Source of the DNA: Lachnospiraceae bacterium
Lineage (GTDB): Bacteria > Bacillota > Clostridia > Lachnospirales > Lachnospiraceae
DNA length: 64,000 nt
Assembly: GCA_016286555.1 (NCBI GenBank)
Contig: JAEETA010000011.1
Location: 1-64,000 of the forward strand
Direction of reading: 5' to 3'
The notes below the pieces were generated by a model. It did no database searches. It saw nothing but the letters and a program-made list of their open reading frames with translations, and was not told where the DNA came from. Below are positions 1 to 64,000 of the stretch, in pieces; the first letter of the stretch is position 1; each line of letters opens with the position of its first letter. Made by a program: the position numbers and the translations under genes.

Positions 1-11
1 CCGGCACTGTT

Positions 12-65
12 CGAAAATGTGTTCGGAACATCTGTTCGTTTTGTATTGTATCGAACATTTTTTCG
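12..65 (+). promoter_or_regulatory. Cluster of LexA/DinR-type SOS boxes upstream of lexA
   Basis: CGAAAATGTGTTCG (12-25), GGAACATCTGTTCG (25-38), CGAACATTTTTTCG (52-65); each is close to the Bacillus-type consensus CGAACRNRYGTTCG. A weaker match CGAACAAAGTTTCC is at 93-106. Confidence 0.8.
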
Positions 66-116
66 GGTGTCAATGGCTTTTCGTAAAAAAATCGAACAAA
101 GTTTCCGAAACTTTGT

Positions 117-145
117 TTGCCTTTTGGAAAATACTGTGCTATACT
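117..145 (+). promoter_or_regulatory. Putative lexA promoter (TTGCCT-17-TATACT)
   Basis: -35 at 117-122, -10 at 140-145, 17-bp spacer. Confidence 0.6.
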
Positions 146-199
146 GAAGGCAAATAGATGTTCGATTCTATTGCGCAAAGCATGATAACGGAGGTGTTT

Positions 200-814
200 A
201 TGGGGAATTCTCTTACGCCCAAGCAGGAAATGATCCTGGAGTATATTAAAGAAGAGATCCTGGCCAGAGGCTATCCGCCCACGGTCCGTGAGATCGGTGA
301 GAAGGTTCATCTGAAGTCCACTTCTTCCGTCTTCTCTCATCTGGAGACCCTGGAGAAGAAGGGCTATATCCGCAGAGATCCTTCCAAGACCCGTGCCATC
401 GAGATCTGTGACGATTCTTTCCAGATGGTGCGTACCGAGATGGTTTCTCTTCCGGTATACGGTAATGTAGCTGCCGGCGAGCCCATCCTGGTGGAGGACA
501 ATATCCGGGAATACTTTCCTATCCCCGCTTCCGAGGTTCCCCCCGGAGATTCCTTTATCCTGAGCGTGAAGGGGGATTCCATGATCAATGCCGGCATCTT
601 CAGCGGCGACCGCATCATGGTGAATTCCAAGGCGACCGCCACCAATGGAGACATGGTAGTGGCCATGGTGGACGACTCCGCTACGGTGAAGACCTTCTAT
701 AAGGAGAACGGCCATATCCGTCTCCAGCCGGAGAATGACAATATGGATCCCATCATCGTGGATGATTGCACCATCCTGGGCAAGGTCTTCGGCGTGATCC
801 GCTTCTTCCGCTAA
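200..814 (+). CDS. lexA: LexA repressor
   Basis: Winged-helix N-terminus (LTPKQEMILEYIKEEILARGYPPTVREIGEKVHLKSTSSVFSHLETLEKKGYI), cleavage site context GNVAAGEP, catalytic GDSM and K in TVKTFYKENG. Start taken at 200 inside the 158..814 ORF because of the upstream GGAGGTG and the usual N-terminus. Confidence 0.97.
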   Translation: MGNSLTPKQEMILEYIKEEILARGYPPTVREIGEKVHLKSTSSVFSHLETLEKKGYIRRDPSKTRAIEICDDSFQMVRTEMVSLPVYGNVAAGEPILVEDNIREYFPIPASEVPPGDSFILSVKGDSMINAGIFSGDRIMVNSKATATNGDMVVAMVDDSATVKTFYKENGHIRLQPENDNMDPIIVDDCTILGKVFGVIRFFR

Positions 815-861
815 GTGTCACCAATAAACAAGCCAATTTTCGAACAAACGAATAACCAATA

Positions 862-894
862 GAAAACAGCAGGGCGAAATGCCCTGCTGTTTTC
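862..894. terminator. Bidirectional intrinsic terminator between convergent lexA and rsfS
   Basis: GAAAACAGCAGGGC-gaaat-GCCCTGCTGTTTTC perfect hairpin with A/T flanks. Confidence 0.85.
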
Positions 895-923
895 GTATCT
901 GTTCGACTCGCAAACACAATCTT

Positions 924-1286
924 CTATTTCGTAAACTCTGCGGGATCCATGCTCTTGCCGTCTCTCCAGATACGCTCCAGATCGTAAAGGGCACGATTCT
1001 CGGTGTCAAAGATGTGAACAATGATATCGCCGAAGTCCATCAGGATCCAGCCTGCAGTATCATAGCCTTCCACGTGCTTGTCGGGGAAGCCGGCTCTGCC
1101 CATCTTCTCTTGCACATTCTCGCAAAGGGCCTGGATCTGGCTCACATTGCTGCCGCCGGCGATGATAAAGAGGTCAGCGATAACGGATACCTCACTGATA
1201 TCCAGCACACGGATGTCCATGGCCTTCTTCTCATCCAGAGCCGCAATGGCGATTTCGGCCATCTTCTTGGTTTTCTCATTCATCAT
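924..1286 (-). CDS. rsfS: Ribosomal silencing factor RsfS (Iojap/YbeB)
   Basis: MNEKTKKMAEIAIAALDEKKAMDIRVLDISEVSVIADLFIIAGGSNVSQIQALCENVQEKM...DFGDIIVHIF; family-typical. Position after yqeK is canonical. Confidence 0.95.
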   Translation of the reverse strand: MMNEKTKKMAEIAIAALDEKKAMDIRVLDISEVSVIADLFIIAGGSNVSQIQALCENVQEKMGRAGFPDKHVEGYDTAGWILMDFGDIIVHIFDTENRALYDLERIWRDGKSMDPAEFTK

Positions 1287-1914
1287 AACTGTTCTCCTGC
1301 ACGCGGTGTGATTCCGCTGCTTTGCGAAGCTCCCGGTCAACAGTGATCCGGGCGCTGTAATGATTGTAGGTCTGTTCCGTCATGGGATCGATCTCCTGGC
1401 TGCCCTCGGAAAGGTAGTTCAGGGTATCCTCCAGGATCCAGAGCAGTGCCTGGTTCAGATCCACGAAAGCCACATAACGGATCTCTCCCAGATGGGGAGC
1501 GGTGCGTCTGCCGGGCTCAATGTAATCCGCGATGAAGATGATCTTCTCCAGCAGATCCATGCCGGGACGCCCTGTGGTGTGATTTATGATGGCATTGATG
1601 ACGGAATTGTCCTCGATGCCGTATTCACTCATGGCCAGGAAGCCACCTACCTTGGCGTGTAATAGCCCCGGATTGGAGCGCTCCACGTCGGATACGGTGA
1701 TGTTGTTCTTCTCACAGATGGAGATCTTCTTCTCATCGGAAAGGCATTTCGCGCAATCGTGGAGCAGGCCTGCGGTCTGGGCGCTCAGCACATCGGCGCC
1801 GTAGCGCATTGCCATGGCTGCAGCGGTATATTCCACACCCAGGGTATGCTCAAAGCGCTTGGCATCCAGTTCCTTTTCCATGGCCTTGGTGAGCTTTTTT
1901 AATTCGTTCTTCAA
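1276..1914 (-). CDS. yqeK: YqeK-type HD-domain hydrolase (bis(5'-nucleosyl)-tetraphosphatase family)
   Basis: HD motif LLHDCAK, KVGGFLAM, INHTTGRPGMDLLEKIIFIADYIEPGR. Confidence 0.93.
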   Translation of the reverse strand: MKNELKKLTKAMEKELDAKRFEHTLGVEYTAAAMAMRYGADVLSAQTAGLLHDCAKCLSDEKKISICEKNNITVSDVERSNPGLLHAKVGGFLAMSEYGIEDNSVINAIINHTTGRPGMDLLEKIIFIADYIEPGRRTAPHLGEIRYVAFVDLNQALLWILEDTLNYLSEGSQEIDPMTEQTYNHYSARITVDRELRKAAESHRVQENSYDE

Positions 1915-1934
1915 GGAAGGGCCTCCTGAAAAGA

Positions 1935-2246
1935 TTACTCTTTGCTTCCTGCCTCCGGAAGGATGATCTTGGGCTTGTCTCTGTCGGGCTTGTACAGAAC
2001 GATCTTGCGTCCGATGACCTGCACCGTGGTGGATCTGGTGCGCTCGGACACCATGATGGCCAGCTCTTTGGGTTCGTCTTCACAGTTCTTGAGGACATTG
2101 ATCTTCAGCAGCTCGTTTTTGCCGAAATACTCGTCAATGGCTTTTACCATCTCGGGCGTCAGACCGGACTTTCCGAAGGAAAATGCGGGCTCCAGCTTGC
2201 TTGCCAGACTCTTCAGATAAGAACGCTGTTTGCTGGTTAAATTCAT
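1935..2246 (-). CDS. yhbY: YhbY/CRM-domain RNA-binding protein
   Basis: LTSKQRSYLKSLASKLEPAFSFGKSGLTPEMVKAIDEYFGKNELLKINVLKNC. Confidence 0.95.
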   Translation of the reverse strand: MNLTSKQRSYLKSLASKLEPAFSFGKSGLTPEMVKAIDEYFGKNELLKINVLKNCEDEPKELAIMVSERTRSTTVQVIGRKIVLYKPDRDKPKIILPEAGSKE

Positions 2247-2299
2247 ATATCTTCTCCATGCGTTCGAAAAAACGGCATATCAATGCGTTATTTCGAAAA

Positions 2300-3589
2300 C
2301 TATTTGTAGTAATCGAAGCTGTGGCCGTACATCCGCACGGTATCGCCATCCTTGATGCCCAGACCTTCCAGCTGCTCCAGGATTCCGTTATCCTTCAGGA
2401 ACTTCTGGAAGAAGGCAAAGCCCTTTTCGGACTCCAGGTTGGTGTATCCCAGCATCTTCTCGATGCGGGGACCTTCGATCACGTATTCGTCTTCTTCGTC
2501 GTCGTAATATACGGTGAAAGGCTCCTCGTCGAAGGCCAGCTCCACCTTGGGATCGTATTCCTGCTCGAATACGATGGGCTCCTTGCCACTCTCCTTCAGC
2601 ATCTTTGCTGCAGTCTGCAGGAGCTCGTCCAGTCCCTCGCCCGTCACTGCGGAAATGGGAAGAACCGGCAGATCGGGATTGCCGAAGGCCTTCCGGATCT
2701 TGTCCGCCACTGCGGAACGCTCTTCGGGAGGCAGCACGTCCATTTTGTTCACCGCGATGATCTGAGGTCTGGTGGGAAGCTCCTCGTTGTAGAGAGCCAG
2801 CTCATCGTTGATGGCCTTGATGTCTTCGATGGGATCACGGCCTTCGGTACCGGCGCCGTCCACCATATGGATCAGGACTCTGGTACGCTCGATGTGACGC
2901 AGGAAGTCATGGCCCAGACCCACACCCTGGGATGCACCTTCGATGAGGCCGGGAATATCTGCCATGACGAAGCTGTCCTCACCCAGGTCAATGACGCCCA
3001 GATTGGGGCTTAAGGTGGTGAAATGGTAATTGGCTACCTTGGGCCTTGCGTTGGATACATGGCTCAGCAGGGTGGATTTTCCCACATTGGGGAATCCCAC
3101 AAGTCCCACATCGGCGATGACCTTTAACTCCAGAAGCAGCTCCAGCTCCTGTGCCGGCTGGCCGGGCTGTGCGTACTTGGGAGCCTGCATGGTAGGAGTT
3201 GCATAATGCTGATTGCCCTTGCCTCCTCTGCCGCCTTTTAACAGCAGATATTCGGAGGTGTCACCGGACATGTCAACAATTACGCGCTCGCTGGCGGCAT
3301 CCTTGATCACGGTACCTTCCGGAACCTTGATGACGATGCCTTCGCCGTCCTTGCCGCGGCAGTTCTTCTTGCCGCCCTCCTGACCGTCCTGTGCGGCATA
3401 TTTCCGGACGTGACGGAAGTTCACAAGGGTATTTTCACCCTTGTCCACCACCACGACCACATCGCCGCCGTTACCGCCGTCCCCGCCGTCGGGTCCGCCG
3501 TTGGTCACATATTTTTCTCTGCGGAATGATACGTGTCCGTCTCCGCCCTTTCCGCTGCGGACGAAGATCTTCGCTCTGTCTGCAAACAT
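2300..3589 (-). CDS. obg: GTPase Obg/CgtA
   Basis: Glycine-rich Obg N-domain, [26 protein letters not shown] and OCT domain. Start at MFADRAKIFVRSGKGGDG. Confidence 0.97.
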   Translation of the reverse strand: MFADRAKIFVRSGKGGDGHVSFRREKYVTNGGPDGGDGGNGGDVVVVVDKGENTLVNFRHVRKYAAQDGQEGGKKNCRGKDGEGIVIKVPEGTVIKDAASERVIVDMSGDTSEYLLLKGGRGGKGNQHYATPTMQAPKYAQPGQPAQELELLLELKVIADVGLVGFPNVGKSTLLSHVSNARPKVANYHFTTLSPNLGVIDLGEDSFVMADIPGLIEGASQGVGLGHDFLRHIERTRVLIHMVDGAGTEGRDPIEDIKAINDELALYNEELPTRPQIIAVNKMDVLPPEERSAVADKIRKAFGNPDLPVLPISAVTGEGLDELLQTAAKMLKESGKEPIVFEQEYDPKVELAFDEEPFTVYYDDEEDEYVIEGPRIEKMLGYTNLESEKGFAFFQKFLKDNGILEQLEGLGIKDGDTVRMYGHSFDYYK

Positions 3590-3602
3590 GATAAAATCCT
3601 TA

Positions 3603-3637
3603 AAAAAGGCTCCAAACAACGAGTGTTTGGAGCCTTA
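3603..3637 (-). terminator. Intrinsic terminator between rpmA and obg
   Basis: AAGGCTCCAAAC...GTTTGGAGCCTT hairpin followed on the minus strand by a T-rich tract. Confidence 0.8.
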
Positions 3638-3643
3638 CAATCC

Positions 3644-3928
3644 TTACTGCTCTACGGGATACACGGAAGCCTGCTTCTTATCTTTGCCCTTTCTCTCGTA
3701 GCGGAGAACTCCGTCTACCAGAGCATACAGGGTATCATCGCCGCCGATTCCGACATTGTTGCCGGGATGGATGCGGGTTCCGCGCTGTCTGTAAAGAATA
3801 TTGCCGGCCTTAACGAACTGACCGTCAGCTCTCTTAGCGCCTAATCTCTTGGACTCGGAATCTCTGCCGTTCTTGGTAGAGCCGACGCCCTTCTTGTGAG
3901 CGAAAAACTGAAGGCTCATCTTAAGCAT
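3644..3928 (-). CDS. rpmA: 50S ribosomal protein L27 with Prp-cleaved N-terminal extension
   Basis: [51 protein letters not shown]. Confidence 0.98.
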
Positions 3929-4277
3929 CTGTATTTACCTCCTTGTTCGAAATGGATAGGTAACGATCACCGTATTCTTCCTGCAGCTGGGACAGGGACA
4001 GTTCAAAAGCGGATAAAAGCACTTTGGAGCCTTCCTTCAGATCCTCGGGCAAAACGCAGCGGATAAATCCGGATTCTTCGTTTTGTGTTACCGAGATTTC
4101 CTCCCCTACAACCTCCGAGAGGCCGTTTAAGGTGTGGAAGGTCAGTGCCGAAACGGCGGAGCACACAATGTCCAACTCCTTTACAAAAAGCCGCTTTCTG
4201 GCATATCCGACATGCCCCATGAGCGTGAAGCTCTTCACGGTACCGTTATGGTCTTTTTCAAAGACGATGGTAGTCAT
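3921..4277 (-). CDS. prp: Ribosomal-processing cysteine protease Prp (YsxB family)
   Basis: [33 protein letters not shown]; His and Cys of the Prp family; lies between rplU and rpmA. Confidence 0.95.
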
Positions 4278-4583
4278 TTAGGCCTCGATCTTGTCGATCT
4301 TTACCTGGGTGTAAGCCTGTCTGTGACCGTTCTTCTTATGATAGCCAGACTTTCTCTTGTAGTGATATACTACAACCTTCTTGTCACGACCCTGAGCGGT
4401 AACGGTACCGGAAACCTTAGCGGATGCAACGTCTGCACCTACCTTCATTCCACCGTCGCTGACAGCGATCACCTGGTCAAAAACAACGTTAGCTCCCTCT
4501 TCGACGTCGAGCTTCTCAACACGGATCTCGTCGCCAACGGAAACCTTGTACTGCTTTCCACCGGTTGCGATAATAGCATACAT
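4278..4583 (-). CDS. rplU: 50S ribosomal protein L21
   Basis: MYAIIATGGKQYKVSVGDEIRVEKL...YKRKSGYHKKNGHRQAYTQVKI; SD AGGAGGTG just upstream. Confidence 0.98.
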   Translation of the reverse strand: MYAIIATGGKQYKVSVGDEIRVEKLDVEEGANVVFDQVIAVSDGGMKVGADVASAKVSGTVTAQGRDKKVVVYHYKRKSGYHKKNGHRQAYTQVKIDKIEA

Positions 4584-4698
4584 AATAAGGCACCTCCTTT
4601 TCATGACCAATCATGAGTATGCAAAACTTGGCCTTTTTTCGCTGGTTTCGGTGGTATTCCGAGGAATACGCTTGCGAACCCCACCAGGCGGCATACTC
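4584..4698 (-). ncRNA. Putative L21 leader (ribosomal protein leader) 5'UTR
   Basis: Between promoter and rplU SD. Perfect 8-bp closing stem GAGTATGC (minus, 4698-4691) / GCATACTC (minus, 4622-4615) around a G-rich leader. Assignment to the L21 leader class is by context, not by covariance search. Confidence 0.6.
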
Positions 4699-4702
4699 AA
4701 GT

Positions 4703-4732
4703 ATCATAGCAGAGGTGCCTTAGAAAGTCAAT
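4703..4732 (-). promoter_or_regulatory. rplU operon promoter (TTGACT-17-TATGAT)
   Basis: Minus strand -35 at 4732-4727, -10 at 4708-4703, 17-bp spacer. Confidence 0.8.
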
Positions 4733-4748
4733 TATATTTTTCGGGTCA

Positions 4749-5375
4749 TCATTTGTTCTTCTTCTCAAAATCTTCGATGTACTGGATCAGGAGGTTCACG
4801 GTCCCCTCCACACCGAGGATGCTGGAGTTGACGCAAAGGTCGTAACTGTCGGCTCTGCCCCACTTCTTGGAGGAATAATAATTGTAGTAGCTCTGACGCT
4901 GCTTATCCTTCTTCTGGATCATTTCAGCAGCCTTATCCTCGGAAAGTCCGTAACGGTCCATGATCCGGGCGATCTTGTGGGAATCGTCGCCGTAGATAAA
5001 AATGTTCAGCACATTGGCGTAATCCGCAAGGGCGTAGTCTGCACAACGTCCCACGATGACACAGGGGCCTTCGTCCGCGATCTTCTTGATGGTATCAAAC
5101 TGTGCCAGGAACACCTTATGGCTGATGGGCATATCCACGAAGGAAGAAGAATTGTACCCGAAGGAATAAGTGTCCATCACCAAATTGTAAAGGAAGGAGT
5201 TGGTGGGACGCTCATCATGGTTCTGCATCATCTCCTCGCAAAAGCCGCTCTCTTTCGCAGCGCGGGAAAGCAGCTCCTTATCATAGCACTTAATGCCGAA
5301 ATGCTCTGCCAGACGCTCGCCGATCTCACGGCCGCCGGAACCGAACTGTCTGCCGATGGTCACCACTGTATTCAT
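4749..5375 (-). CDS. Cytidylate kinase-like family protein
   Basis: MNTVVTIGRQFGSGGREIGERLAEHFGIKCYDKELL...VIVGRCADYAL...; P-loop variant typical of the CMK-like family. Confidence 0.85.
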   Translation of the reverse strand: MNTVVTIGRQFGSGGREIGERLAEHFGIKCYDKELLSRAAKESGFCEEMMQNHDERPTNSFLYNLVMDTYSFGYNSSSFVDMPISHKVFLAQFDTIKKIADEGPCVIVGRCADYALADYANVLNIFIYGDDSHKIARIMDRYGLSEDKAAEMIQKKDKQRQSYYNYYSSKKWGRADSYDLCVNSSILGVEGTVNLLIQYIEDFEKKNK

Positions 5376-5449
5376 AAACGTGCCCTCCTGTTCCTCAGTT
5401 TTCCGCGGGGGTGCGGTCAACTGTTTGTATTTTGGGTCTTCTTATGAAA

Positions 5450-5478
5450 ATTATACAATTTTTCGTCAAATCGTGCAA
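5450..5478 (-). promoter_or_regulatory. Putative promoter for the cytidylate kinase-like gene (TTGCAC-17-TATAAT)
   Basis: Minus strand -35 at 5478-5473, -10 at 5455-5450. Confidence 0.65.
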
Positions 5479-5544
5479 GTTTTCTGTAAATTTACACCAA
5501 AGAAAAATGCGCCGGAGATATGCACTTTCAGCCTTCAGCTTCCG

Positions 5545-6474
5545 CTATTTGGGCATGATCTCCAGCAAATGGGAAAAATACTCGGGCAAAGGCGCAGTAA
5601 ATCTCATAAATTCCCCGGTCCTGGGATGGGTAAATCCGATGACCTCGGCGTGGAGGCACTGACCGGAAAGCTTGTAGGGGCTCTTCCTTGATCCGTAGAC
5701 CTCATCGCCAAGCAAAGGATGTCCGATGCTGGTCATATGGACGCGGATCTGGTGGGTTCTGCCGGTCTCCAGTCTGCAGATCACCTGGGTAAAGTCCTTA
5801 TACTCTTCCACCACTTCATAATGGGTGACGGCGTGCTTTCCGCCGCCTTTCGGGGAAGGGGGAACCACAGACATTTTCTTACGGTCCTCGGGATCTCTGC
5901 CGATGTTCCCTGTAATGGTACCCTTCTGCTCAGGCAGATGTCCCCAGCAGATGGCCCGATAGAGGCGCTCCGCGCTGTGGACTTTCAGCTGCTCCGCAAT
6001 GGCGTTGTGGGAAAAATCGTTCTTACATACGATGAGGGACCCGGATGTGTCCTTGTCGATGCGGTGGACGATTCCGGGCCGCATGACGCCGTTGATGCCG
6101 GAGAGACTGCCCTTGCAATGGTACATCAAAGCATTTACCAGAGTGCCGCTTTCGTGGCCGTGGGCGGGATGCACCACCATGCCCTTGGGCTTGTTGACCA
6201 CCAGCAGGTCATCGTCCTCATAGAGGATGTCCAGCGGAATATCCTCCGGCAGGATCTCCGGCTCCCGAAGTTCAGGCAGATTCACCACGATAGGATCATC
6301 TTCTCCGGGCTCAAAGGAGGGTTTGGTAATGACCTTCCCTGCCACTTCCACGGCCCCGTCCTTGATAAGGTTCTGGAAAAAGGTGCGGGAATAATCTCCC
6401 ACGAGAAAAGGGAGGAGCTTATCCAGCCGCTCCCCTTCGTAATCTTCCGGAAGTTTCAGTTCCAGGCGGATCAT
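5545..6474 (-). CDS. RluD/RluA family pseudouridine synthase
   Basis: S4-like N-terminus; HRIDKDTSGSLIVCKN; LETGRTHQIRVHM. Confidence 0.95.
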   Translation of the reverse strand: MIRLELKLPEDYEGERLDKLLPFLVGDYSRTFFQNLIKDGAVEVAGKVITKPSFEPGEDDPIVVNLPELREPEILPEDIPLDILYEDDDLLVVNKPKGMVVHPAHGHESGTLVNALMYHCKGSLSGINGVMRPGIVHRIDKDTSGSLIVCKNDFSHNAIAEQLKVHSAERLYRAICWGHLPEQKGTITGNIGRDPEDRKKMSVVPPSPKGGGKHAVTHYEVVEEYKDFTQVICRLETGRTHQIRVHMTSIGHPLLGDEVYGSRKSPYKLSGQCLHAEVIGFTHPRTGEFMRFTAPLPEYFSHLLEIMPK

Positions 6475-7010
6475 GAATCGATCTCCCTGTATTTGGTGTG
6501 CTTGAAGTTCAGGAACTCCAGATCCTTTTCCTTATATACGAACAGGAACAGGATGATGAGCCCGATGACTCCGAGAACCACAGCAATGTCAGCAAAGTTA
6601 AAGATCGGATAATGGATCAGGATAAAGGAAATGTAATCGATGACGTAATCAAACCGGATCCGGTCGATCATATTTCCCACGCCCCCGGCAATGATCATGG
6701 TGAAAAATACATGGGCGGGGATAAACTTCTTATAGTCCGGCAGCTTGATGAGCATAAACAGGATCACCGCCATGAAAATGATGCTGACAAAAAGGATCAG
6801 AACCTTCTGGTTCTGCAGCATGCCGAAGGCAGAGCCTCTGTTCTCCAGATAGTCCAGCTCCAGGGCCCCATCGATGAGGCTGTAAGCCTGCTTTCCCTGA
6901 AGTTTCGTCACGGCCAGCTGCTTAAACCACTGATCCAGGAAGATCAGCAGCCCCAGAAGGAGCAGATCCACGATATACATGACGGGCTTTTTGTAATGCT
7001 TGTTTTTCAT
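6471..7010 (-). CDS. lspA: Lipoprotein signal peptidase (signal peptidase II)
   Basis: ENRGSAFGML, GGVGNMIDRIRFDYVIDYI, FNFADIAVVLG. Confidence 0.96.
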   Translation of the reverse strand: MKNKHYKKPVMYIVDLLLLGLLIFLDQWFKQLAVTKLQGKQAYSLIDGALELDYLENRGSAFGMLQNQKVLILFVSIIFMAVILFMLIKLPDYKKFIPAHVFFTMIIAGGVGNMIDRIRFDYVIDYISFILIHYPIFNFADIAVVLGVIGLIILFLFVYKEKDLEFLNFKHTKYREIDS

Positions 7011-7013
7011 AAA

Positions 7014-8114
7014 TCAATAGTCCTTCTTGTCAAAATTGATCTCGTCCAGAGCGGCGCTCATCTCCTCGGCAGTCACGTCGTTTACGATGACGGCGTTACC
7101 GATGCCGTTTAAGAGGATAAAACGTAAGGATCCGTCTCCCACTTTTTTGTCGGAAGCGGTAAGTGCAATGATCTTCTCGTTTTCCAGCTCCGTGGTGGAA
7201 ATGGGCAGGCCGAAAGGAACGAACATATCCCGGATCTCGTAATAGTCTTCCTTGGAGATCATCTCCCGCTTCCAGGAAATGAAGGAAGCGGCAACGCAGC
7301 CCAGTGCGACGCATTCGCCGTGCAGGAGTTCGAAATCCTTATATTTTTCAATGGCATGGCCCAGGGTATGACCGAAGTTCAGGATGGCTCTCTCGCCCTT
7401 TTCCAGAGGATCTGCCTCTACCACAGCCTTCTTTACGGAACAGCTCCGCAGCAGAAGTTCCTGCAGGGTTTCAATGTCCCGGTCGCCGATCTCGTAGATA
7501 TGATCGATGAGCCAGACGTAAAACTCCTCGTCTCTGATGAGACCGTGCTTCATGACCTCTGCAAAGCCGGAAGCGTACTGTTTTCCGTCAAGAGTCTTCA
7601 ATGCACTCAGATTGGTATACACCAGGCGGGGCATCTTGAAGGCTCCCACCATATTTTTATAGCCGTCGAAATCCACTCCCGTCTTGCCGCCGATGGAGCT
7701 GTCCGTCATGGAAAGCAGGGTGGTGGGAACCTGGATATAATCGATCCCCCGCAGATAGGTGGCTGCCGTAAAACCGGTCATATCGCCGATGACACCGCCG
7801 CCCAGAGCGATAAGGAAGGATTTACGGTCCAGATGCTCCTCGATAAGGTGAGAGTAAAGCTTCCGGATCTCCTCCAGATTCTTGTGGTCCTCTCCTGCAG
7901 GGATTACAAAGTAGGTAACTTCGCATACGCCTTCCACTGCGGTTTTTACCGCATCCAGGTAAAGGGGGCTGACATTGCTGTCGGTTACGATACAGGTCTT
8001 CTTTCCTGCAAGGCCTAAACGCTCCAGTTCGACCGGAAGCTCCTCGAAGGAATCTGTAAAGAGGATGTCATAGAAGGGATTTTCCCCGTAAGTGATATTT
8101 AAACGCTGGGACAT
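7014..8114 (-). CDS. aroB: 3-dehydroquinate synthase
   Basis: VIPAGEDHKNLE, ALGGGVIGDMTGFTAATYLRGIDYIQVPTTLLSMTDSSIGGKTGVD, NFGHTLGHAIE. Confidence 0.97.
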   Translation of the reverse strand: MSQRLNITYGENPFYDILFTDSFEELPVELERLGLAGKKTCIVTDSNVSPLYLDAVKTAVEGVCEVTYFVIPAGEDHKNLEEIRKLYSHLIEEHLDRKSFLIALGGGVIGDMTGFTAATYLRGIDYIQVPTTLLSMTDSSIGGKTGVDFDGYKNMVGAFKMPRLVYTNLSALKTLDGKQYASGFAEVMKHGLIRDEEFYVWLIDHIYEIGDRDIETLQELLLRSCSVKKAVVEADPLEKGERAILNFGHTLGHAIEKYKDFELLHGECVALGCVAASFISWKREMISKEDYYEIRDMFVPFGLPISTTELENEKIIALTASDKKVGDGSLRFILLNGIGNAVIVNDVTAEEMSAALDEINFDKKDY

Positions 8115-8134
8115 GATCAAATACTCCTACTCAC

Positions 8135-8173
8135 AAAAAATTACAGCCCTTCCCGGTTGAGCGGGAAGGGCTG
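8135..8173 (-). terminator. Intrinsic terminator downstream of sepF
   Basis: CAGCCCTTCCCG-loop-CGGGAAGGGCTG, then T6 on the minus strand. Confidence 0.85.
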
Positions 8174-8189
8174 CACAAAGCAATTTCGC

Positions 8190-8729
8190 TTAGAACAGAT
8201 TGCCCGAGGAAGGGATCGCGGAATCCTCGGATGAGGAAGGATCGATATCACCGGAGATATTGGTGGTCTCGGGGGTGATGATGAATACAAACTTGGAAAT
8301 GGCTTCCATACGTCCGTTCAATGCGTAGGTAGCGCCCTTCACATAGTCAAAGATTCGCTGTGCGTATGCGGAATTCTCCTGATTGGTTACCAGATTGTCC
8401 AGGTTCAGAACCACGCTTCTGCCATCCAGCAGTGCATCCACAGCCTGGGCTGCATCATCCAGTACATTGGGCTTTAAAACAAATACCTCCATGTTGCTTG
8501 CGTTGCTCATATTGGTCTCCTTTGTTGTTTTCCTTGCACGGAAAGGGGTCGCTTTGGTGACTCTTCTGGGAGAACGGTCCTCGGGATCGCTGTAGGGATC
8601 CTCTCTGGGCGCTACGGGAGCTTCTTCGGGATAATCGTCGGTAGCGTATTCATCAGCGTATCCGTCCTGCTCTTCATCCTCCTCGTTGTTCACCCGCATG
8701 AAATTAATAAACTTGTCAATCGTACTCAT
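8190..8729 (-). CDS. sepF: Cell division protein SepF
   Basis: MSTIDKFINFMRV...KPNVLDDAAQAVDALLDGRSVVLNLDNLVTNQENSAYAQRIFDYVKGATYALNGRMEAISKFVFIITPETTNISGD. Confidence 0.95.
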   Translation of the reverse strand: MSTIDKFINFMRVNNEEDEEQDGYADEYATDDYPEEAPVAPREDPYSDPEDRSPRRVTKATPFRARKTTKETNMSNASNMEVFVLKPNVLDDAAQAVDALLDGRSVVLNLDNLVTNQENSAYAQRIFDYVKGATYALNGRMEAISKFVFIITPETTNISGDIDPSSSEDSAIPSSGNLF

Positions 8730-8736
8730 ATTTTCC

Positions 8737-10242
8737 TCACGACTTATTTGATTTCAAATACTCACAACCTTCTATATTATCTGCGTTTGTGAGCTCTGTG
8801 TCAAGTGGACTGCTCTTTCCCGTGCATCCCGCAATGAGGTCTGAAAGCAGGAGCAAAATAACGGTTTCGCTCTCCTGCCAGATCCTGCGTTCTCTTCTGT
8901 CGGTAAACACCAGGTAGCTGTCCTCATTACTTTCGGGCGGGATCCTGGAAACAATGGCGGTATGCTGGTTTTTCGAAGCAATGGTGTCGAAAAACAGCGG
9001 ACAGTTTTCCTTGAGGGCCGGGAGCTCTGCCATGCCGGAGGCCTGTACGCCTTCCGGCAGACGGATATCTGTTGCCATTTCGTTGTCCCAGTCCCCTGCC
9101 ATGACCATTTTATTCCCGCTCACGATATAGACGGAAGCGATGCGGTACTGCATCTCCAGAACGGGCAAAATGGAATTGATGCGCTTGGGCCAGGGATCGT
9201 CGGTATCGAACAGGGAATGGATCTTGAGGATATTGTAGGGCAGGTTCTTTTTGACGATCTGTTTCAGCTCCAGATCCTTATGAAGTTCCTTTTCGTAGAC
9301 CACATAGCAGTTGCGGCCCTTGTTTTTCCCTACATAGAGGGTCTTATCTATGAGGCCGAAGAGCTCGTCAAAGGTGGTGGCATCCTCGGGATAAGCAGCA
9401 CAACCGGTGGTGGCGGTAAGGAAAGGCCTGCAGTCCTCCAGAATCAGGGTTCTTCTGACCACTTCTCTGGAGTCGTAGAGGGTTTTCAGGAATTCTTTTC
9501 TCCCGGGAAGGTCGGAAGCCCCGAAATAGAGCATCAGGAGCTCATCTCCGCCGAATCTTCCGATGAGGCCATCCTTCCCAACGTAGCGCACAAGAGCCTC
9601 GGTCATATCCATCAGGACTTCATCTCCCACGCGGTGGCCGTAGGTGTCGTTGATGTTTTTGAAATTATCCAGATCGAGGATGGAAAAGCAGAATGGTTTC
9701 TTATCTGCGATGAGTCTATGGACGAGATCCAGGATATATCTGCGATTGACCACGCCGGTTAAGGGGTCGAGGATATCGCTTAAAGGGATATGGTCCAGGA
9801 TCTTATCGAAATAAGGGTAGATTCTGAGGGAATCCCAGGAATAGAGCTGTTGTGTTGCGGCGGCATTGTTCTGATAGCGAAGAACGTCTGTTACATCGGA
9901 AAAACTTCCCACGAGGCCGATGATATTGCCGTCTTCATCATAAAGGGGGCGCTTGGATGCGATGATATCACGCTCTTCGTCGCCTTTCATGCATCTGCCC
10001 AGGACTTTGTAGGTGCTTTCGCCTGCCAGAACGCGGAGCTCGTCCTGCTTATAGGGTTCCGGATCGCTGTGCCAGCCCATGTCCTCGTCGGTTTTGCCTT
10101 TGATATCATCGATGGAGGTAAAGCCGTAAAAATCGAGAAAAGACCGATTAGCACCGATGAAACGGCGCTCTCGATCCTTCCAGAATACGCAATCCTGCGA
10201 TGTGTCTACAATTTGTTCAAACAGATGATCTGTCATGTGCAT
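8737..10242 (-). CDS. PAS-GGDEF diguanylate cyclase with extra C-terminal domain
   Basis: PAS region (CVFWKDRERRFIGANRSFLDFYGF...), GGDEF domain DPLTGVVNRRY...DLDNFKNINDTYGHRVGDEVL...RFGGDELLMLYFG, then ~170 further residues. Start at MHMTDHLFEQIV. Confidence 0.9.
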   Translation of the reverse strand: MHMTDHLFEQIVDTSQDCVFWKDRERRFIGANRSFLDFYGFTSIDDIKGKTDEDMGWHSDPEPYKQDELRVLAGESTYKVLGRCMKGDEERDIIASKRPLYDEDGNIIGLVGSFSDVTDVLRYQNNAAATQQLYSWDSLRIYPYFDKILDHIPLSDILDPLTGVVNRRYILDLVHRLIADKKPFCFSILDLDNFKNINDTYGHRVGDEVLMDMTEALVRYVGKDGLIGRFGGDELLMLYFGASDLPGRKEFLKTLYDSREVVRRTLILEDCRPFLTATTGCAAYPEDATTFDELFGLIDKTLYVGKNKGRNCYVVYEKELHKDLELKQIVKKNLPYNILKIHSLFDTDDPWPKRINSILPVLEMQYRIASVYIVSGNKMVMAGDWDNEMATDIRLPEGVQASGMAELPALKENCPLFFDTIASKNQHTAIVSRIPPESNEDSYLVFTDRRERRIWQESETVILLLLSDLIAGCTGKSSPLDTELTNADNIEGCEYLKSNKS

Positions 10243-10276
10243 ACCCCTCGTTGAAAAACACATATACCCTTTGAAA

Positions 10277-10306
10277 ATTATAGCAAAAATGAGGGAATTA
10301 GTGCAA
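10277..10306 (-). promoter_or_regulatory. Putative promoter of the GGDEF gene (TTGCAC-18-TATAAT)
   Basis: Minus strand -35 at 10306-10301, -10 at 10282-10277, immediately after the HlyD-like stop. Confidence 0.65.
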
Positions 10307-10312
10307 GAAAAC

Positions 10313-11821
10313 TTAGTTAATGAAATCGTCATCACCGACGGACTCGGCGTCGAGGGCGATGAAGTCGTAGACCCGGAGGCCGTACTCGGTGTTGGACTTG
10401 ACGATGGCGTACTCATCGTTCTGGTAGAGGACGGTAATCTGCTTGAAGTCGGCGTAGCCCTTGTTGACGTTGTAGACGCCGGTCAGGGTACCGATACGGG
10501 TAACGGAAAGCTGGGACAGGTTATCCTCGGAGTAGAGGACGCTGCCCTTGGGCAGAGAGGAATCGTCCACGTAGTAGACGCATTCGTTCTCGTCGTGGCT
10601 GTAGACAGATACGACTCTGGGGGCGTTGGTCACCTCTCCTGCTTCCGTGTAGGACTGGAGGTTAACGTAGTAAGCCCCGGTCTGAAGGTTCTGGTAGACG
10701 TAGTTATCGTCGATGAGGTAAAACTCTTTCGTAGTGATGGCGGAATTGGGGATCTTAAGGCCGCTGTTCTGCTCCAGCAGTACCTGGATATCCAGGTAGC
10801 GCTCGGTTGCAAAGGACAGCATGGAATCGTGGAGAGTGAGGATGGCATAGGTCTGGTCATCATTTCGCTGCAAAGAGACCTTAGCCCAGGATTCGTCCAG
10901 ATTCTTGAGAAAACGGACTTTCACGTAATCCTCGTCCAGAAGGCGCTCGCCGAACTCTTCTTCCACGGGAATGGCGATAGACCAGTTCTCGTCTTTGGAA
11001 ATCTTGTAGACTACATCTCCCTGATTACGAATCTCATTGGACATGAGCTGGGTGCGCTCGTATTTTTTCTGATCAAAAACGTCTTTGGTAAGGGTCTGTG
11101 CCGTAAGATCCTCGTAGCCGTCGGTCCAATAGGTGACGATGCCGGTATCGGGAGCATAACCGTAACGGAAAATATCCGCGCCGGTACCGGAGGAACTGGA
11201 AAGCTGGTTTAACAGACTGGTATTGGCCAGCTTCAGTACGGCGTTTTTCACGGTGTATTTAAAGTCATAGGTCTCGGTAAATTGAGATTTATCGAAATTA
11301 TGGGAAAAAACGGCGATCTGGTTTCGGAAATCGGAAAGTTCCTGGTTGGACAGGGAGTTCTCGGAGAGAGATGCCGCTTCCAGGTACTCCTGCAGCATAC
11401 CGGTCTCATCCACGGTGTAGACCACATCACCTACGGCCACTCTCTGGCCCTCTCTGGTAAGGTAGTTCACGTAGCCGTTGGAATTGCAGACAACCGTCTC
11501 CTCATCTCTCAGGCAGATGCCGGTAAATGCGGTATTCTCGGAAAGGGAACCTTCCACCACTTCGTAACGGACAATGGGCTCCGAATGGAAATACAAAAAG
11601 ACCACGATCATGACGTAAATCAGGATCCCGATCAGGAGGTAGGAAATGATGTTCAGTTTTTTGATCTTGGGCAAATTGAAAGAGATAACCTTGGGCTCCG
11701 CCGTCTCAGCGGGCTGAGGCTGCCTGGGCGGTCTGCCATTGCCCCTGGTGGAATTCCTGTCCAGGTCTCTTCTACTGTCCCTTTCTGTATCCCTACCGGG
11801 ATTCTGTCTGTCTCTGTCCAT
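10313..11821 (-). CDS. HlyD/membrane-fusion-like periplasmic adaptor protein
   Basis: One N-terminal TM (IISYLLIGILIYVMIVVFLYF) followed by biotinyl-lipoyl-like segment (NGYVNYLTREGQRVAVGDVVYTVDETG). Confidence 0.75.
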   Translation of the reverse strand: MDRDRQNPGRDTERDSRRDLDRNSTRGNGRPPRQPQPAETAEPKVISFNLPKIKKLNIISYLLIGILIYVMIVVFLYFHSEPIVRYEVVEGSLSENTAFTGICLRDEETVVCNSNGYVNYLTREGQRVAVGDVVYTVDETGMLQEYLEAASLSENSLSNQELSDFRNQIAVFSHNFDKSQFTETYDFKYTVKNAVLKLANTSLLNQLSSSSGTGADIFRYGYAPDTGIVTYWTDGYEDLTAQTLTKDVFDQKKYERTQLMSNEIRNQGDVVYKISKDENWSIAIPVEEEFGERLLDEDYVKVRFLKNLDESWAKVSLQRNDDQTYAILTLHDSMLSFATERYLDIQVLLEQNSGLKIPNSAITTKEFYLIDDNYVYQNLQTGAYYVNLQSYTEAGEVTNAPRVVSVYSHDENECVYYVDDSSLPKGSVLYSEDNLSQLSVTRIGTLTGVYNVNKGYADFKQITVLYQNDEYAIVKSNTEYGLRVYDFIALDAESVGDDDFIN

Positions 11822-11889
11822 CTACTACAATTAATTTCTCCGGTGCTTTTCCTTTGTTGGAAATAAATATTTCAAATCAGCGGGTGAAT

Positions 11890-12023
11890 GGCATAGATCC
11901 GTGTGAGGACTATGTTTTCCCGTCGGTGCTTAGCGAGACAGCGACTTTCGTCGTCTGTCGAGCTTAGCATCCGTTACGTGGAAAACCGTAAGCGGAAGCG
12001 TGTCCGAACACGAATACTATGCC
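11890..12023. repeat. ~134-nt nested inverted-repeat element / candidate structured RNA
   Basis: Arms pair in order: GGCATAG/CTATGCC, CGTGT/ACACG, GGAC/GTCC, GTTTTCC/GGAAAAC, CGG/CCG, TGCTtAGC/GCTtAGCA, GACAGCGAC/GTCGtCTGTC around a TTTC loop. Confidence 0.6.
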
Positions 12024-12057
12024 GTGAACACGCGTCACTTAGTAACCTTTTATTCAA

Positions 12058-12091
12058 AACAAGGAAAAGCCCCGGCCTGTGCCGAGGCTTT
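12058..12091 (-). terminator. Intrinsic terminator of the small P-loop gene
   Basis: AAAGCCTCGGC-acag-GCCGGGGCTTT (one wobble) then T-rich on the minus strand. Confidence 0.75.
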
Positions 12092-12104
12092 CCGAAATTT
12101 CAAA

Positions 12105-12524
12105 CTACAGCGCGATGATGATCTTATCCTCGATGGCTGCGGGGATCTCGGATGCATCCAGGCTGACGCTCAGGATGAAGTCCACATTAAATGCCTTGCT
12201 CAGCGCATCGAGCTTGTTAACGGTATCAACCAGCGCGGAATTATCAACGGAAGCGATCTTAAGAAAACTGTCGAAATACATCTGCATCAAGTCGTGATCC
12301 TGAGAAAGGATGCCGGATACGAATCCAAGGAAAGCATCCGTGCTCTGGATGGGGAAGAGAGAAACATCAATCATACGAACCTTATTGTTCAGCTCGTACA
12401 TGTGCTTCGCACTCTTGTCCAGGTAGACAATGTTTCCGGATGCGGTTAAGACCTCACGGTTCACCTTATCCAGAAGCTCTTTCGTTTTTCCTTTTCCCTT
12501 CTGACCTACAATCATCTGAACCAT
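12105..12524 (-). CDS. Small P-loop (Walker A) protein of unknown function
   Basis: MVQMIVGQKGKGKTKELLDKVN; 139 aa; own promoter and terminator. Confidence 0.75.
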   Translation of the reverse strand: MVQMIVGQKGKGKTKELLDKVNREVLTASGNIVYLDKSAKHMYELNNKVRMIDVSLFPIQSTDAFLGFVSGILSQDHDLMQMYFDSFLKIASVDNSALVDTVNKLDALSKAFNVDFILSVSLDASEIPAAIEDKIIIAL

Positions 12525-12595
12525 CGGACCGTCCTCCTTATATGTGATTTATGGTCGGCCATACCCCCCGATTGATTGGTTGACCGTCTATAACC

Positions 12596-12624
12596 ATTAT
12601 ATGGGATAGACCGGGGAAAAACAA
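12596..12624 (-). promoter_or_regulatory. Putative promoter of the small P-loop gene (TTGTTT-17-TATAAT)
   Basis: Minus strand -35 at 12624-12619, -10 at 12601-12596. Confidence 0.65.
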
Positions 12625-12664
12625 CCTTAAATTCGGCCCGTATTTCCGCGGTATCAAGGGGGCT

Positions 12665-13645
12665 CTACGATCCCACGATAAGCCCAAGCACATCCGCCAT
12701 ATCATCGTAGAGTGAATCGGTGGATTCGGACTTCAGGACTACCGCAATATAGGGGCTTCCGCCGCCGTCCTTGGCATACACGATGAGGCAGTGTCCTGCA
12801 GCGCTGGTGGTACCTGTTTTGCCACCAATGACGGTAACACCCATGGGAGCACTGTATTTCCCCTTGAGAAATCCGTTGCTGTTGGTGACCTTTACCTCGT
12901 TCATGATGCCGTTCTTGTCGGGGTAGGTGGTTTCATAGCTTAAGGTGGAAATGATCTCGTTGAATGCCTCGTATTTGATGCACTGATTAAAGATCAGATA
13001 AAGGTCATAGGGGGTGGTGTAGTGTTCTTCGTCCGTGAGTCCGTGAGGATTCATGAAATGGGTATTGGTGGCCCCAAGTTCCACGGCGCGGTCGTTCATC
13101 ATGGCTACGAAGCCGTCGATGGAGCCACCGATGTTTTCCGCAATGAGATTTGCCACATCGTTGGCGGAATACAGCAGCAGGATCCTAAGAGCCTGATACA
13201 GGGTCATGGAATCTCCGGTCCGCAGGCCCAGAAGCTGCGCCCCGTTCTCGGTGACTTTAATGTTGTCCGTGGCGGTCAACGTCTGATCCATGGAGCCGTT
13301 TTCGATGGCTACCAGGGCCGTCATGATCTTGGTGATGCTGGCGGGATAGAGACGCTCATGGACGTTTTTTGCGTAGAGAACTTCCTCGGTGGAAAGGGAG
13401 AAAACAGCAGCTCCCTCAGAGGTGGTCAGATCCAGACTGCCGTCTCCCAGGAGATCTGTGGTATCGATGACACAGAGCCCGGAAGCAAAGCTGTCGGCTT
13501 TTTTATCCCCCTGGGTGGAAAGCAGGTTCATGCTGCTGGTATCCGAATGGATCTCGTAGGGGGAGGAATATGACAGACTGCCGCAGCCGGAAAGGAACAG
13601 ACTGCAGCAGACCAGGATTGTGATCAGTTTATTTATACATCTCAC
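12665..13645 (-). CDS. D-alanyl-D-alanine carboxypeptidase (DacA/S11 family), lipoprotein
   Basis: Lipobox LFLSGC; YPASITKIMTALVAIE (SxxK), YSANDVANLIAE (SxN), GGKTGTTSAAGHC (KTG). Confidence 0.93.
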   Translation of the reverse strand: MRCINKLITILVCCSLFLSGCGSLSYSSPYEIHSDTSSMNLLSTQGDKKADSFASGLCVIDTTDLLGDGSLDLTTSEGAAVFSLSTEEVLYAKNVHERLYPASITKIMTALVAIENGSMDQTLTATDNIKVTENGAQLLGLRTGDSMTLYQALRILLLYSANDVANLIAENIGGSIDGFVAMMNDRAVELGATNTHFMNPHGLTDEEHYTTPYDLYLIFNQCIKYEAFNEIISTLSYETTYPDKNGIMNEVKVTNSNGFLKGKYSAPMGVTVIGGKTGTTSAAGHCLIVYAKDGGGSPYIAVVLKSESTDSLYDDMADVLGLIVGS

Positions 13646-14024
13646 GCCACTCTAAATCTCCTCTGTCAAGGGACTTGATCAAAAGCTCGGCACTGGCCAG
13701 GTTGGTGGCCAGCGGAATGTTGTGCATGTCGCAAAGACGCATGACACCGCTGGGATCGGGCTCGTGAGACTTGGGAGAAAGGGGATCCCGCAGAAAGATC
13801 ACCAGATCGATCTGGTTTTGCTCGATCTGCGCTCCGATCTGCTGTTCACCTCCCAGGTGACCCGCCAGGTATTTGTGTACCGTCAGGTTCGTCACTTCCT
13901 CCACCAGTCTTCCTGTGGTGCCGGTGGCGTAGATCTCATGCTTGCACAGAATTCCCCGGTAAGCGACACAGAAGTTCTGCATCAGTTTCTTTTTTGCGTC
14001 ATGTGCGATGAGAGCGATGTTCAT
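13629..14024 (-). CDS. mgsA: Methylglyoxal synthase
   Basis: MNIALIAHDAKKKLMQNF...ATGTTGRLVEE...GGEQQIGAQI...FLRDPLSPKSHEPD. Confidence 0.96.
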   Translation of the reverse strand: MNIALIAHDAKKKLMQNFCVAYRGILCKHEIYATGTTGRLVEEVTNLTVHKYLAGHLGGEQQIGAQIEQNQIDLVIFLRDPLSPKSHEPDPSGVMRLCDMHNIPLATNLASAELLIKSLDRGDLEWREMYK

Positions 14025-14096
14025 CCGTTTTCCTCCGTCGGGAGAAGCCTTTGCCGGTCTCTCCTTTTTCCCCGTTTCCTTCTCTTCTGTATATGC

Positions 14097-15245
14097 CTAC
14101 AGGATGTCCTCGATGGATGTCAGATTTCCCCGTTTGGCCTGGAGTCTCACATTGAGCACAAAGCCGATGCCGGCAAAACAGCTCAGTAGGGAGGTCAGAC
14201 CGTAACTGACAAAAGGCAGAGGCAATCCCGTGTTCGGTAATAAAAATGTGGCAACGCCAATATTGATAAATCCCTGAAATCCGACGAGTCCGCCGATACC
14301 GGCACCGATGATGGCGCCTCCCGTATCCGGCGCTCTGCGGGCTACGGAAATGCATTCCAGGGAGATCATAAAGAGCAAAATGATAACAAGCAATGTGCCA
14401 CGGAAGCCGAACTCTTCTCCGATAACGGCAAAGATGAAGTCTGTCTGATCCTCGGAAAGGAAATTGCCGTTCTTCAGGGAAGTGATCTCGTTGTTCTTAT
14501 AGCCTTTTCCCTCCAGCATTCCGGAGGCAATGGCAGTAACGGAATTCAGCTGTTGGTATGCTTCGTCCGTTGCATATTGTTCGGGATAAATGAATGCCAG
14601 GACACGGTTCCTTTGATAATCGATGAGGAAATCACTGTCCGGCCGTAAGGCGAGTGCTATGAAAATGGCAACCGCCGGGATCGCTACCGCCAGCACTCCG
14701 AAGATCAGCTTGTGACTGATGCCTCCGGCGTAAAGTATCACACAAAAGATCAAGGCTACCATGATACTGGTGGACAGATCCGGCTGCTCGTGGATCAGGA
14801 GAAACGGAACCAGAAGTAATGCGACACAGGCCGCAATTACAGGGAAAGTATTGAGTTTCTCCCTTCTTTTCATAATAAACTGCGCAAAGAATAAAATCAA
14901 TAATATCTTAGCCAGTTCGGAGGGCTGGAACTTGATGCCGCCGATGGTGAGCCAGCGCTGCGCATTGTGGGAAGACTCTCCCATCAAAAGCACCAGAGCC
15001 AGCAGTCCGATGTTCCCCGCGTAGATGATCCAGTACAGCTTCAGGATCAGGTGATAATCCACCAGACTGATGACGATCATGGCGACGGCGCCGCCAATGA
15101 CGCCCATGAGCTGACGGTTTTGGAGGGAACTTTCCGCGCTGCCCACGGCATAGACACCGATGACGGACAGGGCGATCACCAGAAGGACCAGCTTAAAATC
15201 ATAATCTTTTAAACGATAATTTCTAAAGTTCATAGAGTTTTTCAA
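14097..15245 (-). CDS. rodA: RodA/FtsW SEDS family protein
   Basis: Polytopic; RWLTIGGIKFQPSELAK, FIFAVIGEEFGFRGTLLVI, LPLPFVSYGLTSLLSCFAGIG. Confidence 0.95.
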   Translation of the reverse strand: MKNSMNFRNYRLKDYDFKLVLLVIALSVIGVYAVGSAESSLQNRQLMGVIGGAVAMIVISLVDYHLILKLYWIIYAGNIGLLALVLLMGESSHNAQRWLTIGGIKFQPSELAKILLILFFAQFIMKRREKLNTFPVIAACVALLLVPFLLIHEQPDLSTSIMVALIFCVILYAGGISHKLIFGVLAVAIPAVAIFIALALRPDSDFLIDYQRNRVLAFIYPEQYATDEAYQQLNSVTAIASGMLEGKGYKNNEITSLKNGNFLSEDQTDFIFAVIGEEFGFRGTLLVIILLFMISLECISVARRAPDTGGAIIGAGIGGLVGFQGFINIGVATFLLPNTGLPLPFVSYGLTSLLSCFAGIGFVLNVRLQAKRGNLTSIEDIL

Positions 15246-15903
15246 TAGTGGTGCGGGACATTTCCTCCGTGAGGATCATGCCGTTTTCCACGTAAGCCAT
15301 TTTGCAGAGATTCTTGGGACGCAGGCCGAAACGGGACTTGTCGGGTGCCTGATACAGTACACCGCCGATCTCCACGGTTTCGGGCTGAAACTCCAGTGCC
15401 GCAATGAAGGCGGACTCATTGGTTGCACCGCCTGCATAGGCACTTCCCAGGAGACTTCCCAGTACCAGTATGCTCCCCTTGGAACGAACGCTGGAGCCGG
15501 AATTGATGTTCCCCAGGATCACAACATTTTCATCCAGGGTCAGTTCACTGTGATTCATGACGTCACCGTGGTAGATCCTGCATTTTTCCCTGGGATCGAT
15601 GCGCTTCTCATAGTCCCCCACGATGTGGAGATAGTGCTTTTCCGTCTCCTCGTCCTCTCCTACGATGCAGATGACCCGCAGCATGGAGCACTCTTCGATC
15701 CTTGCCACCAGCTCGTGCTCCTGCATATCGGACAGCGTTCTTCCCACCAGGGAAATAACGACACTGCTGTCGCCGAACACTTCACGGCCCGCGGTAAACT
15801 TCTCCGTTACCGCTTCCAGGATATCTTCGTAGCTTGCCTCCGGATCGAATATGATCCGCAGCCCGCTGGGGTATGACTTAATCGTAATGTTGGTTTTGGA
15901 CAT
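15223..15903 (-). CDS. minC: Septum site-determining protein MinC
   Basis: MinC_N region and C-terminal beta-helix: YHGDVMNHSELTLDENVVILGNINSGSSVRSKGSILVLGSLLGSAYAGGATNESAFIAALEFQPETVEIGG. Confidence 0.88.
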   Translation of the reverse strand: MSKTNITIKSYPSGLRIIFDPEASYEDILEAVTEKFTAGREVFGDSSVVISLVGRTLSDMQEHELVARIEECSMLRVICIVGEDEETEKHYLHIVGDYEKRIDPREKCRIYHGDVMNHSELTLDENVVILGNINSGSSVRSKGSILVLGSLLGSAYAGGATNESAFIAALEFQPETVEIGGVLYQAPDKSRFGLRPKNLCKMAYVENGMILTEEMSRTTIEKLYEL

Positions 15904-15931
15904 TAGGGTTTCCTTCTTTGATATATTTTGG

Positions 15932-15970
15932 TGAAATGTGATTTGGTGCTTCGCACCAAATCACATTTCA
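15932..15970. repeat. Perfect 18-bp hairpin overlapping the PBP2 stop codon
   Basis: TGAAATGTGATTTGGTGC-ttc-GCACCAAATCACATTTCA; the PBP2 stop (15961-15963 complement) is inside one arm. Confidence 0.9.
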
Positions 15971-18867
15971 TTGGTGACGCCGGCATCAGGTGTATCCGCA
16001 GTACCTGTGATGAGTTCGTCGGTGTCTGCAAGCCCATAATAGTACTTAATGATATCCCTGGAGATCTGTGCCGCATAGTCCGAGGAGTATCCGAAAGGTA
16101 CTCTCGTTGCCATGGCAATCTCAGGGGTATCCGCAGGTGCATAGCAGATAAACAATGCGTGGTTCGGCCTGTTACGGATCTGCTCTGCGGTACCGGTCTT
16201 GCCTGCTACTTCTACTGCCAGATCCGAGAAATAGGACTTGTTCTGTACCACCATTCTCATACCGTTGTGGATGATGTCCCAGTACTCCTGCGGAAGGTTT
16301 ACGGTGCTGTGAACCTGCGGTTCACGGATGGTCAGGATATTTCCTGCGGGATCCGTGGTGTGATCCAGCAATGTCAGATCGTAGCAGGTGCCGGAATTGG
16401 CGATTGTGGCCGCATATCTGGCCAACTGCGTTGTGGTATAGCTGTTGGTACCCTGTCCGATGGCGGAACGGACTGCGTCGGAGTCCGATACATCGGGGGA
16501 ATACTCGGTGATCTCCACGCCGGACTTTTCCGTAAGGCCGTAGAGATCAGCGTACTCATAAAGCTTGTTCAGACCCAGGGAGTCGTTGTAGCTGCCGTCA
16601 TTTGCGGTGGCCAGCCGGAAGCCCACTTCGTAGAAGAAATAGTTGCAGGAATCCCGGATGGCGGTGACCAGCACCTCGTCTCCGTGGCCGTATCTGCTCC
16701 AGCAACGGGGTGAAGGGGTAATGGATTCAAAGAGGGACACACAGTCAATCTTCGTATCCGGATCGATGACATTATTCATGAGGCCCGCGGAGGCGGAAAC
16801 AATCTTAAAGGTGGATCCGGGGGCCGCCTTGTACTGAGTTGCGAAATTCAGCATGGGGGAGGATTTGTCCGAGATCAGCTGGGCAAAATAATCTGCGTCC
16901 ACGGTATTGGCCATTTTATTGTTGTTATAGCCCGGGTAGGAAACCATGGCCAGGACCTGCCCCGTATGGACATCAGTGATGACCACGGAGGCATTACAGG
17001 GATCCAGCGCCAGCTGCGCCGGTGTCACATCAATGTTGGTGATGCGGTTCATCATGAACTGAAAGGCTGTGAGGGTGCCTGCTTCCAGCGCTTCGATCTC
17101 GCTGACGGGGATCTCGATGGAGTCCTGATCATAGAGCAGGAAACAGATGTCCTTCCCCGTGAGTACATCGTTCATCAGCATGTACTTGAACATCTTCTTC
17201 TGATAGTCGGAAGTGCGATCTGCCAGTCGCATGGTCTCATCACAGAGAGCTTCAAAGATCTCGGAGGAAGTGGCATATTTTTCCTCCATCTTCAGCTTGC
17301 TTGTGTCGATCCAGTTCATTGCGATGCAATAGTCCAGGTACTCGCCCAGGGATATAGTCTCTTCGATGGTCCAGGCCTGGTAGGTGAGATCGTTCACATC
17401 CACCTTCTCCGTCATGATGATGCCGTTTTTGGTTAGAAGGGTGATGATGTTACTTTCGTAGACCTTGTACTCTTCCTCCAGATCGCAGTAGGGTGTCCGA
17501 ACCTCCCGGATCTCGGTGAGCAGCGTCTTGTAGACATTCTCCTTGTAGGAGGAATAGCGTTCGTACACATCCCGCTCGTGAACTTTGGCGTCTTCCGCAC
17601 CGAAGTGGCGATAGTCCAGGATATTATTGTCGATCATGGCAAAATACACATCGTAGATGGGAATCTTGATCTCGGAACTGACGGCCCCGGGAGCATCCTC
17701 CTTGGCATCAATGATCTTCGAGGAGATCAGGCCTGCCAGCTTCTGCTCCAGGATCTCGTAAACGGCGATGGTAAGCCCTCTGTCCAGGGTCAGGTATACG
17801 TCGTTGCCCGCAGTGGGTTCCTGGCGCTCCAGAACGGAGATCACCTTACCGGTGGTATTGACCATAACCCGCTCATATCCCTTGGTTCCCTGCAGGGTGG
17901 ACTCCATATAGCTTTCGATGCCCAGCTTACCCACCACATCGTTGGAGGTGTAGGTGTCCTCAGGCTTTCCTTCCGCAACGGCTGCTTCGTTTAAGGTGAT
18001 GATCTCATCCGAAGAGATTTTTCCGGTATAGCCAAGAACATGGGAAAAATACACAGAATCCTCATACTTACGGATGGTATCCTCTACGATGGTAACGCCG
18101 GGAAGTTCCTCTGCATTTTCCATCAGCACAGCCATGGTCTCATCGGAGATATCGGAAGCCACCACGGTACCGATGTATTTCCGGAAAGCGGTCTGGCTCA
18201 TGGCGTAACGCACATTGATGATCTTCAGCCACATTTCCCGGTCATAGCCTTCTCCCGGCAGCCAGGTGCTCTTTTTGTTCCCCGGTTCTTCGAACTCTCC
18301 CACCGCATAGTGGTAACCGTTGCCGGAATAGCGACTCAGGTACTCCATGATCTCCATGGGGGTGGAGGCCGCTTCCTCGTCCGTCAGTTCATCGGTATAG
18401 ATATGATCGTAGACATCCGCAAGAAAACGCCGCAGAGCAGCGTCCGATACGGAATAGGCAAATTCTCCGTCCTCATCGATATAGATCTTCAAGTCCATAT
18501 TGATGCTGTCCCCGTTTTTCTCGATCATGCGGATCAGGGACTCGATCATGGAATTCAAGGCGGGATTTTTGGAGGAACCGCTTTCGAAGGTATCCTCGAT
18601 CTTCACGGAATAGGCCAGCTGGGAATAGGCCAGGAGATTGCCGTCACGGTCGTAGATATTGCCTCTGGTGGCATCCAGACTGCGGGTCTTCTCCTGCTCC
18701 AGGACAAAATTGTCCAGGTAGGTCTGACCGTTTACAATCTGCAGGTTAAAGCAGCGATGGACCAGAATGCACGCAAGAAAGACCATCCCGATATAAAAGA
18801 TGGTGAGTCTGCTGGTAAATATATTTATGAGTCGCTCTTTAATCTCTTCAAGCACGGCCGATGTCAC
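15961..18867 (-). CDS. Penicillin-binding protein 2 (elongasome transpeptidase), with long insertion
   Basis: N-terminal TM, PBP dimer domain, SxxK PGSTFKIVSA, SCNYFF, AGKTGTAEQI. Confidence 0.95.
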   Translation of the reverse strand: MTSAVLEEIKERLINIFTSRLTIFYIGMVFLACILVHRCFNLQIVNGQTYLDNFVLEQEKTRSLDATRGNIYDRDGNLLAYSQLAYSVKIEDTFESGSSKNPALNSMIESLIRMIEKNGDSINMDLKIYIDEDGEFAYSVSDAALRRFLADVYDHIYTDELTDEEAASTPMEIMEYLSRYSGNGYHYAVGEFEEPGNKKSTWLPGEGYDREMWLKIINVRYAMSQTAFRKYIGTVVASDISDETMAVLMENAEELPGVTIVEDTIRKYEDSVYFSHVLGYTGKISSDEIITLNEAAVAEGKPEDTYTSNDVVGKLGIESYMESTLQGTKGYERVMVNTTGKVISVLERQEPTAGNDVYLTLDRGLTIAVYEILEQKLAGLISSKIIDAKEDAPGAVSSEIKIPIYDVYFAMIDNNILDYRHFGAEDAKVHERDVYERYSSYKENVYKTLLTEIREVRTPYCDLEEEYKVYESNIITLLTKNGIIMTEKVDVNDLTYQAWTIEETISLGEYLDYCIAMNWIDTSKLKMEEKYATSSEIFEALCDETMRLADRTSDYQKKMFKYMLMNDVLTGKDICFLLYDQDSIEIPVSEIEALEAGTLTAFQFMMNRITNIDVTPAQLALDPCNASVVITDVHTGQVLAMVSYPGYNNNKMANTVDADYFAQLISDKSSPMLNFATQYKAAPGSTFKIVSASAGLMNNVIDPDTKIDCVSLFESITPSPRCWSRYGHGDEVLVTAIRDSCNYFFYEVGFRLATANDGSYNDSLGLNKLYEYADLYGLTEKSGVEITEYSPDVSDSDAVRSAIGQGTNSYTTTQLARYAATIANSGTCYDLTLLDHTTDPAGNILTIREPQVHSTVNLPQEYWDIIHNGMRMVVQNKSYFSDLAVEVAGKTGTAEQIRNRPNHALFICYAPADTPEIAMATRVPFGYSSDYAAQISRDIIKYYYGLADTDELITGTADTPDAGVTNEM

Positions 18868-19372
18868 TCCTGTCCCGGGCTTCTTCGAAGGCCTTGTAGA
18901 TCCGCAGGATCAGCGGGTAGATCAGGATCCCCGCCAGGATGGTATAGAGCATTTCCGGCAGGATGACCCTGGAAAGGTAATACCAGAAATCCAGTTTTCC
19001 GCGGAGCAGAAAACGCAGGATATAAACGGTCACTCCGTAGGTCATGTCGCTTCCCAGGATCAGCCAGAGGGGAAGCCGTATATCTTCCGCAAAGAACATG
19101 CCGTAGAACTGACCGTTCAGATATCCCAGAAAGGTACAGATCAAAGCGTTTAAGCCGATGAAATCACCGTAAAAAAGGTCGATGAGGAGGCCGCAGAAAA
19201 ATCCGATGACGATACCGTAGCGCTCTCCGTGGATAAAGCCGTAGACGCTGACTAACAGGATCATCAGATTGGGCACGATGCCTCCCAGATGCAGGTGGGA
19301 AAATACGGAAACCTGCAACAGAAAAAACACTATGATGCTGATGCCGATGGTGATCTTACGCGCCACGCTCAT
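18848..19372 (-). CDS. mreD: Rod shape-determining protein MreD
   Basis: Polytopic ~174 aa between mreC and PBP2; GFFCGLLIDLFYGDFIGLNALICTFLGYLNG. Confidence 0.9.
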   Translation of the reverse strand: MSVARKITIGISIIVFFLLQVSVFSHLHLGGIVPNLMILLVSVYGFIHGERYGIVIGFFCGLLIDLFYGDFIGLNALICTFLGYLNGQFYGMFFAEDIRLPLWLILGSDMTYGVTVYILRFLLRGKLDFWYYLSRVILPEMLYTILAGILIYPLILRIYKAFEEARDRSDIGRA

Positions 19373-20241
19373 TTTTCTTCGATCTCCTGCTTCCTGTCAG
19401 TGATCACGAGGACCACGCTCAAATGTTGAAAATCCACCACCGGAGTCAGCTCACCGGATTTGGTCAGATTGTTGTTGTCCCAATCGATGCTGTTCACGTA
19501 ACCGATGAGGAGCCCCGGCAGATATTTGTCGGAGATCTGGCTCGTGACGATCTTATCGCCCACGGAAGCTTCCTGAGCGGTCTCGGAAAGTCTGGAAAAA
19601 CGGATGTGCCCCGTCTCCATCAGTTCCAGGTCGCCGGAAACGATGAGGGTATCGCCGGTGGAAAGGATCTGACCGCTGACATTGCAGCCGTCGGATATAA
19701 TGCATTTTACCCGGGACCAGTTGGGTTCTACCTTGGTGATGATCCCCACCAGTCCGCCGCCGGCAATGACATTCATGTCAACATCCAGACCGTCGTTGCT
19801 GCCCTTGTCGATGATAAAACTGGTAAACCAGTTGTCGGAATCTCCCGCAATGACGCGGGCCCCAACTTTGTTGTAGGAGTCGTACTCATCGGAAAGTTGC
19901 ATCAGACTGCGGAGCTGATTCAACTCGTATTTTTCCTGGTTCAGGATGGTGTTCTCTTCCGTCAGCTGGTCCACCTGGGCCTTCAGCTCGGCATTTTCCT
20001 CCAGGAGATCTTCTACGGTGCGGAACTCCTCCTTCCTGTTCCCCAGCCATTCACCGATACGTGCCACGCCCTTCTCAAATGGCACAACAACAGCACCCGC
20101 GGCGCCGCTCATGGCCTTGTCAAAGACTGTGGTTCCGTAGGTGATCATCATGAGGACCAGGCATATTAAAGTGAAAATAAGGAGGAGATATTTACCCGGT
20201 ATGGTAAATTTCTCCCCCTTTTGCTTTACGATCGGACTCAT
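19369..20241 (-). CDS. mreC: Rod shape-determining protein MreC
   Basis: TM + coiled coil (ENAELKAQVDQLTEENTIL) + MreC core; between mreB and mreD. Confidence 0.95.
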   Translation of the reverse strand: MSPIVKQKGEKFTIPGKYLLLIFTLICLVLMMITYGTTVFDKAMSGAAGAVVVPFEKGVARIGEWLGNRKEEFRTVEDLLEENAELKAQVDQLTEENTILNQEKYELNQLRSLMQLSDEYDSYNKVGARVIAGDSDNWFTSFIIDKGSNDGLDVDMNVIAGGGLVGIITKVEPNWSRVKCIISDGCNVSGQILSTGDTLIVSGDLELMETGHIRFSRLSETAQEASVGDKIVTSQISDKYLPGLLIGYVNSIDWDNNNLTKSGELTPVVDFQHLSVVLVITDRKQEIEEK

Positions 20242-21248
20242 TTACTCATTCCTTCTACCGGATAAGGGATACGACTGAAGGTGCTCTCCCGCATGATCCG
20301 GGAAAGTCCTTCCACCGTGGTGGTAATGGGGTCATTGCTGATATTGACCTTCAGACCGGTTCCGTTGGCAATATCCTCCACCAGATGGCTGACCTGGCTG
20401 GCACCGCCGGTGAGATAGATGCCGTTGCGGTAAATATCCGCGGAAAGCTCCGGGGGAGCCTTCTCCAGGATCAGTTTGATGTTATCGATGATGTTGCGGA
20501 AATGAACGCCCATGGACTCCACAATAAGTTTCGTGGGAATCTCCCGCTCCACGGGAAGGCCGGTAACGATGTCTCTTCCGAATACCACTGCGCCTCTTCC
20601 GTCCAGCTCCAGATCAAAGAGGGAGTTCTTCACGGACTCGGAGGTCTTGCCGCCGATGAGGAGGCCATACTCGCTTCGTACCGCATTTCGGATGGCTTCA
20701 TCGAATTTCTGGCCACCAACTTTGATCATTCTGCTCAAGACGATGCCGCCCAGGGACAGAATGGAAATCTCTGTAGTTTCAAAGCCCACGTTTACTACAA
20801 AAGTACCCTGAGAAGTGGTGACATCAATGCCCATGCCGATACCGTCGGCTACGGCCTTGTCCACTGCCAGGATCTTGTGTGCCTTTACGCCTGCTTCCTT
20901 CAGCAGGTCATAAAATGCACGCTTCTCCACATCCGTCACATCGCAGGGAACTGCGATGAGGAAGTCCGCAGACTTCAGATTACCGCCCTGCAGATCAGAG
21001 ATCATATAACGGATCACGGTCTCCATATTCCCCAGGTCGGAAATGACGCCGCAGCTTAAGGGATAGGAAATCCGAATGTTGTAGGGGGTCTTCTCGTACA
21101 TGTCGAAGGCGGAATCACCGTAGGCAAAAAGCTCGCCGGGTTCCTTGATGGCGATCATGTTCTTCTGCACGTAGACGGAATCCGTGGCACGGGAATAGAT
21201 TTTGATATGATTGGTACCGAGATCGATACCGAAAGCGTTCGAGTTCAT
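20238..21248 (-). CDS. mreB: Rod shape-determining protein MreB family
   Basis: GIDLGTNHIKIY, PLSCGVISD, AVDKAVADGIGMGIDV, YLTGGASQVSHL. Confidence 0.93.
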   Translation of the reverse strand: MNSNAFGIDLGTNHIKIYSRATDSVYVQKNMIAIKEPGELFAYGDSAFDMYEKTPYNIRISYPLSCGVISDLGNMETVIRYMISDLQGGNLKSADFLIAVPCDVTDVEKRAFYDLLKEAGVKAHKILAVDKAVADGIGMGIDVTTSQGTFVVNVGFETTEISILSLGGIVLSRMIKVGGQKFDEAIRNAVRSEYGLLIGGKTSESVKNSLFDLELDGRGAVVFGRDIVTGLPVEREIPTKLIVESMGVHFRNIIDNIKLILEKAPPELSADIYRNGIYLTGGASQVSHLVEDIANGTGLKVNISNDPITTTVEGLSRIMRESTFSRIPYPVEGMSK

Positions 21249-21961
21249 AGGTTCTGCGGGATATAGTCCCGGTCTCCTTCCAATAATCTGTGCTCGTGGA
21301 AGCTGAAAAATACGCCGTCACCGATGATGATATGATCCTGCAGCGGGATGTCCAGATCCTTTCCGGCCCGGACCACCTTCTGTGTAAAGCTTAGATCCGC
21401 TCTGCTGGGGGTGGGATCACCGCTGGGGTGATTGTGAAGCAAAATGATATTTACCGCATGGCGCTTTAATGCTTCCAGATAAACGGTTCGCGTGGAAATG
21501 AGGGAGAAATTGACGCTTCCTTCGCTGAGCTTTCGTGATGCGATGAGATTCATCTTCGCATCAAAACAGGCCAGCATCACCACTTCCACATCCAGGTGTC
21601 GCATTTGCTCCATGAAATAGGCCGCTACGGAGGCGGAATCATTGCACCGCACCGATTCCTCGGCCCTGGCCATGGACAGTCGCATGGAAAGCTCAGCAAT
21701 GCATTTGAGCTTCACCGCCTTTACTTCTCCGATGCCTTTTACGGACTGCAGGTCCTCCATAGGAATCTCGTAGAGGCTTAAAAGCCCCTGGTGAGGCGTC
21801 TTCCCCAGGTGCAGGATGTGCTGTGCCAGTTCGGTGGCATTCATCCCCTGGGTACCGGTCCGCAGGATCACCGCCAGGAGTTCGCTGTCCGTCAGAGCAC
21901 CGGGCCCGCAGGTCAGAAAGCGTTCGTAAGGCAGTTGCGACAGATCTGTTTGATTTTGCAT
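21245..21961 (-). CDS. radC: RadC family JAB-domain protein
   Basis: LLHNHPSGDPTPSRADLSFT and HIIIGDGVFFSFHE; adjacent to mreB. Confidence 0.95.
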   Translation of the reverse strand: MQNQTDLSQLPYERFLTCGPGALTDSELLAVILRTGTQGMNATELAQHILHLGKTPHQGLLSLYEIPMEDLQSVKGIGEVKAVKLKCIAELSMRLSMARAEESVRCNDSASVAAYFMEQMRHLDVEVVMLACFDAKMNLIASRKLSEGSVNFSLISTRTVYLEALKRHAVNIILLHNHPSGDPTPSRADLSFTQKVVRAGKDLDIPLQDHIIIGDGVFFSFHEHRLLEGDRDYIPQNL

Positions 21962-22000
21962 TGGTCTCCTTCCCCTTCTCCGGGGCAAAAGAAACCTTGG

Positions 22001-22240
22001 TTAACGAATGAAACGATAGATCACAAAGGCGAGGATCATTCCGAAAACACCGGCAATGGTGATGTTAAAGGTAAGTCCGAAGGTCAGCTGGATCAGTCCC
22101 AGGTTCAGCTCCACGGGACTGGTGAGACCGAAGACGCCGCCGAAATCCAGAAAGGTTCCGGGAAACAGTCCCCCGATCAGATTGCCGAAAATGTATCCGA
22201 TGAGTACCAAAACGATCAGTAGCCAATCAGCTTTTTTCAA
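22001..22240 (-). CDS. DUF4321-like small membrane protein
   Basis: 79 aa, two hydrophobic segments; TTG start with GGGGAGG SD. Confidence 0.7.
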   Translation of the reverse strand: MKKADWLLIVLVLIGYIFGNLIGGLFPGTFLDFGGVFGLTSPVELNLGLIQLTFGLTFNITIAGVFGMILAFVIYRFIR

Positions 22241-22292
22241 GAGATATCCTCCCCGGCTTCCTGCCCGAAGGAAGCCTTAAACAAAAGGTATT

Positions 22293-23576
22293 TTACCATA
22301 AAATCAGGTCGCTATCCACCATTGATTGAAATGATTTCAAAATGCCGAATTTCCCGTGAGGCCAGGTAAGTCCGCCCTGGAAATAGACATTATAGGGCTC
22401 CTTTAAGGGGCCGTCTGCGGACAGTTCGATGGAGGAGCCGGATACGAAGGCGCCTGCCGCCATTATGACCTGACTGTCATATCCCGGCATGTCCCAGGGC
22501 TCCGGTGCCACAAAGGAATCCACGGGTGCCGCGGACTGAATGCCCTTGCAAAAGGCGATGAGGGCATCCGCACTGCCTAAGGTAATGGACTGGATGATAT
22601 CCGCTCTGGGAGTATCCGCGGAAGGGTAACATGAATATCCGAAGCGTTCATAGAGATGAGCCGCAAAAATGGCACTCTTCAGTGCGCTTGCGGTGACGGT
22701 AGGGGACAGAAACAGTCCCTGGTACAGCGCAGGAAGGGTACCTAACGTAGCACCCACCTCTTTTCCCAGGCCGGGGGAAGTGAGTCGGTAAGCCGCATTT
22801 TCCACGCATTCCTTCGTGCCTGCCAGGTATCCGCCGATGGGAGCCAGACCTCCGCCGGGATTTTTGATGAGGGAGCCAACTACGAGATCTGCGCCCACAT
22901 CGCCGGGCTCGATCACATCCGTAAACTCGCCGTAGCAATTGTCCACCATGATGATGACTTCAGGCTTGATCTGCTTACAGAAGGCGATCACATCTCCAAT
23001 CTCGGAAACATGGAAGGAAGGTCTGGTCTGGTAACCCTTGGACCGCTGCAGGGTGATCATCTTTGTCTCGGGACGGATGGCTGCGCGGATTGCGTCAAAG
23101 TCAAAGGTACCGTCAGCTTTCAGATCCGCCTGACGATAGGTGATGCCATATTCTGCCAGGGAGCCTTTGGAGGGGCGGATGCCGATGACTTCCTCCAGAG
23201 TGTCGTAGGGCTTGCCGGAGACGCTTAAGAGCTCGTCACCGGGCCGCAGATTGCTCATGAGTGCCAGTGCCAGGGCATGGGTTCCGCAAGTGATCTGGGG
23301 ACGCACCAGGGCGTCCTCTGTATGGAAGATCTGGGCATAGACCTTTTCCAGGGTCTCTCTTCCCAGATCGCTGTAGCCGTAGCCGGTGGTTCCCAGGAGG
23401 CATGCCTCTCCCACCTGGTTGTCCTGCATGGCTTTCAAAACCTTTAACTGATTGAACTGTGCCGTTTCGTCGATGCGCCGGAAGCGTTCCTCCAGATTTT
23501 TACAGATCTCCTCACTGACTTCAAATACCCTGGAGCTGATGCCCAGGCTTTCGTACATGGATTGTAATGCGTCCAA
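22293..23576 (-). CDS. Methionine gamma-lyase/aluminium-resistance family PLP enzyme
   Basis: LGTTGYGYSDLGRETLEKVYA, GTHALALALMSNLRPGD, VDNCYGEFTDVIEPGDVGADLVVGSLIKNPGGGLAPIGGYLAG. Confidence 0.93.
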   Translation of the reverse strand: MDALQSMYESLGISSRVFEVSEEICKNLEERFRRIDETAQFNQLKVLKAMQDNQVGEACLLGTTGYGYSDLGRETLEKVYAQIFHTEDALVRPQITCGTHALALALMSNLRPGDELLSVSGKPYDTLEEVIGIRPSKGSLAEYGITYRQADLKADGTFDFDAIRAAIRPETKMITLQRSKGYQTRPSFHVSEIGDVIAFCKQIKPEVIIMVDNCYGEFTDVIEPGDVGADLVVGSLIKNPGGGLAPIGGYLAGTKECVENAAYRLTSPGLGKEVGATLGTLPALYQGLFLSPTVTASALKSAIFAAHLYERFGYSCYPSADTPRADIIQSITLGSADALIAFCKGIQSAAPVDSFVAPEPWDMPGYDSQVIMAAGAFVSGSSIELSADGPLKEPYNVYFQGGLTWPHGKFGILKSFQSMVDSDLILW

Positions 23577-23602
23577 AATATGTCTCCTGCTTTCTTTCTA
23601 AC

Positions 23603-24571
23603 TTAAGATTGTGTTTGGATCAGACCCAGTTCACGAGCCTTCTCCTTCATAAATGCGACAATTCTGTCATTATCGTGACCAAACTCCCGTTTGTCGATCC
23701 AGATCACATCTCTCTCCCGCCGGAACCAGGTAAGCTGCCGTTTCGCAAAATGTCTGGTGCGTTGCTTGATGAGCTCCACCGCTTCTTCCAGGGGTAAGCG
23801 CCCTTCCAGATAGTCGTAAAGTTCTTTGTAGCCCAGGGCCTGCATGGAGGTGGCATCTGCCGAAACGCCATGCTCGTAAAGCCCTCGTACTTCCGCTAAA
23901 AGACCTGCCTCCATCATGAGATCCACACGCCTGTTGATACGGTCGTACATCACTTCCCGATCATCCGTCAGGACAAAATAGGCGGTGTTGTAGGCATTTT
24001 CTTTAACCCTTTCCCGCTCGTTGTGGATGGAGAACTTTTCTCCCGTGAGATGAAAGTATTCCAGAGCACGGATCACCCGTTTTTCATTGCCTGCGGGGAT
24101 GGCTTCCGCACTTTCGGGATCGGCTTCTTTCAGAAGATTATGCAGTACTTCCTTGCCTTCCCGTTCCGCCAGAGCCCGGAGGGAAGCCTGATAGTCCGGA
24201 TCGTCCGGCATGTCGGTAAAGTCCACATCCTTTACCACTGCCTGAATGTAAAACCCGGTGCCGCCTACCAGGATGGGAAGTTTTCCTTTGCTTCGGATAT
24301 CTTTGATGGCTTCTTTTACCATGCGCTGAAAGGCCTGCACATGGAATTCCTCTTTCGGATCCAGGCAGTCGATCAAATGATGAGGTACCCCCTGCATTTC
24401 CTCGGGACGGATCTTGGCAGAGCCGATATCCATACCACGGTAGACCTGAACGGAATCCGCGGAGATGATCTCACCCTCCAGCTCTTTCGCAATGCGGATG
24501 GAAAGTTCGGTTTTACCTACCGCCGTGGGACCCGAGATAATGAGTAAGGGTTCTTTTTCTTCGCTTCTCAA
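23603..24571 (-). CDS. miaA: tRNA dimethylallyltransferase
   Basis: ISGPTAVGKTELSIRIAKEL, ISADSVQVYRGMDIGSAK, LVGGTGFYIQAV. Confidence 0.97.
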   Translation of the reverse strand: MRSEEKEPLLIISGPTAVGKTELSIRIAKELEGEIISADSVQVYRGMDIGSAKIRPEEMQGVPHHLIDCLDPKEEFHVQAFQRMVKEAIKDIRSKGKLPILVGGTGFYIQAVVKDVDFTDMPDDPDYQASLRALAEREGKEVLHNLLKEADPESAEAIPAGNEKRVIRALEYFHLTGEKFSIHNERERVKENAYNTAYFVLTDDREVMYDRINRRVDLMMEAGLLAEVRGLYEHGVSADATSMQALGYKELYDYLEGRLPLEEAVELIKQRTRHFAKRQLTWFRRERDVIWIDKREFGHDNDRIVAFMKEKARELGLIQTQS

Positions 24572-26652
24572 TCTTCTACGATCCTCTTGAATTTCTTTTC
24601 CAGTTCCGTCTCCGTCATCACGATGATGGTGGGACGGCCGTGGGGGCAGTTGTAGGGATTCTCCAGGGTCAGCAGCTCGTCGATGAGGCGCTCCGCCTCC
24701 GGAAGGGTGAGCTTATCGCCGCCCTTCACCGAAGCTTTGCATGCCATGCCTGCGATCTTTTCCTCGATGACCTTGTAGCTCCCTCTGGCATTTCCGTCGG
24801 AAAGTTCCTCCAGGATCCGCAGGAACAAGGAACCTTCGGACTGACCGTAGAGGTCTGTGGGCACCGCCCGGAGAGCGTATTCACTGCCACCCATATGCTC
24901 GATCTCGAAACCGATGGCTGCAAAGGCGTCTGCGTGCTTCAGATACAGATCCTCTTCAGAGGAGGAAAGGGTGACGATAACGGGAGGCAGAAGGTTCTGG
25001 GAACAGACTGCCTTCTCCCGATAGGCCTTTACCATCCTCTCGTAATTTACCTTTTCATGAGCGGCGTGCTGATCGATGATCATGAGCTTACGCTCGTACT
25101 GAATGAGCCAATAGGTTTCAAACAGCTGGCCGATGATACGGAAATCCTTCCGGTGCTCTTTCGTGAGGATCTTATCCGCAAAGAGGTGCTGTTGCTGCCC
25201 TGACTCACCGATTTCGGGGAAGGCAGTTTGATTTTGCACCTCGGTCTCCGGGGAGGCAGGCTGCCGCTGCCCCCCGATCTCCGTAAAGGAAATGCCGTTT
25301 TTGGCAGGGATCCGCTCATCCGGAGCAAAGAGATCCTTGGCAGGCGGCGCAGGCTCGAAGGGGGCCTTCTCCGCAGTGGTTTCCGTGAAGAAATCTTCTA
25401 CTGTCACCTGCTCAGTTTTCTGAACATCTATGGATGGAGAAACTGCTGCAATCGCACGTTCTGTCGTGGGAGCAGAAATGGGACTCTTTGGTGTGCCTGC
25501 ATTGGAAGGTGTTGTCCCATAGGTACTCTCCTCCCGAACCGCGACCCCTCTGCGCTCCAGCTCAAAGGGCTCGGGATTTTTCCCGGAACGGACCTCGGAG
25601 ATGGATTCCTTCTCCCGCTCCTTCTGTTCCGCCTTGCTTTCCAGCACATGTCCGGGAAGCATCTCCTGCGCCTTCAGCACAGCTCTGATGGCTTCTGAAA
25701 CGGTGGCGTAGAACAGATTGGAATCCTGAATTCTCACCTCCTGCTTGGTGGGATGGACGTTCACATCCACTGCATGAGGATCGATGGTAAAGAGCAGGAA
25801 GCATACCGGGAAGCGGTGCAACATCAGATACTCCCGATAGCCTTCTTCGATGGATTTTGCGATGAGATCGCTGACAACGTATCTTCCGTTGATGTAATAG
25901 ATCTCAAAGTTCCGGTTGGAACGCACCAGTTCCGGCTTTCCCAGGAAGCCTCTGACACTGATGCCGTTTTTGGAAGCGTTAAAGGGCACCAGGGAAAATG
26001 CGATCTCTCTGCCGTAGATCTGGTAGATGGCGTCTTTGAGCTGTGCATTTCCGGAGGTGTGAAAACGGGATTTGCCGTTCACCGTCACCTGAAACGCAAT
26101 CTCCGGATGGGACAGAGCGATGCGCTCCATCACATCGGTAATGGCACTGCCTTCGGTGTTGGGAGTCTTCAGGAATTTTCTTCTGGCGGGGGTGTTGTAG
26201 AACAGGTTCCGCACCAGAATGGTGGTGCCGTTCGGAGCACCCACTTCGGAAAAACTTGTTTCCTTTCCGCCTTCGATCTCCATACGGGTACCGATGAGGG
26301 CATCCGGTGTTTTGGTGATGATCTCCACTCTGCTGACGGCGCAGATGCTGGAAAGTGCTTCACCTCGGAAACCCAGGGACAGGAGCGCGCTTAAGTCTGT
26401 TGCATCCTTGATCTTGCTGGTGGCATGGCGCAGAAAAGCGGTGCGGACTTCGCCTGAAGGGATGCCACAGCCGTCGTCGGTAATGCGGATCCACTCGATG
26501 CCGCCGTCGCGGCACTCCACCGTAATGGCTTTGGCGCCTGCATCCACCGCGTTCTCTACCAGCTCCTTTACCACGCTGGCAGGGCGCTCTACCACCTCGC
26601 CGGCAGCGATTTTGTCTATGGTTGCTTCATCCAATACACGGATCATGATCAA
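24568..26652 (-). CDS. mutL: DNA mismatch repair endonuclease MutL
   Basis: IAAGEVVERPASVVKELVENAVDAGA, GFRGEALSSI, DQHAAHEKVNYE, ACKASVKGGDKL, NCPHGRPT. Confidence 0.98.
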   Translation of the reverse strand: MIMIRVLDEATIDKIAAGEVVERPASVVKELVENAVDAGAKAITVECRDGGIEWIRITDDGCGIPSGEVRTAFLRHATSKIKDATDLSALLSLGFRGEALSSICAVSRVEIITKTPDALIGTRMEIEGGKETSFSEVGAPNGTTILVRNLFYNTPARRKFLKTPNTEGSAITDVMERIALSHPEIAFQVTVNGKSRFHTSGNAQLKDAIYQIYGREIAFSLVPFNASKNGISVRGFLGKPELVRSNRNFEIYYINGRYVVSDLIAKSIEEGYREYLMLHRFPVCFLLFTIDPHAVDVNVHPTKQEVRIQDSNLFYATVSEAIRAVLKAQEMLPGHVLESKAEQKEREKESISEVRSGKNPEPFELERRGVAVREESTYGTTPSNAGTPKSPISAPTTERAIAAVSPSIDVQKTEQVTVEDFFTETTAEKAPFEPAPPAKDLFAPDERIPAKNGISFTEIGGQRQPASPETEVQNQTAFPEIGESGQQQHLFADKILTKEHRKDFRIIGQLFETYWLIQYERKLMIIDQHAAHEKVNYERMVKAYREKAVCSQNLLPPVIVTLSSSEEDLYLKHADAFAAIGFEIEHMGGSEYALRAVPTDLYGQSEGSLFLRILEELSDGNARGSYKVIEEKIAGMACKASVKGGDKLTLPEAERLIDELLTLENPYNCPHGRPTIIVMTETELEKKFKRIVED

Positions 26653-26678
26653 ACCTCAAATGAAAACAGATACTTCGA

Positions 26679-29345
26679 TTACAGCTTAAAACGGTTCTTC
26701 AGCTTGCTCTGCAGTCTGTAGAGCACGTTCATGGCATCCAGCGGTGTCAGGGTGGTGATCTCCACATCCATCAGCTCCTGAATAACATCTTCGTCACTGA
26801 CGGTATCAAAGAAGCTCATCTGCCCCAGATCCACTTCATCCAGTGCCTTTACCTTCTTGTGTGGTGCGGCATTGCCGTCTCCTACAGTGATGGACTGGAT
26901 CCGTTCAGTGATGTCGTTGTCCGAAAGCTGCTCTGCAATCTCCAGGGCTCTGTCGATGACCATATCAGGCAGTCCTGCCAGTCTTGCCACCTGGATACCG
27001 TAGCTGCGGTCTGCGCCGCCCTTGACGATCTTCCGCAGGAAGACGATGCCGTCCCCCGACTCTTTCACTGCCACGCAGTAATTGTTGACATTGTCGATCT
27101 TGCCTTCCAGTTCCGTCAGTTCGTGATAGTGGGTGGCAAAGAGTGTTTTTGCACCCAGGATCTTACGGTTGCTGACATGCTCTACCACGGCCCAGGCGAT
27201 GGACAGACCGTCGAAGGTAGAGGTACCGCGACCGATCTCATCCAGGATCAGAAGGCTCTTTGGCGTTGCATTGCGCAGGATGTTGGACACTTCGTTCATC
27301 TCCACCATGAAGGTGGACTGGCCGCTGGCCAGATCGTCGGAAGCGCCCACTCTGGTAAAGATGCGATCCACCACACACAGATCCGCTTCTCTTGCGGGAA
27401 CGAAGCAGCCTACCTGTGCCATGAGGACGATGAGTGCAACCTGCCGCATGTAGGTGGATTTACCTGCCATGTTGGGACCGGTGATGATGTTGACGCAGTT
27501 TTTGGACTGATCCAGCAGAGTGTCGTTGGGAATAAAAAGATCATTCTCCAGCATCTGCTCCACTACGGGGTGACGTCCTTCGGAGATCTTAATGACACCT
27601 TTGTCATTGATGGAGGGACGGACATAATGGTTCCGTTCGCTCACGAGACTTAAAGCTGCATAGACATCCAGTTTTGCAATCTCCTTTGCTGTCTTCTGGA
27701 TCCGTAGGAGCTCTGCCCCCACCGCATCCCGGACATCGCAGAACAGGGAATACTCCAGGTTTACCAGCTTGTCTTCCGCATTGAGGATGGTATCCTCCAG
27801 TTCCTTCAGCTTCGCATTGGTAAAACGCTCTGCATTTGCCAGGGTCTGTCTGCGAATGTAATCTTCCGGCACCAGCTCTGTGTAGGAATGGCTGACCTCG
27901 TAATAGTAGCCGAATGCCTTGTGATATTTGATATGCAGGGTCTTGATGCCTGTGCGCTCTCGCTCGGCAGTCTCCAGCTCCATCAGCCAGGTCTTACCGT
28001 CGTGCTTTGCGTGACGGAGTCTGTCCACTTCCTCGTTAAAGCCGTCCCGGATGATGTCACCGTCACGGACGGAAAGGGGCGGTTCGTCCGCAATGGCGGA
28101 TTCAATGAGACCGCACAGATCCGTCATGGGATCGATGCCCTCCCGGATTTCCGTCAGTTCTTCGCATTTGAACTCCTGCAGCACCGTCAAAATGGCGGGG
28201 AGCATGGACACGGAACTCTTAAATGCCAAAAGGTCTCTGGGATTGGCGGTTTTGTAGGTGATCCTGGTAATGAGGCGCTCCAGGTCATACACGGGATTTA
28301 GATATTCCCGGATCTCATCTCTGCTGATGGCGGAGCCGCAGAGCTCTTCGATGGCATCCAGCCGCTTCAGGATCATGCCCTTATCGATGAGGGGCTGCTC
28401 CAGAGAGGTACGCAGGAGTCTGCCTCCCATGGCGGTACGGGTCTTGTCCAGCACCCACAGTAAGGAGCCGCGCTTTTGCTTATCCCGGAGAGTCTCCGTC
28501 AGTTCCAGATTCCGTCTGGAAGCGGAGTCCAGCAGCATATAGGAACTTGCCAGGTAAGGAATGATCCTGGTAATGTTCTGCAGGTCGTTCATCTGGGTCT
28601 CCTGCAGATACCCCAGCAGTGCGCCGGCACTCAGCGCTCCGGAAGGAAAGTCCTCCAGTCCCAGACCGATGAGGGAACTTGCCTTGAAATGCTCGCAGAT
28701 GAGCTTTATGCACCTGCTCTCTTCAAAGAAGCGGTTATCCAGGCTGTCGATGGGGGCGTGGAGATTCTCCCGCAGCACATCGATCTGTTCGCCGCTCATG
28801 AGATAGGCATCGTTGCAGATGATCTCACGAGGCTCAAACTTCATGATCTCATCACGGAGCTTATGCAGATCCTCAGGCTCCGTCACATAGAAATCACCGG
28901 TGGTGATGTCAGCGATGGAGAGGCCGATGCGAGTGCTGTCATAGAAAATGCAGAACAGGAAATTGTTCTTGTTTGCTTCCAGGGCCGTCATGTTCATGTT
29001 GGTTCCGGGGGTCACCACGCGGATGACTTCCCGTTTTACCAGGCCCTTTGCCAGCTTAGGATCCTCCACCTGCTCACAGATGGCGACTTTGTAGCCCTTG
29101 GCCACAAGCCTTGCGATATAATTGTCCGCAGCATGAAAAGGCACGCCGCACATGGGGGCGCGCTCTTCCATTCCGCAGGATTTACCTGTCAGAGTCAGTT
29201 CCAGCTCTTTGGATACCAGTACGGCATCTTCAAAGAACATCTCGTAAAAATCGCCCAGACGATAGAACAGGATGCAGTCACTGTACTGCTTCTTTGTCTC
29301 CAGGTAATTCTGCATCATGGGCGTGACTTCGGATAGTTCGGGCAT
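26679..29345 (-). CDS. mutS: DNA mismatch repair protein MutS
   Basis: FYRLGDFYEMFFEDA, ITGPNMAGKSTYMRQVALI, LLILDEIGRGTSTFDGLSIAWAVVEH. Confidence 0.98.
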   Translation of the reverse strand: MPELSEVTPMMQNYLETKKQYSDCILFYRLGDFYEMFFEDAVLVSKELELTLTGKSCGMEERAPMCGVPFHAADNYIARLVAKGYKVAICEQVEDPKLAKGLVKREVIRVVTPGTNMNMTALEANKNNFLFCIFYDSTRIGLSIADITTGDFYVTEPEDLHKLRDEIMKFEPREIICNDAYLMSGEQIDVLRENLHAPIDSLDNRFFEESRCIKLICEHFKASSLIGLGLEDFPSGALSAGALLGYLQETQMNDLQNITRIIPYLASSYMLLDSASRRNLELTETLRDKQKRGSLLWVLDKTRTAMGGRLLRTSLEQPLIDKGMILKRLDAIEELCGSAISRDEIREYLNPVYDLERLITRITYKTANPRDLLAFKSSVSMLPAILTVLQEFKCEELTEIREGIDPMTDLCGLIESAIADEPPLSVRDGDIIRDGFNEEVDRLRHAKHDGKTWLMELETAERERTGIKTLHIKYHKAFGYYYEVSHSYTELVPEDYIRRQTLANAERFTNAKLKELEDTILNAEDKLVNLEYSLFCDVRDAVGAELLRIQKTAKEIAKLDVYAALSLVSERNHYVRPSINDKGVIKISEGRHPVVEQMLENDLFIPNDTLLDQSKNCVNIITGPNMAGKSTYMRQVALIVLMAQVGCFVPAREADLCVVDRIFTRVGASDDLASGQSTFMVEMNEVSNILRNATPKSLLILDEIGRGTSTFDGLSIAWAVVEHVSNRKILGAKTLFATHYHELTELEGKIDNVNNYCVAVKESGDGIVFLRKIVKGGADRSYGIQVARLAGLPDMVIDRALEIAEQLSDNDITERIQSITVGDGNAAPHKKVKALDEVDLGQMSFFDTVSDEDVIQELMDVEITTLTPLDAMNVLYRLQSKLKNRFKL

Positions 29346-30754
29346 TACTTACGTTCTCCTAGATAATAAAATCCTTTGCATTCCCGTAAGTATACGGGAA
29401 TGATCTCTCCGATGAGGGAAGCATCTCCCGGAAGATGCACCAGACAGTTATTGGAAAGTCTGCCGGTCACCAGGGAAGGATCCGACTCGTTCACTTCCTC
29501 AATAAGGGCGTCCATGGTCATCCCTTCGTATTTTGCAGCCTGTTCTCTGGCCGTTTCCTGTACCAGTTTCAATACTCTGTCAAACTGTTTGGAAACAAAT
29601 TCTTCGGACACCTGATCGTCATAACCTGCCGCCGGAGTGCCGGAGCGTTTGGAGTAGATGAAGGTGAAGGCGTTGTCGAAGCGTACCTGCCGGATCACAT
29701 CCAGGGTATCTTCAATATCAGCCTCAGTCTCTCCGGGAAAGCCGACAATGATGTCGGTGGTGATGGCCAGATCCGGGATTTCCTTACGGATTTTTAACGC
29801 CAGCTCCAGGTACTGTTCCTTGGTATATCTCCTGTTCATGCGTCGCAGTATTTCCGTGGATCCTGACTGCAACGGCAGATGAAGATGCCTGCAGATCTTG
29901 GGATTGCGCTTCATGACTGCGATTAGCTCATCCGACAGATCCTTTGGATGGGAGGTCATAAAACGGACTCTTTCGATGCCTTCCACTTCACAGACCATTT
30001 CCAGGAGCTGAGCAAAGGAAGGGGCGTTTTTCAGGTTCTTGCCGTAGGAATTCACATTCTGTCCCAGGAGCATCAGCTCCTTGCAGCCATCCTGTGCCAG
30101 GCACCGTGCCTCTGCCAGAATATCCTCCGGCTCTCTGCTGCGCTCTCTGCCACGGACGTATGGAACGATACAGTAGGTGCAGAAATTGTCACAGCCGAAC
30201 ATGATGTTCAGTCCGGACTTGTAGGAGTATTTCCGCTTGACCGGGAGATCCTCCACGATTCTGTCCGTTTTCTCCCAGATGTCGATGATGTTGCCATCCT
30301 GGGACAGAACGGATACCAGCAGTTCCGGGAATTTGTACAGGTTGTGGGTACCGAAGATCAGATCCACAAAACGGTAGCTGGTGCGGAGCTTTTCCACCAC
30401 CTGGGGTTCCTGCATCATGCATCCGCAAAGGGCGATCTTCATTCCCGGATTTTTCTTTTTATAGCCATTCAGTACGCCCAGTCTGCCGTAAACCTTCAGG
30501 TTGGCATTTTCCCGGACGGTGCAGGTATTGTAAAGGACGAAATCTGAGTTCTCGTCCTCGGTGATCTCGTAACCGACCTGCTCTAAAATGCCGATGAGCT
30601 TTTCAGAGTCTCTGGCATTCATCTGGCAGCCGAAGGTCACCACACAGGCGCGTAACTTGCGCCCTGCTTCCGCCTCTTTCGCAGAAAGGAGCTGCGCAGC
30701 CTTCGCGATATATTCTTTTTGAACTTGTGTTTCTTTCAGATCTTCCTGTCTCAT
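29345..30754 (-). CDS. miaB: tRNA-2-methylthio-N6-dimethylallyladenosine synthase
   Basis: TFGCQMNARDSEK, CDNFCTYCIVPYVRGRERSR, GFPGETEADIEDTL, TRAM-like C-terminus. Confidence 0.97.
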   Translation of the reverse strand: MRQEDLKETQVQKEYIAKAAQLLSAKEAEAGRKLRACVVTFGCQMNARDSEKLIGILEQVGYEITEDENSDFVLYNTCTVRENANLKVYGRLGVLNGYKKKNPGMKIALCGCMMQEPQVVEKLRTSYRFVDLIFGTHNLYKFPELLVSVLSQDGNIIDIWEKTDRIVEDLPVKRKYSYKSGLNIMFGCDNFCTYCIVPYVRGRERSREPEDILAEARCLAQDGCKELMLLGQNVNSYGKNLKNAPSFAQLLEMVCEVEGIERVRFMTSHPKDLSDELIAVMKRNPKICRHLHLPLQSGSTEILRRMNRRYTKEQYLELALKIRKEIPDLAITTDIIVGFPGETEADIEDTLDVIRQVRFDNAFTFIYSKRSGTPAAGYDDQVSEEFVSKQFDRVLKLVQETAREQAAKYEGMTMDALIEEVNESDPSLVTGRLSNNCLVHLPGDASLIGEIIPVYLRECKGFYYLGERK

Positions 30755-30762
30755 AAAACCTA

Positions 30763-31269
30763 TCAGCCCGTAGAGCCAAAGCCTCCGTTTCTCGAGGTGC
30801 TTACATCATCGTCTTCCGTGATACCGTAAGGCAGGAACACGCCCTGCAGTACCGCATCCCCTTCTCCGGCAACCAGGATCTTGCCTTCATTGGAGTCGTT
30901 GGTGAGCTTTACGAAGATCTGACCTTCGTTGTCGCTGTAATAGTAGTCGCTGTCGATGATGCCGACGGTGTTGTTCAGCTGCAGGCGGTACTTAAAGCCC
31001 AGGCCGCTTCTGGGAAACATGAAAAGTGCCCAGTCAGGCTGCATCCAAGCCCGGATCCCGGTGGGAAACTTGATGGTCTGGCCGCTTTCCAGGGTAAAGG
31101 GCACGGGAGTATGAAAATCATATCCTGCGCTGCCGGTGGTGGCTCTGGTGGGAAGGATGATGGAATCGTAAATCCTTTGGAGCTCTGCCTGGGAGTAATT
31201 ACCCAGATCTTGCATGCCTTCGGCAAATTTCTCAAAGCTTACTTTCTCAAAACGTGCAACTCGTTGCAT
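30763..31269 (-). CDS. dUTP diphosphatase family protein
   Basis: ATTGSAGYDFHTP, MFPRSGLGFKYRLQLNNTVGIIDSDYYYS, RNGGFGSTG. Confidence 0.93.
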   Translation of the reverse strand: MQRVARFEKVSFEKFAEGMQDLGNYSQAELQRIYDSIILPTRATTGSAGYDFHTPVPFTLESGQTIKFPTGIRAWMQPDWALFMFPRSGLGFKYRLQLNNTVGIIDSDYYYSDNEGQIFVKLTNDSNEGKILVAGEGDAVLQGVFLPYGITEDDDVSTSRNGGFGSTG

Positions 31270-31816
31270 GGGCCGTGGTTCCTTTCTCATATACTTTATA
31301 GTAGTCGGGGCAGTGTAATGTGACGGCTGCGTCAGTTCCTTTTTCCTCATATGCGGACAGGGAAGCGGGAACATCGATAACCCGCTGGTTTTTACTGCCC
31401 TTCCAGCAAAGGAGATTGTCCTTCATGCGCTCCAGGAAGGGACCATCCACAAGGACGTCGATGTATTTCATATGGGGCAGATCACGAATCTCCTCCCAGA
31501 GATAGCCGGTGTAAAGCCAGATGGTCTTGTCCGGGAAACGGGATTTCACCTCCTGCAGGAGCATCAGCAATTCCTCCCGGTTTCCCAGATAGAGAGGATC
31601 ACCGCCACTTAAGGTAATACCGGAGATATAATCCCTGGAAAGAACCGCAAAGAGCTCTTCCCGGGCAGCTTCATCAAAGGGAAGGCCTCCCTCCGGATCC
31701 CAGGTGATGGGATTCTGGCACCCAGGACAGGCATGATCGCAGCCTGATAGCCACAGGACGACCCGGAGCCCGTCTCCGTTTTTCATGTCATCCTTCGTTA
31801 TGTCATGATATCTCAT
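31247..31816 (-). CDS. nrdG: Anaerobic ribonucleoside-triphosphate reductase activating protein
   Basis: VVLWLSGCDHACPGCQNP radical SAM motif; downstream of nrdD. Confidence 0.96.
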   Translation of the reverse strand: MRYHDITKDDMKNGDGLRVVLWLSGCDHACPGCQNPITWDPEGGLPFDEAAREELFAVLSRDYISGITLSGGDPLYLGNREELLMLLQEVKSRFPDKTIWLYTGYLWEEIRDLPHMKYIDVLVDGPFLERMKDNLLCWKGSKNQRVIDVPASLSAYEEKGTDAAVTLHCPDYYKVYEKGTTAHATSCTF

Positions 31817-31819
31817 ATT

Positions 31820-33973
31820 TTACATGGACCGCCTTTCGGCAATCTCAGCCATTTTTGCTTCGTTTAATCTGGTGTCACCGTGCACTCTGGAATAGGACAG
31901 GTAGCCGTTCATCCGGTCGATCTTCGTCAGGTTCCGACTGCCGCAGACGGGACACACATCCATATACAGCTCCTCGTGTCCGCAGTCGTCACAGTAGGAC
32001 AGGCTCAGGTTCACCCCTTCATAGAATCCCATGGTCATGGCTCTGCGGATCAGAGTGGTGATGGCTTCCAGATTGTAATCAATGGGGTACTTCACGTACT
32101 GGATCTTGCCACCGTTGAAATAATCCCAGAAACGCTTCTCCAGGTCCTGCTTCTCGATGGGTGTAATGTCCTCGGAAACATGGCAGTGGAAGGAATTGGA
32201 CACATACTCTCTGTCGGAGACACCTTCGATGATGCCGTACTTGTTCCGGAACTGCTTTACCTGCAGGCCGCACAAGTTTTCGGCGGGAGTTCCGTAGATG
32301 GCATAGAGTCTGCCGTCTTCCTCCTTGAACTGCGCCACCTTTTCATTGATGTGCTTCATGACCTCCAGGGCGAACTCTCCGTCCTCCACCAGGCTCTTGC
32401 CGTTGTAGAGCTCCTGAAGCTCGTTTAAAGCGGTGATACCGAAGGATGCGGTTGCTGCATTCAGCAGAGGCTTGATCTTCTCATGAAGCTCCAGATGACC
32501 TCCCAGGAATCCTCCCTGACAGTACGCCAGGGGATTGGTGGATGCCTTCATCTCGCCCAGGTAAGCGTAGGTGCGCAGATGGAGCTTGCGGATCATCTCC
32601 AGGTAGTAGTCAAGGATCTCGTAGAAATCCACGTTTTCCTTGCGGCTCCTTGCCAGGATCATGGGCAGGTGCAGGGAGACAACGCCGATGTTGAAGCGGC
32701 CGATAAAGACAGGCTTGTCATTTTCGTCCGCAGGATGCATGCCGCCCTTCTCATACCAGGGAGAAAGGAAGGCTCTGCAGCCCATGGGAGAAATGATACG
32801 GCCGTACTTTTTGTACATTTCCGGCACATAGCCCTCTCCCGTCAGGGACAGGTAGTCGGGATACATGGACTTGGAGGAGCATTCCACGGATGCCTTGAAC
32901 ACATCCTCCAGCTCTCCGCCGGGGCCGTGAAGGTTTTCGTCATAGAGGAACACAATCTTGGGGAAAAGCACGGGCTTTTTGTGCCCCTTCTTTCCCTGAC
33001 CGATCTTTCTTACTTCCAGCAGAGCCATGGTTGCCATCTTAGCGAAAAATCCGGTACCGGTGCCTGCGGTTACGGTGATGAAGGGATAATCTCCACGGCT
33101 GGATGCCACGGTATTGAATTTGTATTCCCAGCCCTGGAAGCCCTGTTCGAATTCACGCTTCACATCATCCAAAGCGGTCTTCTTTGCCAGCTCTTCTTCC
33201 ACGCCCAGGGAGACGTATTTTTCGTATGCCTTCTTGTAGGATTTCTCAGCGTAGGGCTCCAGGATCAGCTCCACGCTGGGTACCGTAAAGCCACCGTACT
33301 GCTGGCCAGCTGCGGAAAGGATGATGTCACCCATGACATCGAAAGCCACATCCAGGCTCTTAGGCTCGTTGTACCATACATTGCCCATCTCGAAGCCGCC
33401 CCGCAGCACCTCCTCGATGTTAAAGAGACAGCAGTTCATGGTATCCCGGCGGGAGGACATGTCATGGACGTAAATATATCCGTCACGACAGGCCTGAATC
33501 TCTTCGGTGGTCATGAAAAATTTCTGATACAGGGACTTATTTAACTGGTTGAAGATCAGGCTGCGCTTGGTGGATACCAGGGCGGAGTCGGTGTTGGAAT
33601 TCTCCTTGTCACCGATGTACATGATGGACTGACTCTTCTTGTAGACGTCATCCAGCATCCGGACGAAATCCTGCTTGTAGTTCCGGTAGTCACGGTAGCT
33701 TTTTGCCACGATGGGCTTTACCTGATCCAGAACGCTCTCCACGATGTTGTGCATCTCGGAAATGGGAATTTCCTTCTGCCCCAGGGAGTCCACTTTCTCC
33801 ACCACCAGACGACAGATGGTCTCGTTCTCTTCTTCCGTAAATTCGGTCAATGCGCGGTAAGCACTCTTTCCCACGGCGTCAATGACCTTGTGAACCACAA
33901 AGGCCTCTTTGGAGCCGTCCTTCTTGATGACAAAAGTGGTTAATTTCGGCTGATAGCGCTCATCGTAATTCAT
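31820..33973 (-). CDS. nrdD: Anaerobic ribonucleoside-triphosphate reductase
   Basis: ATP-cone N-terminus, HDMSSRRDTMNCCLFNI, zinc cysteines CDDCG...CPVCG, glycyl-radical region RMNGYLS. Confidence 0.96.
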   Translation of the reverse strand: MNYDERYQPKLTTFVIKKDGSKEAFVVHKVIDAVGKSAYRALTEFTEEENETICRLVVEKVDSLGQKEIPISEMHNIVESVLDQVKPIVAKSYRDYRNYKQDFVRMLDDVYKKSQSIMYIGDKENSNTDSALVSTKRSLIFNQLNKSLYQKFFMTTEEIQACRDGYIYVHDMSSRRDTMNCCLFNIEEVLRGGFEMGNVWYNEPKSLDVAFDVMGDIILSAAGQQYGGFTVPSVELILEPYAEKSYKKAYEKYVSLGVEEELAKKTALDDVKREFEQGFQGWEYKFNTVASSRGDYPFITVTAGTGTGFFAKMATMALLEVRKIGQGKKGHKKPVLFPKIVFLYDENLHGPGGELEDVFKASVECSSKSMYPDYLSLTGEGYVPEMYKKYGRIISPMGCRAFLSPWYEKGGMHPADENDKPVFIGRFNIGVVSLHLPMILARSRKENVDFYEILDYYLEMIRKLHLRTYAYLGEMKASTNPLAYCQGGFLGGHLELHEKIKPLLNAATASFGITALNELQELYNGKSLVEDGEFALEVMKHINEKVAQFKEEDGRLYAIYGTPAENLCGLQVKQFRNKYGIIEGVSDREYVSNSFHCHVSEDITPIEKQDLEKRFWDYFNGGKIQYVKYPIDYNLEAITTLIRRAMTMGFYEGVNLSLSYCDDCGHEELYMDVCPVCGSRNLTKIDRMNGYLSYSRVHGDTRLNEAKMAEIAERRSM

Positions 33974-33994
33974 TGCTGATCTCCTTTGGATTGA

Positions 33995-34984
33995 TTACTG
34001 TTCCTTCAGATGCTGCAAACGCTCTTCCAAAAATGCTCTGTATCCTTCCGCAGCCTTCTCCGGCTGCAGGATCCGTACCTGACTGCTTAGGCCTGCCAGA
34101 TACCCGTAAAACAGATCATTTAAGATGACTTTGCATCTGGCGGTGAAAAATCCCTCCCGGGAAGGATGGATGGGAACATCCCTGCCGAAGCGGTCGATGA
34201 TAACGCCCAGCAAAGAGTCGGGAAATTCGATGCTCAGCACATCCTCTTCTCCGTGGTACATGCCGAAGGATTCGTTCACGTAGCGCTCCAGATCCAGGCG
34301 CTCCATCTGAGAGGCACCGAGACGTTTCTCCTCCGTCTCACGGACCTGCTTCATCTTGTCCACGCGGAAATGCTTGATCTTCTCGGCTTCCGCATCGTAG
34401 GCCAGGAGGTAATAGTTCTCATCCTGCCATGCCAGATACCAGGGGCTTAACTGCCTGGTCTCGGGGCCCTTTACCACCAGTTCCTTCTTCCGGTTCCAGG
34501 CATAGTAGGTAAAGGTGATCTGCCGGTTCTCCCGGATGGCTCTGTGGATGGTGTCGATGTTGTAGAGGATCTCTTCATTCTCGCTCTTCACACGGCTTCC
34601 CACAAAGACACTTCTGTTCAGGCTCTTGGCCTGTTCCCGGCTGGTGAGATTTCCGAGCTTCCTTGCCAGTTCCGCCGATTTGGAAGCGGAAATAAAACGG
34701 GAAGACTGCACCGCATCCACCAGGAGCTTCAGTTCCGGAAGTTCAAAATCTCTGGAAAGCAGCTTCCAGCCGCCGCCGTTTCTGGTGGGTTCTCTGGCAA
34801 TGTCATAGCCCAGATCCGTCAGGCAGTTCATATCGGAGTAGAGGGTCTTCCGGTCGCAGACGATCCCCTCATCCGACAGGCGCTTTAAGAGCTCTGCCGT
34901 GGTCAGGCTGTGATCTTCGTCGCTGTCCTTCTGTAAATACTGTAACAGCAGGACCAGTTTTGCTTTTTTGTTAAAATCAGCCAT
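33995..34984 (-). CDS. HTH/WYL-domain transcriptional regulator
   Basis: HTH N-terminus; WYL-like core with PWYLAWQDENYYLLAYDAEAEKIKHFRVDKM. Confidence 0.92.
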   Translation of the reverse strand: MADFNKKAKLVLLLQYLQKDSDEDHSLTTAELLKRLSDEGIVCDRKTLYSDMNCLTDLGYDIAREPTRNGGGWKLLSRDFELPELKLLVDAVQSSRFISASKSAELARKLGNLTSREQAKSLNRSVFVGSRVKSENEEILYNIDTIHRAIRENRQITFTYYAWNRKKELVVKGPETRQLSPWYLAWQDENYYLLAYDAEAEKIKHFRVDKMKQVRETEEKRLGASQMERLDLERYVNESFGMYHGEEDVLSIEFPDSLLGVIIDRFGRDVPIHPSREGFFTARCKVILNDLFYGYLAGLSSQVRILQPEKAAEGYRAFLEERLQHLKEQ

Positions 34985-35024
34985 AGTACCTTCCTACTTT
35001 CCCGGGAAATGGAGAACACAGAAC

Positions 35025-35055
35025 AACAGACAGCCGATGGAAAGGGCTGTCTGTT
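35025..35055 (-). terminator. Hairpin downstream of the 56-aa sORF (terminator or operator)
   Basis: AACAGACAGCC...GGCTGTCTGTT 11-bp stem; U-rich but imperfect tail on the minus strand. Confidence 0.55.
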
Positions 35056-35066
35056 GCAATTGACCG

Positions 35067-35237
35067 TTATTGAGATACTTTCTCATCTGCTGAGGATGCG
35101 GCAATGGCGTTCTTACTCGCCTTCTTCTTTGCCGTGATCCGGCCTACCGCAAATCCGGCAGTGCCGACGATGACGATGATCACCATCAGCAAAACATAAC
35201 TGAGGAACGTATTAAAGAACAAAGCAAAATTAACCAT
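35067..35237 (-). CDS. 56-aa single-TM small membrane protein (absent from the supplied ORF track)
   Basis: MVNFALFFNTFLSYVLLMVIIVIVGTAGFAVGRITAKKKASKNAIAASSADEKVSQ*; SD TTTGGAGGA 6-7 nt upstream; promoter at 35287-35315. Confidence 0.8.
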   Translation of the reverse strand: MVNFALFFNTFLSYVLLMVIIVIVGTAGFAVGRITAKKKASKNAIAASSADEKVSQ

Positions 35238-35286
35238 GTTGATTCCTCCAAAATAACGCAGTCAGAAAAACCAAATCCTGCAGATA

Positions 35287-35315
35287 AGTATACCAAAAAA
35301 CTTAAGTTTCTTCAA
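35287..35315 (-). promoter_or_regulatory. Putative promoter of the sORF (TTGAAG-17-TATACT)
   Basis: Minus strand -35 at 35315-35310, -10 at 35292-35287. Confidence 0.6.
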
Positions 35316-36981
35316 GGGATTGGGAGAGTTTTTCGGCTCGCAAAACAAGGCTTTCCGGGAACTCACACTGCCGCAGGAGCAATATGGCGTTTTTGGTGGT
35401 GGCAGGGCCGGGAAGCAGCTCGTAGGAGAAGGAAATATCCTTTCCTTCCAGCTTTTCCTCGAAGTGGTAATTCTCCATGGAATCCTTCAGGTATTCCGTC
35501 AGTTCCCGATCATGGGTGGCTGCAAATACCAGGATCCGGCGCTGTGCCATCTCCCGCAGGATCTCGGTGGAAGCGGCGATGCGCTCCGCCGTATTGGTTC
35601 CCCGGAGTACTTCATCCACAAAGCAAAGGACGGGACGCCCCTCGCTTTCCGAAGCATCCAGGATCCGCTTGATGGCCTTGATCTCCACCATGAAGTAGCT
35701 GTCGCCCCCTGCCAGATCGTCGGTCAGGGCAATGGAGGAATAGATCCGGAAAAATGGTGCTTCGTAACGGGTTGCCAGGGCGGTATGAATGGTCTGAGCA
35801 AGTACTGCATTCAAAGCCACCATCCGCAGGAAGGTGGACTTTCCGCTGGCATTGGAGCCGGTGATGAGGATTCCTTTGTTCGTGGTGATGCTTCCCCTTA
35901 CCGGATGCTTTAACAGATAATGATATCCTCCCTCCAGGCGGATCTCCGGATGGTCAGAATCCGAAAATTCGGGCTTGCACCAGCCGTTACGAAGAGAAGC
36001 ACGAAATGCCGCAACGGCAACGCCCGCATCCAGTCTTCCCACGGTGTGCAGCAGGTTCAGAAGCAGTTCCTTTTTTCCGGAAAACAGGATCATCACCTTT
36101 CGATAGGCGATGAGATCCAGGTGGAATAAGAGGTTCAGATACGAGATCAGTACCTCAACAGGACCGGAGCCGGAGCCCAGCATCTGCCCTCCTTCGGAGC
36201 TCTTCAGCACAAAAGACCCCGCACCGTCGGCGGATTTTAAGGTTTCATACCCGTTTTTCAAGATCTCCTGCTCTGGAGAGATCTGTGTAAAGGACAGATC
36301 CGAGATTTCCTTACAGCTTCGGATCAGTCGCACCAGATAGGAAAGCCCCGTCAGATAAGGCAGGACCTTAGCCTTCCCGGAAAAATAGGTGAAGACCTGA
36401 TATGCGATGAGGGCCAGCATCAGCCCAACACCCAAAGGCGCCTGAAAGAAACAGATCACGAGAAATACAGGGTACAGTACCAGAGGGATGATCTCCTTAA
36501 CGGCGGATGTCTTCTCTCCTCCCGTAATGTACTCCAGATAATCGCCCAGAGAATACTCCCCGGGGAATCCCAGATCTTTCAAAAGGAGCATCAGCTCCGT
36601 GCGCTCTGTGGGGCGTTTTGCAAAGGCAGTGGCAAGGAACTCTTCCTCTTCCAGTTCTGCTACGGAAAACCCGGTCTCATGCAGCGCATAGTAGAGGTAT
36701 TCCTCTCCTGCAGCACAGCAGCAGGTATTGATCCGCTCATAGACCCGGTCCATGTCCAGGTCTTTCCAGGTGATCTCATCCAGAGGCTGTTTCAGGGTAT
36801 GTCTGCCCAGAGCGTCCTCCAGGGATTTTTTTCTCTTCGCGGAAAAGACCTCCGAGCTTCCTTCTTCGCCGAAGGATGCCAGGAGGCTCTGCCGCAACTT
36901 ATCTCTTTTGGCCCGCTGGGCCCCCTGAAACCTTACGGTCAGGAGTCCCAGCAGGATCACTATACATAAAACAGTTTTCAT
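35302..36981 (-). CDS. Membrane-associated MutS-family ATPase
   Basis: MutS C-terminal ATPase motifs LITGSNASGKSTFLRMVALNAVLAQ, VLCFVDEVLRGTNTAERIAAS, AATHDREL; N-terminal hydrophobic helix and internal TM pair. Confidence 0.88.
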   Translation of the reverse strand: MKTVLCIVILLGLLTVRFQGAQRAKRDKLRQSLLASFGEEGSSEVFSAKRKKSLEDALGRHTLKQPLDEITWKDLDMDRVYERINTCCCAAGEEYLYYALHETGFSVAELEEEEFLATAFAKRPTERTELMLLLKDLGFPGEYSLGDYLEYITGGEKTSAVKEIIPLVLYPVFLVICFFQAPLGVGLMLALIAYQVFTYFSGKAKVLPYLTGLSYLVRLIRSCKEISDLSFTQISPEQEILKNGYETLKSADGAGSFVLKSSEGGQMLGSGSGPVEVLISYLNLLFHLDLIAYRKVMILFSGKKELLLNLLHTVGRLDAGVAVAAFRASLRNGWCKPEFSDSDHPEIRLEGGYHYLLKHPVRGSITTNKGILITGSNASGKSTFLRMVALNAVLAQTIHTALATRYEAPFFRIYSSIALTDDLAGGDSYFMVEIKAIKRILDASESEGRPVLCFVDEVLRGTNTAERIAASTEILREMAQRRILVFAATHDRELTEYLKDSMENYHFEEKLEGKDISFSYELLPGPATTKNAILLLRQCEFPESLVLRAEKLSQSLEET

Positions 36982-36984
36982 GAA

Positions 36985-38328
36985 TTAAAGGAAAATATAC
37001 TTCAAAACAAAGAGCACTGCCAGAATGTACATCAACGGAGCGACCTTCTTGCCCTTGCCTGCGCAGAGGTTCAGGATCACGTAAGAGATAACGCCTACAG
37101 CGATGCCGTCGGAAATGCTGTACAGGATGGGCATGGTCAGCATTGCCAGGAATGCGGGGATTGCTTCGCAACCGTCCTCAAAGTTGATGTCCTTCACTGC
37201 GGTAACCATCAGGAAGCCCACGAAGATCAGAGCGGGTGCGGTTGCGAAGGAAGGGATGGCAATGAAGAGAGGAGCCAGCACGATGGAGACCAGGAACAGA
37301 AGTCCGGTGACCACGGATGCCAGACCGGTGCGTCCGCCTTCGGAAACGCCGGAGGAGCTCTCTACGAAAGTGGTGGTGGTAGAGGTACCGAGGATAGCGC
37401 CTGCGCTGGTAGCGACGGCGTCAGCCAGCAGTGCCTGCTTGATGCGGGGAAGCTTGCCTTCGCTGTCCAGCATCTTTGCCTTGTCTGCACATCCGATGAG
37501 GGTGCCCAGAGTATCAAAGACGTCAACGAACAGGAAGGAAAGCATGATCACGATGAAGTCCAGAACCTTTACATTTGCAAAAGCATCTGCGCTGAAGCAT
37601 GCACCGAAGGTCTCTCCGATGGCACCGATCTGGATGCCGGTCCAGGAAGGAAGCACGCTGGGGCCGGTGTAGAGGCCGGTGAGCTGAGCGATGATGCCCA
37701 GGATCCAGGTAGCAACGATGCCGATGAGGATGGCACCCTTCACTCTCTTGGTGTAAAGAACAGCGATGATCATCACACCGATGAGTGCAAGCAGTGCAGC
37801 GATGCCGGTGTTTGCCATATCGGACTTGAAGCTGATCAGGGTCACCAGGGTAGCGTCGGAATTCACAACGATTCCGCCGTTCTGCAGTCCGATGAAGGCC
37901 ACGAACAGACCGATACCTACGGAAACGCCCTTCTTCAGCTGAAGAGGGATGGCATTGAAGATGGCCTCTCTGATGTTGGTCACGGACAGAACGATGAAGA
38001 CCAGACCTTCAACAAAAACGGCAAACAGAGCGAACTGCCAGGTGTAGCCCATGCCCAGGACAACGGTGTAAGCGAAGTACGCATTCAGGCCCAGTCCGGG
38101 AGCAAGTGCAAAGGGATAATTTGCCAGGAAGGCCATCAGGAAGGTTCCGATAAAGGAAGCCAAAGCGGTGGCGATCAGCACGGCGTTGGGATTCATTCCG
38201 GAAGCGGAAAGAATCGAGGGGTTGACGGCAAGAATGTACGCCATAGCCATAAAGGTGGTTAACCCGGCAATGACCTCAGTCTTGACGTCAGTTTTGTTTT
38301 CCTTCAAATGGAAAAACTGTTCTAACAT
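36985..38328 (-). CDS. NCS2 family purine permease (AzgA-like)
   Basis: ENKTDVKTEVIAGLTTFMAMAYILAVNPSILSASGMN, SSSGVSEGGRTGLASVVTGLLF. Confidence 0.94.
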   Translation of the reverse strand: MLEQFFHLKENKTDVKTEVIAGLTTFMAMAYILAVNPSILSASGMNPNAVLIATALASFIGTFLMAFLANYPFALAPGLGLNAYFAYTVVLGMGYTWQFALFAVFVEGLVFIVLSVTNIREAIFNAIPLQLKKGVSVGIGLFVAFIGLQNGGIVVNSDATLVTLISFKSDMANTGIAALLALIGVMIIAVLYTKRVKGAILIGIVATWILGIIAQLTGLYTGPSVLPSWTGIQIGAIGETFGACFSADAFANVKVLDFIVIMLSFLFVDVFDTLGTLIGCADKAKMLDSEGKLPRIKQALLADAVATSAGAILGTSTTTTFVESSSGVSEGGRTGLASVVTGLLFLVSIVLAPLFIAIPSFATAPALIFVGFLMVTAVKDINFEDGCEAIPAFLAMLTMPILYSISDGIAVGVISYVILNLCAGKGKKVAPLMYILAVLFVLKYIFL

Positions 38329-38383
38329 CTTTTAACTCCTCCTTGCGGATTTTTATTCGCCCGTAAGCCCGGCGTCGGCTATA

Positions 38384-39691
38384 TCAAAGCGAAGCGAAGA
38401 TACGCTTTGCTCTGACTTCACATTTTTGAATGATGGAGTCTGCGGATTCTCCGATGAAATACTCTCCGTCCTTGTAAAGGATCCTTCCGCCGATCATGGT
38501 CAGGCGCACATTCTCCCTGCTCCCGGAATAGACCAGATTCTTGGGGATGTGGTGTTCAGGCAGCATGTTGGGCGCCTTCAGATCCACCAGGATCAGGTCT
38601 GCCAGTTTGCCCTGGCTCAGACAGTCTGCGGATTCCAGGCCCATGGCCTTCGCATTTCCCGCAACGGCCATGGAAAGGATCCGGTCTGCGGGGATGCAGG
38701 CAGCGTCCTCTTCCCTGAGCTTAGCCAGAACGGCAGTCAGGTAGATTTCCCGCCACATGTCCAGACAATTGTTGCTGGCGGCGCCGTCGGTACCAATGCC
38801 CACATTGATGCCGGCATCCAGGAACGCTTTGATGGGAGCAATGCCGCTGGCCAGCTTGCAGTTGGAAGCCGGATTGGTGATGACGGAAACGCCCCGTTCC
38901 TTCAGGATTCGGATATCATCCTCGTCCACGTGCACGCAGTGGTAACCGCCTCCGCCGTAGTCGAACATACCGATGCTGTCCAGGTAAGCCACGGGGGACA
39001 TGCCGGTGGTCTCAATACACTGCTCCACCTCTTTCTTCGTCTCGGAAAGGTGGGTGAAAACAGGTGCCTTCATGGCTTTGGCAGCTTCTGCCAACGCTTT
39101 CAGCTTTTCTGCTGAGGTAGTATATTCCGCATGGAATCCCAGGCGGTAACCAATGAGGGGGTTGATATGATTTAAGGTTTCAAACTCCCTTAAGGTCTGT
39201 TCCTGGGACGATGTAAAGTCGTTGAGCCCACTGGTCAATACGCAGCGGAAGCCTGAATCCATGCAGGCCTGGGCTACCACCGGCGGATTGATATACATAT
39301 CGAAGATGGAAGTGGTACCGCCGGAAAGATATTCCAGAATGGCCAGTCTGGCAAAATCATAAATATCATCCGGCGTCAGCTTTTCTTCGTTGGGGAACAC
39401 ATCCTCGTTTAACCAGTCCTGCAGCGGTTTGTCATCCGCCAAAGAACGCAGGAAGGTCATGGGAGAATGGGTATGACCGTTTTTCAGGCCCGGCATCAGA
39501 AGGTCATTGCCGCAATCGATCTCCAGGTCCCAATGGAGGTTCGGCAGGAAGTGTTCGGCATAAAGCTTCTGCAGAAGGGTATCCTCTGCCACCTGAGCAA
39601 TCCGGTCGTCCTTGATCCAGACTTCGCCGTGGAAGATCTCTCTTCCGGGCTCCATGGTATAGACGCGAGCATTGTAAAAACGGATATTCAT
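38384..39691 (-). CDS. Amidohydrolase (MTA/SAH deaminase/guanine deaminase-like)
   Basis: DLLMPGLKNGHTHSPM, FHAEYTTS, HCVHVDEDDI, VGIGTDGAASNNCLDM. Confidence 0.9.
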   Translation of the reverse strand: MNIRFYNARVYTMEPGREIFHGEVWIKDDRIAQVAEDTLLQKLYAEHFLPNLHWDLEIDCGNDLLMPGLKNGHTHSPMTFLRSLADDKPLQDWLNEDVFPNEEKLTPDDIYDFARLAILEYLSGGTTSIFDMYINPPVVAQACMDSGFRCVLTSGLNDFTSSQEQTLREFETLNHINPLIGYRLGFHAEYTTSAEKLKALAEAAKAMKAPVFTHLSETKKEVEQCIETTGMSPVAYLDSIGMFDYGGGGYHCVHVDEDDIRILKERGVSVITNPASNCKLASGIAPIKAFLDAGINVGIGTDGAASNNCLDMWREIYLTAVLAKLREEDAACIPADRILSMAVAGNAKAMGLESADCLSQGKLADLILVDLKAPNMLPEHHIPKNLVYSGSRENVRLTMIGGRILYKDGEYFIGESADSIIQKCEVRAKRIFASL

Positions 39692-39714
39692 ACCGATACC
39701 TCCATCACTTTTTT

Positions 39715-40149
39715 TCAGCTCTCGGCAGACTTCATGGAATCTGCGGAAAAGCTGTGGGCCAAAAGTTCGGAAAGCGGGAATTCCTGATAATCTGCTTCGG
39801 AAAGGGCCACGATGACAGGCATATCGGCGCTGCCAAATTCCGACATCACCTGCCTGCAGATGCCGCAGGGCCAGGCGTAATCGCTGGGATCCTCTCCTAC
39901 AGGTGCTCCGCAGACCGCCACAGCGGAAAGTTTCCGGTGTCCTTCACTCACAGCCTTGAAAATGGCGGTGCGCTCCGCACAATTGGTGGCGCCGTAGGAG
40001 GAATTCTCGATGTTGCATCCTCCGTAGACAGTGCCGTCTTCCGTCAGCACCGCTGCGCCCACAGCATAGTGGGAATAGGGGACATAGGAATACTCCCGCA
40101 TGGAAAGGGCCTTGCGGATAAGTTCCGCTCTCTGATCATCCGTGATCAT
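39715..40149 (-). CDS. cdd: Cytidine deaminase
   Basis: YSHYAVGAAVLTEDGTVYGGCNIENSSYGATNCAERTAIFKA, PCGICRQVMSEF. Confidence 0.97.
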   Translation of the reverse strand: MITDDQRAELIRKALSMREYSYVPYSHYAVGAAVLTEDGTVYGGCNIENSSYGATNCAERTAIFKAVSEGHRKLSAVAVCGAPVGEDPSDYAWPCGICRQVMSEFGSADMPVIVALSEADYQEFPLSELLAHSFSADSMKSAES

Positions 40150-40988
40150 GCAAGTACCTCCTCACCGAAAGCCTTGATGGATGCGTTCAGCAGTCTGGTA
40201 AAGCGAGGCGCCGCTTCATCGGCAGCTTCCTGGACTTCCTTGTGATTCAGCTCTCCTGCGCTCAATCCTGCAGCCAGATTGCTGATGCAGGAAATGCCGC
40301 AGATCTCCAGCCCGGCATGTCTTGCAGCAATGGCTTCCACCACGGTGCTCATACCTACTGCGTCTACGCCGAGGGAACGAAGTGCCTTGATCTCGGCGGG
40401 GGATTCATAGCTGGGTCCCGTGAGCTGAGCGTAAACACCGGAGAACAACGGAACATCCGATGCTTTTGCTTCCCGTTCGATGATGGCTGACAGGCGCTTG
40501 GAATACACCTCGCTCATGTCGGGGAAGCGGGTGCCGATCTCCTCGGGATTGGGTCCGATGAGGGGATTGGGCACAAAGAATGAAATGTGATCCCGGAGCA
40601 TCATCAGGCTTCCGGGTTTAAAATCGGGATTCAGGCCGCCTGCCGCATTGGTCAGGAACAGGATCTTCGCTCCCAGCATCTTCATGAGACGCACGGGAAG
40701 CACCACATCCGTCATGGAATAGCCTTCGTAGTAATGAACACGGCCTTTCATGCATACCAGCTTCACACCTCCCAGAGTGCCGAAGATGAATTTGCCACTG
40801 TGGCCGGGAACGGTGGAAACAGGGAATCCGGGGATCTTGTCATAAGAAAGCTCTGCAGCCACTTCGATCTGATCGGCATAGTCGCCGAGACCGGAACCCA
40901 GGATCAGAGCCACCTGAGGCTCAAAATCCACCTGCTCTTTCACTGCCTGCACGCATGCTTTCAGTTTGGTCGTAATCTCTTCTGCCAT
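40146..40988 (-). CDS. Purine-nucleoside phosphorylase
   Basis: ILGSGLGDYADQIE, VHYYEGYSMTDVVLPVRLMKMLGAKILFLTNAAGGLN, GPSYESPAEIKALRSLGVDAVGMSTV. Confidence 0.96.
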   Translation of the reverse strand: MAEEITTKLKACVQAVKEQVDFEPQVALILGSGLGDYADQIEVAAELSYDKIPGFPVSTVPGHSGKFIFGTLGGVKLVCMKGRVHYYEGYSMTDVVLPVRLMKMLGAKILFLTNAAGGLNPDFKPGSLMMLRDHISFFVPNPLIGPNPEEIGTRFPDMSEVYSKRLSAIIEREAKASDVPLFSGVYAQLTGPSYESPAEIKALRSLGVDAVGMSTVVEAIAARHAGLEICGISCISNLAAGLSAGELNHKEVQEAADEAAPRFTRLLNASIKAFGEEVLA

Positions 40989-41012
40989 GGATCTCCTTTC
41001 CGAAGGATCCGC

Positions 41013-42233
41013 TTAGAAAGCCACCTTCTTAAAGCTCTTCTTACCGCGCTTTACCAGGATGCCGTCCTTCAGATCTTCCTTGGTGTAGCTGGTCTTGATA
41101 TCCGTCACCTTCTCATTTTCTACGGTGACGCCGCCCTGCTCAACGGCTCTGCGGGCTTCACTTCTGGAAGCGGTCAGTCCGCTGGCGGTGAGGATCTGCA
41201 GGATATCGATGACTCCGTCTCTGAAGTCTTCTTCTTTCAGGTTGAACACGGGAACATCTCCCTCGCCGGCACCACCTGCGAAGAGTGCCTGTGCACCTGC
41301 TTTCGCCTTATCTGCTTCCTCAGTACCGTGCACCATGCTGGTGAGTTCGTAAGCAAGGATCTCCTTAGCCTCGTTCAGCTTGGATCCTTCCCAATTGTTC
41401 ATCTCACGGATCTGCTCCATGGGAAGGAAGGTCAGCATACGGATGCACTTCAGAACGTCAGCGTCACCCACATTTCTCCAGTACTGGTAGAAATCGAAGG
41501 GGCTGGTCTTATTGGGATCAAGCCAGACTGCATTTCCTGCGGTCTTACCCATCTTCTTGCCTTGGGAATCAGTCAGCAGGGTAATGGTCATGCAGTGTGC
41601 ATCCTTGCCCAGCTTCTTACGGATCAGCTCGGTACCGCCCAGCATGTTGCTCCACTGATCGTCTCCGCCGAACTCCATATTACAGCCGTACTTCTGGAAC
41701 ATGTAGTAGAAGTCGTAGGACTGCATGATCATGTAGTTGAACTCCAGGAAGCTGAGTCCCTTCTCCATACGCTGCTTGTAGCACTCTGCCCGAAGCATGT
41801 TGTTAACGGAGAAGCATGCGCCTACTTCCCTTAAGAGGTCAACATAGTTCAGCTCCAGCAGCCAGTCGGCATTGTTGACCATCATGGCCTTGCCTTCGCC
41901 GAACTCGATGAAACGCTCCATCTGCCGCTTGAAGCATTCCGCATTGTGATCAATGTCTTCTCTGGTGAGCATCTTTCTCATGTCGGTGCGTCCTGTGGGA
42001 TCACCGATCATGGTGGTACCGCCGCCGATGAGGGCGATGGGCTTGTTGCCTGCCATCTGCAGTCTCTTCATGAGGGTCAGTGCCATGAAATGGCCTGCAG
42101 TAAGGCTGTCTGCGGTACAGTCAAAACCGATGTAAAAGGTTGCCTTTCCGTTGTTGATCATGTCACGGATCAGGTCCGCATCGGTGAGCTGAGCCAGGAG
42201 TCCGCGCTCCTGTAATTCTTCAAAAATCTGCAT
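41013..42233 (-). CDS. tyrS: Tyrosyl-tRNA synthetase
   Basis: YIGFDCTADSLTAGHFM, EFNYMIMQSYDFYYMF, GGDDQWSNMLGGTELI, KMGKTAGN; C-terminal S4. Confidence 0.97.
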   Translation of the reverse strand: MQIFEELQERGLLAQLTDADLIRDMINNGKATFYIGFDCTADSLTAGHFMALTLMKRLQMAGNKPIALIGGGTTMIGDPTGRTDMRKMLTREDIDHNAECFKRQMERFIEFGEGKAMMVNNADWLLELNYVDLLREVGACFSVNNMLRAECYKQRMEKGLSFLEFNYMIMQSYDFYYMFQKYGCNMEFGGDDQWSNMLGGTELIRKKLGKDAHCMTITLLTDSQGKKMGKTAGNAVWLDPNKTSPFDFYQYWRNVGDADVLKCIRMLTFLPMEQIREMNNWEGSKLNEAKEILAYELTSMVHGTEEADKAKAGAQALFAGGAGEGDVPVFNLKEEDFRDGVIDILQILTASGLTASRSEARRAVEQGGVTVENEKVTDIKTSYTKEDLKDGILVKRGKKSFKKVAF

Positions 42234-42350
42234 TTCTTTATCCTTCTTTCGTATTGATCTCGTGTTTTGGGTTTTGTTCTCAGTTACGGTATCGTACACG
42301 AGTCCATACGGCGATCTTAATTGCCATAGTCTTACATCCTTACATTCATG

Positions 42351-43556
42351 TTATCTTCCGGGTGCCATCAGCTGGGTCATGGCTCTGTTCAGGCCGTCCA
42401 CCGTCAGTTTGTACATGGGGAACATCTCCTTCACTGCGGTCTCCGCCTCTCTCCAGGGTGCGTGTCCCGGAGCCATTTTGGGGTTTAGCCAAACCACCCG
42501 TTTATAATGTCGTTTTACCAGTTTCAACCATTCGTAACCGCTTAATCCTCCGTTGGAGCCGCGGTAATTGCCGGTGTCGGAATAAAGTTCCTCGGGTGCC
42601 ATGGCAGCGTCACCGATGATCAGCACCTTATAATCACTGTCCAGGTTCCGAAACATCCATTCCGTCTCCACCCAGTCGCCGTTCTCGCATTCCGGGGTCT
42701 TATAGACATGGTCGTAAATGCAATTGTGGAAATAATAGCATTTTACGTCCTTGTAATGGTTGGATTTGTTTACGGCCTGGAACAGATCGTTCAGCAGTGC
42801 CGAATAAGGGATCATGGTGCCGCCGCTGTCCATGAGCAGCAGGAGCTTCACTGAGTTCTTCCTGGGCTTTCTCATCTGGATCTGCAGATAGCCGCCGTTC
42901 TGGCAGGTCTTATCTACGGTCCTGTCGATGTCCAGCTCCGATTCCGGAATGTCCAGTCTGGAAGAAAACTGACGGAGTCTGCGGAATGCCAGCTGGAACT
43001 GGCGGTTCGTCATGACTCTGTCGTCCCGGAAGTCACGATACTTTCTGACACCGATGACAGAAAATGCGGACTGGTAACCGGTCTGGCCGCCAACACGGAC
43101 ACCACCCACATTACCGCCCATATTTCCGAAGGAAGTCTTTCCCATGGTGCCTATCCAGAAACTTCCGCCGTTGTGCTCGGAATCCTGATCCTTCAGACGC
43201 TGCCGGAATTTCTCCTCCACGTCCTCTTTATCGATCATGATATCCTCGGTCTGGTTCAGATGGTGTCTGGCCTCTTCGTGAGCCAGCTCCATCATATCGG
43301 ATTTGTCCAGCCAGCGGAGCATCTGCGCTCCCACTTCAGTCTCGTGCTGAACTGCTTTGAAGGTCTCTTCAAAGGCAGCGTCGTACTTATCATAATCCGT
43401 TTCGGATTTGATCAGGATCATGCGGGCAACATAATAGAACCGGGTGAGGGATCCGCCGCAGAGGCCGCTGTCCAGAGCTTTCTGCAGGTCCAGCCACTCG
43501 CCCAGACTGACATTTACGCCGTTTTTCTTTAAAGAATCAAAGAATTTGATAAACAT
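42351..43556 (-). CDS. VWA-domain protein (CoxE-like)
   Basis: KLLLLMDSGGTMIPYSALLNDLFQAV, KVLIIGDAAMAPEEL; partner of the adjacent MoxR ATPase. Confidence 0.85.
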   Translation of the reverse strand: MFIKFFDSLKKNGVNVSLGEWLDLQKALDSGLCGGSLTRFYYVARMILIKSETDYDKYDAAFEETFKAVQHETEVGAQMLRWLDKSDMMELAHEEARHHLNQTEDIMIDKEDVEEKFRQRLKDQDSEHNGGSFWIGTMGKTSFGNMGGNVGGVRVGGQTGYQSAFSVIGVRKYRDFRDDRVMTNRQFQLAFRRLRQFSSRLDIPESELDIDRTVDKTCQNGGYLQIQMRKPRKNSVKLLLLMDSGGTMIPYSALLNDLFQAVNKSNHYKDVKCYYFHNCIYDHVYKTPECENGDWVETEWMFRNLDSDYKVLIIGDAAMAPEELYSDTGNYRGSNGGLSGYEWLKLVKRHYKRVVWLNPKMAPGHAPWREAETAVKEMFPMYKLTVDGLNRAMTQLMAPGR

Positions 43557-44371
43557 CAGTGGATTCCGCCGTGTCTGATAATCTCCAGGTCTTCGTCCTT
43601 CTTGATCACAACCCCTACGAAAGGAAGCTCGGCGCGGATACGGTCTGCGCTGATGCCCCCGATCTGCAGGGCATTTACCCAGTCAATGAGTTCGGAAGTG
43701 CTGGGCTTTTTCCGGATGTCCCGGATCTCACGGATGGCATAGAACACATCCATGGCTTCTTTCAGAAGGTTCGCTTCCACATCGGGATAATGGACTCTCA
43801 CGATCTCTTCCATGAGCTCCGGTCCCGGGAAGTCGATATAATGGAAAATGCAACGGCGAAGGAAGGCATCGGGAAGCTCCTTCTCCGCATTGGAGGTGAT
43901 GATCACGATGGGGCGATGCTTTGCCTTTACGGTGCGATGGGTCTCGCCGATGTAGAACTCCATCCGGTCCAGCTCCCACAGCAGGTCGTTGGGGAACTCC
44001 AGGTCAGCCTTGTCGATCTCGTCGATCAGTAGCACCACCTGTTCCTCGCTGTCGAAGGCTTCTCCCAACTTGCCCAACTTGATGTATTTTGCGATATCGT
44101 CCACGCCGCTCTCGCCGAACTGGCCGTCATAGAGTCTCTGGATGGTATCGTAGATATAGAGACCATCCTGAGCCTTGGTGGTGGACTTGATGTTCCAGAC
44201 GATGAGGCGCATGCCAAGATTGTCTGCAACCGCCTGAGCCAGCTGAGTCTTACCGGTACCGGGCTCACCCTTGATCAGAAGGGGCTTCTCAAGCGCCATG
44301 GCAATGTTCACGCTGTCCAGCAGTTCGTTGCTCGCCACATAATCTTTGGTTCCTTGAAATTCGTTCGCCAT
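43556..44371 (-). CDS. MoxR-type AAA ATPase
   Basis: LIKGEPGTGKTQLAQAVA, VVLLIDEIDKADLEFPNDLLWELDRMEF, PIVIITSNAEKELPDAFLRRC. Confidence 0.94.
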   Translation of the reverse strand: MANEFQGTKDYVASNELLDSVNIAMALEKPLLIKGEPGTGKTQLAQAVADNLGMRLIVWNIKSTTKAQDGLYIYDTIQRLYDGQFGESGVDDIAKYIKLGKLGEAFDSEEQVVLLIDEIDKADLEFPNDLLWELDRMEFYIGETHRTVKAKHRPIVIITSNAEKELPDAFLRRCIFHYIDFPGPELMEEIVRVHYPDVEANLLKEAMDVFYAIREIRDIRKKPSTSELIDWVNALQIGGISADRIRAELPFVGVVIKKDEDLEIIRHGGIH

Positions 44372-44500
44372 TTTCCGCTCGCTTTCCAACTCGGTCAATG
44401 AAAAATCATTGCATTTCATTCATAAAAAATTGATAAACACACAAGGTTATGATACTCTATAAAGCAAACAAAATCAATCGAAAGGATGGTGAATTTCCCC

Positions 44501-45370
44501 ATGGCAAATGTCACCGCAAACAGCATTTTTACCAAAGAGAAAACCATCAGCTTCGAAGTCTTTCCACCGAAAAAAGACGACGATTTCGCTTCTGCCTTTT
44601 CCGTGCTGGACGAACTGGGAAAGCTTAATCCGGATTTTATCAGTGTCACCTACGGTGCCGGCGGATCCAGAGCGGGCAAGACCGTGGAGATCGCCGGATA
44701 TATTGAAAATACGCTGCAGATTCCTTCCATTGCCCATGTAACCTGTGTTGGCAGCACGAAGGAGTCCGTCTCTTCCGTTATCTCCTCCCTGAAAAATGCG
44801 GGTGTCACCCATATACTGGCGCTTCGCGGAGACCGCCCCAAAGACATGACGGATGAGGCCTTTCATGCCAGAGAGTTTGAGCACGCATCCGACCTCATTA
44901 CCTTTCTGAAGGAGGATCAGGAGCTTCATATCGCCGGTGCCTGCTATCCAGAGAAGCATTTTGACGCTTTCAGCTTTGAGACGGATCTGCGTTATCTGAA
45001 AGCAAAACAGGATCTGGGCGCCGAGTACTTCATCTCCCAGCTCTTCTTTGATAACGATTACTTCTACGATTTCAAGACCAGAGCCGAGAACAAAGGCATC
45101 ACCGTTCCCATCAGTGCCGGCATCATGCCCATCACCACACCGAAACAGATCGGCACCACCGTTACCCTCTCCGGTTCCAGTATTCCTAAGGCTTTTGCGG
45201 ATCTCATTGCAAAATACGGCGACAATGCCGATGATATGCGGAAGGCCGGTATCGATTACGCCATCCGCCAGATCAATGACCTGCTCAGCAACGGCATCTC
45301 CCACATCCACATCTACTCCATGAACAAGCCAAAAGTGACGGCTGAAATCATGGCAGGACTGGACATATAA
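44501..45370 (+). CDS. metF: Methylenetetrahydrofolate reductase
   Basis: SFEVFPPKKDDDF, DFISVTYGAGGS, THILALRGDRP. Start could also be 44486. Confidence 0.94.
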   Translation: MANVTANSIFTKEKTISFEVFPPKKDDDFASAFSVLDELGKLNPDFISVTYGAGGSRAGKTVEIAGYIENTLQIPSIAHVTCVGSTKESVSSVISSLKNAGVTHILALRGDRPKDMTDEAFHAREFEHASDLITFLKEDQELHIAGACYPEKHFDAFSFETDLRYLKAKQDLGAEYFISQLFFDNDYFYDFKTRAENKGITVPISAGIMPITTPKQIGTTVTLSGSSIPKAFADLIAKYGDNADDMRKAGIDYAIRQINDLLSNGISHIHIYSMNKPKVTAEIMAGLDI

Positions 45371-45375
45371 ACGTT

Positions 45376-45412
45376 AAAAAAGATCTCCGTTCTATGAACG
45401 GAGATCTTTTTT
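45376..45412. terminator. Bidirectional terminator between metF and gpsA
   Basis: AAAAAAGATCTCCGTTC-tat-GAACGGAGATCTTTTTT perfect 17-bp stem. Confidence 0.92.
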
Positions 45413-46419
45413 TATTGCCAAACGGTATTGGATACTTCCGCTTTCTTATCACGCAGCATCAGTTCCGATACGGCTTCTTTGGGATCCTTCCCCTCAAAGA
45501 GCACTCTGTTGATCTGCTCGATGATGGGCATGGACACATTGTATTTCTTCGAAAGTGCCAGACCTGCTTTGGCGGAATAGACGCCCTCCACGGTCTGCTG
45601 CACCTCTGCCATGGCTTCCTCCATGGATTTTCCCTGGCCCATGAGGATTCCGGCTCTTCTGTTTCTGGAATGCATGCTGGCACAGGTGACGATAAGGTCG
45701 CCGATGCCTGTGAGACCGTAGAAAGTATCACGCTGGCATCCCATGGCTTCACCCAGTCTTGCGATCTCCGCAATGCCTCTGGTGATAAGGGCTGCCTTGG
45801 CGTTGTCTCCGTAACCCAGGCCGTCTGCCATACCGGCAGCCAGAGCAACCACATTCTTCAATGCGCCGCCCAGCTCAACGCCCTTTTTGTCGGAAGCGGT
45901 ATAGACGCGAAATACCTCATTCATAAAGATGTTCTGGATGGACTCCGCCACATCCTTTTTATCAGCGGCTACCACGATGGTTGTAGGAAGGAGCTTGATG
46001 ACTTCCTCTGCGTGGGTAGGACCGGAAAGAACCGCCACTTCCGCAGCGGGGATCTCCTCTTCGATCTGCTCGGAAAGGGTCTCCAGCGTGGCTTCTTCCA
46101 CACCCTTTGCCACATCTACGATGATCTGTCCGTCAGCGATCAGGGGAGCCAGTCGCTTTGCGGTCCTTCTGGTAAAGGAGCTTGCCACTGCCATCACCAG
46201 CAAATCCCTGCCAGTCACGGCTTCCTTATCATCGGTGGTATACTGCAGATCCTCGGGAAGGGGCGTATCCGGAAGCATCCGGTGTCTGTGGTCTTTCTTC
46301 AGGCTTTCGATCTCCTCGGGAAGTGCTGACCAGACCATAACCTCATGTCCGTTTTTGTTTAAGAGGACCGCCAGTGCAATGGCCCAGGTTCCTCCGCCAA
46401 GAACTGTGATTTTTGCCAT
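45412..46419 (-). CDS. gpsA: NAD(P)H-dependent glycerol-3-phosphate dehydrogenase
   Basis: ITVLGGGTWAIALAVLLNKNGH, LSGPTHAEEV, ALKNVVALAAGMADGLGYGDNAKAALITRG. Confidence 0.96.
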   Translation of the reverse strand: MAKITVLGGGTWAIALAVLLNKNGHEVMVWSALPEEIESLKKDHRHRMLPDTPLPEDLQYTTDDKEAVTGRDLLVMAVASSFTRRTAKRLAPLIADGQIIVDVAKGVEEATLETLSEQIEEEIPAAEVAVLSGPTHAEEVIKLLPTTIVVAADKKDVAESIQNIFMNEVFRVYTASDKKGVELGGALKNVVALAAGMADGLGYGDNAKAALITRGIAEIARLGEAMGCQRDTFYGLTGIGDLIVTCASMHSRNRRAGILMGQGKSMEEAMAEVQQTVEGVYSAKAGLALSKKYNVSMPIIEQINRVLFEGKDPKEAVSELMLRDKKAEVSNTVWQ

Positions 46420-46441
46420 TTTTCGATTCCCCCTTTAGACG

Positions 46442-47104
46442 TTATTCCGTGGGTTTCTTTTTCTTCAGGTAGGTCTTATTCTCCTCCCCACGCAGCAGCC
46501 GGCCGATGTTGGATCTGTGCTGCCAGAATGCAAGTGCCATCAGCAATCCGAATACGATGATGGTTTCTGTGCGCGCTTCAGGTGTCATGCTGCCGAAACG
46601 GAACAGACCTGTATTCGAAAAGATCACCAGTTCGATAAAGAGTCCGGAATACAGCAGCAGGCTGCAAAGAGAAACCAGATGCGTCAGGAAAAAGGGAACG
46701 AAAAACAGTGCCAGTCCCACCACGGTAAAGGGCCAGGGGAAACCGCCCATGACTGTGCCGCCTGTGGCTGCAATGCCTTTTCCGCCTTTAAAATGCATGT
46801 AAAAAGGAAAATCGTGTGCCAGAACACATCCGGCTGCACTATAGGTGGGAAGCAGGTATCCCAGCTCTGGATAGGCATTCAGGAACAACGCTTTTACGAT
46901 GAGACAGGCAATGATACCTTTCAGCATATCTCCGGCGAAAACGATAAGTCCCACCTTGGGACCCAGCACTCTCAAGGCATTGGTGGTACCTGCGTTACCA
47001 CTGCCGTGCTGACGGATGTCTATGCCTTTTACCTTGCCTACGATAAAGGCTGTCTGGAACAATCCGAAGACATAACCGATCAAAAATGCATACAACCTGA
47101 CCAT
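46442..47104 (-). CDS. plsY: Glycerol-3-phosphate acyltransferase PlsY
   Basis: IRQHGSGNAGTTNALRVLG, FPFYMHFKGGKGIAATGG. Confidence 0.96.
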   Translation of the reverse strand: MVRLYAFLIGYVFGLFQTAFIVGKVKGIDIRQHGSGNAGTTNALRVLGPKVGLIVFAGDMLKGIIACLIVKALFLNAYPELGYLLPTYSAAGCVLAHDFPFYMHFKGGKGIAATGGTVMGGFPWPFTVVGLALFFVPFFLTHLVSLCSLLLYSGLFIELVIFSNTGLFRFGSMTPEARTETIIVFGLLMALAFWQHRSNIGRLLRGEENKTYLKKKKPTE

Positions 47105-47122
47105 AAACCCCTCCGCTCACAG

Positions 47123-47149
47123 GCCTCGATCCTCGAGGCTTTATTTTTC
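47123..47149 (+). terminator. Plus-oriented intrinsic terminator-like hairpin between plsY and der
   Basis: GCCTCGA-tcc-TCGAGGC (written 5'-3' plus) followed by TTTATTTTTC on the plus strand, antisense to the operon. Confidence 0.5.
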
Positions 47150-48481
47150 TTCTTCATTCCGCTGACGGATAATGAATTTCATGGGAGTACCCTTGAACCC
47201 GAAGGTCTTTCGGATCTGGTTCTCGATGTATCTCGTGTAGGAAAAATGCATCAGTTCCTTGTCATTGACAAAGATCACGAAGGTAGGGGGCTTCACCGCT
47301 ACCTGGGTGATGTAGTAGAGACGCAGGATCTTGCCCTTATCGTTGGGCGGCTGCTGCATGGCAACGGCCTCGGACATGATCTCGTTAAGGGCACCGGTGC
47401 CCACCCGCAGATTCTGGCTCTCGGAGACGGATTCGATGGTCTCGAAGAGTTTCGGAAGCCGCTGACCGGACAGCGCAGAAATGAAAAGGATCTCCGCATA
47501 GGGCATGAAGGAAAGGACCTGCTTTACATCCTCGGTAAAGCGGTAGATGGTCTTGTCATCCTTCTCCACCGCATCCCATTTGTTGACGGCGATGATGACA
47601 GCCTTACCTCTGTCGTGAGCAATGCCCGCGATCTTCGCATCCTGTTCGGTAACGCCTTCCGTGGCATCAATGACCAAAACGGCGATATCACTCCGTTCCA
47701 CGGCTGCAACGGTACGCAGGATCATGTAATGCTCCAGGTCTTCCTTTACCTTGTTTTTCCTCCGCAGGCCTGCGGTATCGATAAAGACATATTCCTTGCC
47801 CTGGAAAGTGACTTCCGTATCTACCGCATCTCTGGTGGTGCCGGCGATATCGGATACGATGAGTCTGTCCTCACCCAGGAGCTTGTTGATGAGACTGGAT
47901 TTGCCTACATTGGGCTTTCCGATGATGGCGATCCTGGGGCGATGGTCTTCTTCGATGTCTTCGCTTCCCTCGGGGAAATGCTTTACCACTTCGTCGAGCA
48001 TATCGCCCAGTCCCAGCTTGTTCAGCGAGGAAATGGGGAAGGGATCGCCGATGCCCAGATTGTAGAATTCATAGACATCCGCCTCGTATTTTTCAAAGCT
48101 GTCCACTTTATTTACCACCAGGACCACGGGCTTGCCGGATCTTCGGAGCATGTCCGCCACCTGAGAGTCCGCATCCTGAAGGCCGGTTCTGACATCCACC
48201 AGGAAAATGATCACATCCGCCGTATCAATGGCGATCTGTGCCTGTTCCCGCATCTGGGAAAGGATGATGTCCTTGCTGTCGGGCTCGATACCGCCGGTGT
48301 CGATCATGGTGAAGGAATAATTCAGCCAGGTCACATCGGCATAGATCCGGTCTCTGGTGATGCCGGGGGTATCCTGCACAATGGAGATCCGTTCTCCCGC
48401 CAGGGTGTTAAACAATGTGGATTTGCCTACATTGGGTCGTCCCACCACTGCGACGATGGGGCGTGAATTTTTCTTACTCAT
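47141..48481 (-). CDS. der: Ribosome-associated GTPase Der (EngA)
   Basis: Two G domains: [12 protein letters not shown] and [33 protein letters not shown]-like C-terminus. Confidence 0.98.
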
Positions 48482-49811
48482 AAATTCCTCTTTGGTTAAA
48501 GATCAAGTCTAACAAGTCATAACCACCTGATTTTATCGTATGAATGGGTACTTGTAAAGCGTCGGAGAGCTGACTCCTTGTCATGTCATCCAGCAGGATC
48601 TCCTCTCCCGCACGAAGCACGTTTTCAGGTAAAAGCAGGACTTTTCCCAGGGGCTTTCCCGTGAGCTGAGCACAGATATCCCTGCCCGTCAGGAGCCCTG
48701 TCACCGTGATGGTGGGGCCGAAGAAATCATTGCGGATGGGATAAATGTGGATCTTTGCTTCCGGATAAGCCTCCATGATGCGATCGGCCATAGATTGGAT
48801 GACCGGGTAGATCAGGGTGCCGCAGATGGCGGAAAGCTCGATGGGTTCGGGTCTTAATCCGCTTTCCAGGCGGGATTTCAGATTTCTGTCAAACTCATCC
48901 TGCATGAGCCGAACCATGCCTACGCCGTTTCCCAGCTGGAGATATCCGTCGTAACGTGCTTCCTCCGGCATGGGTCTGCCTGCGGTCAGATAAAACTCGT
49001 CGCTGGCATGGATAAAATGCAGACCATGCTGCTCGAAGCAGATCTTCTGGTATTTTTCGACAAGATCGATGACCTCTCCGCACTCCGCAGGTCCGAAAGT
49101 CTCCAGCTTCGGCAGATGATCCCGGAATTTGGTCAGTCCCACGGGCACTACGGAGACGCTGCGCAGGTGGGGCAGGTATTTCATCATTTCCCGGATGGAA
49201 AAATCCAGTTCCTCGCCGTCGTTGATTCCCTTACAGAGCACGATCTGTCCGTTCATTTCGATGCCGGCTTCGAACAGGGGATCCACTTTTTTCAGCGCAT
49301 CTCCGGCGAAACGGTTGTGCAGCATCTCACACCGGAGCTTGGGATTCATGGTATGGAACGAGATATTGATGGGGGACAGGTGGTAACGGATGATGCGGTC
49401 CAGATCCTTCTGAGACAGGTTTGTCAGGGTGATGTAATTGCCCTGGAGGAAGCTGAGTCTTGAATCGTCGTCCTTAAAATACAGGGTAGGGCGCATGCCG
49501 GGGGGCATCTGATCGATAAAGCAGAAAACGCATTTATTGGAGCAGCTTCGGTAGTCGTCCATGAGGCCGGAGGCAAACATCAGACCGATGTCTTCCTCGG
49601 CGTCCTTGTCGATCTCCAGGAGCCATTCCTCTCCGCCCTCCTTGCGGATGAGCATCTCCAGGTGCTCTTCCGTGGTCATGTACTGATAATCGAAAATGTC
49701 TTCGATCTCATTGCCGTCAATGGAAATCAGCAGGTCACCCGCTTCAATCTCCATCTCTTCCGCAATGCTGCCGGGAACGATATTTTGTATGAGATGTCCT
49801 TCCTTTTTCAT
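48474..49811 (-). CDS. DUF512-type radical SAM protein with N-terminal PDZ-like segment
   Basis: [76 protein letters not shown]. Confidence 0.92.
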
Positions 49812-49835
49812 AAGGTTTATTCTATCCTTTTTGCC

Positions 49836-49865
49836 TTGACTTGTCACTTCCGGGAATGCTATATA
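49836..49865 (+). promoter_or_regulatory. Putative prs promoter (TTGACT-18-TATATA)
   Basis: -35 49836-49841; -10 49860-49865. Confidence 0.65.
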
Positions 49866-49944
49866 TTTAGTGTGTTTCGAAGAAAAGGAGCAATTCGTGT
49901 CATCAATATCTGCGATTTGCGCTGATCTGTTTACCGGAGGAAAT

Positions 49945-51135
49945 ATGCCGAACTTATCTGAACTTGAAAATGCAATACCCGTTGGCCCCCTGAAACTCCT
50001 GGTCCTCCCTTCCATGCAGTACATGGGAGACCGGATCAATCAGTATCTTGCGACCTTCCGCAAGACCGTTCACAACGAAAAGGTCAAAAATGATCCCGCA
50101 TTCCAGGGATACATCGAAAACAACTATATGCTGGACTACTCCATTCCCCGCTTCGGAAGCGGCGAAGGAAAGGGCCAGGTGAACGAAAGCGTCCGCGGTA
50201 AGGATATCTTCATCCTGGTGGATGTGTGCAACCACTCCATCACCTACAACATGAACGGCTTTGAAAATCACATGTCTCCCGACGATCATTACCAGGATCT
50301 GAAGCGTATGATCGCTGCCTGCGACGGCAAAGCGGCACGCATCAATGTGATCATGCCCTTCCTCTATGAGGGCAGACAGCACCGCAGAAGCGGACGGGAA
50401 AGTCTGGATGCGGCCTACGCACTTTCAGAGCTGAAGGATATGGGCATTGACAATTTCATCACCTTTGACGCCCATGATCCAAGAGTTCAGAACTCCACGC
50501 CCATCTCCGGATTTGATAATTTCATGGCTCCTTACCAGTTCATCAAGACTCTGCTGAACAATGAGCCGGATCTGTTGGTGGACCAGGATCACATGGTTGT
50601 CATTTCTCCCGACGAGGGCGCCCTGGACAGAGCCATCTACTTTGCAAATGTGCTGGGTGTGAACACCGGTATGTTCTACAAGCGCAGAGATTACACCAGG
50701 ATCGTTGGCGGTAAGAACCCCATCGTTGCTCATGAATTCCTGGGCGACGATATTGACAGCAAGGATGTGATCATCATCGATGATATGATCTCCTCCGGCG
50801 GTTCAATGCTGGATACCGCAAGACAGCTGAAAGAAATGAACGCCAGACGCGTGTATCTGTGCACCACCTTCGGCCTCTTCACCGACGGTTTGGCAGGCTT
50901 CGACAGCGCTTACGAGAAGGGCTACTTCGATAAGGTCATCACCACCAACCTGACCTATCTGCCTCCTGAGATCTATCACAAGCCTTACTTCCTGGAGGTG
51001 GACATGAGCAAGTTCATCGCCTCCATCATTGACTTTATGAACCATGACGCATCCATGTCTAATGTCATGGACAATACCGATAAGATGCATGCGTTCCTGG
51101 ATGCGTACAACCGTCGCGCAAATTTCGAAATTTAA
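49945..51135 (+). CDS. prs: Ribose-phosphate pyrophosphokinase (long Clostridia-type)
   Basis: YEGRQHRRSGRESLDAAYALSELKDMG, FDAHDPRVQNS, SKDVIIIDDMISSGGSMLDTARQLKE PRPP-binding motif; SD GGAGG. Confidence 0.94.
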   Translation: MPNLSELENAIPVGPLKLLVLPSMQYMGDRINQYLATFRKTVHNEKVKNDPAFQGYIENNYMLDYSIPRFGSGEGKGQVNESVRGKDIFILVDVCNHSITYNMNGFENHMSPDDHYQDLKRMIAACDGKAARINVIMPFLYEGRQHRRSGRESLDAAYALSELKDMGIDNFITFDAHDPRVQNSTPISGFDNFMAPYQFIKTLLNNEPDLLVDQDHMVVISPDEGALDRAIYFANVLGVNTGMFYKRRDYTRIVGGKNPIVAHEFLGDDIDSKDVIIIDDMISSGGSMLDTARQLKEMNARRVYLCTTFGLFTDGLAGFDSAYEKGYFDKVITTNLTYLPPEIYHKPYFLEVDMSKFIASIIDFMNHDASMSNVMDNTDKMHAFLDAYNRRANFEI

Positions 51136-51153
51136 CAAAGTTAAATTTCGAAG

Positions 51154-51258
51154 GCATCCATCATCCTTCGGATGCTGAGATGCATCGCAATATAGCTAAC
51201 GCTGTATTGAGATAGCATTCATCCCCCTACGGGGGCTGTAATGCATCGAAATATAGCT
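51154..51258 (+). repeat. Two tandem 44-nt hairpin-forming units (51154-51197 and 51215-51258) in the prs 3' region
   Basis: GCATCCATCATCCTTCGGATGCTGAGATGCATCGCAATATAGCT and GCATTCATCCCCCTACGGGGGCTGTAATGCATCGAAATATAGCT; gap-free alignment with compensatory differences in stems. Confidence 0.8.
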
Positions 51259-51262
51259 GTCT

Positions 51263-51290
51263 CAGCGGCCCTCAGGGGCCGCTGTTTTAT
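51263..51290 (+). terminator. Intrinsic terminator of prs
   Basis: CAGCGGCCC-tcag-GGGCCGCTG then TTTTATT. Confidence 0.85.
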
Positions 51291-53935
51291 TGCTTCTCTT
51301 CTGTCTCAGGTTCCGAAGCCGGCTCAGGTTCCTCAGGGAAGACCATGGTGACCTTGAATAGGTCACCGTCCACGGAAACGGTAAACTCTCCTCCCTGGAG
51401 CTGGGTGAGGCTTCTTGCGATAAAGAGTCCCAGTCCGCTTCCTTCCGTGGATCTGGATTCATCACCGCGGATAAAGCGTTCCGTCAGCTCTTTGCCCTGC
51501 AGCGTAAAGGGCTTATCTGCCACATTCTTTACGGAAAGCTCTACCTTCCCGTTCTCTTTGTGCACCGTGATATAGACTCTGGTGCCGCTCATGGCGTATT
51601 TGCAAACATTCTGTAGCAGATTGTCCATGATGCGCCAGGTGCGCCTTCCGTCGCCGCGGATGTAGGCCGTATCCAGATGAGTTACCACCAGGGTCAGATC
51701 CTTCTTTGCCAGGTTCTCTTCAAACTCCCCTGCACATTGACGGATCAGCTCCGTCAGGTTCAGATGCACCAGGTTCAGTTCGATATTTCCGGAGGAAATC
51801 TTCGAAGCCTCCAGCAGATCATCCAGCAGGAGCTTCAGTCTTGCGGATTTGTCTGCCAGGATCTGCAGATATCCCGCCTGAGGCTCCTGTTCCATGCCGC
51901 TTCGTTGCAGGAGATCCACGTAATTGATGATGGAAGTGAGGGGCGTCTTCAGATCGTGGGAGACATTGGTGATGAGGTCCGACTTCATCTTCTCGTCACG
52001 CATACTGGTGTTGACGGCACTTTCGATACCTTCACCGATATTGTTCACCGCTTCCGCCAGCAGGGCGTTTTCCGGATTCATAAGCTCTCCGGAGATCTTG
52101 TAATCCACCTCTCCGCCACGGATCCTGCGGATACCGTCCACAATCTCCTTCCGCTCTGCATGACTTCGCACCAGCACCACACCGATGAGGGCATCCACCA
52201 GAACGATGATGATCGCCACCACCACGGCCCAATAGCGGTTGTTAAACCAGAGCTGGATCACGGAGATCACGGCTCCGATGTTGAAAAACAGGAACAGGTT
52301 GTAGGGCAGAATGATACTGAGTCCTGTACTTCTGCTGGTATAAATCCTCCTGTAGATCCGTCGGAACAGTTTGTCCAGGATATACAGGAAAGACCCGCTC
52401 CATAGGGTGTGGCTCTTGATCCTGCGACTCAGTGTCATGGTAAACATGAGAAGCAGCAGGCAGGTACCAAATCCGTATAGTGCGTAGTACTGATAACAGG
52501 TCGTTCCATCAGCAGGATTGTCAATGGAGGAGACATATATCGTCTCCGTTGCCTCCCGCAATACCTGATGAAGATGAAACATCCCCCGTATCGCAAAGAA
52601 ATATATCACCAGAACAGTTTCAATAAAGAGATGGTCCAGCGGCATTTTGTAATACCGGATCTCTCCGTCGTCACTTACGTAGCGACCGGTTTCAAAGATC
52701 AGGTAAACAAAGAACAAAAACCAGAGCATTACCAGGATCAGCAGACCCACCAGATAGTATTTGATCTGGGCGCGAATGGCATTATACTGATCGGAAACAG
52801 CACGGAAGGAATCATCCGCCTGCATGTCCAGATCCACATACATCCAGACTTTGGTATCCGCCGGATAAACAGAGGACCAGACTCGCATCTGATGATCCAG
52901 ATTGCTGACATCTACGTCAGAAAGTCCGTTGTACTCATAGGTTTGCCGGTAATAGATGAGGGACTGCAGATTTTCGGAAAAGACCTCGGTGAGCCCTTCT
53001 TCCGAGACGCCGTCATAATCAGGCTCGTTGGTATCAAAGAGAACCTCGCCGTCATTTTCGGTGCGGATCACATAGATCAGATTGGAATTATCTTCGGAAA
53101 AATGATGCTTCCCATTGGTATAGATCCGGTGGATCTCATACAGTTCCGACACACATTTTTCCAGATTTCGCTGAAGCTTGGCAAAATCCACCCAGTTATC
53201 ACAGACCTGGGTAAGAGAACGCTTTCCCAGAGCCGTGGTGCAGCGCATATCCAATACCGTTACCAGAATGCCGGGATCCTCTTCGGAATCCAGCACCGTG
53301 ATGTAGTCGGGGCATTCCGTCAGGATATAGTTCAGTACTGCCTTCTGGATAGTGGCAAAGCCCACTCCGTTTTTCATCATGCGATTCTGCAGGCCGGGAT
53401 CAATGCCGTTGAAGGCGCGGTCCACTCTGCGGAACCCCAGGAAGGTGACACTGTCACTTCCGTCGATCTGAAAATTGTCCAGGAAATAGATGTTGCCGAA
53501 ATAGGTCAGGAAATCGTTAAGTGACATGCGAACTTCCGAGAAATCCGCACCGAATCGGCCCCATTTCACCAGATCATCAAGGAAGAATGTGACATCGATG
53601 TCGCAATCGTCCGGAAGTCCGGTTTCCACAGCATACTGATTGATGTGGAACTGCCGCTTGGGAAGGTACAGGCCCTGGCTCTCAATGATGCGTTTCGCCG
53701 CAACATAGCTCACCACATCTTCCGCATTGCGGGAAAAGAGGTCATCAAAGATCTCCGTGTCCGCAAAATCTCTGGAGGATCGCATGGGATCCAGAAAATA
53801 GGTTTTGTCCTCATCCAGGTAGGAAACACGGATAAAAGAATTTATGATCAAGCTGCCGACGAGGGCTGCAATGATTGCCGCTAAAAACAAACATGCAAGA
53901 CCGCCCGCCAGATTGGTCCATCTGGCTTTTTTCAT
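51287..53935 (-). CDS. Sensor histidine kinase with large extracytoplasmic region
   Basis: H-box LITNVSHDLKTPLTSIINYVDLL, HATPase GSGLGLFIARSL; multiple TMs. Confidence 0.94.
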   Translation of the reverse strand: MKKARWTNLAGGLACLFLAAIIAALVGSLIINSFIRVSYLDEDKTYFLDPMRSSRDFADTEIFDDLFSRNAEDVVSYVAAKRIIESQGLYLPKRQFHINQYAVETGLPDDCDIDVTFFLDDLVKWGRFGADFSEVRMSLNDFLTYFGNIYFLDNFQIDGSDSVTFLGFRRVDRAFNGIDPGLQNRMMKNGVGFATIQKAVLNYILTECPDYITVLDSEEDPGILVTVLDMRCTTALGKRSLTQVCDNWVDFAKLQRNLEKCVSELYEIHRIYTNGKHHFSEDNSNLIYVIRTENDGEVLFDTNEPDYDGVSEEGLTEVFSENLQSLIYYRQTYEYNGLSDVDVSNLDHQMRVWSSVYPADTKVWMYVDLDMQADDSFRAVSDQYNAIRAQIKYYLVGLLILVMLWFLFFVYLIFETGRYVSDDGEIRYYKMPLDHLFIETVLVIYFFAIRGMFHLHQVLREATETIYVSSIDNPADGTTCYQYYALYGFGTCLLLLMFTMTLSRRIKSHTLWSGSFLYILDKLFRRIYRRIYTSRSTGLSIILPYNLFLFFNIGAVISVIQLWFNNRYWAVVVAIIIVLVDALIGVVLVRSHAERKEIVDGIRRIRGGEVDYKISGELMNPENALLAEAVNNIGEGIESAVNTSMRDEKMKSDLITNVSHDLKTPLTSIINYVDLLQRSGMEQEPQAGYLQILADKSARLKLLLDDLLEASKISSGNIELNLVHLNLTELIRQCAGEFEENLAKKDLTLVVTHLDTAYIRGDGRRTWRIMDNLLQNVCKYAMSGTRVYITVHKENGKVELSVKNVADKPFTLQGKELTERFIRGDESRSTEGSGLGLFIARSLTQLQGGEFTVSVDGDLFKVTMVFPEEPEPASEPETEEKQ

Positions 53936-53948
53936 ACGCTGTTATGTA

Positions 53949-54641
53949 TCAGTTCTCCTGATCGATCTTGTAGCCTACGCCCCACACTACCTTCAGGTAT
54001 TTGGGCTCCTTGGGATTGATCTCGATCTTCTCCCGGATGTGACGGATATGAACCGCAACGGTATTTTCCGCACCGAAGGCGCTCTCGTTCCAGATCTTTT
54101 CATAGATCTCATCCGTGGAAAATACGATACCCTGATTTTTCATCAGGAGCAGCAGGATGCTGTATTCAATGGGCGTTAGTTTGATAGGATCCCCGTCCAC
54201 CGTCACCTGCTTGGAATCGTCATTGATCACCAGGCCGCCGGTCTTGTAGATGCTGTCATCATCCTTCAGGCTTCCCAGGGACGTGTATCTGCGCAGGGCG
54301 GACTTAACTCTGGCCACCAGCTCCAGGGGATGGAAGGGCTTGGTGATATAATCATCCGCCCCGATGTTCAGTCCCAGGATCTTATCCGTGTCCTCGGACT
54401 TGGCGGAAAGGATCAGAATGGGAATGGAACTCTTCTCCCGCAGCTTCATGATGGTATGGATCCCGTCCAGCTTCGGCATCATCAGGTCGATGAGCAGGAG
54501 TTGCACGTCTTCCTTTGCCAGGATCTCCAGAGCCTCCTCGCCGTCGTAAGCCTTCAGGATCCTGTGATTTTCCTGAGACAGATATATTTCGATCGCATCC
54601 ACGATCTCGTGATCGTCGTCACATACCAGTATAGTAGCCAT
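53949..54641 (-). CDS. OmpR-family response regulator
   Basis: ILVCDDDHEIVDAI, LLLIDLMMPKLDG, ADDYITKPFHPLELVARV; winged-helix C-terminus. Confidence 0.95.
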   Translation of the reverse strand: MATILVCDDDHEIVDAIEIYLSQENHRILKAYDGEEALEILAKEDVQLLLIDLMMPKLDGIHTIMKLREKSSIPILILSAKSEDTDKILGLNIGADDYITKPFHPLELVARVKSALRRYTSLGSLKDDDSIYKTGGLVINDDSKQVTVDGDPIKLTPIEYSILLLLMKNQGIVFSTDEIYEKIWNESAFGAENTVAVHIRHIREKIEINPKEPKYLKVVWGVGYKIDQEN

Positions 54642-54658
54642 AGTTCTCCTTATTCTCC

Positions 54659-55012
54659 CTACCCTCTGTGGGGAAATGCATTTTTGATCCAGGTGACCTC
54701 GCTGCCGCAGATGCCGATGACATCGTAGCGGATGCCTCTGGAAAGGGGAATGCCGTAGCGCACCCGGTAAAAATCCGCCACACGGCAGATGGTTCGCTGC
54801 TTTTGAATCGTGACAGCAGCCAGTGGAGATCCGTTTTTGTCAGTTTTACGGTATTTTACTTCCGTAAAAACCAGGTAATCTCCGTCCTCACATACCAGAT
54901 CGATCTCACCGTTCCTGCAGCGAAAATTGGTCTCAAGGATTCTGACACCTCTGTCTTTTAAATAGGCGGCAGCCAGGTTTTCTCCTGCCGTACCTACAGA
55001 TCGTTTGTTCAA
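54659..55012 (-). CDS. YraN family (UPF0102) endonuclease-like protein
   Basis: GTAGENLAAAYLKDRGVRILETNFRCRNGEIDLVCEDGDYLVFTEVKYRK. Confidence 0.94.
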   Translation of the reverse strand: MNKRSVGTAGENLAAAYLKDRGVRILETNFRCRNGEIDLVCEDGDYLVFTEVKYRKTDKNGSPLAAVTIQKQRTICRVADFYRVRYGIPLSRGIRYDVIGICGSEVTWIKNAFPHRG

Positions 55013-55025
55013 TACTTCTCCTTAT

Positions 55026-55319
55026 TTACGAGCGGATCTTGTTTTTGATCTTGTCCATGGAATCCACAAAGATCAGGATTTCCGCCACCACTTCATAAAG
55101 CTCCGGCGGGATCATCTCACCGATCTCCAGACGGGACAGGGTATCTGCCAGCTTATCGTCCCTGTGGATGGGGACATCCGCTTCTTTTGCTTTCTCTATG
55201 ATCTTTTCCGCTATGACACCACGGCCGGAGGCTACCACTTTCGGAGCCTGATCATTGGGATCGTATTCCAGCGCTATGGCCTGTTTGGGCTTATTTTGTT
55301 TCGGATCCGCCATAGACAA
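55026..55319 (-). CDS. FlhB C-terminal-domain-like protein (YlqH/FhlB type)
   Basis: QAIALEYDPNDQAPKVVASGRGVIAEKIIEKAKEADVPIHRDDKLADTLSRLEIGEMIPPELYEVVAEILIFV matches the FlhB cytoplasmic domain without the TM part. Confidence 0.88.
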   Translation of the reverse strand: MSMADPKQNKPKQAIALEYDPNDQAPKVVASGRGVIAEKIIEKAKEADVPIHRDDKLADTLSRLEIGEMIPPELYEVVAEILIFVDSMDKIKNKIRS

Positions 55320-55340
55320 CCTCGTTTCTTCGTTGAATCA

Positions 55341-57413
55341 TCAGGTGCGGACATCAAAGGAGATCTCTCCGCCCCTGAGATGCGCCTGAGAGATCAGAAG
55401 GGGCGCAATGCCGCCTTCCGGCAGTGGTTTTTCGTCATCCTTCTCGCCCCGTACCCGCATTTTACAGCTGCAGGCATAGCCCCTTGCTTCCAGCCTGGAA
55501 TTCAGCTCATCCATGTGCTCTGCAAGGAAATCGAGAATGGAATCATCCTGCACATAGAACTGTGTGCTAACCTTCTGCTGTGGCCCGGAATGATCCAGGG
55601 CTACATAGACATCCAGGGGGCCAAGATGCTCCATATCCAGATGCAGCAGAGCGCTGACGGAACTCTCCTTCCCGGTGAGCTTCCGTCCGTTGGTGTAGAC
55701 ATACAGATCCCCGTGGGCGGTATCGCCACCGGAAAGCCGGATGGGGAGCTGCACATAGGCATACATCTGATTTACCTGCTGCAGGAAATCCAGATTCTGC
55801 TGCATGTTGGAACTGCTCTGGAAGGCGGGAGTCTGGGTGAGATTCTGTTTGTTCAGGGTTTCAGTGATGCGCTCCAACTGGGTATTTAACCTGCGATAAA
55901 GTTCTTCCACCTTATCTTTCTCAGATACTTCCTTCGGGGAAATGCTCCACTGGGCTTTCAACAGGTCCGTGGTGAGGTTCCGCAGAGCCGGATCGTTCAG
56001 CAGGGTTTTTAAGGTGCTTTCATCCTTTGAGGACAAAGCTTTTCCAAGCACTTCACGGAAGGCATTCATAAGATCCGTGGTGCTGACCTGCCCATCATTG
56101 CCGGCTGCGGTGGAACGCAGGGATTCGGACAGGGTTAAGAGCACTTTTTCGGCTCCCTGTAAGTCACCGGAAAGGGCTTTGGCCAGATCTTCGTAGCCGG
56201 TAGAAAGACTGCGGGCAGCTTCGTTGCTGTCCCCGTTTACGTTCGTAAGGCCCGGATCCCGGATCACTGCCTTATTTTCCGTAAGGGCGCTATCCTTCAG
56301 CGGAGATGCGGCTCCATCGGGTGAATCTTTCAGGATCACGGAACCGTCTTTGGCATCGACTGCAGAAGGACTATTTCCGTTCAAGGAACCTGCTTTGTCT
56401 CCGGAATCTTCTCCGGATTGCATGGCTTTCAGAAGTTCCAGGGCTTTCTGCGCTGCGGAGAGGGGGGCCTGCCCTTCCTCGTTCTGTGACACGGGTGATG
56501 AAGTTACGTTTGAAGCAACATTTTCGGCCACGTTTGTATTCTGCGCAGCAGCTTTTCCTTCGGAACCGGATACTTCTCCGGTTTGAGCAGGTTCGGTTCC
56601 TTTGGAAAGAACTGCCGGGTTGCTTTCTTCGCCTGCATCTTCCGCTTCTCCGGCCGTTTCCCTGAGGCTCGCTATGGCAGCTTCCAAATCCTCAGGAAGT
56701 GAACTTTCTGCAATCTCTGCCAGAGACAGCAGTACCTCTCCTGCTTTTACGGTATCTCCGTTCTGAACCAGTCCCAGGATCGTTTGGTTCATGGAATCAG
56801 CCACTTCCCGCATGCCTACGCCCAGCTCATAGGAAAGGTTCTTGTAATCGGAAATCTGAGCCAGATTCTGATCGTTTACGGGGATACCAAGACGGGTCAG
56901 ATCCACCACATCCTGTACAGGTGCGGAAGGATGGTTGTTCACGGAGGAAAACATCTGCAGCAGTGAATTCCGGTCAATGGACATTCCGGCCTGCATCATG
57001 GAAGTGGTCATGGAAACCGCCTTATCGGAGGCGGGAATGCCTGCCATATCCAGCGCTCTTAAAGCAGTGGGATCCGATGCGGTATTGGTATAGAGGGGGC
57101 TTAAGGACAGAGTGCTTTGATTGGAACGCACCTCGAAGGTCAGAGTCTCACCTACAGCTGCAGGGATCCCCTTTCCGATGGAAGCATGGATCACGGAATC
57201 GTCGGGCAGGCGCAAAGTGACCTGATTGTCATTCCTTTCCACCACCTGGGCTTTGAAGGTGTCTCCCGCTTTCAGACCGGAAACCTCGTTTGCCATGGTT
57301 TCCCGTGCCCTGACAGGGGCTTCTGCGATGCCCGCAGCGTCCTTGCCGCTTACGATCTGGGCAGGACTGCTTCCGGTACGTAATATGGAATTGGCACCAA
57401 ACAGATCTGCCAT
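55341..57413 (-). CDS. FliK-like (flagellar hook-length control C-domain) protein
   Basis: C-terminus LDVYVALDHSGPQQKVSTQFYVQDDSILDFLAEHMDELNSRLEARGYACSCKMRV; low-complexity middle. Confidence 0.75.
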   Translation of the reverse strand: MADLFGANSILRTGSSPAQIVSGKDAAGIAEAPVRARETMANEVSGLKAGDTFKAQVVERNDNQVTLRLPDDSVIHASIGKGIPAAVGETLTFEVRSNQSTLSLSPLYTNTASDPTALRALDMAGIPASDKAVSMTTSMMQAGMSIDRNSLLQMFSSVNNHPSAPVQDVVDLTRLGIPVNDQNLAQISDYKNLSYELGVGMREVADSMNQTILGLVQNGDTVKAGEVLLSLAEIAESSLPEDLEAAIASLRETAGEAEDAGEESNPAVLSKGTEPAQTGEVSGSEGKAAAQNTNVAENVASNVTSSPVSQNEEGQAPLSAAQKALELLKAMQSGEDSGDKAGSLNGNSPSAVDAKDGSVILKDSPDGAASPLKDSALTENKAVIRDPGLTNVNGDSNEAARSLSTGYEDLAKALSGDLQGAEKVLLTLSESLRSTAAGNDGQVSTTDLMNAFREVLGKALSSKDESTLKTLLNDPALRNLTTDLLKAQWSISPKEVSEKDKVEELYRRLNTQLERITETLNKQNLTQTPAFQSSSNMQQNLDFLQQVNQMYAYVQLPIRLSGGDTAHGDLYVYTNGRKLTGKESSVSALLHLDMEHLGPLDVYVALDHSGPQQKVSTQFYVQDDSILDFLAEHMDELNSRLEARGYACSCKMRVRGEKDDEKPLPEGGIAPLLISQAHLRGGEISFDVRT

Positions 57414-57436
57414 AGGCGCTCTCCCATGATTTATGC

Positions 57437-58192
57437 TTAGATGTAGTCGTGAATGAAGCTCCTGCGATGCTCCGGACAGGGACCGTACTCCCGAATGGCT
57501 GCGATATGCTCAGCCGTTCCGTAGCCTGCATTTTTCTCAAAGCCATAGACCGGATACTGCTTTCCCAGTTCCTTCATCATCCGGTCTCTGGTGACCTTGG
57601 CAAAAATGCTGGCGGCACCGATGGAAATGCTCTTTGCATCTCCTTTGATGATGGGCACCTGAGGAATGTTTACCTGCGGAATGGTCACAGCATCGTTTAA
57701 CAACAGGTCAGGTGTAACTCCCAGTCCCGCGATAGCGGCTCTCATGGCTTCGTAAGTAGCCTGCAGAATGTTGATCTCATCAATGCGCTGTGCAGAGATC
57801 ACACCCACACTGACGGCTACGGCTTTGGCCTTGATGTCGTCATAAAGCTTCTCTCTCATTTTTTCGGAGAGTTTCTTGGAATCGTTTATATACAGGATGT
57901 CACAATCCTTTGGAAGGATACAGGCGCCGGCTACCACGGGGCCTGCGAAGGGGCCTCTTCCCACTTCGTCGATGCCGCAGATAAACCGGCAGTCCGGGTA
58001 CTGTCTCTCATAGGTCCAAAGCGCATCGATCCTGCGTTTTTCCGCTTCCAGAGCCTCTGCCTTCTTGCGTGCGCCGACACAGAGTTTTACAACACCTGCC
58101 CTTTCGTCCTCTGCGTACGCAGCTGCAAAAGCCTCATATTCATTTTCCCGCAGAGCTTCATACTCTGCTTTGATCTCAGAGATGGCCTTCAT
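57437..58192 (-). CDS. rnhB: Ribonuclease HII
   Basis: FICGIDEVGRGPFAGPVVAGACILP, NDSKKLSEKMRE, NDAVTIPQVN. Confidence 0.97.
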   Translation of the reverse strand: MKAISEIKAEYEALRENEYEAFAAAYAEDERAGVVKLCVGARKKAEALEAEKRRIDALWTYERQYPDCRFICGIDEVGRGPFAGPVVAGACILPKDCDILYINDSKKLSEKMREKLYDDIKAKAVAVSVGVISAQRIDEINILQATYEAMRAAIAGLGVTPDLLLNDAVTIPQVNIPQVPIIKGDAKSISIGAASIFAKVTRDRMMKELGKQYPVYGFEKNAGYGTAEHIAAIREYGPCPEHRRSFIHDYI

Positions 58193-58731
58193 TTGCCTAC
58201 CTTCCCGAACTTGTTAAACGGATACATACGAAGGACCGCTTTCCCGATGATATCGGACTTTTTGATATTTCCCACGGCCTCAAATCGGCTGTCCAGGGAG
58301 TTGTTTCGGTTGTCTCCCATGACAAAGAACTCGCCCTCTCCAAGCTTCACTTCATTGATGGCGCGTCCGATGTGCGCGGTGTCGATGGTCTCCTTACCGT
58401 AATGCTCTTCCAGGACTTCCCCGTTGATGTAGATCACGCCCTCCTCATCAATGCGGACCGTTTCTCCGGGAAGACCGATGACGCGCTTGATGTAATAGGT
58501 GCCGGGCTCGTAATTTACTTTCAGTACCACGATATCAAAGCGCTCGGGATCACCGAAATGATATCCCAGTTTATTCACCCAGAGATTGTCGCCGTTTTCC
58601 AGCGTATCGTTCATGGAAGGGCCCTCCACCACGGTGCGCTGTCCCACATATTTGATCACAAATGCAGTAAGAGCCAGTACCACCAGAAAATAAATGGCGG
58701 TGGAGATCAGCTCCTTTTGAAATTTGGTCAT
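58189..58731 (-). CDS. lepB: Signal peptidase I
   Basis: VEGPSMNDTLENGD, YYIKRVIGLPGE, GDNRNNSLDSRFEAVG. Confidence 0.96.
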   Translation of the reverse strand: MTKFQKELISTAIYFLVVLALTAFVIKYVGQRTVVEGPSMNDTLENGDNLWVNKLGYHFGDPERFDIVVLKVNYEPGTYYIKRVIGLPGETVRIDEEGVIYINGEVLEEHYGKETIDTAHIGRAINEVKLGEGEFFVMGDNRNNSLDSRFEAVGNIKKSDIIGKAVLRMYPFNKFGKVGK

Positions 58732-58742
58732 AACCTGCCTCC

Positions 58743-59597
58743 TTACGGGCGCTCTACGCTGATACGTCCGAATCTGCCTGCACGGAAATCTTCCAGGGTC
58801 TGTGCCGCAGCCTTTTCAATATCCGGTTCATCACCTTTTTTCAGGAAACCTCTGCTCCGGGCAATCTGCTCCAGAAGCGCTGCCTCAGGATGCTCCGAAT
58901 CTGCCGAAACACCTTCAATGTGGTAATATTCCTCCAGCTTTCCCGCAGCGTCCGTCTCCAGGAACCGGATCAGGTCTGCAGCCAGCTCCTCTACAATAAG
59001 GATCTGATCGTTCATGGATCCGATGAAGGCCAGGTGCATGCCCACGGTCTGATCTTCAAATCTGGGCCAGAGGATTCCGGGCGTATCCAGGAGTTCTACG
59101 TTGGCTCCCGTGCGGATCCACTGATTGCTGCGTGTGACGCCGGGTTTGTTACCGGTCTTGGCCGCAGCTTTGCCGATGAAGGAATTAATGTAAGTGGATT
59201 TTCCCACGTTGGGAATGCCGCAGATCATGGCGCGGATAGGGCGGTTCAGAATGCCCCTCTTTTTGTCCCGCTCGATCTTCTCTCTACAGACCTCCGCAAT
59301 GATGGGCTTCATGGTCTTTGCAAGGCCGGGAGCTTTGGCATTGCATTCCACTGCCTTAATCCCCTTCTCCGCAAAATGCTGCTTCCAGAGAGCGGTGACA
59401 TTTGGATCCGCCAGATCAGCCTTGTTCAGGATCACCAGACGGAACTTTCCATTCCCTAATTTATCGATGTCGGGATTCCGGCTGCTGAAAGGGATGCGTG
59501 CGTCCACGATCTCAATCACCAGATCGATGAGTTTTAACTGTTCCTGCATGGCCCGGACGGATTTTGTCATATGTCCGGGATACCATTGATAATTCAT
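58743..59597 (-). CDS. rbgA: Ribosome biogenesis GTPase RbgA/YlqF
   Basis: WYPGHMTKSVRAM, LVIEIVDARIPFSSRNPDID, ICGIPNVGKSTYINSF (circularly permuted G motifs). Confidence 0.97.
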   Translation of the reverse strand: MNYQWYPGHMTKSVRAMQEQLKLIDLVIEIVDARIPFSSRNPDIDKLGNGKFRLVILNKADLADPNVTALWKQHFAEKGIKAVECNAKAPGLAKTMKPIIAEVCREKIERDKKRGILNRPIRAMICGIPNVGKSTYINSFIGKAAAKTGNKPGVTRSNQWIRTGANVELLDTPGILWPRFEDQTVGMHLAFIGSMNDQILIVEELAADLIRFLETDAAGKLEEYYHIEGVSADSEHPEAALLEQIARSRGFLKKGDEPDIEKAAAQTLEDFRAGRFGRISVERP

Positions 59598-59611
59598 AAT
59601 TTACCTCTGAT

Positions 59612-60190
59612 TTATTTCACGATATGCGTGGAGTATCCGTGGCTTTTCCTGGCCAGCCAGACTCTCCCCACAATGTCTTCTTCTTTCACAAATCCGATGT
59701 TGGAGGATCTGGAATCCTCGCTGGAGGAAGGATTGTCTCCCATGACGAAGTACTCGCCGGTCCCAAGAAGCAGCTCCGATTCTGCAATGCCGGGATCCAG
59801 GATTTTCTCCGTTACATACTCGCTGGGAATATCATTGACATAAAAAATGCCGTCACGGATCACGATGGTATCTCCGGGACGTCCGACGATTCGTTTGGTG
59901 TAATAGTGGGTATATTCGTTTCCGTTGGGAAGAAACAGAACCACATCCCCATAGCCGGGAGATCCCAAAACATAGGAAAAGCGGTTGATCAGGATCTCCT
60001 GCTCACTGCCCAGTTCCGGCTCCATGGAATTTCCCACCACATTGGAGGACATGCCAAAAAAATAGACCGTCACGATGCCCAGGAAGATCACAGCCGCGAC
60101 GGAAAACAGCCAGGACAAAATCTCCGACAGGAGTTTGGAGCTGATATGCTTCTTTTTCTGATAAAAGGATAGCCCCTTGTGCTTTGCCAT
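59612..60190 (-). CDS. lepB: Signal peptidase I (second paralogue)
   Basis: VVGNSMEPELGSEQ, YYTKRIVGRPGDT, GDNPSSSEDSRSSNIG. Confidence 0.95.
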   Translation of the reverse strand: MAKHKGLSFYQKKKHISSKLLSEILSWLFSVAAVIFLGIVTVYFFGMSSNVVGNSMEPELGSEQEILINRFSYVLGSPGYGDVVLFLPNGNEYTHYYTKRIVGRPGDTIVIRDGIFYVNDIPSEYVTEKILDPGIAESELLLGTGEYFVMGDNPSSSEDSRSSNIGFVKEEDIVGRVWLARKSHGYSTHIVK

Positions 60191-60284
60191 GGTCCTCTCC
60201 CAAAATCCTCATAGTTAGGTTAATTTTACCATATTTTGCACAATACAGGTAGGGGAAAATACTTAGACGAATGTTTGAAGAATA

Positions 60285-60321
60285 GAATAAAAGAGGCAAC
60301 CACCAAAGCGGTGATTGCCTC
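60285..60321 (-). terminator. Intrinsic terminator downstream of rplS
   Basis: GAGGCAATCACC-gcttt-GGTGGTTGCCTC then TTTTATT on the minus strand. Confidence 0.85.
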
Positions 60322-60327
60322 CATAGA

Positions 60328-60675
60328 TTATCGAACGACTTCTTTAACCTTTGCAGCCTTACCGGTGCGCTCACGCAGGTAGTTCAGCTTTGCTCTGCGT
60401 ACCTTACCTCTGCGGATCACTTCGATCTTCTCAACGTTGGGAGAGTGAAGGGGCCAGGTCTTCTCAACGCCTACGCCGCCGGAAGTCTTTCTGACGGTGA
60501 AGGTCTCACGGTTGGAGCCGCCCTGTCTCTTGAGAACGGTGCCCTCAAAGATCTGGACTCTCTCGCGGTTACCCTCTTTGATCTTACCGTAAACCTTAAC
60601 GGTATCGCCTACGTTAAACTCAGGCACTTCCGCTTTCTTCTGCTCGGCTTCGATCTCCTTGATGATGTCATTCAT
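60328..60675 (-). CDS. rplS: 50S ribosomal protein L19
   Basis: [93 protein letters not shown]. Confidence 0.98.
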
Positions 60676-60755
60676 TGTAATAACTCCTTTCCAAAGGATG
60701 TTCTTAATACCACTCCGGTAACAGAGGACCATCTGTCTATCAGTGCAACATTAGT

Positions 60756-60784
60756 AATATACTATGTAAACGTGCCGATTGCAA
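60756..60784 (-). promoter_or_regulatory. rplS promoter (TTGCAA-17-TATATT); ~75-nt leader follows, possibly an L19 leader
   Basis: Minus strand -35 at 60784-60779 and -10 at 60761-60756. Confidence 0.6.
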
Positions 60785-60831
60785 GCACTTTTTTCTAAAA
60801 ACACCGTAAAATGAGGATTTCTCCTGCAAAA

Positions 60832-62022
60832 TCATAATAAAACCCGCTTTACAGGGGCCTCGGAAGGATAAAAACGAAGGGAATCCGTCAAATCCGTATC
60901 CGCATCGGCCGGCAGGAACAGCCAGGGAAACTCACCTCTTTGATAAGCGGCGTTAGCACTGAGGATCATTTTTTTCTTATCCTCCGTATCCGCATGTCTG
61001 GGCTGTGGCAGCGGGCTGCGTTCCGTATAGACGTAAAAACGACCGGATGCGGCCTTATCCTGTATGTTCTCAGGAAGAAGATACTGCAAGTCTTCTTCCA
61101 CGTACAGAATGGCGCCTTCATTCAGATCTTCCAACTTTTGCTCCAGGGCTTCTCTGTCGGTGGATAGTTCAACACGGAAATCTCCCACGGAGACCAGAAA
61201 CGCTTCTTTTCCGTCCTTTCCGGTCAAAAGGAGCACCGATCCGTTATCAAAAAGCACCTTTTCCTTCCCGGTACGGAAGAAATTTATGGCGGGAGCATGG
61301 AGCTTTTTGCGTTTTAAGAGCCCTTCGATCCGCTCGGTACGGTAAAGGTATTTTTCGTACAGATCCGGCCTGTTTTCTTTGGTAACACGGATTGACTGAT
61401 CCAGTCGCCAGCTTTCTATCTTCGCGTGATCCCCGGTAAGCAAGACTTCCGGGACCGCCATTCCGTTCCAGATCTCAGGCTTGGTGTACTGGGGATATTC
61501 CAGCAGATCGTTATGAAAGCTTTCGATCTCGGAGCTGGCTTCATTTCCAAGGACCCCGGGCACCAGCCTTGCGATGGCATCGATCATGATCATGGCGGGA
61601 AGCTCTCCTCCCGTCAGTACATAATCTCCCACGGACACCCGGTCAGTGATGCATTTGTCCAGGACTCTTTCATCCACACCTTCGTAATGACCGCACAGGA
61701 AGATCAGTTCCTCCTCATGAGAAAGCTCTTCTGCCATGTCCTGGGTAAAAGGCTTCCCCTGGGGCGTCAGGTAGATCGTCCGCACTTTCCGGTCACCACG
61801 CAGGTCCGTAATGGCGTCATAGACGCACTGAGGACGGATCAGGAGTCCGGCACCGCCGCCGTAGGTGGAATCGTCCACCTTGCCGTGCTTATTCCCGGAA
61901 TAATCCCTCAGATAGACGGGGTTGATCTCCAGATATTCATTTTTGACAGCTCTTCCGATGATGCTGCTGCTCGCAATGGATGCGATGAGCTCAGGAAAAA
62001 GCGTGATCACTGAAAATTTCAT
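60832..62022 (-). CDS. trmD: tRNA (guanine37-N1)-methyltransferase TrmD with ~160-aa C-terminal extension
   Basis: MKFSVITLFPELIASIASSSIIGRAV, YLTPQGKPFTQDMAEEL, LICGHYEGVDERV-like FLCGHYEGVDERVLD, SVGDYVLTGGELPAMIMIDAIARLVPGVLG. Confidence 0.95.
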   Translation of the reverse strand: MKFSVITLFPELIASIASSSIIGRAVKNEYLEINPVYLRDYSGNKHGKVDDSTYGGGAGLLIRPQCVYDAITDLRGDRKVRTIYLTPQGKPFTQDMAEELSHEEELIFLCGHYEGVDERVLDKCITDRVSVGDYVLTGGELPAMIMIDAIARLVPGVLGNEASSEIESFHNDLLEYPQYTKPEIWNGMAVPEVLLTGDHAKIESWRLDQSIRVTKENRPDLYEKYLYRTERIEGLLKRKKLHAPAINFFRTGKEKVLFDNGSVLLLTGKDGKEAFLVSVGDFRVELSTDREALEQKLEDLNEGAILYVEEDLQYLLPENIQDKAASGRFYVYTERSPLPQPRHADTEDKKKMILSANAAYQRGEFPWLFLPADADTDLTDSLRFYPSEAPVKRVLL

Positions 62023-62534
62023 GCTTCATCCAACAGTCCGGGCAGGAGGTGCACTTTCATGATGCCGCTCTCCACATCAACGGACAAGATACATTCGTGA
62101 ATGGCGGGGATCAGTACTTCACCGCCACCATTCAGTTCCACGATATAAACATCGTTTGCACCGGTGGGCAGGACCTCTTTCAATGTACCCAGCTCCTGCT
62201 CCTCGTCTGTTATGACCTTCATGCCCAGAAGATCTGCGATAAAATACTCGTCCTTCTTCAGAGGCACTGCGTCCTTACGTGCAACGAAAATGCCGCACTG
62301 GCGGTAGTTTTTTACCTCCTCAGGCGCTTCGATGCCCTTCAGCTTCAGCAGCACCTGGTCGGGGCTGACACGGACGCTTTCCACATCCCGCAGCTGCATC
62401 TGACCTTTCAGCTCCAGGAAAACGGTCTTCAGTTTCTTAAAACGGGCGGGATCATCGGTGGTGGGGTAGACTTTCATCTCTCCCTTAACGCCGTGAGATG
62501 CCGTGATGATGCCAATCTTTAAATACTCTTCCAT
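62019..62534 (-). CDS. rimM: Ribosome maturation factor RimM
   Basis: IGIITASHGVKGEMKVYPTTDDPARF, VYIVELNGGGEVLIPAI. Confidence 0.95.
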   Translation of the reverse strand: MEEYLKIGIITASHGVKGEMKVYPTTDDPARFKKLKTVFLELKGQMQLRDVESVRVSPDQVLLKLKGIEAPEEVKNYRQCGIFVARKDAVPLKKDEYFIADLLGMKVITDEEQELGTLKEVLPTGANDVYIVELNGGGEVLIPAIHECILSVDVESGIMKVHLLPGLLDEA

Positions 62535-62559
62535 AGATTTACCTTAAAAGTGCTTCTTA

Positions 62560-62594
62560 GAAAAATGGAGGACACCCCGCAGGGAGTCCTCCAT
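62560..62594 (-). terminator. Intrinsic terminator/attenuator between khpA and rimM
   Basis: ATGGAGGAC...GTCCTCCAT followed by TTTTTC on the minus strand. Confidence 0.8.
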
Positions 62595-62613
62595 CGAGGT
62601 TCTACTTTCCGGA

Positions 62614-62847
62614 TCACTTATCCAGAATATCTACATCTACTCTGATATTGTCTTTCATGGATGCAGCCTTTACAACGGAGCGGATGGACTTTGCGATCCT
62701 GCCCTGTTTACCGATGACCTTGCCCATGTCGGAAGGAGCGACCCGAAGCTCAATAACAAGATTCCTGCCCTCTCCACGCTGGGTAACCTCTACCTCTTCG
62801 GGATGGTCTACAAGAGCCTTGGCGATTACTTCAACAAGTTCTCTCAA
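62614..62847 (-). CDS. khpA: KH-domain RNA-binding protein KhpA/YlqC
   Basis: APSDMGKVIGKQGRIAKSIRSVVKAAS; follows rpsP. Confidence 0.95.
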   Translation of the reverse strand: MRELVEVIAKALVDHPEEVEVTQRGEGRNLVIELRVAPSDMGKVIGKQGRIAKSIRSVVKAASMKDNIRVDVDILDK

Positions 62848-62877
62848 AATTGGCCTCCTTTAATTTCAGAGGTATCC

Positions 62878-63123
62878 TTATTTCTGGATACCGGCGATCT
62901 TGAAAAGCTTTCCGACCACTTCAGTGGGCTGAGCGCCGTTTGCAAGCCACTTCTTAGCTGCTTCCTCGTCTACGTTGAAGGTGGAAGGATCGGTGGAAGG
63001 ATCGTAGGTGCCGATCTCCTCGATGAACTTACCGTCTCTGGGAGAACGGGAATCTGCTACGATGATACGATACATAGGAGCCTTCTTCTGACCCATTCTT
63101 CTCAATCTGATCTTTACTGCCAT
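62878..63123 (-). CDS. rpsP: 30S ribosomal protein S16
   Basis: [42 protein letters not shown]. Confidence 0.98.
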
Positions 63124-63198
63124 GTTTCTTTTCCTCCGTAAAATAAATGAAAAATAATTGTTTCTATGATCAGGCGACCGTAGGTCTCCAAATCTGCG

Positions 63199-64000
63199 TT
63201 AAAAAGGGAACTTGGGGCCTCTTCCCATGGGAAAACCGCCCATGCCTCCGAAGAGTCCGCCGTGGCGTTTACCGCCACCCATCTGCTTCATCATCTTCTG
63301 GCTCTGTTCAAACTGTTTGATGAAGCGATTGACCTCCGCAATGTCCAGGCCGCAGCCCACAGCAATGCGGTGCTTTCTCCGGGGATTCAGGAGCTTCGGA
63401 TTCCGGCGCTCCTCCGGTGTCATGGAAAGCACGATGGCTTCCATATGCTTCATCTTCTTCTCATCCACCTGAGATTCCAGGTCTGCGGCGTTGATCCCCA
63501 TACCGGGCATCATCTTCAGGATCCCTGCAAGGCCGCCCATGTTCTGCATTTGGCGCATGCTTTCGAGATAGTCCTCAAAGTCGAACTTTCCCTTTTTCAT
63601 GCGGGACATCATGTCCCTGCCCTTGTCCTCGTCAATGTCGATGGACTCCTGGGCCTTCTCGATGAGGGTCAGCACATCACCCATTCCCAGGATCCTGCCG
63701 GCCATACGGTCGGGATAAAAGGGCTCCAGGTCAGTGAGCTTCTCGCCCATGCCCACATAGAGCACCGGGCATCCGGTCACGGCTCTGACGGAAAGGGCTG
63801 CACCGCCTCTGGCGTCGCCGTCCAGTTTGGAAAGGATCACACCGTCAATGCCGATCTGTTCCTTGAACTCCTCGGCCACATTCACGGCATCCTGACCGGT
63901 CATGGCGTCCACCACCAGGATGGTCTGATGAACGGTGACAGTCTCTTTGATCTCTTTCAGCTCCGCCATCATCTCTTCATCCACATGAAGTCGACCGGCG
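63199..64000 (-). CDS. ffh: Signal recognition particle protein Ffh, 3' part (5' end outside window)
   Basis: QTILVVDAMTGQDAVNVAEEFKEQIGIDGVILSKLDGDARGGAALSVRAVTGCPVLYVGMGEKLTDLEPFYPDRMAGRILGMGD; M-domain GMGG tail. Truncated at the right edge. Confidence 0.97.
   Translation of the reverse strand, partial: AGRLHVDEEMMAELKEIKETVTVHQTILVVDAMTGQDAVNVAEEFKEQIGIDGVILSKLDGDARGGAALSVRAVTGCPVLYVGMGEKLTDLEPFYPDRMAGRILGMGDVLTLIEKAQESIDIDEDKGRDMMSRMKKGKFDFEDYLESMRQMQNMGGLAGILKMMPGMGINAADLESQVDEKKMKHMEAIVLSMTPEERRNPKLLNPRRKHRIAVGCGLDIAEVNRFIKQFEQSQKMMKQMGGGKRHGGLFGGMGGFPMGRGPKFPF

Follow-up and report, generated by a model that had tools for sequence, protein, structure and literature searches.

The analyzed window (a stretch of 64,000 nucleotides) originates from the MAG of an uncultured Lachnospiraceae bacterium (2.93 Mb, 83 contigs, 90% complete), whose relatives in public collections are mostly rumen and gut Lachnospiraceae. 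In this window the 3'UTR of prs, the gene for ribose-phosphate diphosphokinase, holds a row of five hairpins, which lie over the prs stop codon, in a first unit (A), in a linker, in a second unit (B), and in the terminator (Table 1). The end of prs at 51135 and the end of a histidine kinase gene at 51287 are 151 bases apart, and since the kinase gene ends there on the opposite strand, this gap represents the 3' end of two convergent transcripts. As a side observation, 24 of 26 bases are common to the response-regulator gene of the convergent pair (54573-54598, minus strand) and the end of unit B (51241-51266, plus strand); this likeness is probably due to chance, as shuffles of the 3'UTR give comparable scores.

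Table 1. Features of the prs locus and of the window discussed in the text (positions within the window).
Feature	Positions	Strand	Evidence
Copy of the dispersed gamma-alpha-beta element	2202-2298	-	
prs, ribose-phosphate diphosphokinase	49945-51135	+	NCBIfam NF005299, E 2.9e-168; Pfam Pribosyltran_N and Pribosyltran
Stop-codon hairpin, TTCGAAATTTAAC aaa GTTAAATTTCGAA	51123-51153	+	Inverted repeat, 100% complementary; pair probability 1.0
Hairpin A, first unit	51154-51183	+	Fold; pair probability 0.99
Linker hairpin, ATC.CAATATAGC-TAAC-GCTGTATTG.GAT	51184-51213	+	Suboptimal folds, pair probabilities, DNA fold
Hairpin B, second unit, period 61	51215-51244	+	Direct repeat; three compensated pairs relative to A
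Second flank copy, ATCGAAATATAGCT	51245-51258	+	13 of 14 bases identical to 51184-51197
Intrinsic terminator of prs, 9-bp stem (51263-51284) followed by TTTTATT	51263-51291	+	Terminator scan
Histidine kinase gene, convergent, ending at the array	51287-53935	-	HisKA and HATPase_c
OmpR-type response regulator, first gene of the convergent pair	53949-54641	-	Response_reg and Trans_reg_C

The predicted RNA fold of the region 51120-51300 reaches -80.2 kcal/mol, compared with -43.4 +/- 4.2 kcal/mol in dinucleotide shuffles (z -8.7; matched by 0 of 200 shuffles), and the array is the top-scoring 160-nt stretch in a fold scan of the whole window. Its first hairpin, with 13 perfect pairs and a left arm formed by the last prs codons and the stop codon, is an addition to the sequence-only reading from which this analysis departed; the idea that it might be a further tandem copy of the linker was rejected (shuffle fractions 0.03 to 0.34). 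The terminator that had been placed behind the two units was confirmed by the terminator scan. For the linker, both of the pairings that had been proposed exist among the computed folds, namely the hairpin CAATATAGC-TAAC-GCTGTATTG and a competing helix between GCTGTATT and the second AATATAGC: the right arm is predicted to pair either with its own left arm (probability 0.21) or with sequence after B (0.79), in the latter case as 51201-51208 with 51250-51257, within the second flank copy. These two predicted pairings are nearly iso-energetic (suboptimal folds 0.8 kcal/mol apart), and the DNA fold prefers the linker hairpin. The terminator stem forms in both linker folds (probability 0.97-1.0), and thus no termination switch is indicated.

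Units A and B are as originally read with respect to sequence, coordinates, and 61-nt period, and they belong to a direct repeat of 53 nt (51145-51197 and 51206-51258). The paired character of their stem differences also stands: 8 of the 30 hairpin positions differ, and six of these make up three complete Watson-Crick exchanges (C-G to T-A, A-T to C-G, and T-A to C-G, from A to B), with no pair broken. The existence of the hairpin is upheld, and its shape is corrected: the pairs number 5+2+5, there is one U-C mismatch and one single-base bulge, each at the same position in both units, and the triloop reads UUC in A and UAC in B. When eight random substitutions were placed on A, an equal or better compensation was obtained in 22 of 200,000 trials, the tested structure in this case being derived from A and B themselves.

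An independent instance of the hairpin is found in a sister species (G010, public isolate RUI526; prs protein 97% identical), which carries a single A/B-like hairpin in its prs 3'UTR, at the same place as the array. It aligns with B better than 3000 of 3000 shuffles, and its alignment with A is matched or beaten by 10 of 3000; of the 12 pairs it retains 9, and its energetically preferred fold is slightly shifted in register. The stop-codon hairpin, in the form seen here, is absent from this species. In the alignment of the three sequences (A, B, and the G010 hairpin), which is too small for a formal test, 91.7% of the cells are paired. Two-sided changes occur at three pairs, among them one found as A-U, C-G, and G-C, and shifting the partners leaves no two-sided change and at most 39% paired. 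A pair-count control lends modest support, the observed values being reached by 10 to 27 of 500 shuffles. The hairpins of the array are genuine and have retained their shape through changes of sequence; in this respect the structured 3'UTR, one of three identities offered in the sequence-only reading, is borne out by pairing that is maintained between A, B, and the orthologous sister hairpin.

With respect to distribution, no Rfam 15 family reaches the gathering threshold anywhere in the window, and matches under relaxed settings stay far below it (best sbrA, 21.7 vs. 45 bits), in agreement with the initial impression that the element has no name. Whole-genome blastn, pattern, and covariance-model searches found no second locus in the genome. 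Among 31 genomes of the genus, only the G010 prs hairpin resembles the array (16 bits), apart from one match at chance level; in the next nearest relative (G019) the prs 3'UTR has no A/B-like hairpin. Among 397 sampled Lachnospiraceae we found no credible match to the array, and none beyond chance in other genera; the best outside match (28 bits with model R1) lies inside a coding gene and is no more than chance would yield in a search of 397 genomes. Prs loci further away in relationship mostly end in a plain terminator only, and the essential prs genes of relatives manage without the array. Thus, the homologue search that had been suggested yielded one homologue and none further, close to no further homologues at all, and the array is restricted to one small lineage. 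The simplest history, as judged from these sequences, would begin with one hairpin in an ancestor shared by the two species and continue with a 61-base tandem duplication in the species analyzed here.

This distribution bears directly on a DNA-level identity of the array, i.e., a REP/BIME-like palindrome, an insertion-sequence end, or a recombination site. The row does fold as single-stranded DNA (z -9.0) as well as on the other RNA strand (z -7.0), and it is palindromic, extragenic, and built of tandem units (two, with a 61-nt period), as are BIME/REP and the pneumococcal BOX, RUP, and SPRITE elements. Those elements, however, are dispersed in many copies per genome (PMC10969869), whereas the prs array has no other copy in its own genome, no match in a plasmid collection, and only chance-level matches in a phage database (likewise, three matches of a 17-base pattern in viral contigs do not exceed the chance expectation for a collection of that size). 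Parts of a survey of bacterial stem-loop repeat families (PMC2267715) describe 92 families in 40 genomes, with many copies each, and name Bacillus, Clostridium, Enterococcus, Lactobacillus, Staphylococcus, and Streptococcus as the Firmicutes; the prs array is, like the families described there, structured, extragenic, and possibly acting at the RNA level, but it is not many-copy. An iterated palindromic repeat in the REP sense, the second of the identities offered at the outset, was therefore dropped, no other copy occurring in the genome or the genus except for the sister hairpin, and the missing copies leave a DNA-level element of any of these kinds close to refuted.

A different question is whether the pairing was kept by selection. 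In a serious rival explanation, which we consider possible though rather unlikely, the array is a mutational product without a selected function: template switching by DNA polymerase at short inverted repeats would have made the hairpin over the stop codon and would maintain the complementarity of the arms in A and B, the second unit having arisen by tandem duplication. Template switching has been described as a one-step source of perfect hairpins and of compensated changes (PMC8794818) and as homogenizing short inverted-repeat arms (PMC8604942), and the prs locus resembles such cases both in a perfect inverse copy beside existing sequence and in its compensated changes. Indeed, the hairpin over the stop codon repeats the prs coding end exactly in inverse orientation, a form that the sister lacks. 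Of the three compensated pairs, two are neighbors, and at the remaining pair position A, B, and G010 differ by transversion-type exchanges. One compensated position (A-T, C-G, G-C) is unable to change via G-U, which fits template switching better than slow selection. Whole-arm homogenization, on the other hand, would tend to erase the mismatch and the bulge that are conserved in A and B, and the loops of the two units, in contrast to those of template-switch hairpins, are not inverted relative to each other, in a comparison where three sequences are too few to reconstruct single events.

The interpretation that we favor, tentatively and at a likelihood somewhat short of even, is a structured prs 3'UTR that was enlarged by tandem duplication and serves as a 3' barrier between two convergent transcripts. 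In the proposed course of events, an ancestral single hairpin of the prs 3'UTR would have been duplicated in tandem together with its flank at a period of 61, after which the stems would drift by paired changes; the stacked hairpins would slow 3'-to-5' exonucleases on the prs mRNA and separate the two convergent transcripts, and such a barrier would act without a sequence-specific partner. The nearly iso-energetic linker pairings would then be a by-product of the duplication and not a switch. Hairpins stacked in front of a terminator are the classic barrier to 3' exonucleases, with the REP sequences in malEF and the cry1A retroregulator as examples. The prs array resembles these cases in having stable hairpins between the stop codon and the terminator, as a barrier requires, directly upstream of a good intrinsic terminator, and by this analogy its position would likewise be expected to block 3' exonucleases; it differs from them in being locus-specific and confined to two species, and its barrier role is a prediction. 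We infer by analogy that the array is probably a 3'-end barrier between the convergent transcripts.

The third identity offered at the outset, a 3'UTR-derived small RNA released from the prs mRNA and acting on other transcripts, appears very unlikely. A strongly structured mRNA 3' end with its own terminator would suit such an RNA, but its sequence is mostly locked in stems, no promoter-like plus-strand site was seen in the region, and what is conserved, in two species only, is a hairpin and not an unpaired seed.

A survey of intergenic hairpins (approximately 0.76 Mb of this genome and 0.2 Mb of each of two relatives) showed that gaps with at least three hairpins are uncommon in this genome (4 of 241; the prs gap, overlapped by a spurious reading frame, escapes this count). 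A single dispersed three-hairpin element (gamma, alpha, and beta) accounts for several of the multi-hairpin gaps, with loci in this genome and the sister species (G000 and G010, L209-L235) and in other genera (L237-L255). The gamma model (R2) detects about 12 clear copies here and about 17 in the sister species, and none of the remaining 29 genomes of the genus gives a strong match; the full model (R3) gives 15 and 24 matches in this genome and the sister, respectively, and a few in four further members of the genus, and at E <= 0.001 it detects the element in 45 of the 397 sampled Lachnospiraceae genomes, in many of them in several copies. Outside the genus the element measures about 150 bases and includes a pseudoknot in which the alpha loop pairs with bases immediately preceding the ribosome-binding site; in the corresponding alignment 43 pairs are 97.5% kept and show 18 two-sided changes, with shifted controls below 50%. 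The element is absent from Rfam, which was searched for it. Its copies lie between genes, end at a ribosome-binding site, and precede genes that are unrelated to one another (cysS, argF, a TrpX-like transporter gene, hslO, glpK, mnmG, and others), and most of those in distant genera lie 143-147 bases before the start codon. Several copies (L209, L222, L235, L240, L247, and L254) are flanked on either side by a direct repeat, 8 to 28 bases long, that holds the Shine-Dalgarno sequence (at L209, CTCGGTGAGGAGGAT is found on both sides), which, from the sequences, looks like a target-site duplication in the ribosome-binding site, and the family as a whole has the appearance of a BOX/MITE-like element that is, or once was, mobile. 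An inversion of the gamma-hairpin loop between relatives, considered as proof of template switching, was apparent only, the copies being listed on opposite strands. In many copies (L209, L213, L215, L217, L221, L222, and L224) gamma starts with a very short reading frame (MFEKSH, MFERKR, or LFEKTH) that follows GGAGG or overlaps the upstream stop codon as TAATG; in other genera the gamma start reads GTG-TGA.

The array could itself be an aberrant, strongly diverged copy of this undescribed, pseudoknot-bearing element, with its alpha-beta part duplicated again, an origin that we regard as unlikely. Both have three consecutive hairpins starting from a stop codon, and the same two species carry many element copies as well as the prs hairpins. 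On model R3, the stretch 51123-51222 reaches 28.4 bits (E 7e-6 for the window), with the three hairpins in the right order and spacing, compared with 30.2 bits for the clear copy in the window, 9.9 for the next match, and 13.0 and 13.8 for hairpin-rich control stretches; this score rewards three hairpins at the right spacing regardless of their letters. A sequence-only profile (nhmmer), by contrast, detects the 2259-2297 copy (E 2e-7) and nothing at prs. Of the signature sequences of the element, only the gamma-stem TTCGAAA/TTTCGAA is present at 51100-51300, where the UGAU loop with its bulged C and the alpha (CARTTTG/CAAAYTG) and beta (GAGAAA/TTTCTC) stems are absent. In addition, the array is not followed by a ribosome-binding site and start codon, the downstream gene being convergent; the alpha pairing required by R3 conflicts with hairpin A; and the orthologous G010 prs 3'UTR scores 4.8 bits on the same model. 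Filing the array under the dispersed family on R3 alone was thus rejected, and, as the sequence tests failed, the array is kept as a locus-specific structure that resembles the family in form.

Other structured stretches were encountered along the way. This genome contains a second tandem hairpin array (L157 3090-3245, G000:C32; period 80), which alternates two hairpin types and adjoins a tRNA gene, as well as a pair of long hairpins (L161 1036-1190, G000:C70 65036-65190) that have unrelated stems but carry 20-base loops exactly reverse-complementary to each other, the loop having no other occurrence in the genome. In the sister species, a row of long hairpins (L190 15655-16025, G010:C16) has a common 17-base loop, once inverted, on stems that differ completely between units, and another relative (G011) has non-coding tandem hairpin arrays at L197 5092-5310, L198 16298-16587, and L201 18744-19021 (periods 62, 73, and 73), each built on a different stem sequence. 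Within the window, the intergenic stretch 11860-12040 has a strong and complex predicted fold and no Rfam match, and may possibly be an unnamed structured RNA; a 17-bp perfect hairpin with a TTCG loop (15933-15974) overlaps the stop codon of the minus-strand frame 15961-18867.

Overall, the prs array provides a clean, small example of an mRNA 3' end that grows by hairpin duplication with its pairing kept, and it raises the question of whether selection or template switching is the keeper of the pairs. Should it be an aberrant copy of the dispersed element after all, it would record the decay of such an element and the multiplication of its modules behind a gene, where it has no start codon to serve. 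The gamma-alpha-beta element, which is multi-copy and structured, contains a covarying pseudoknot, is missing from Rfam, and stands before start codons in approximately one of every nine sampled Lachnospiraceae genomes, may matter more than the array and merits a study of its own.
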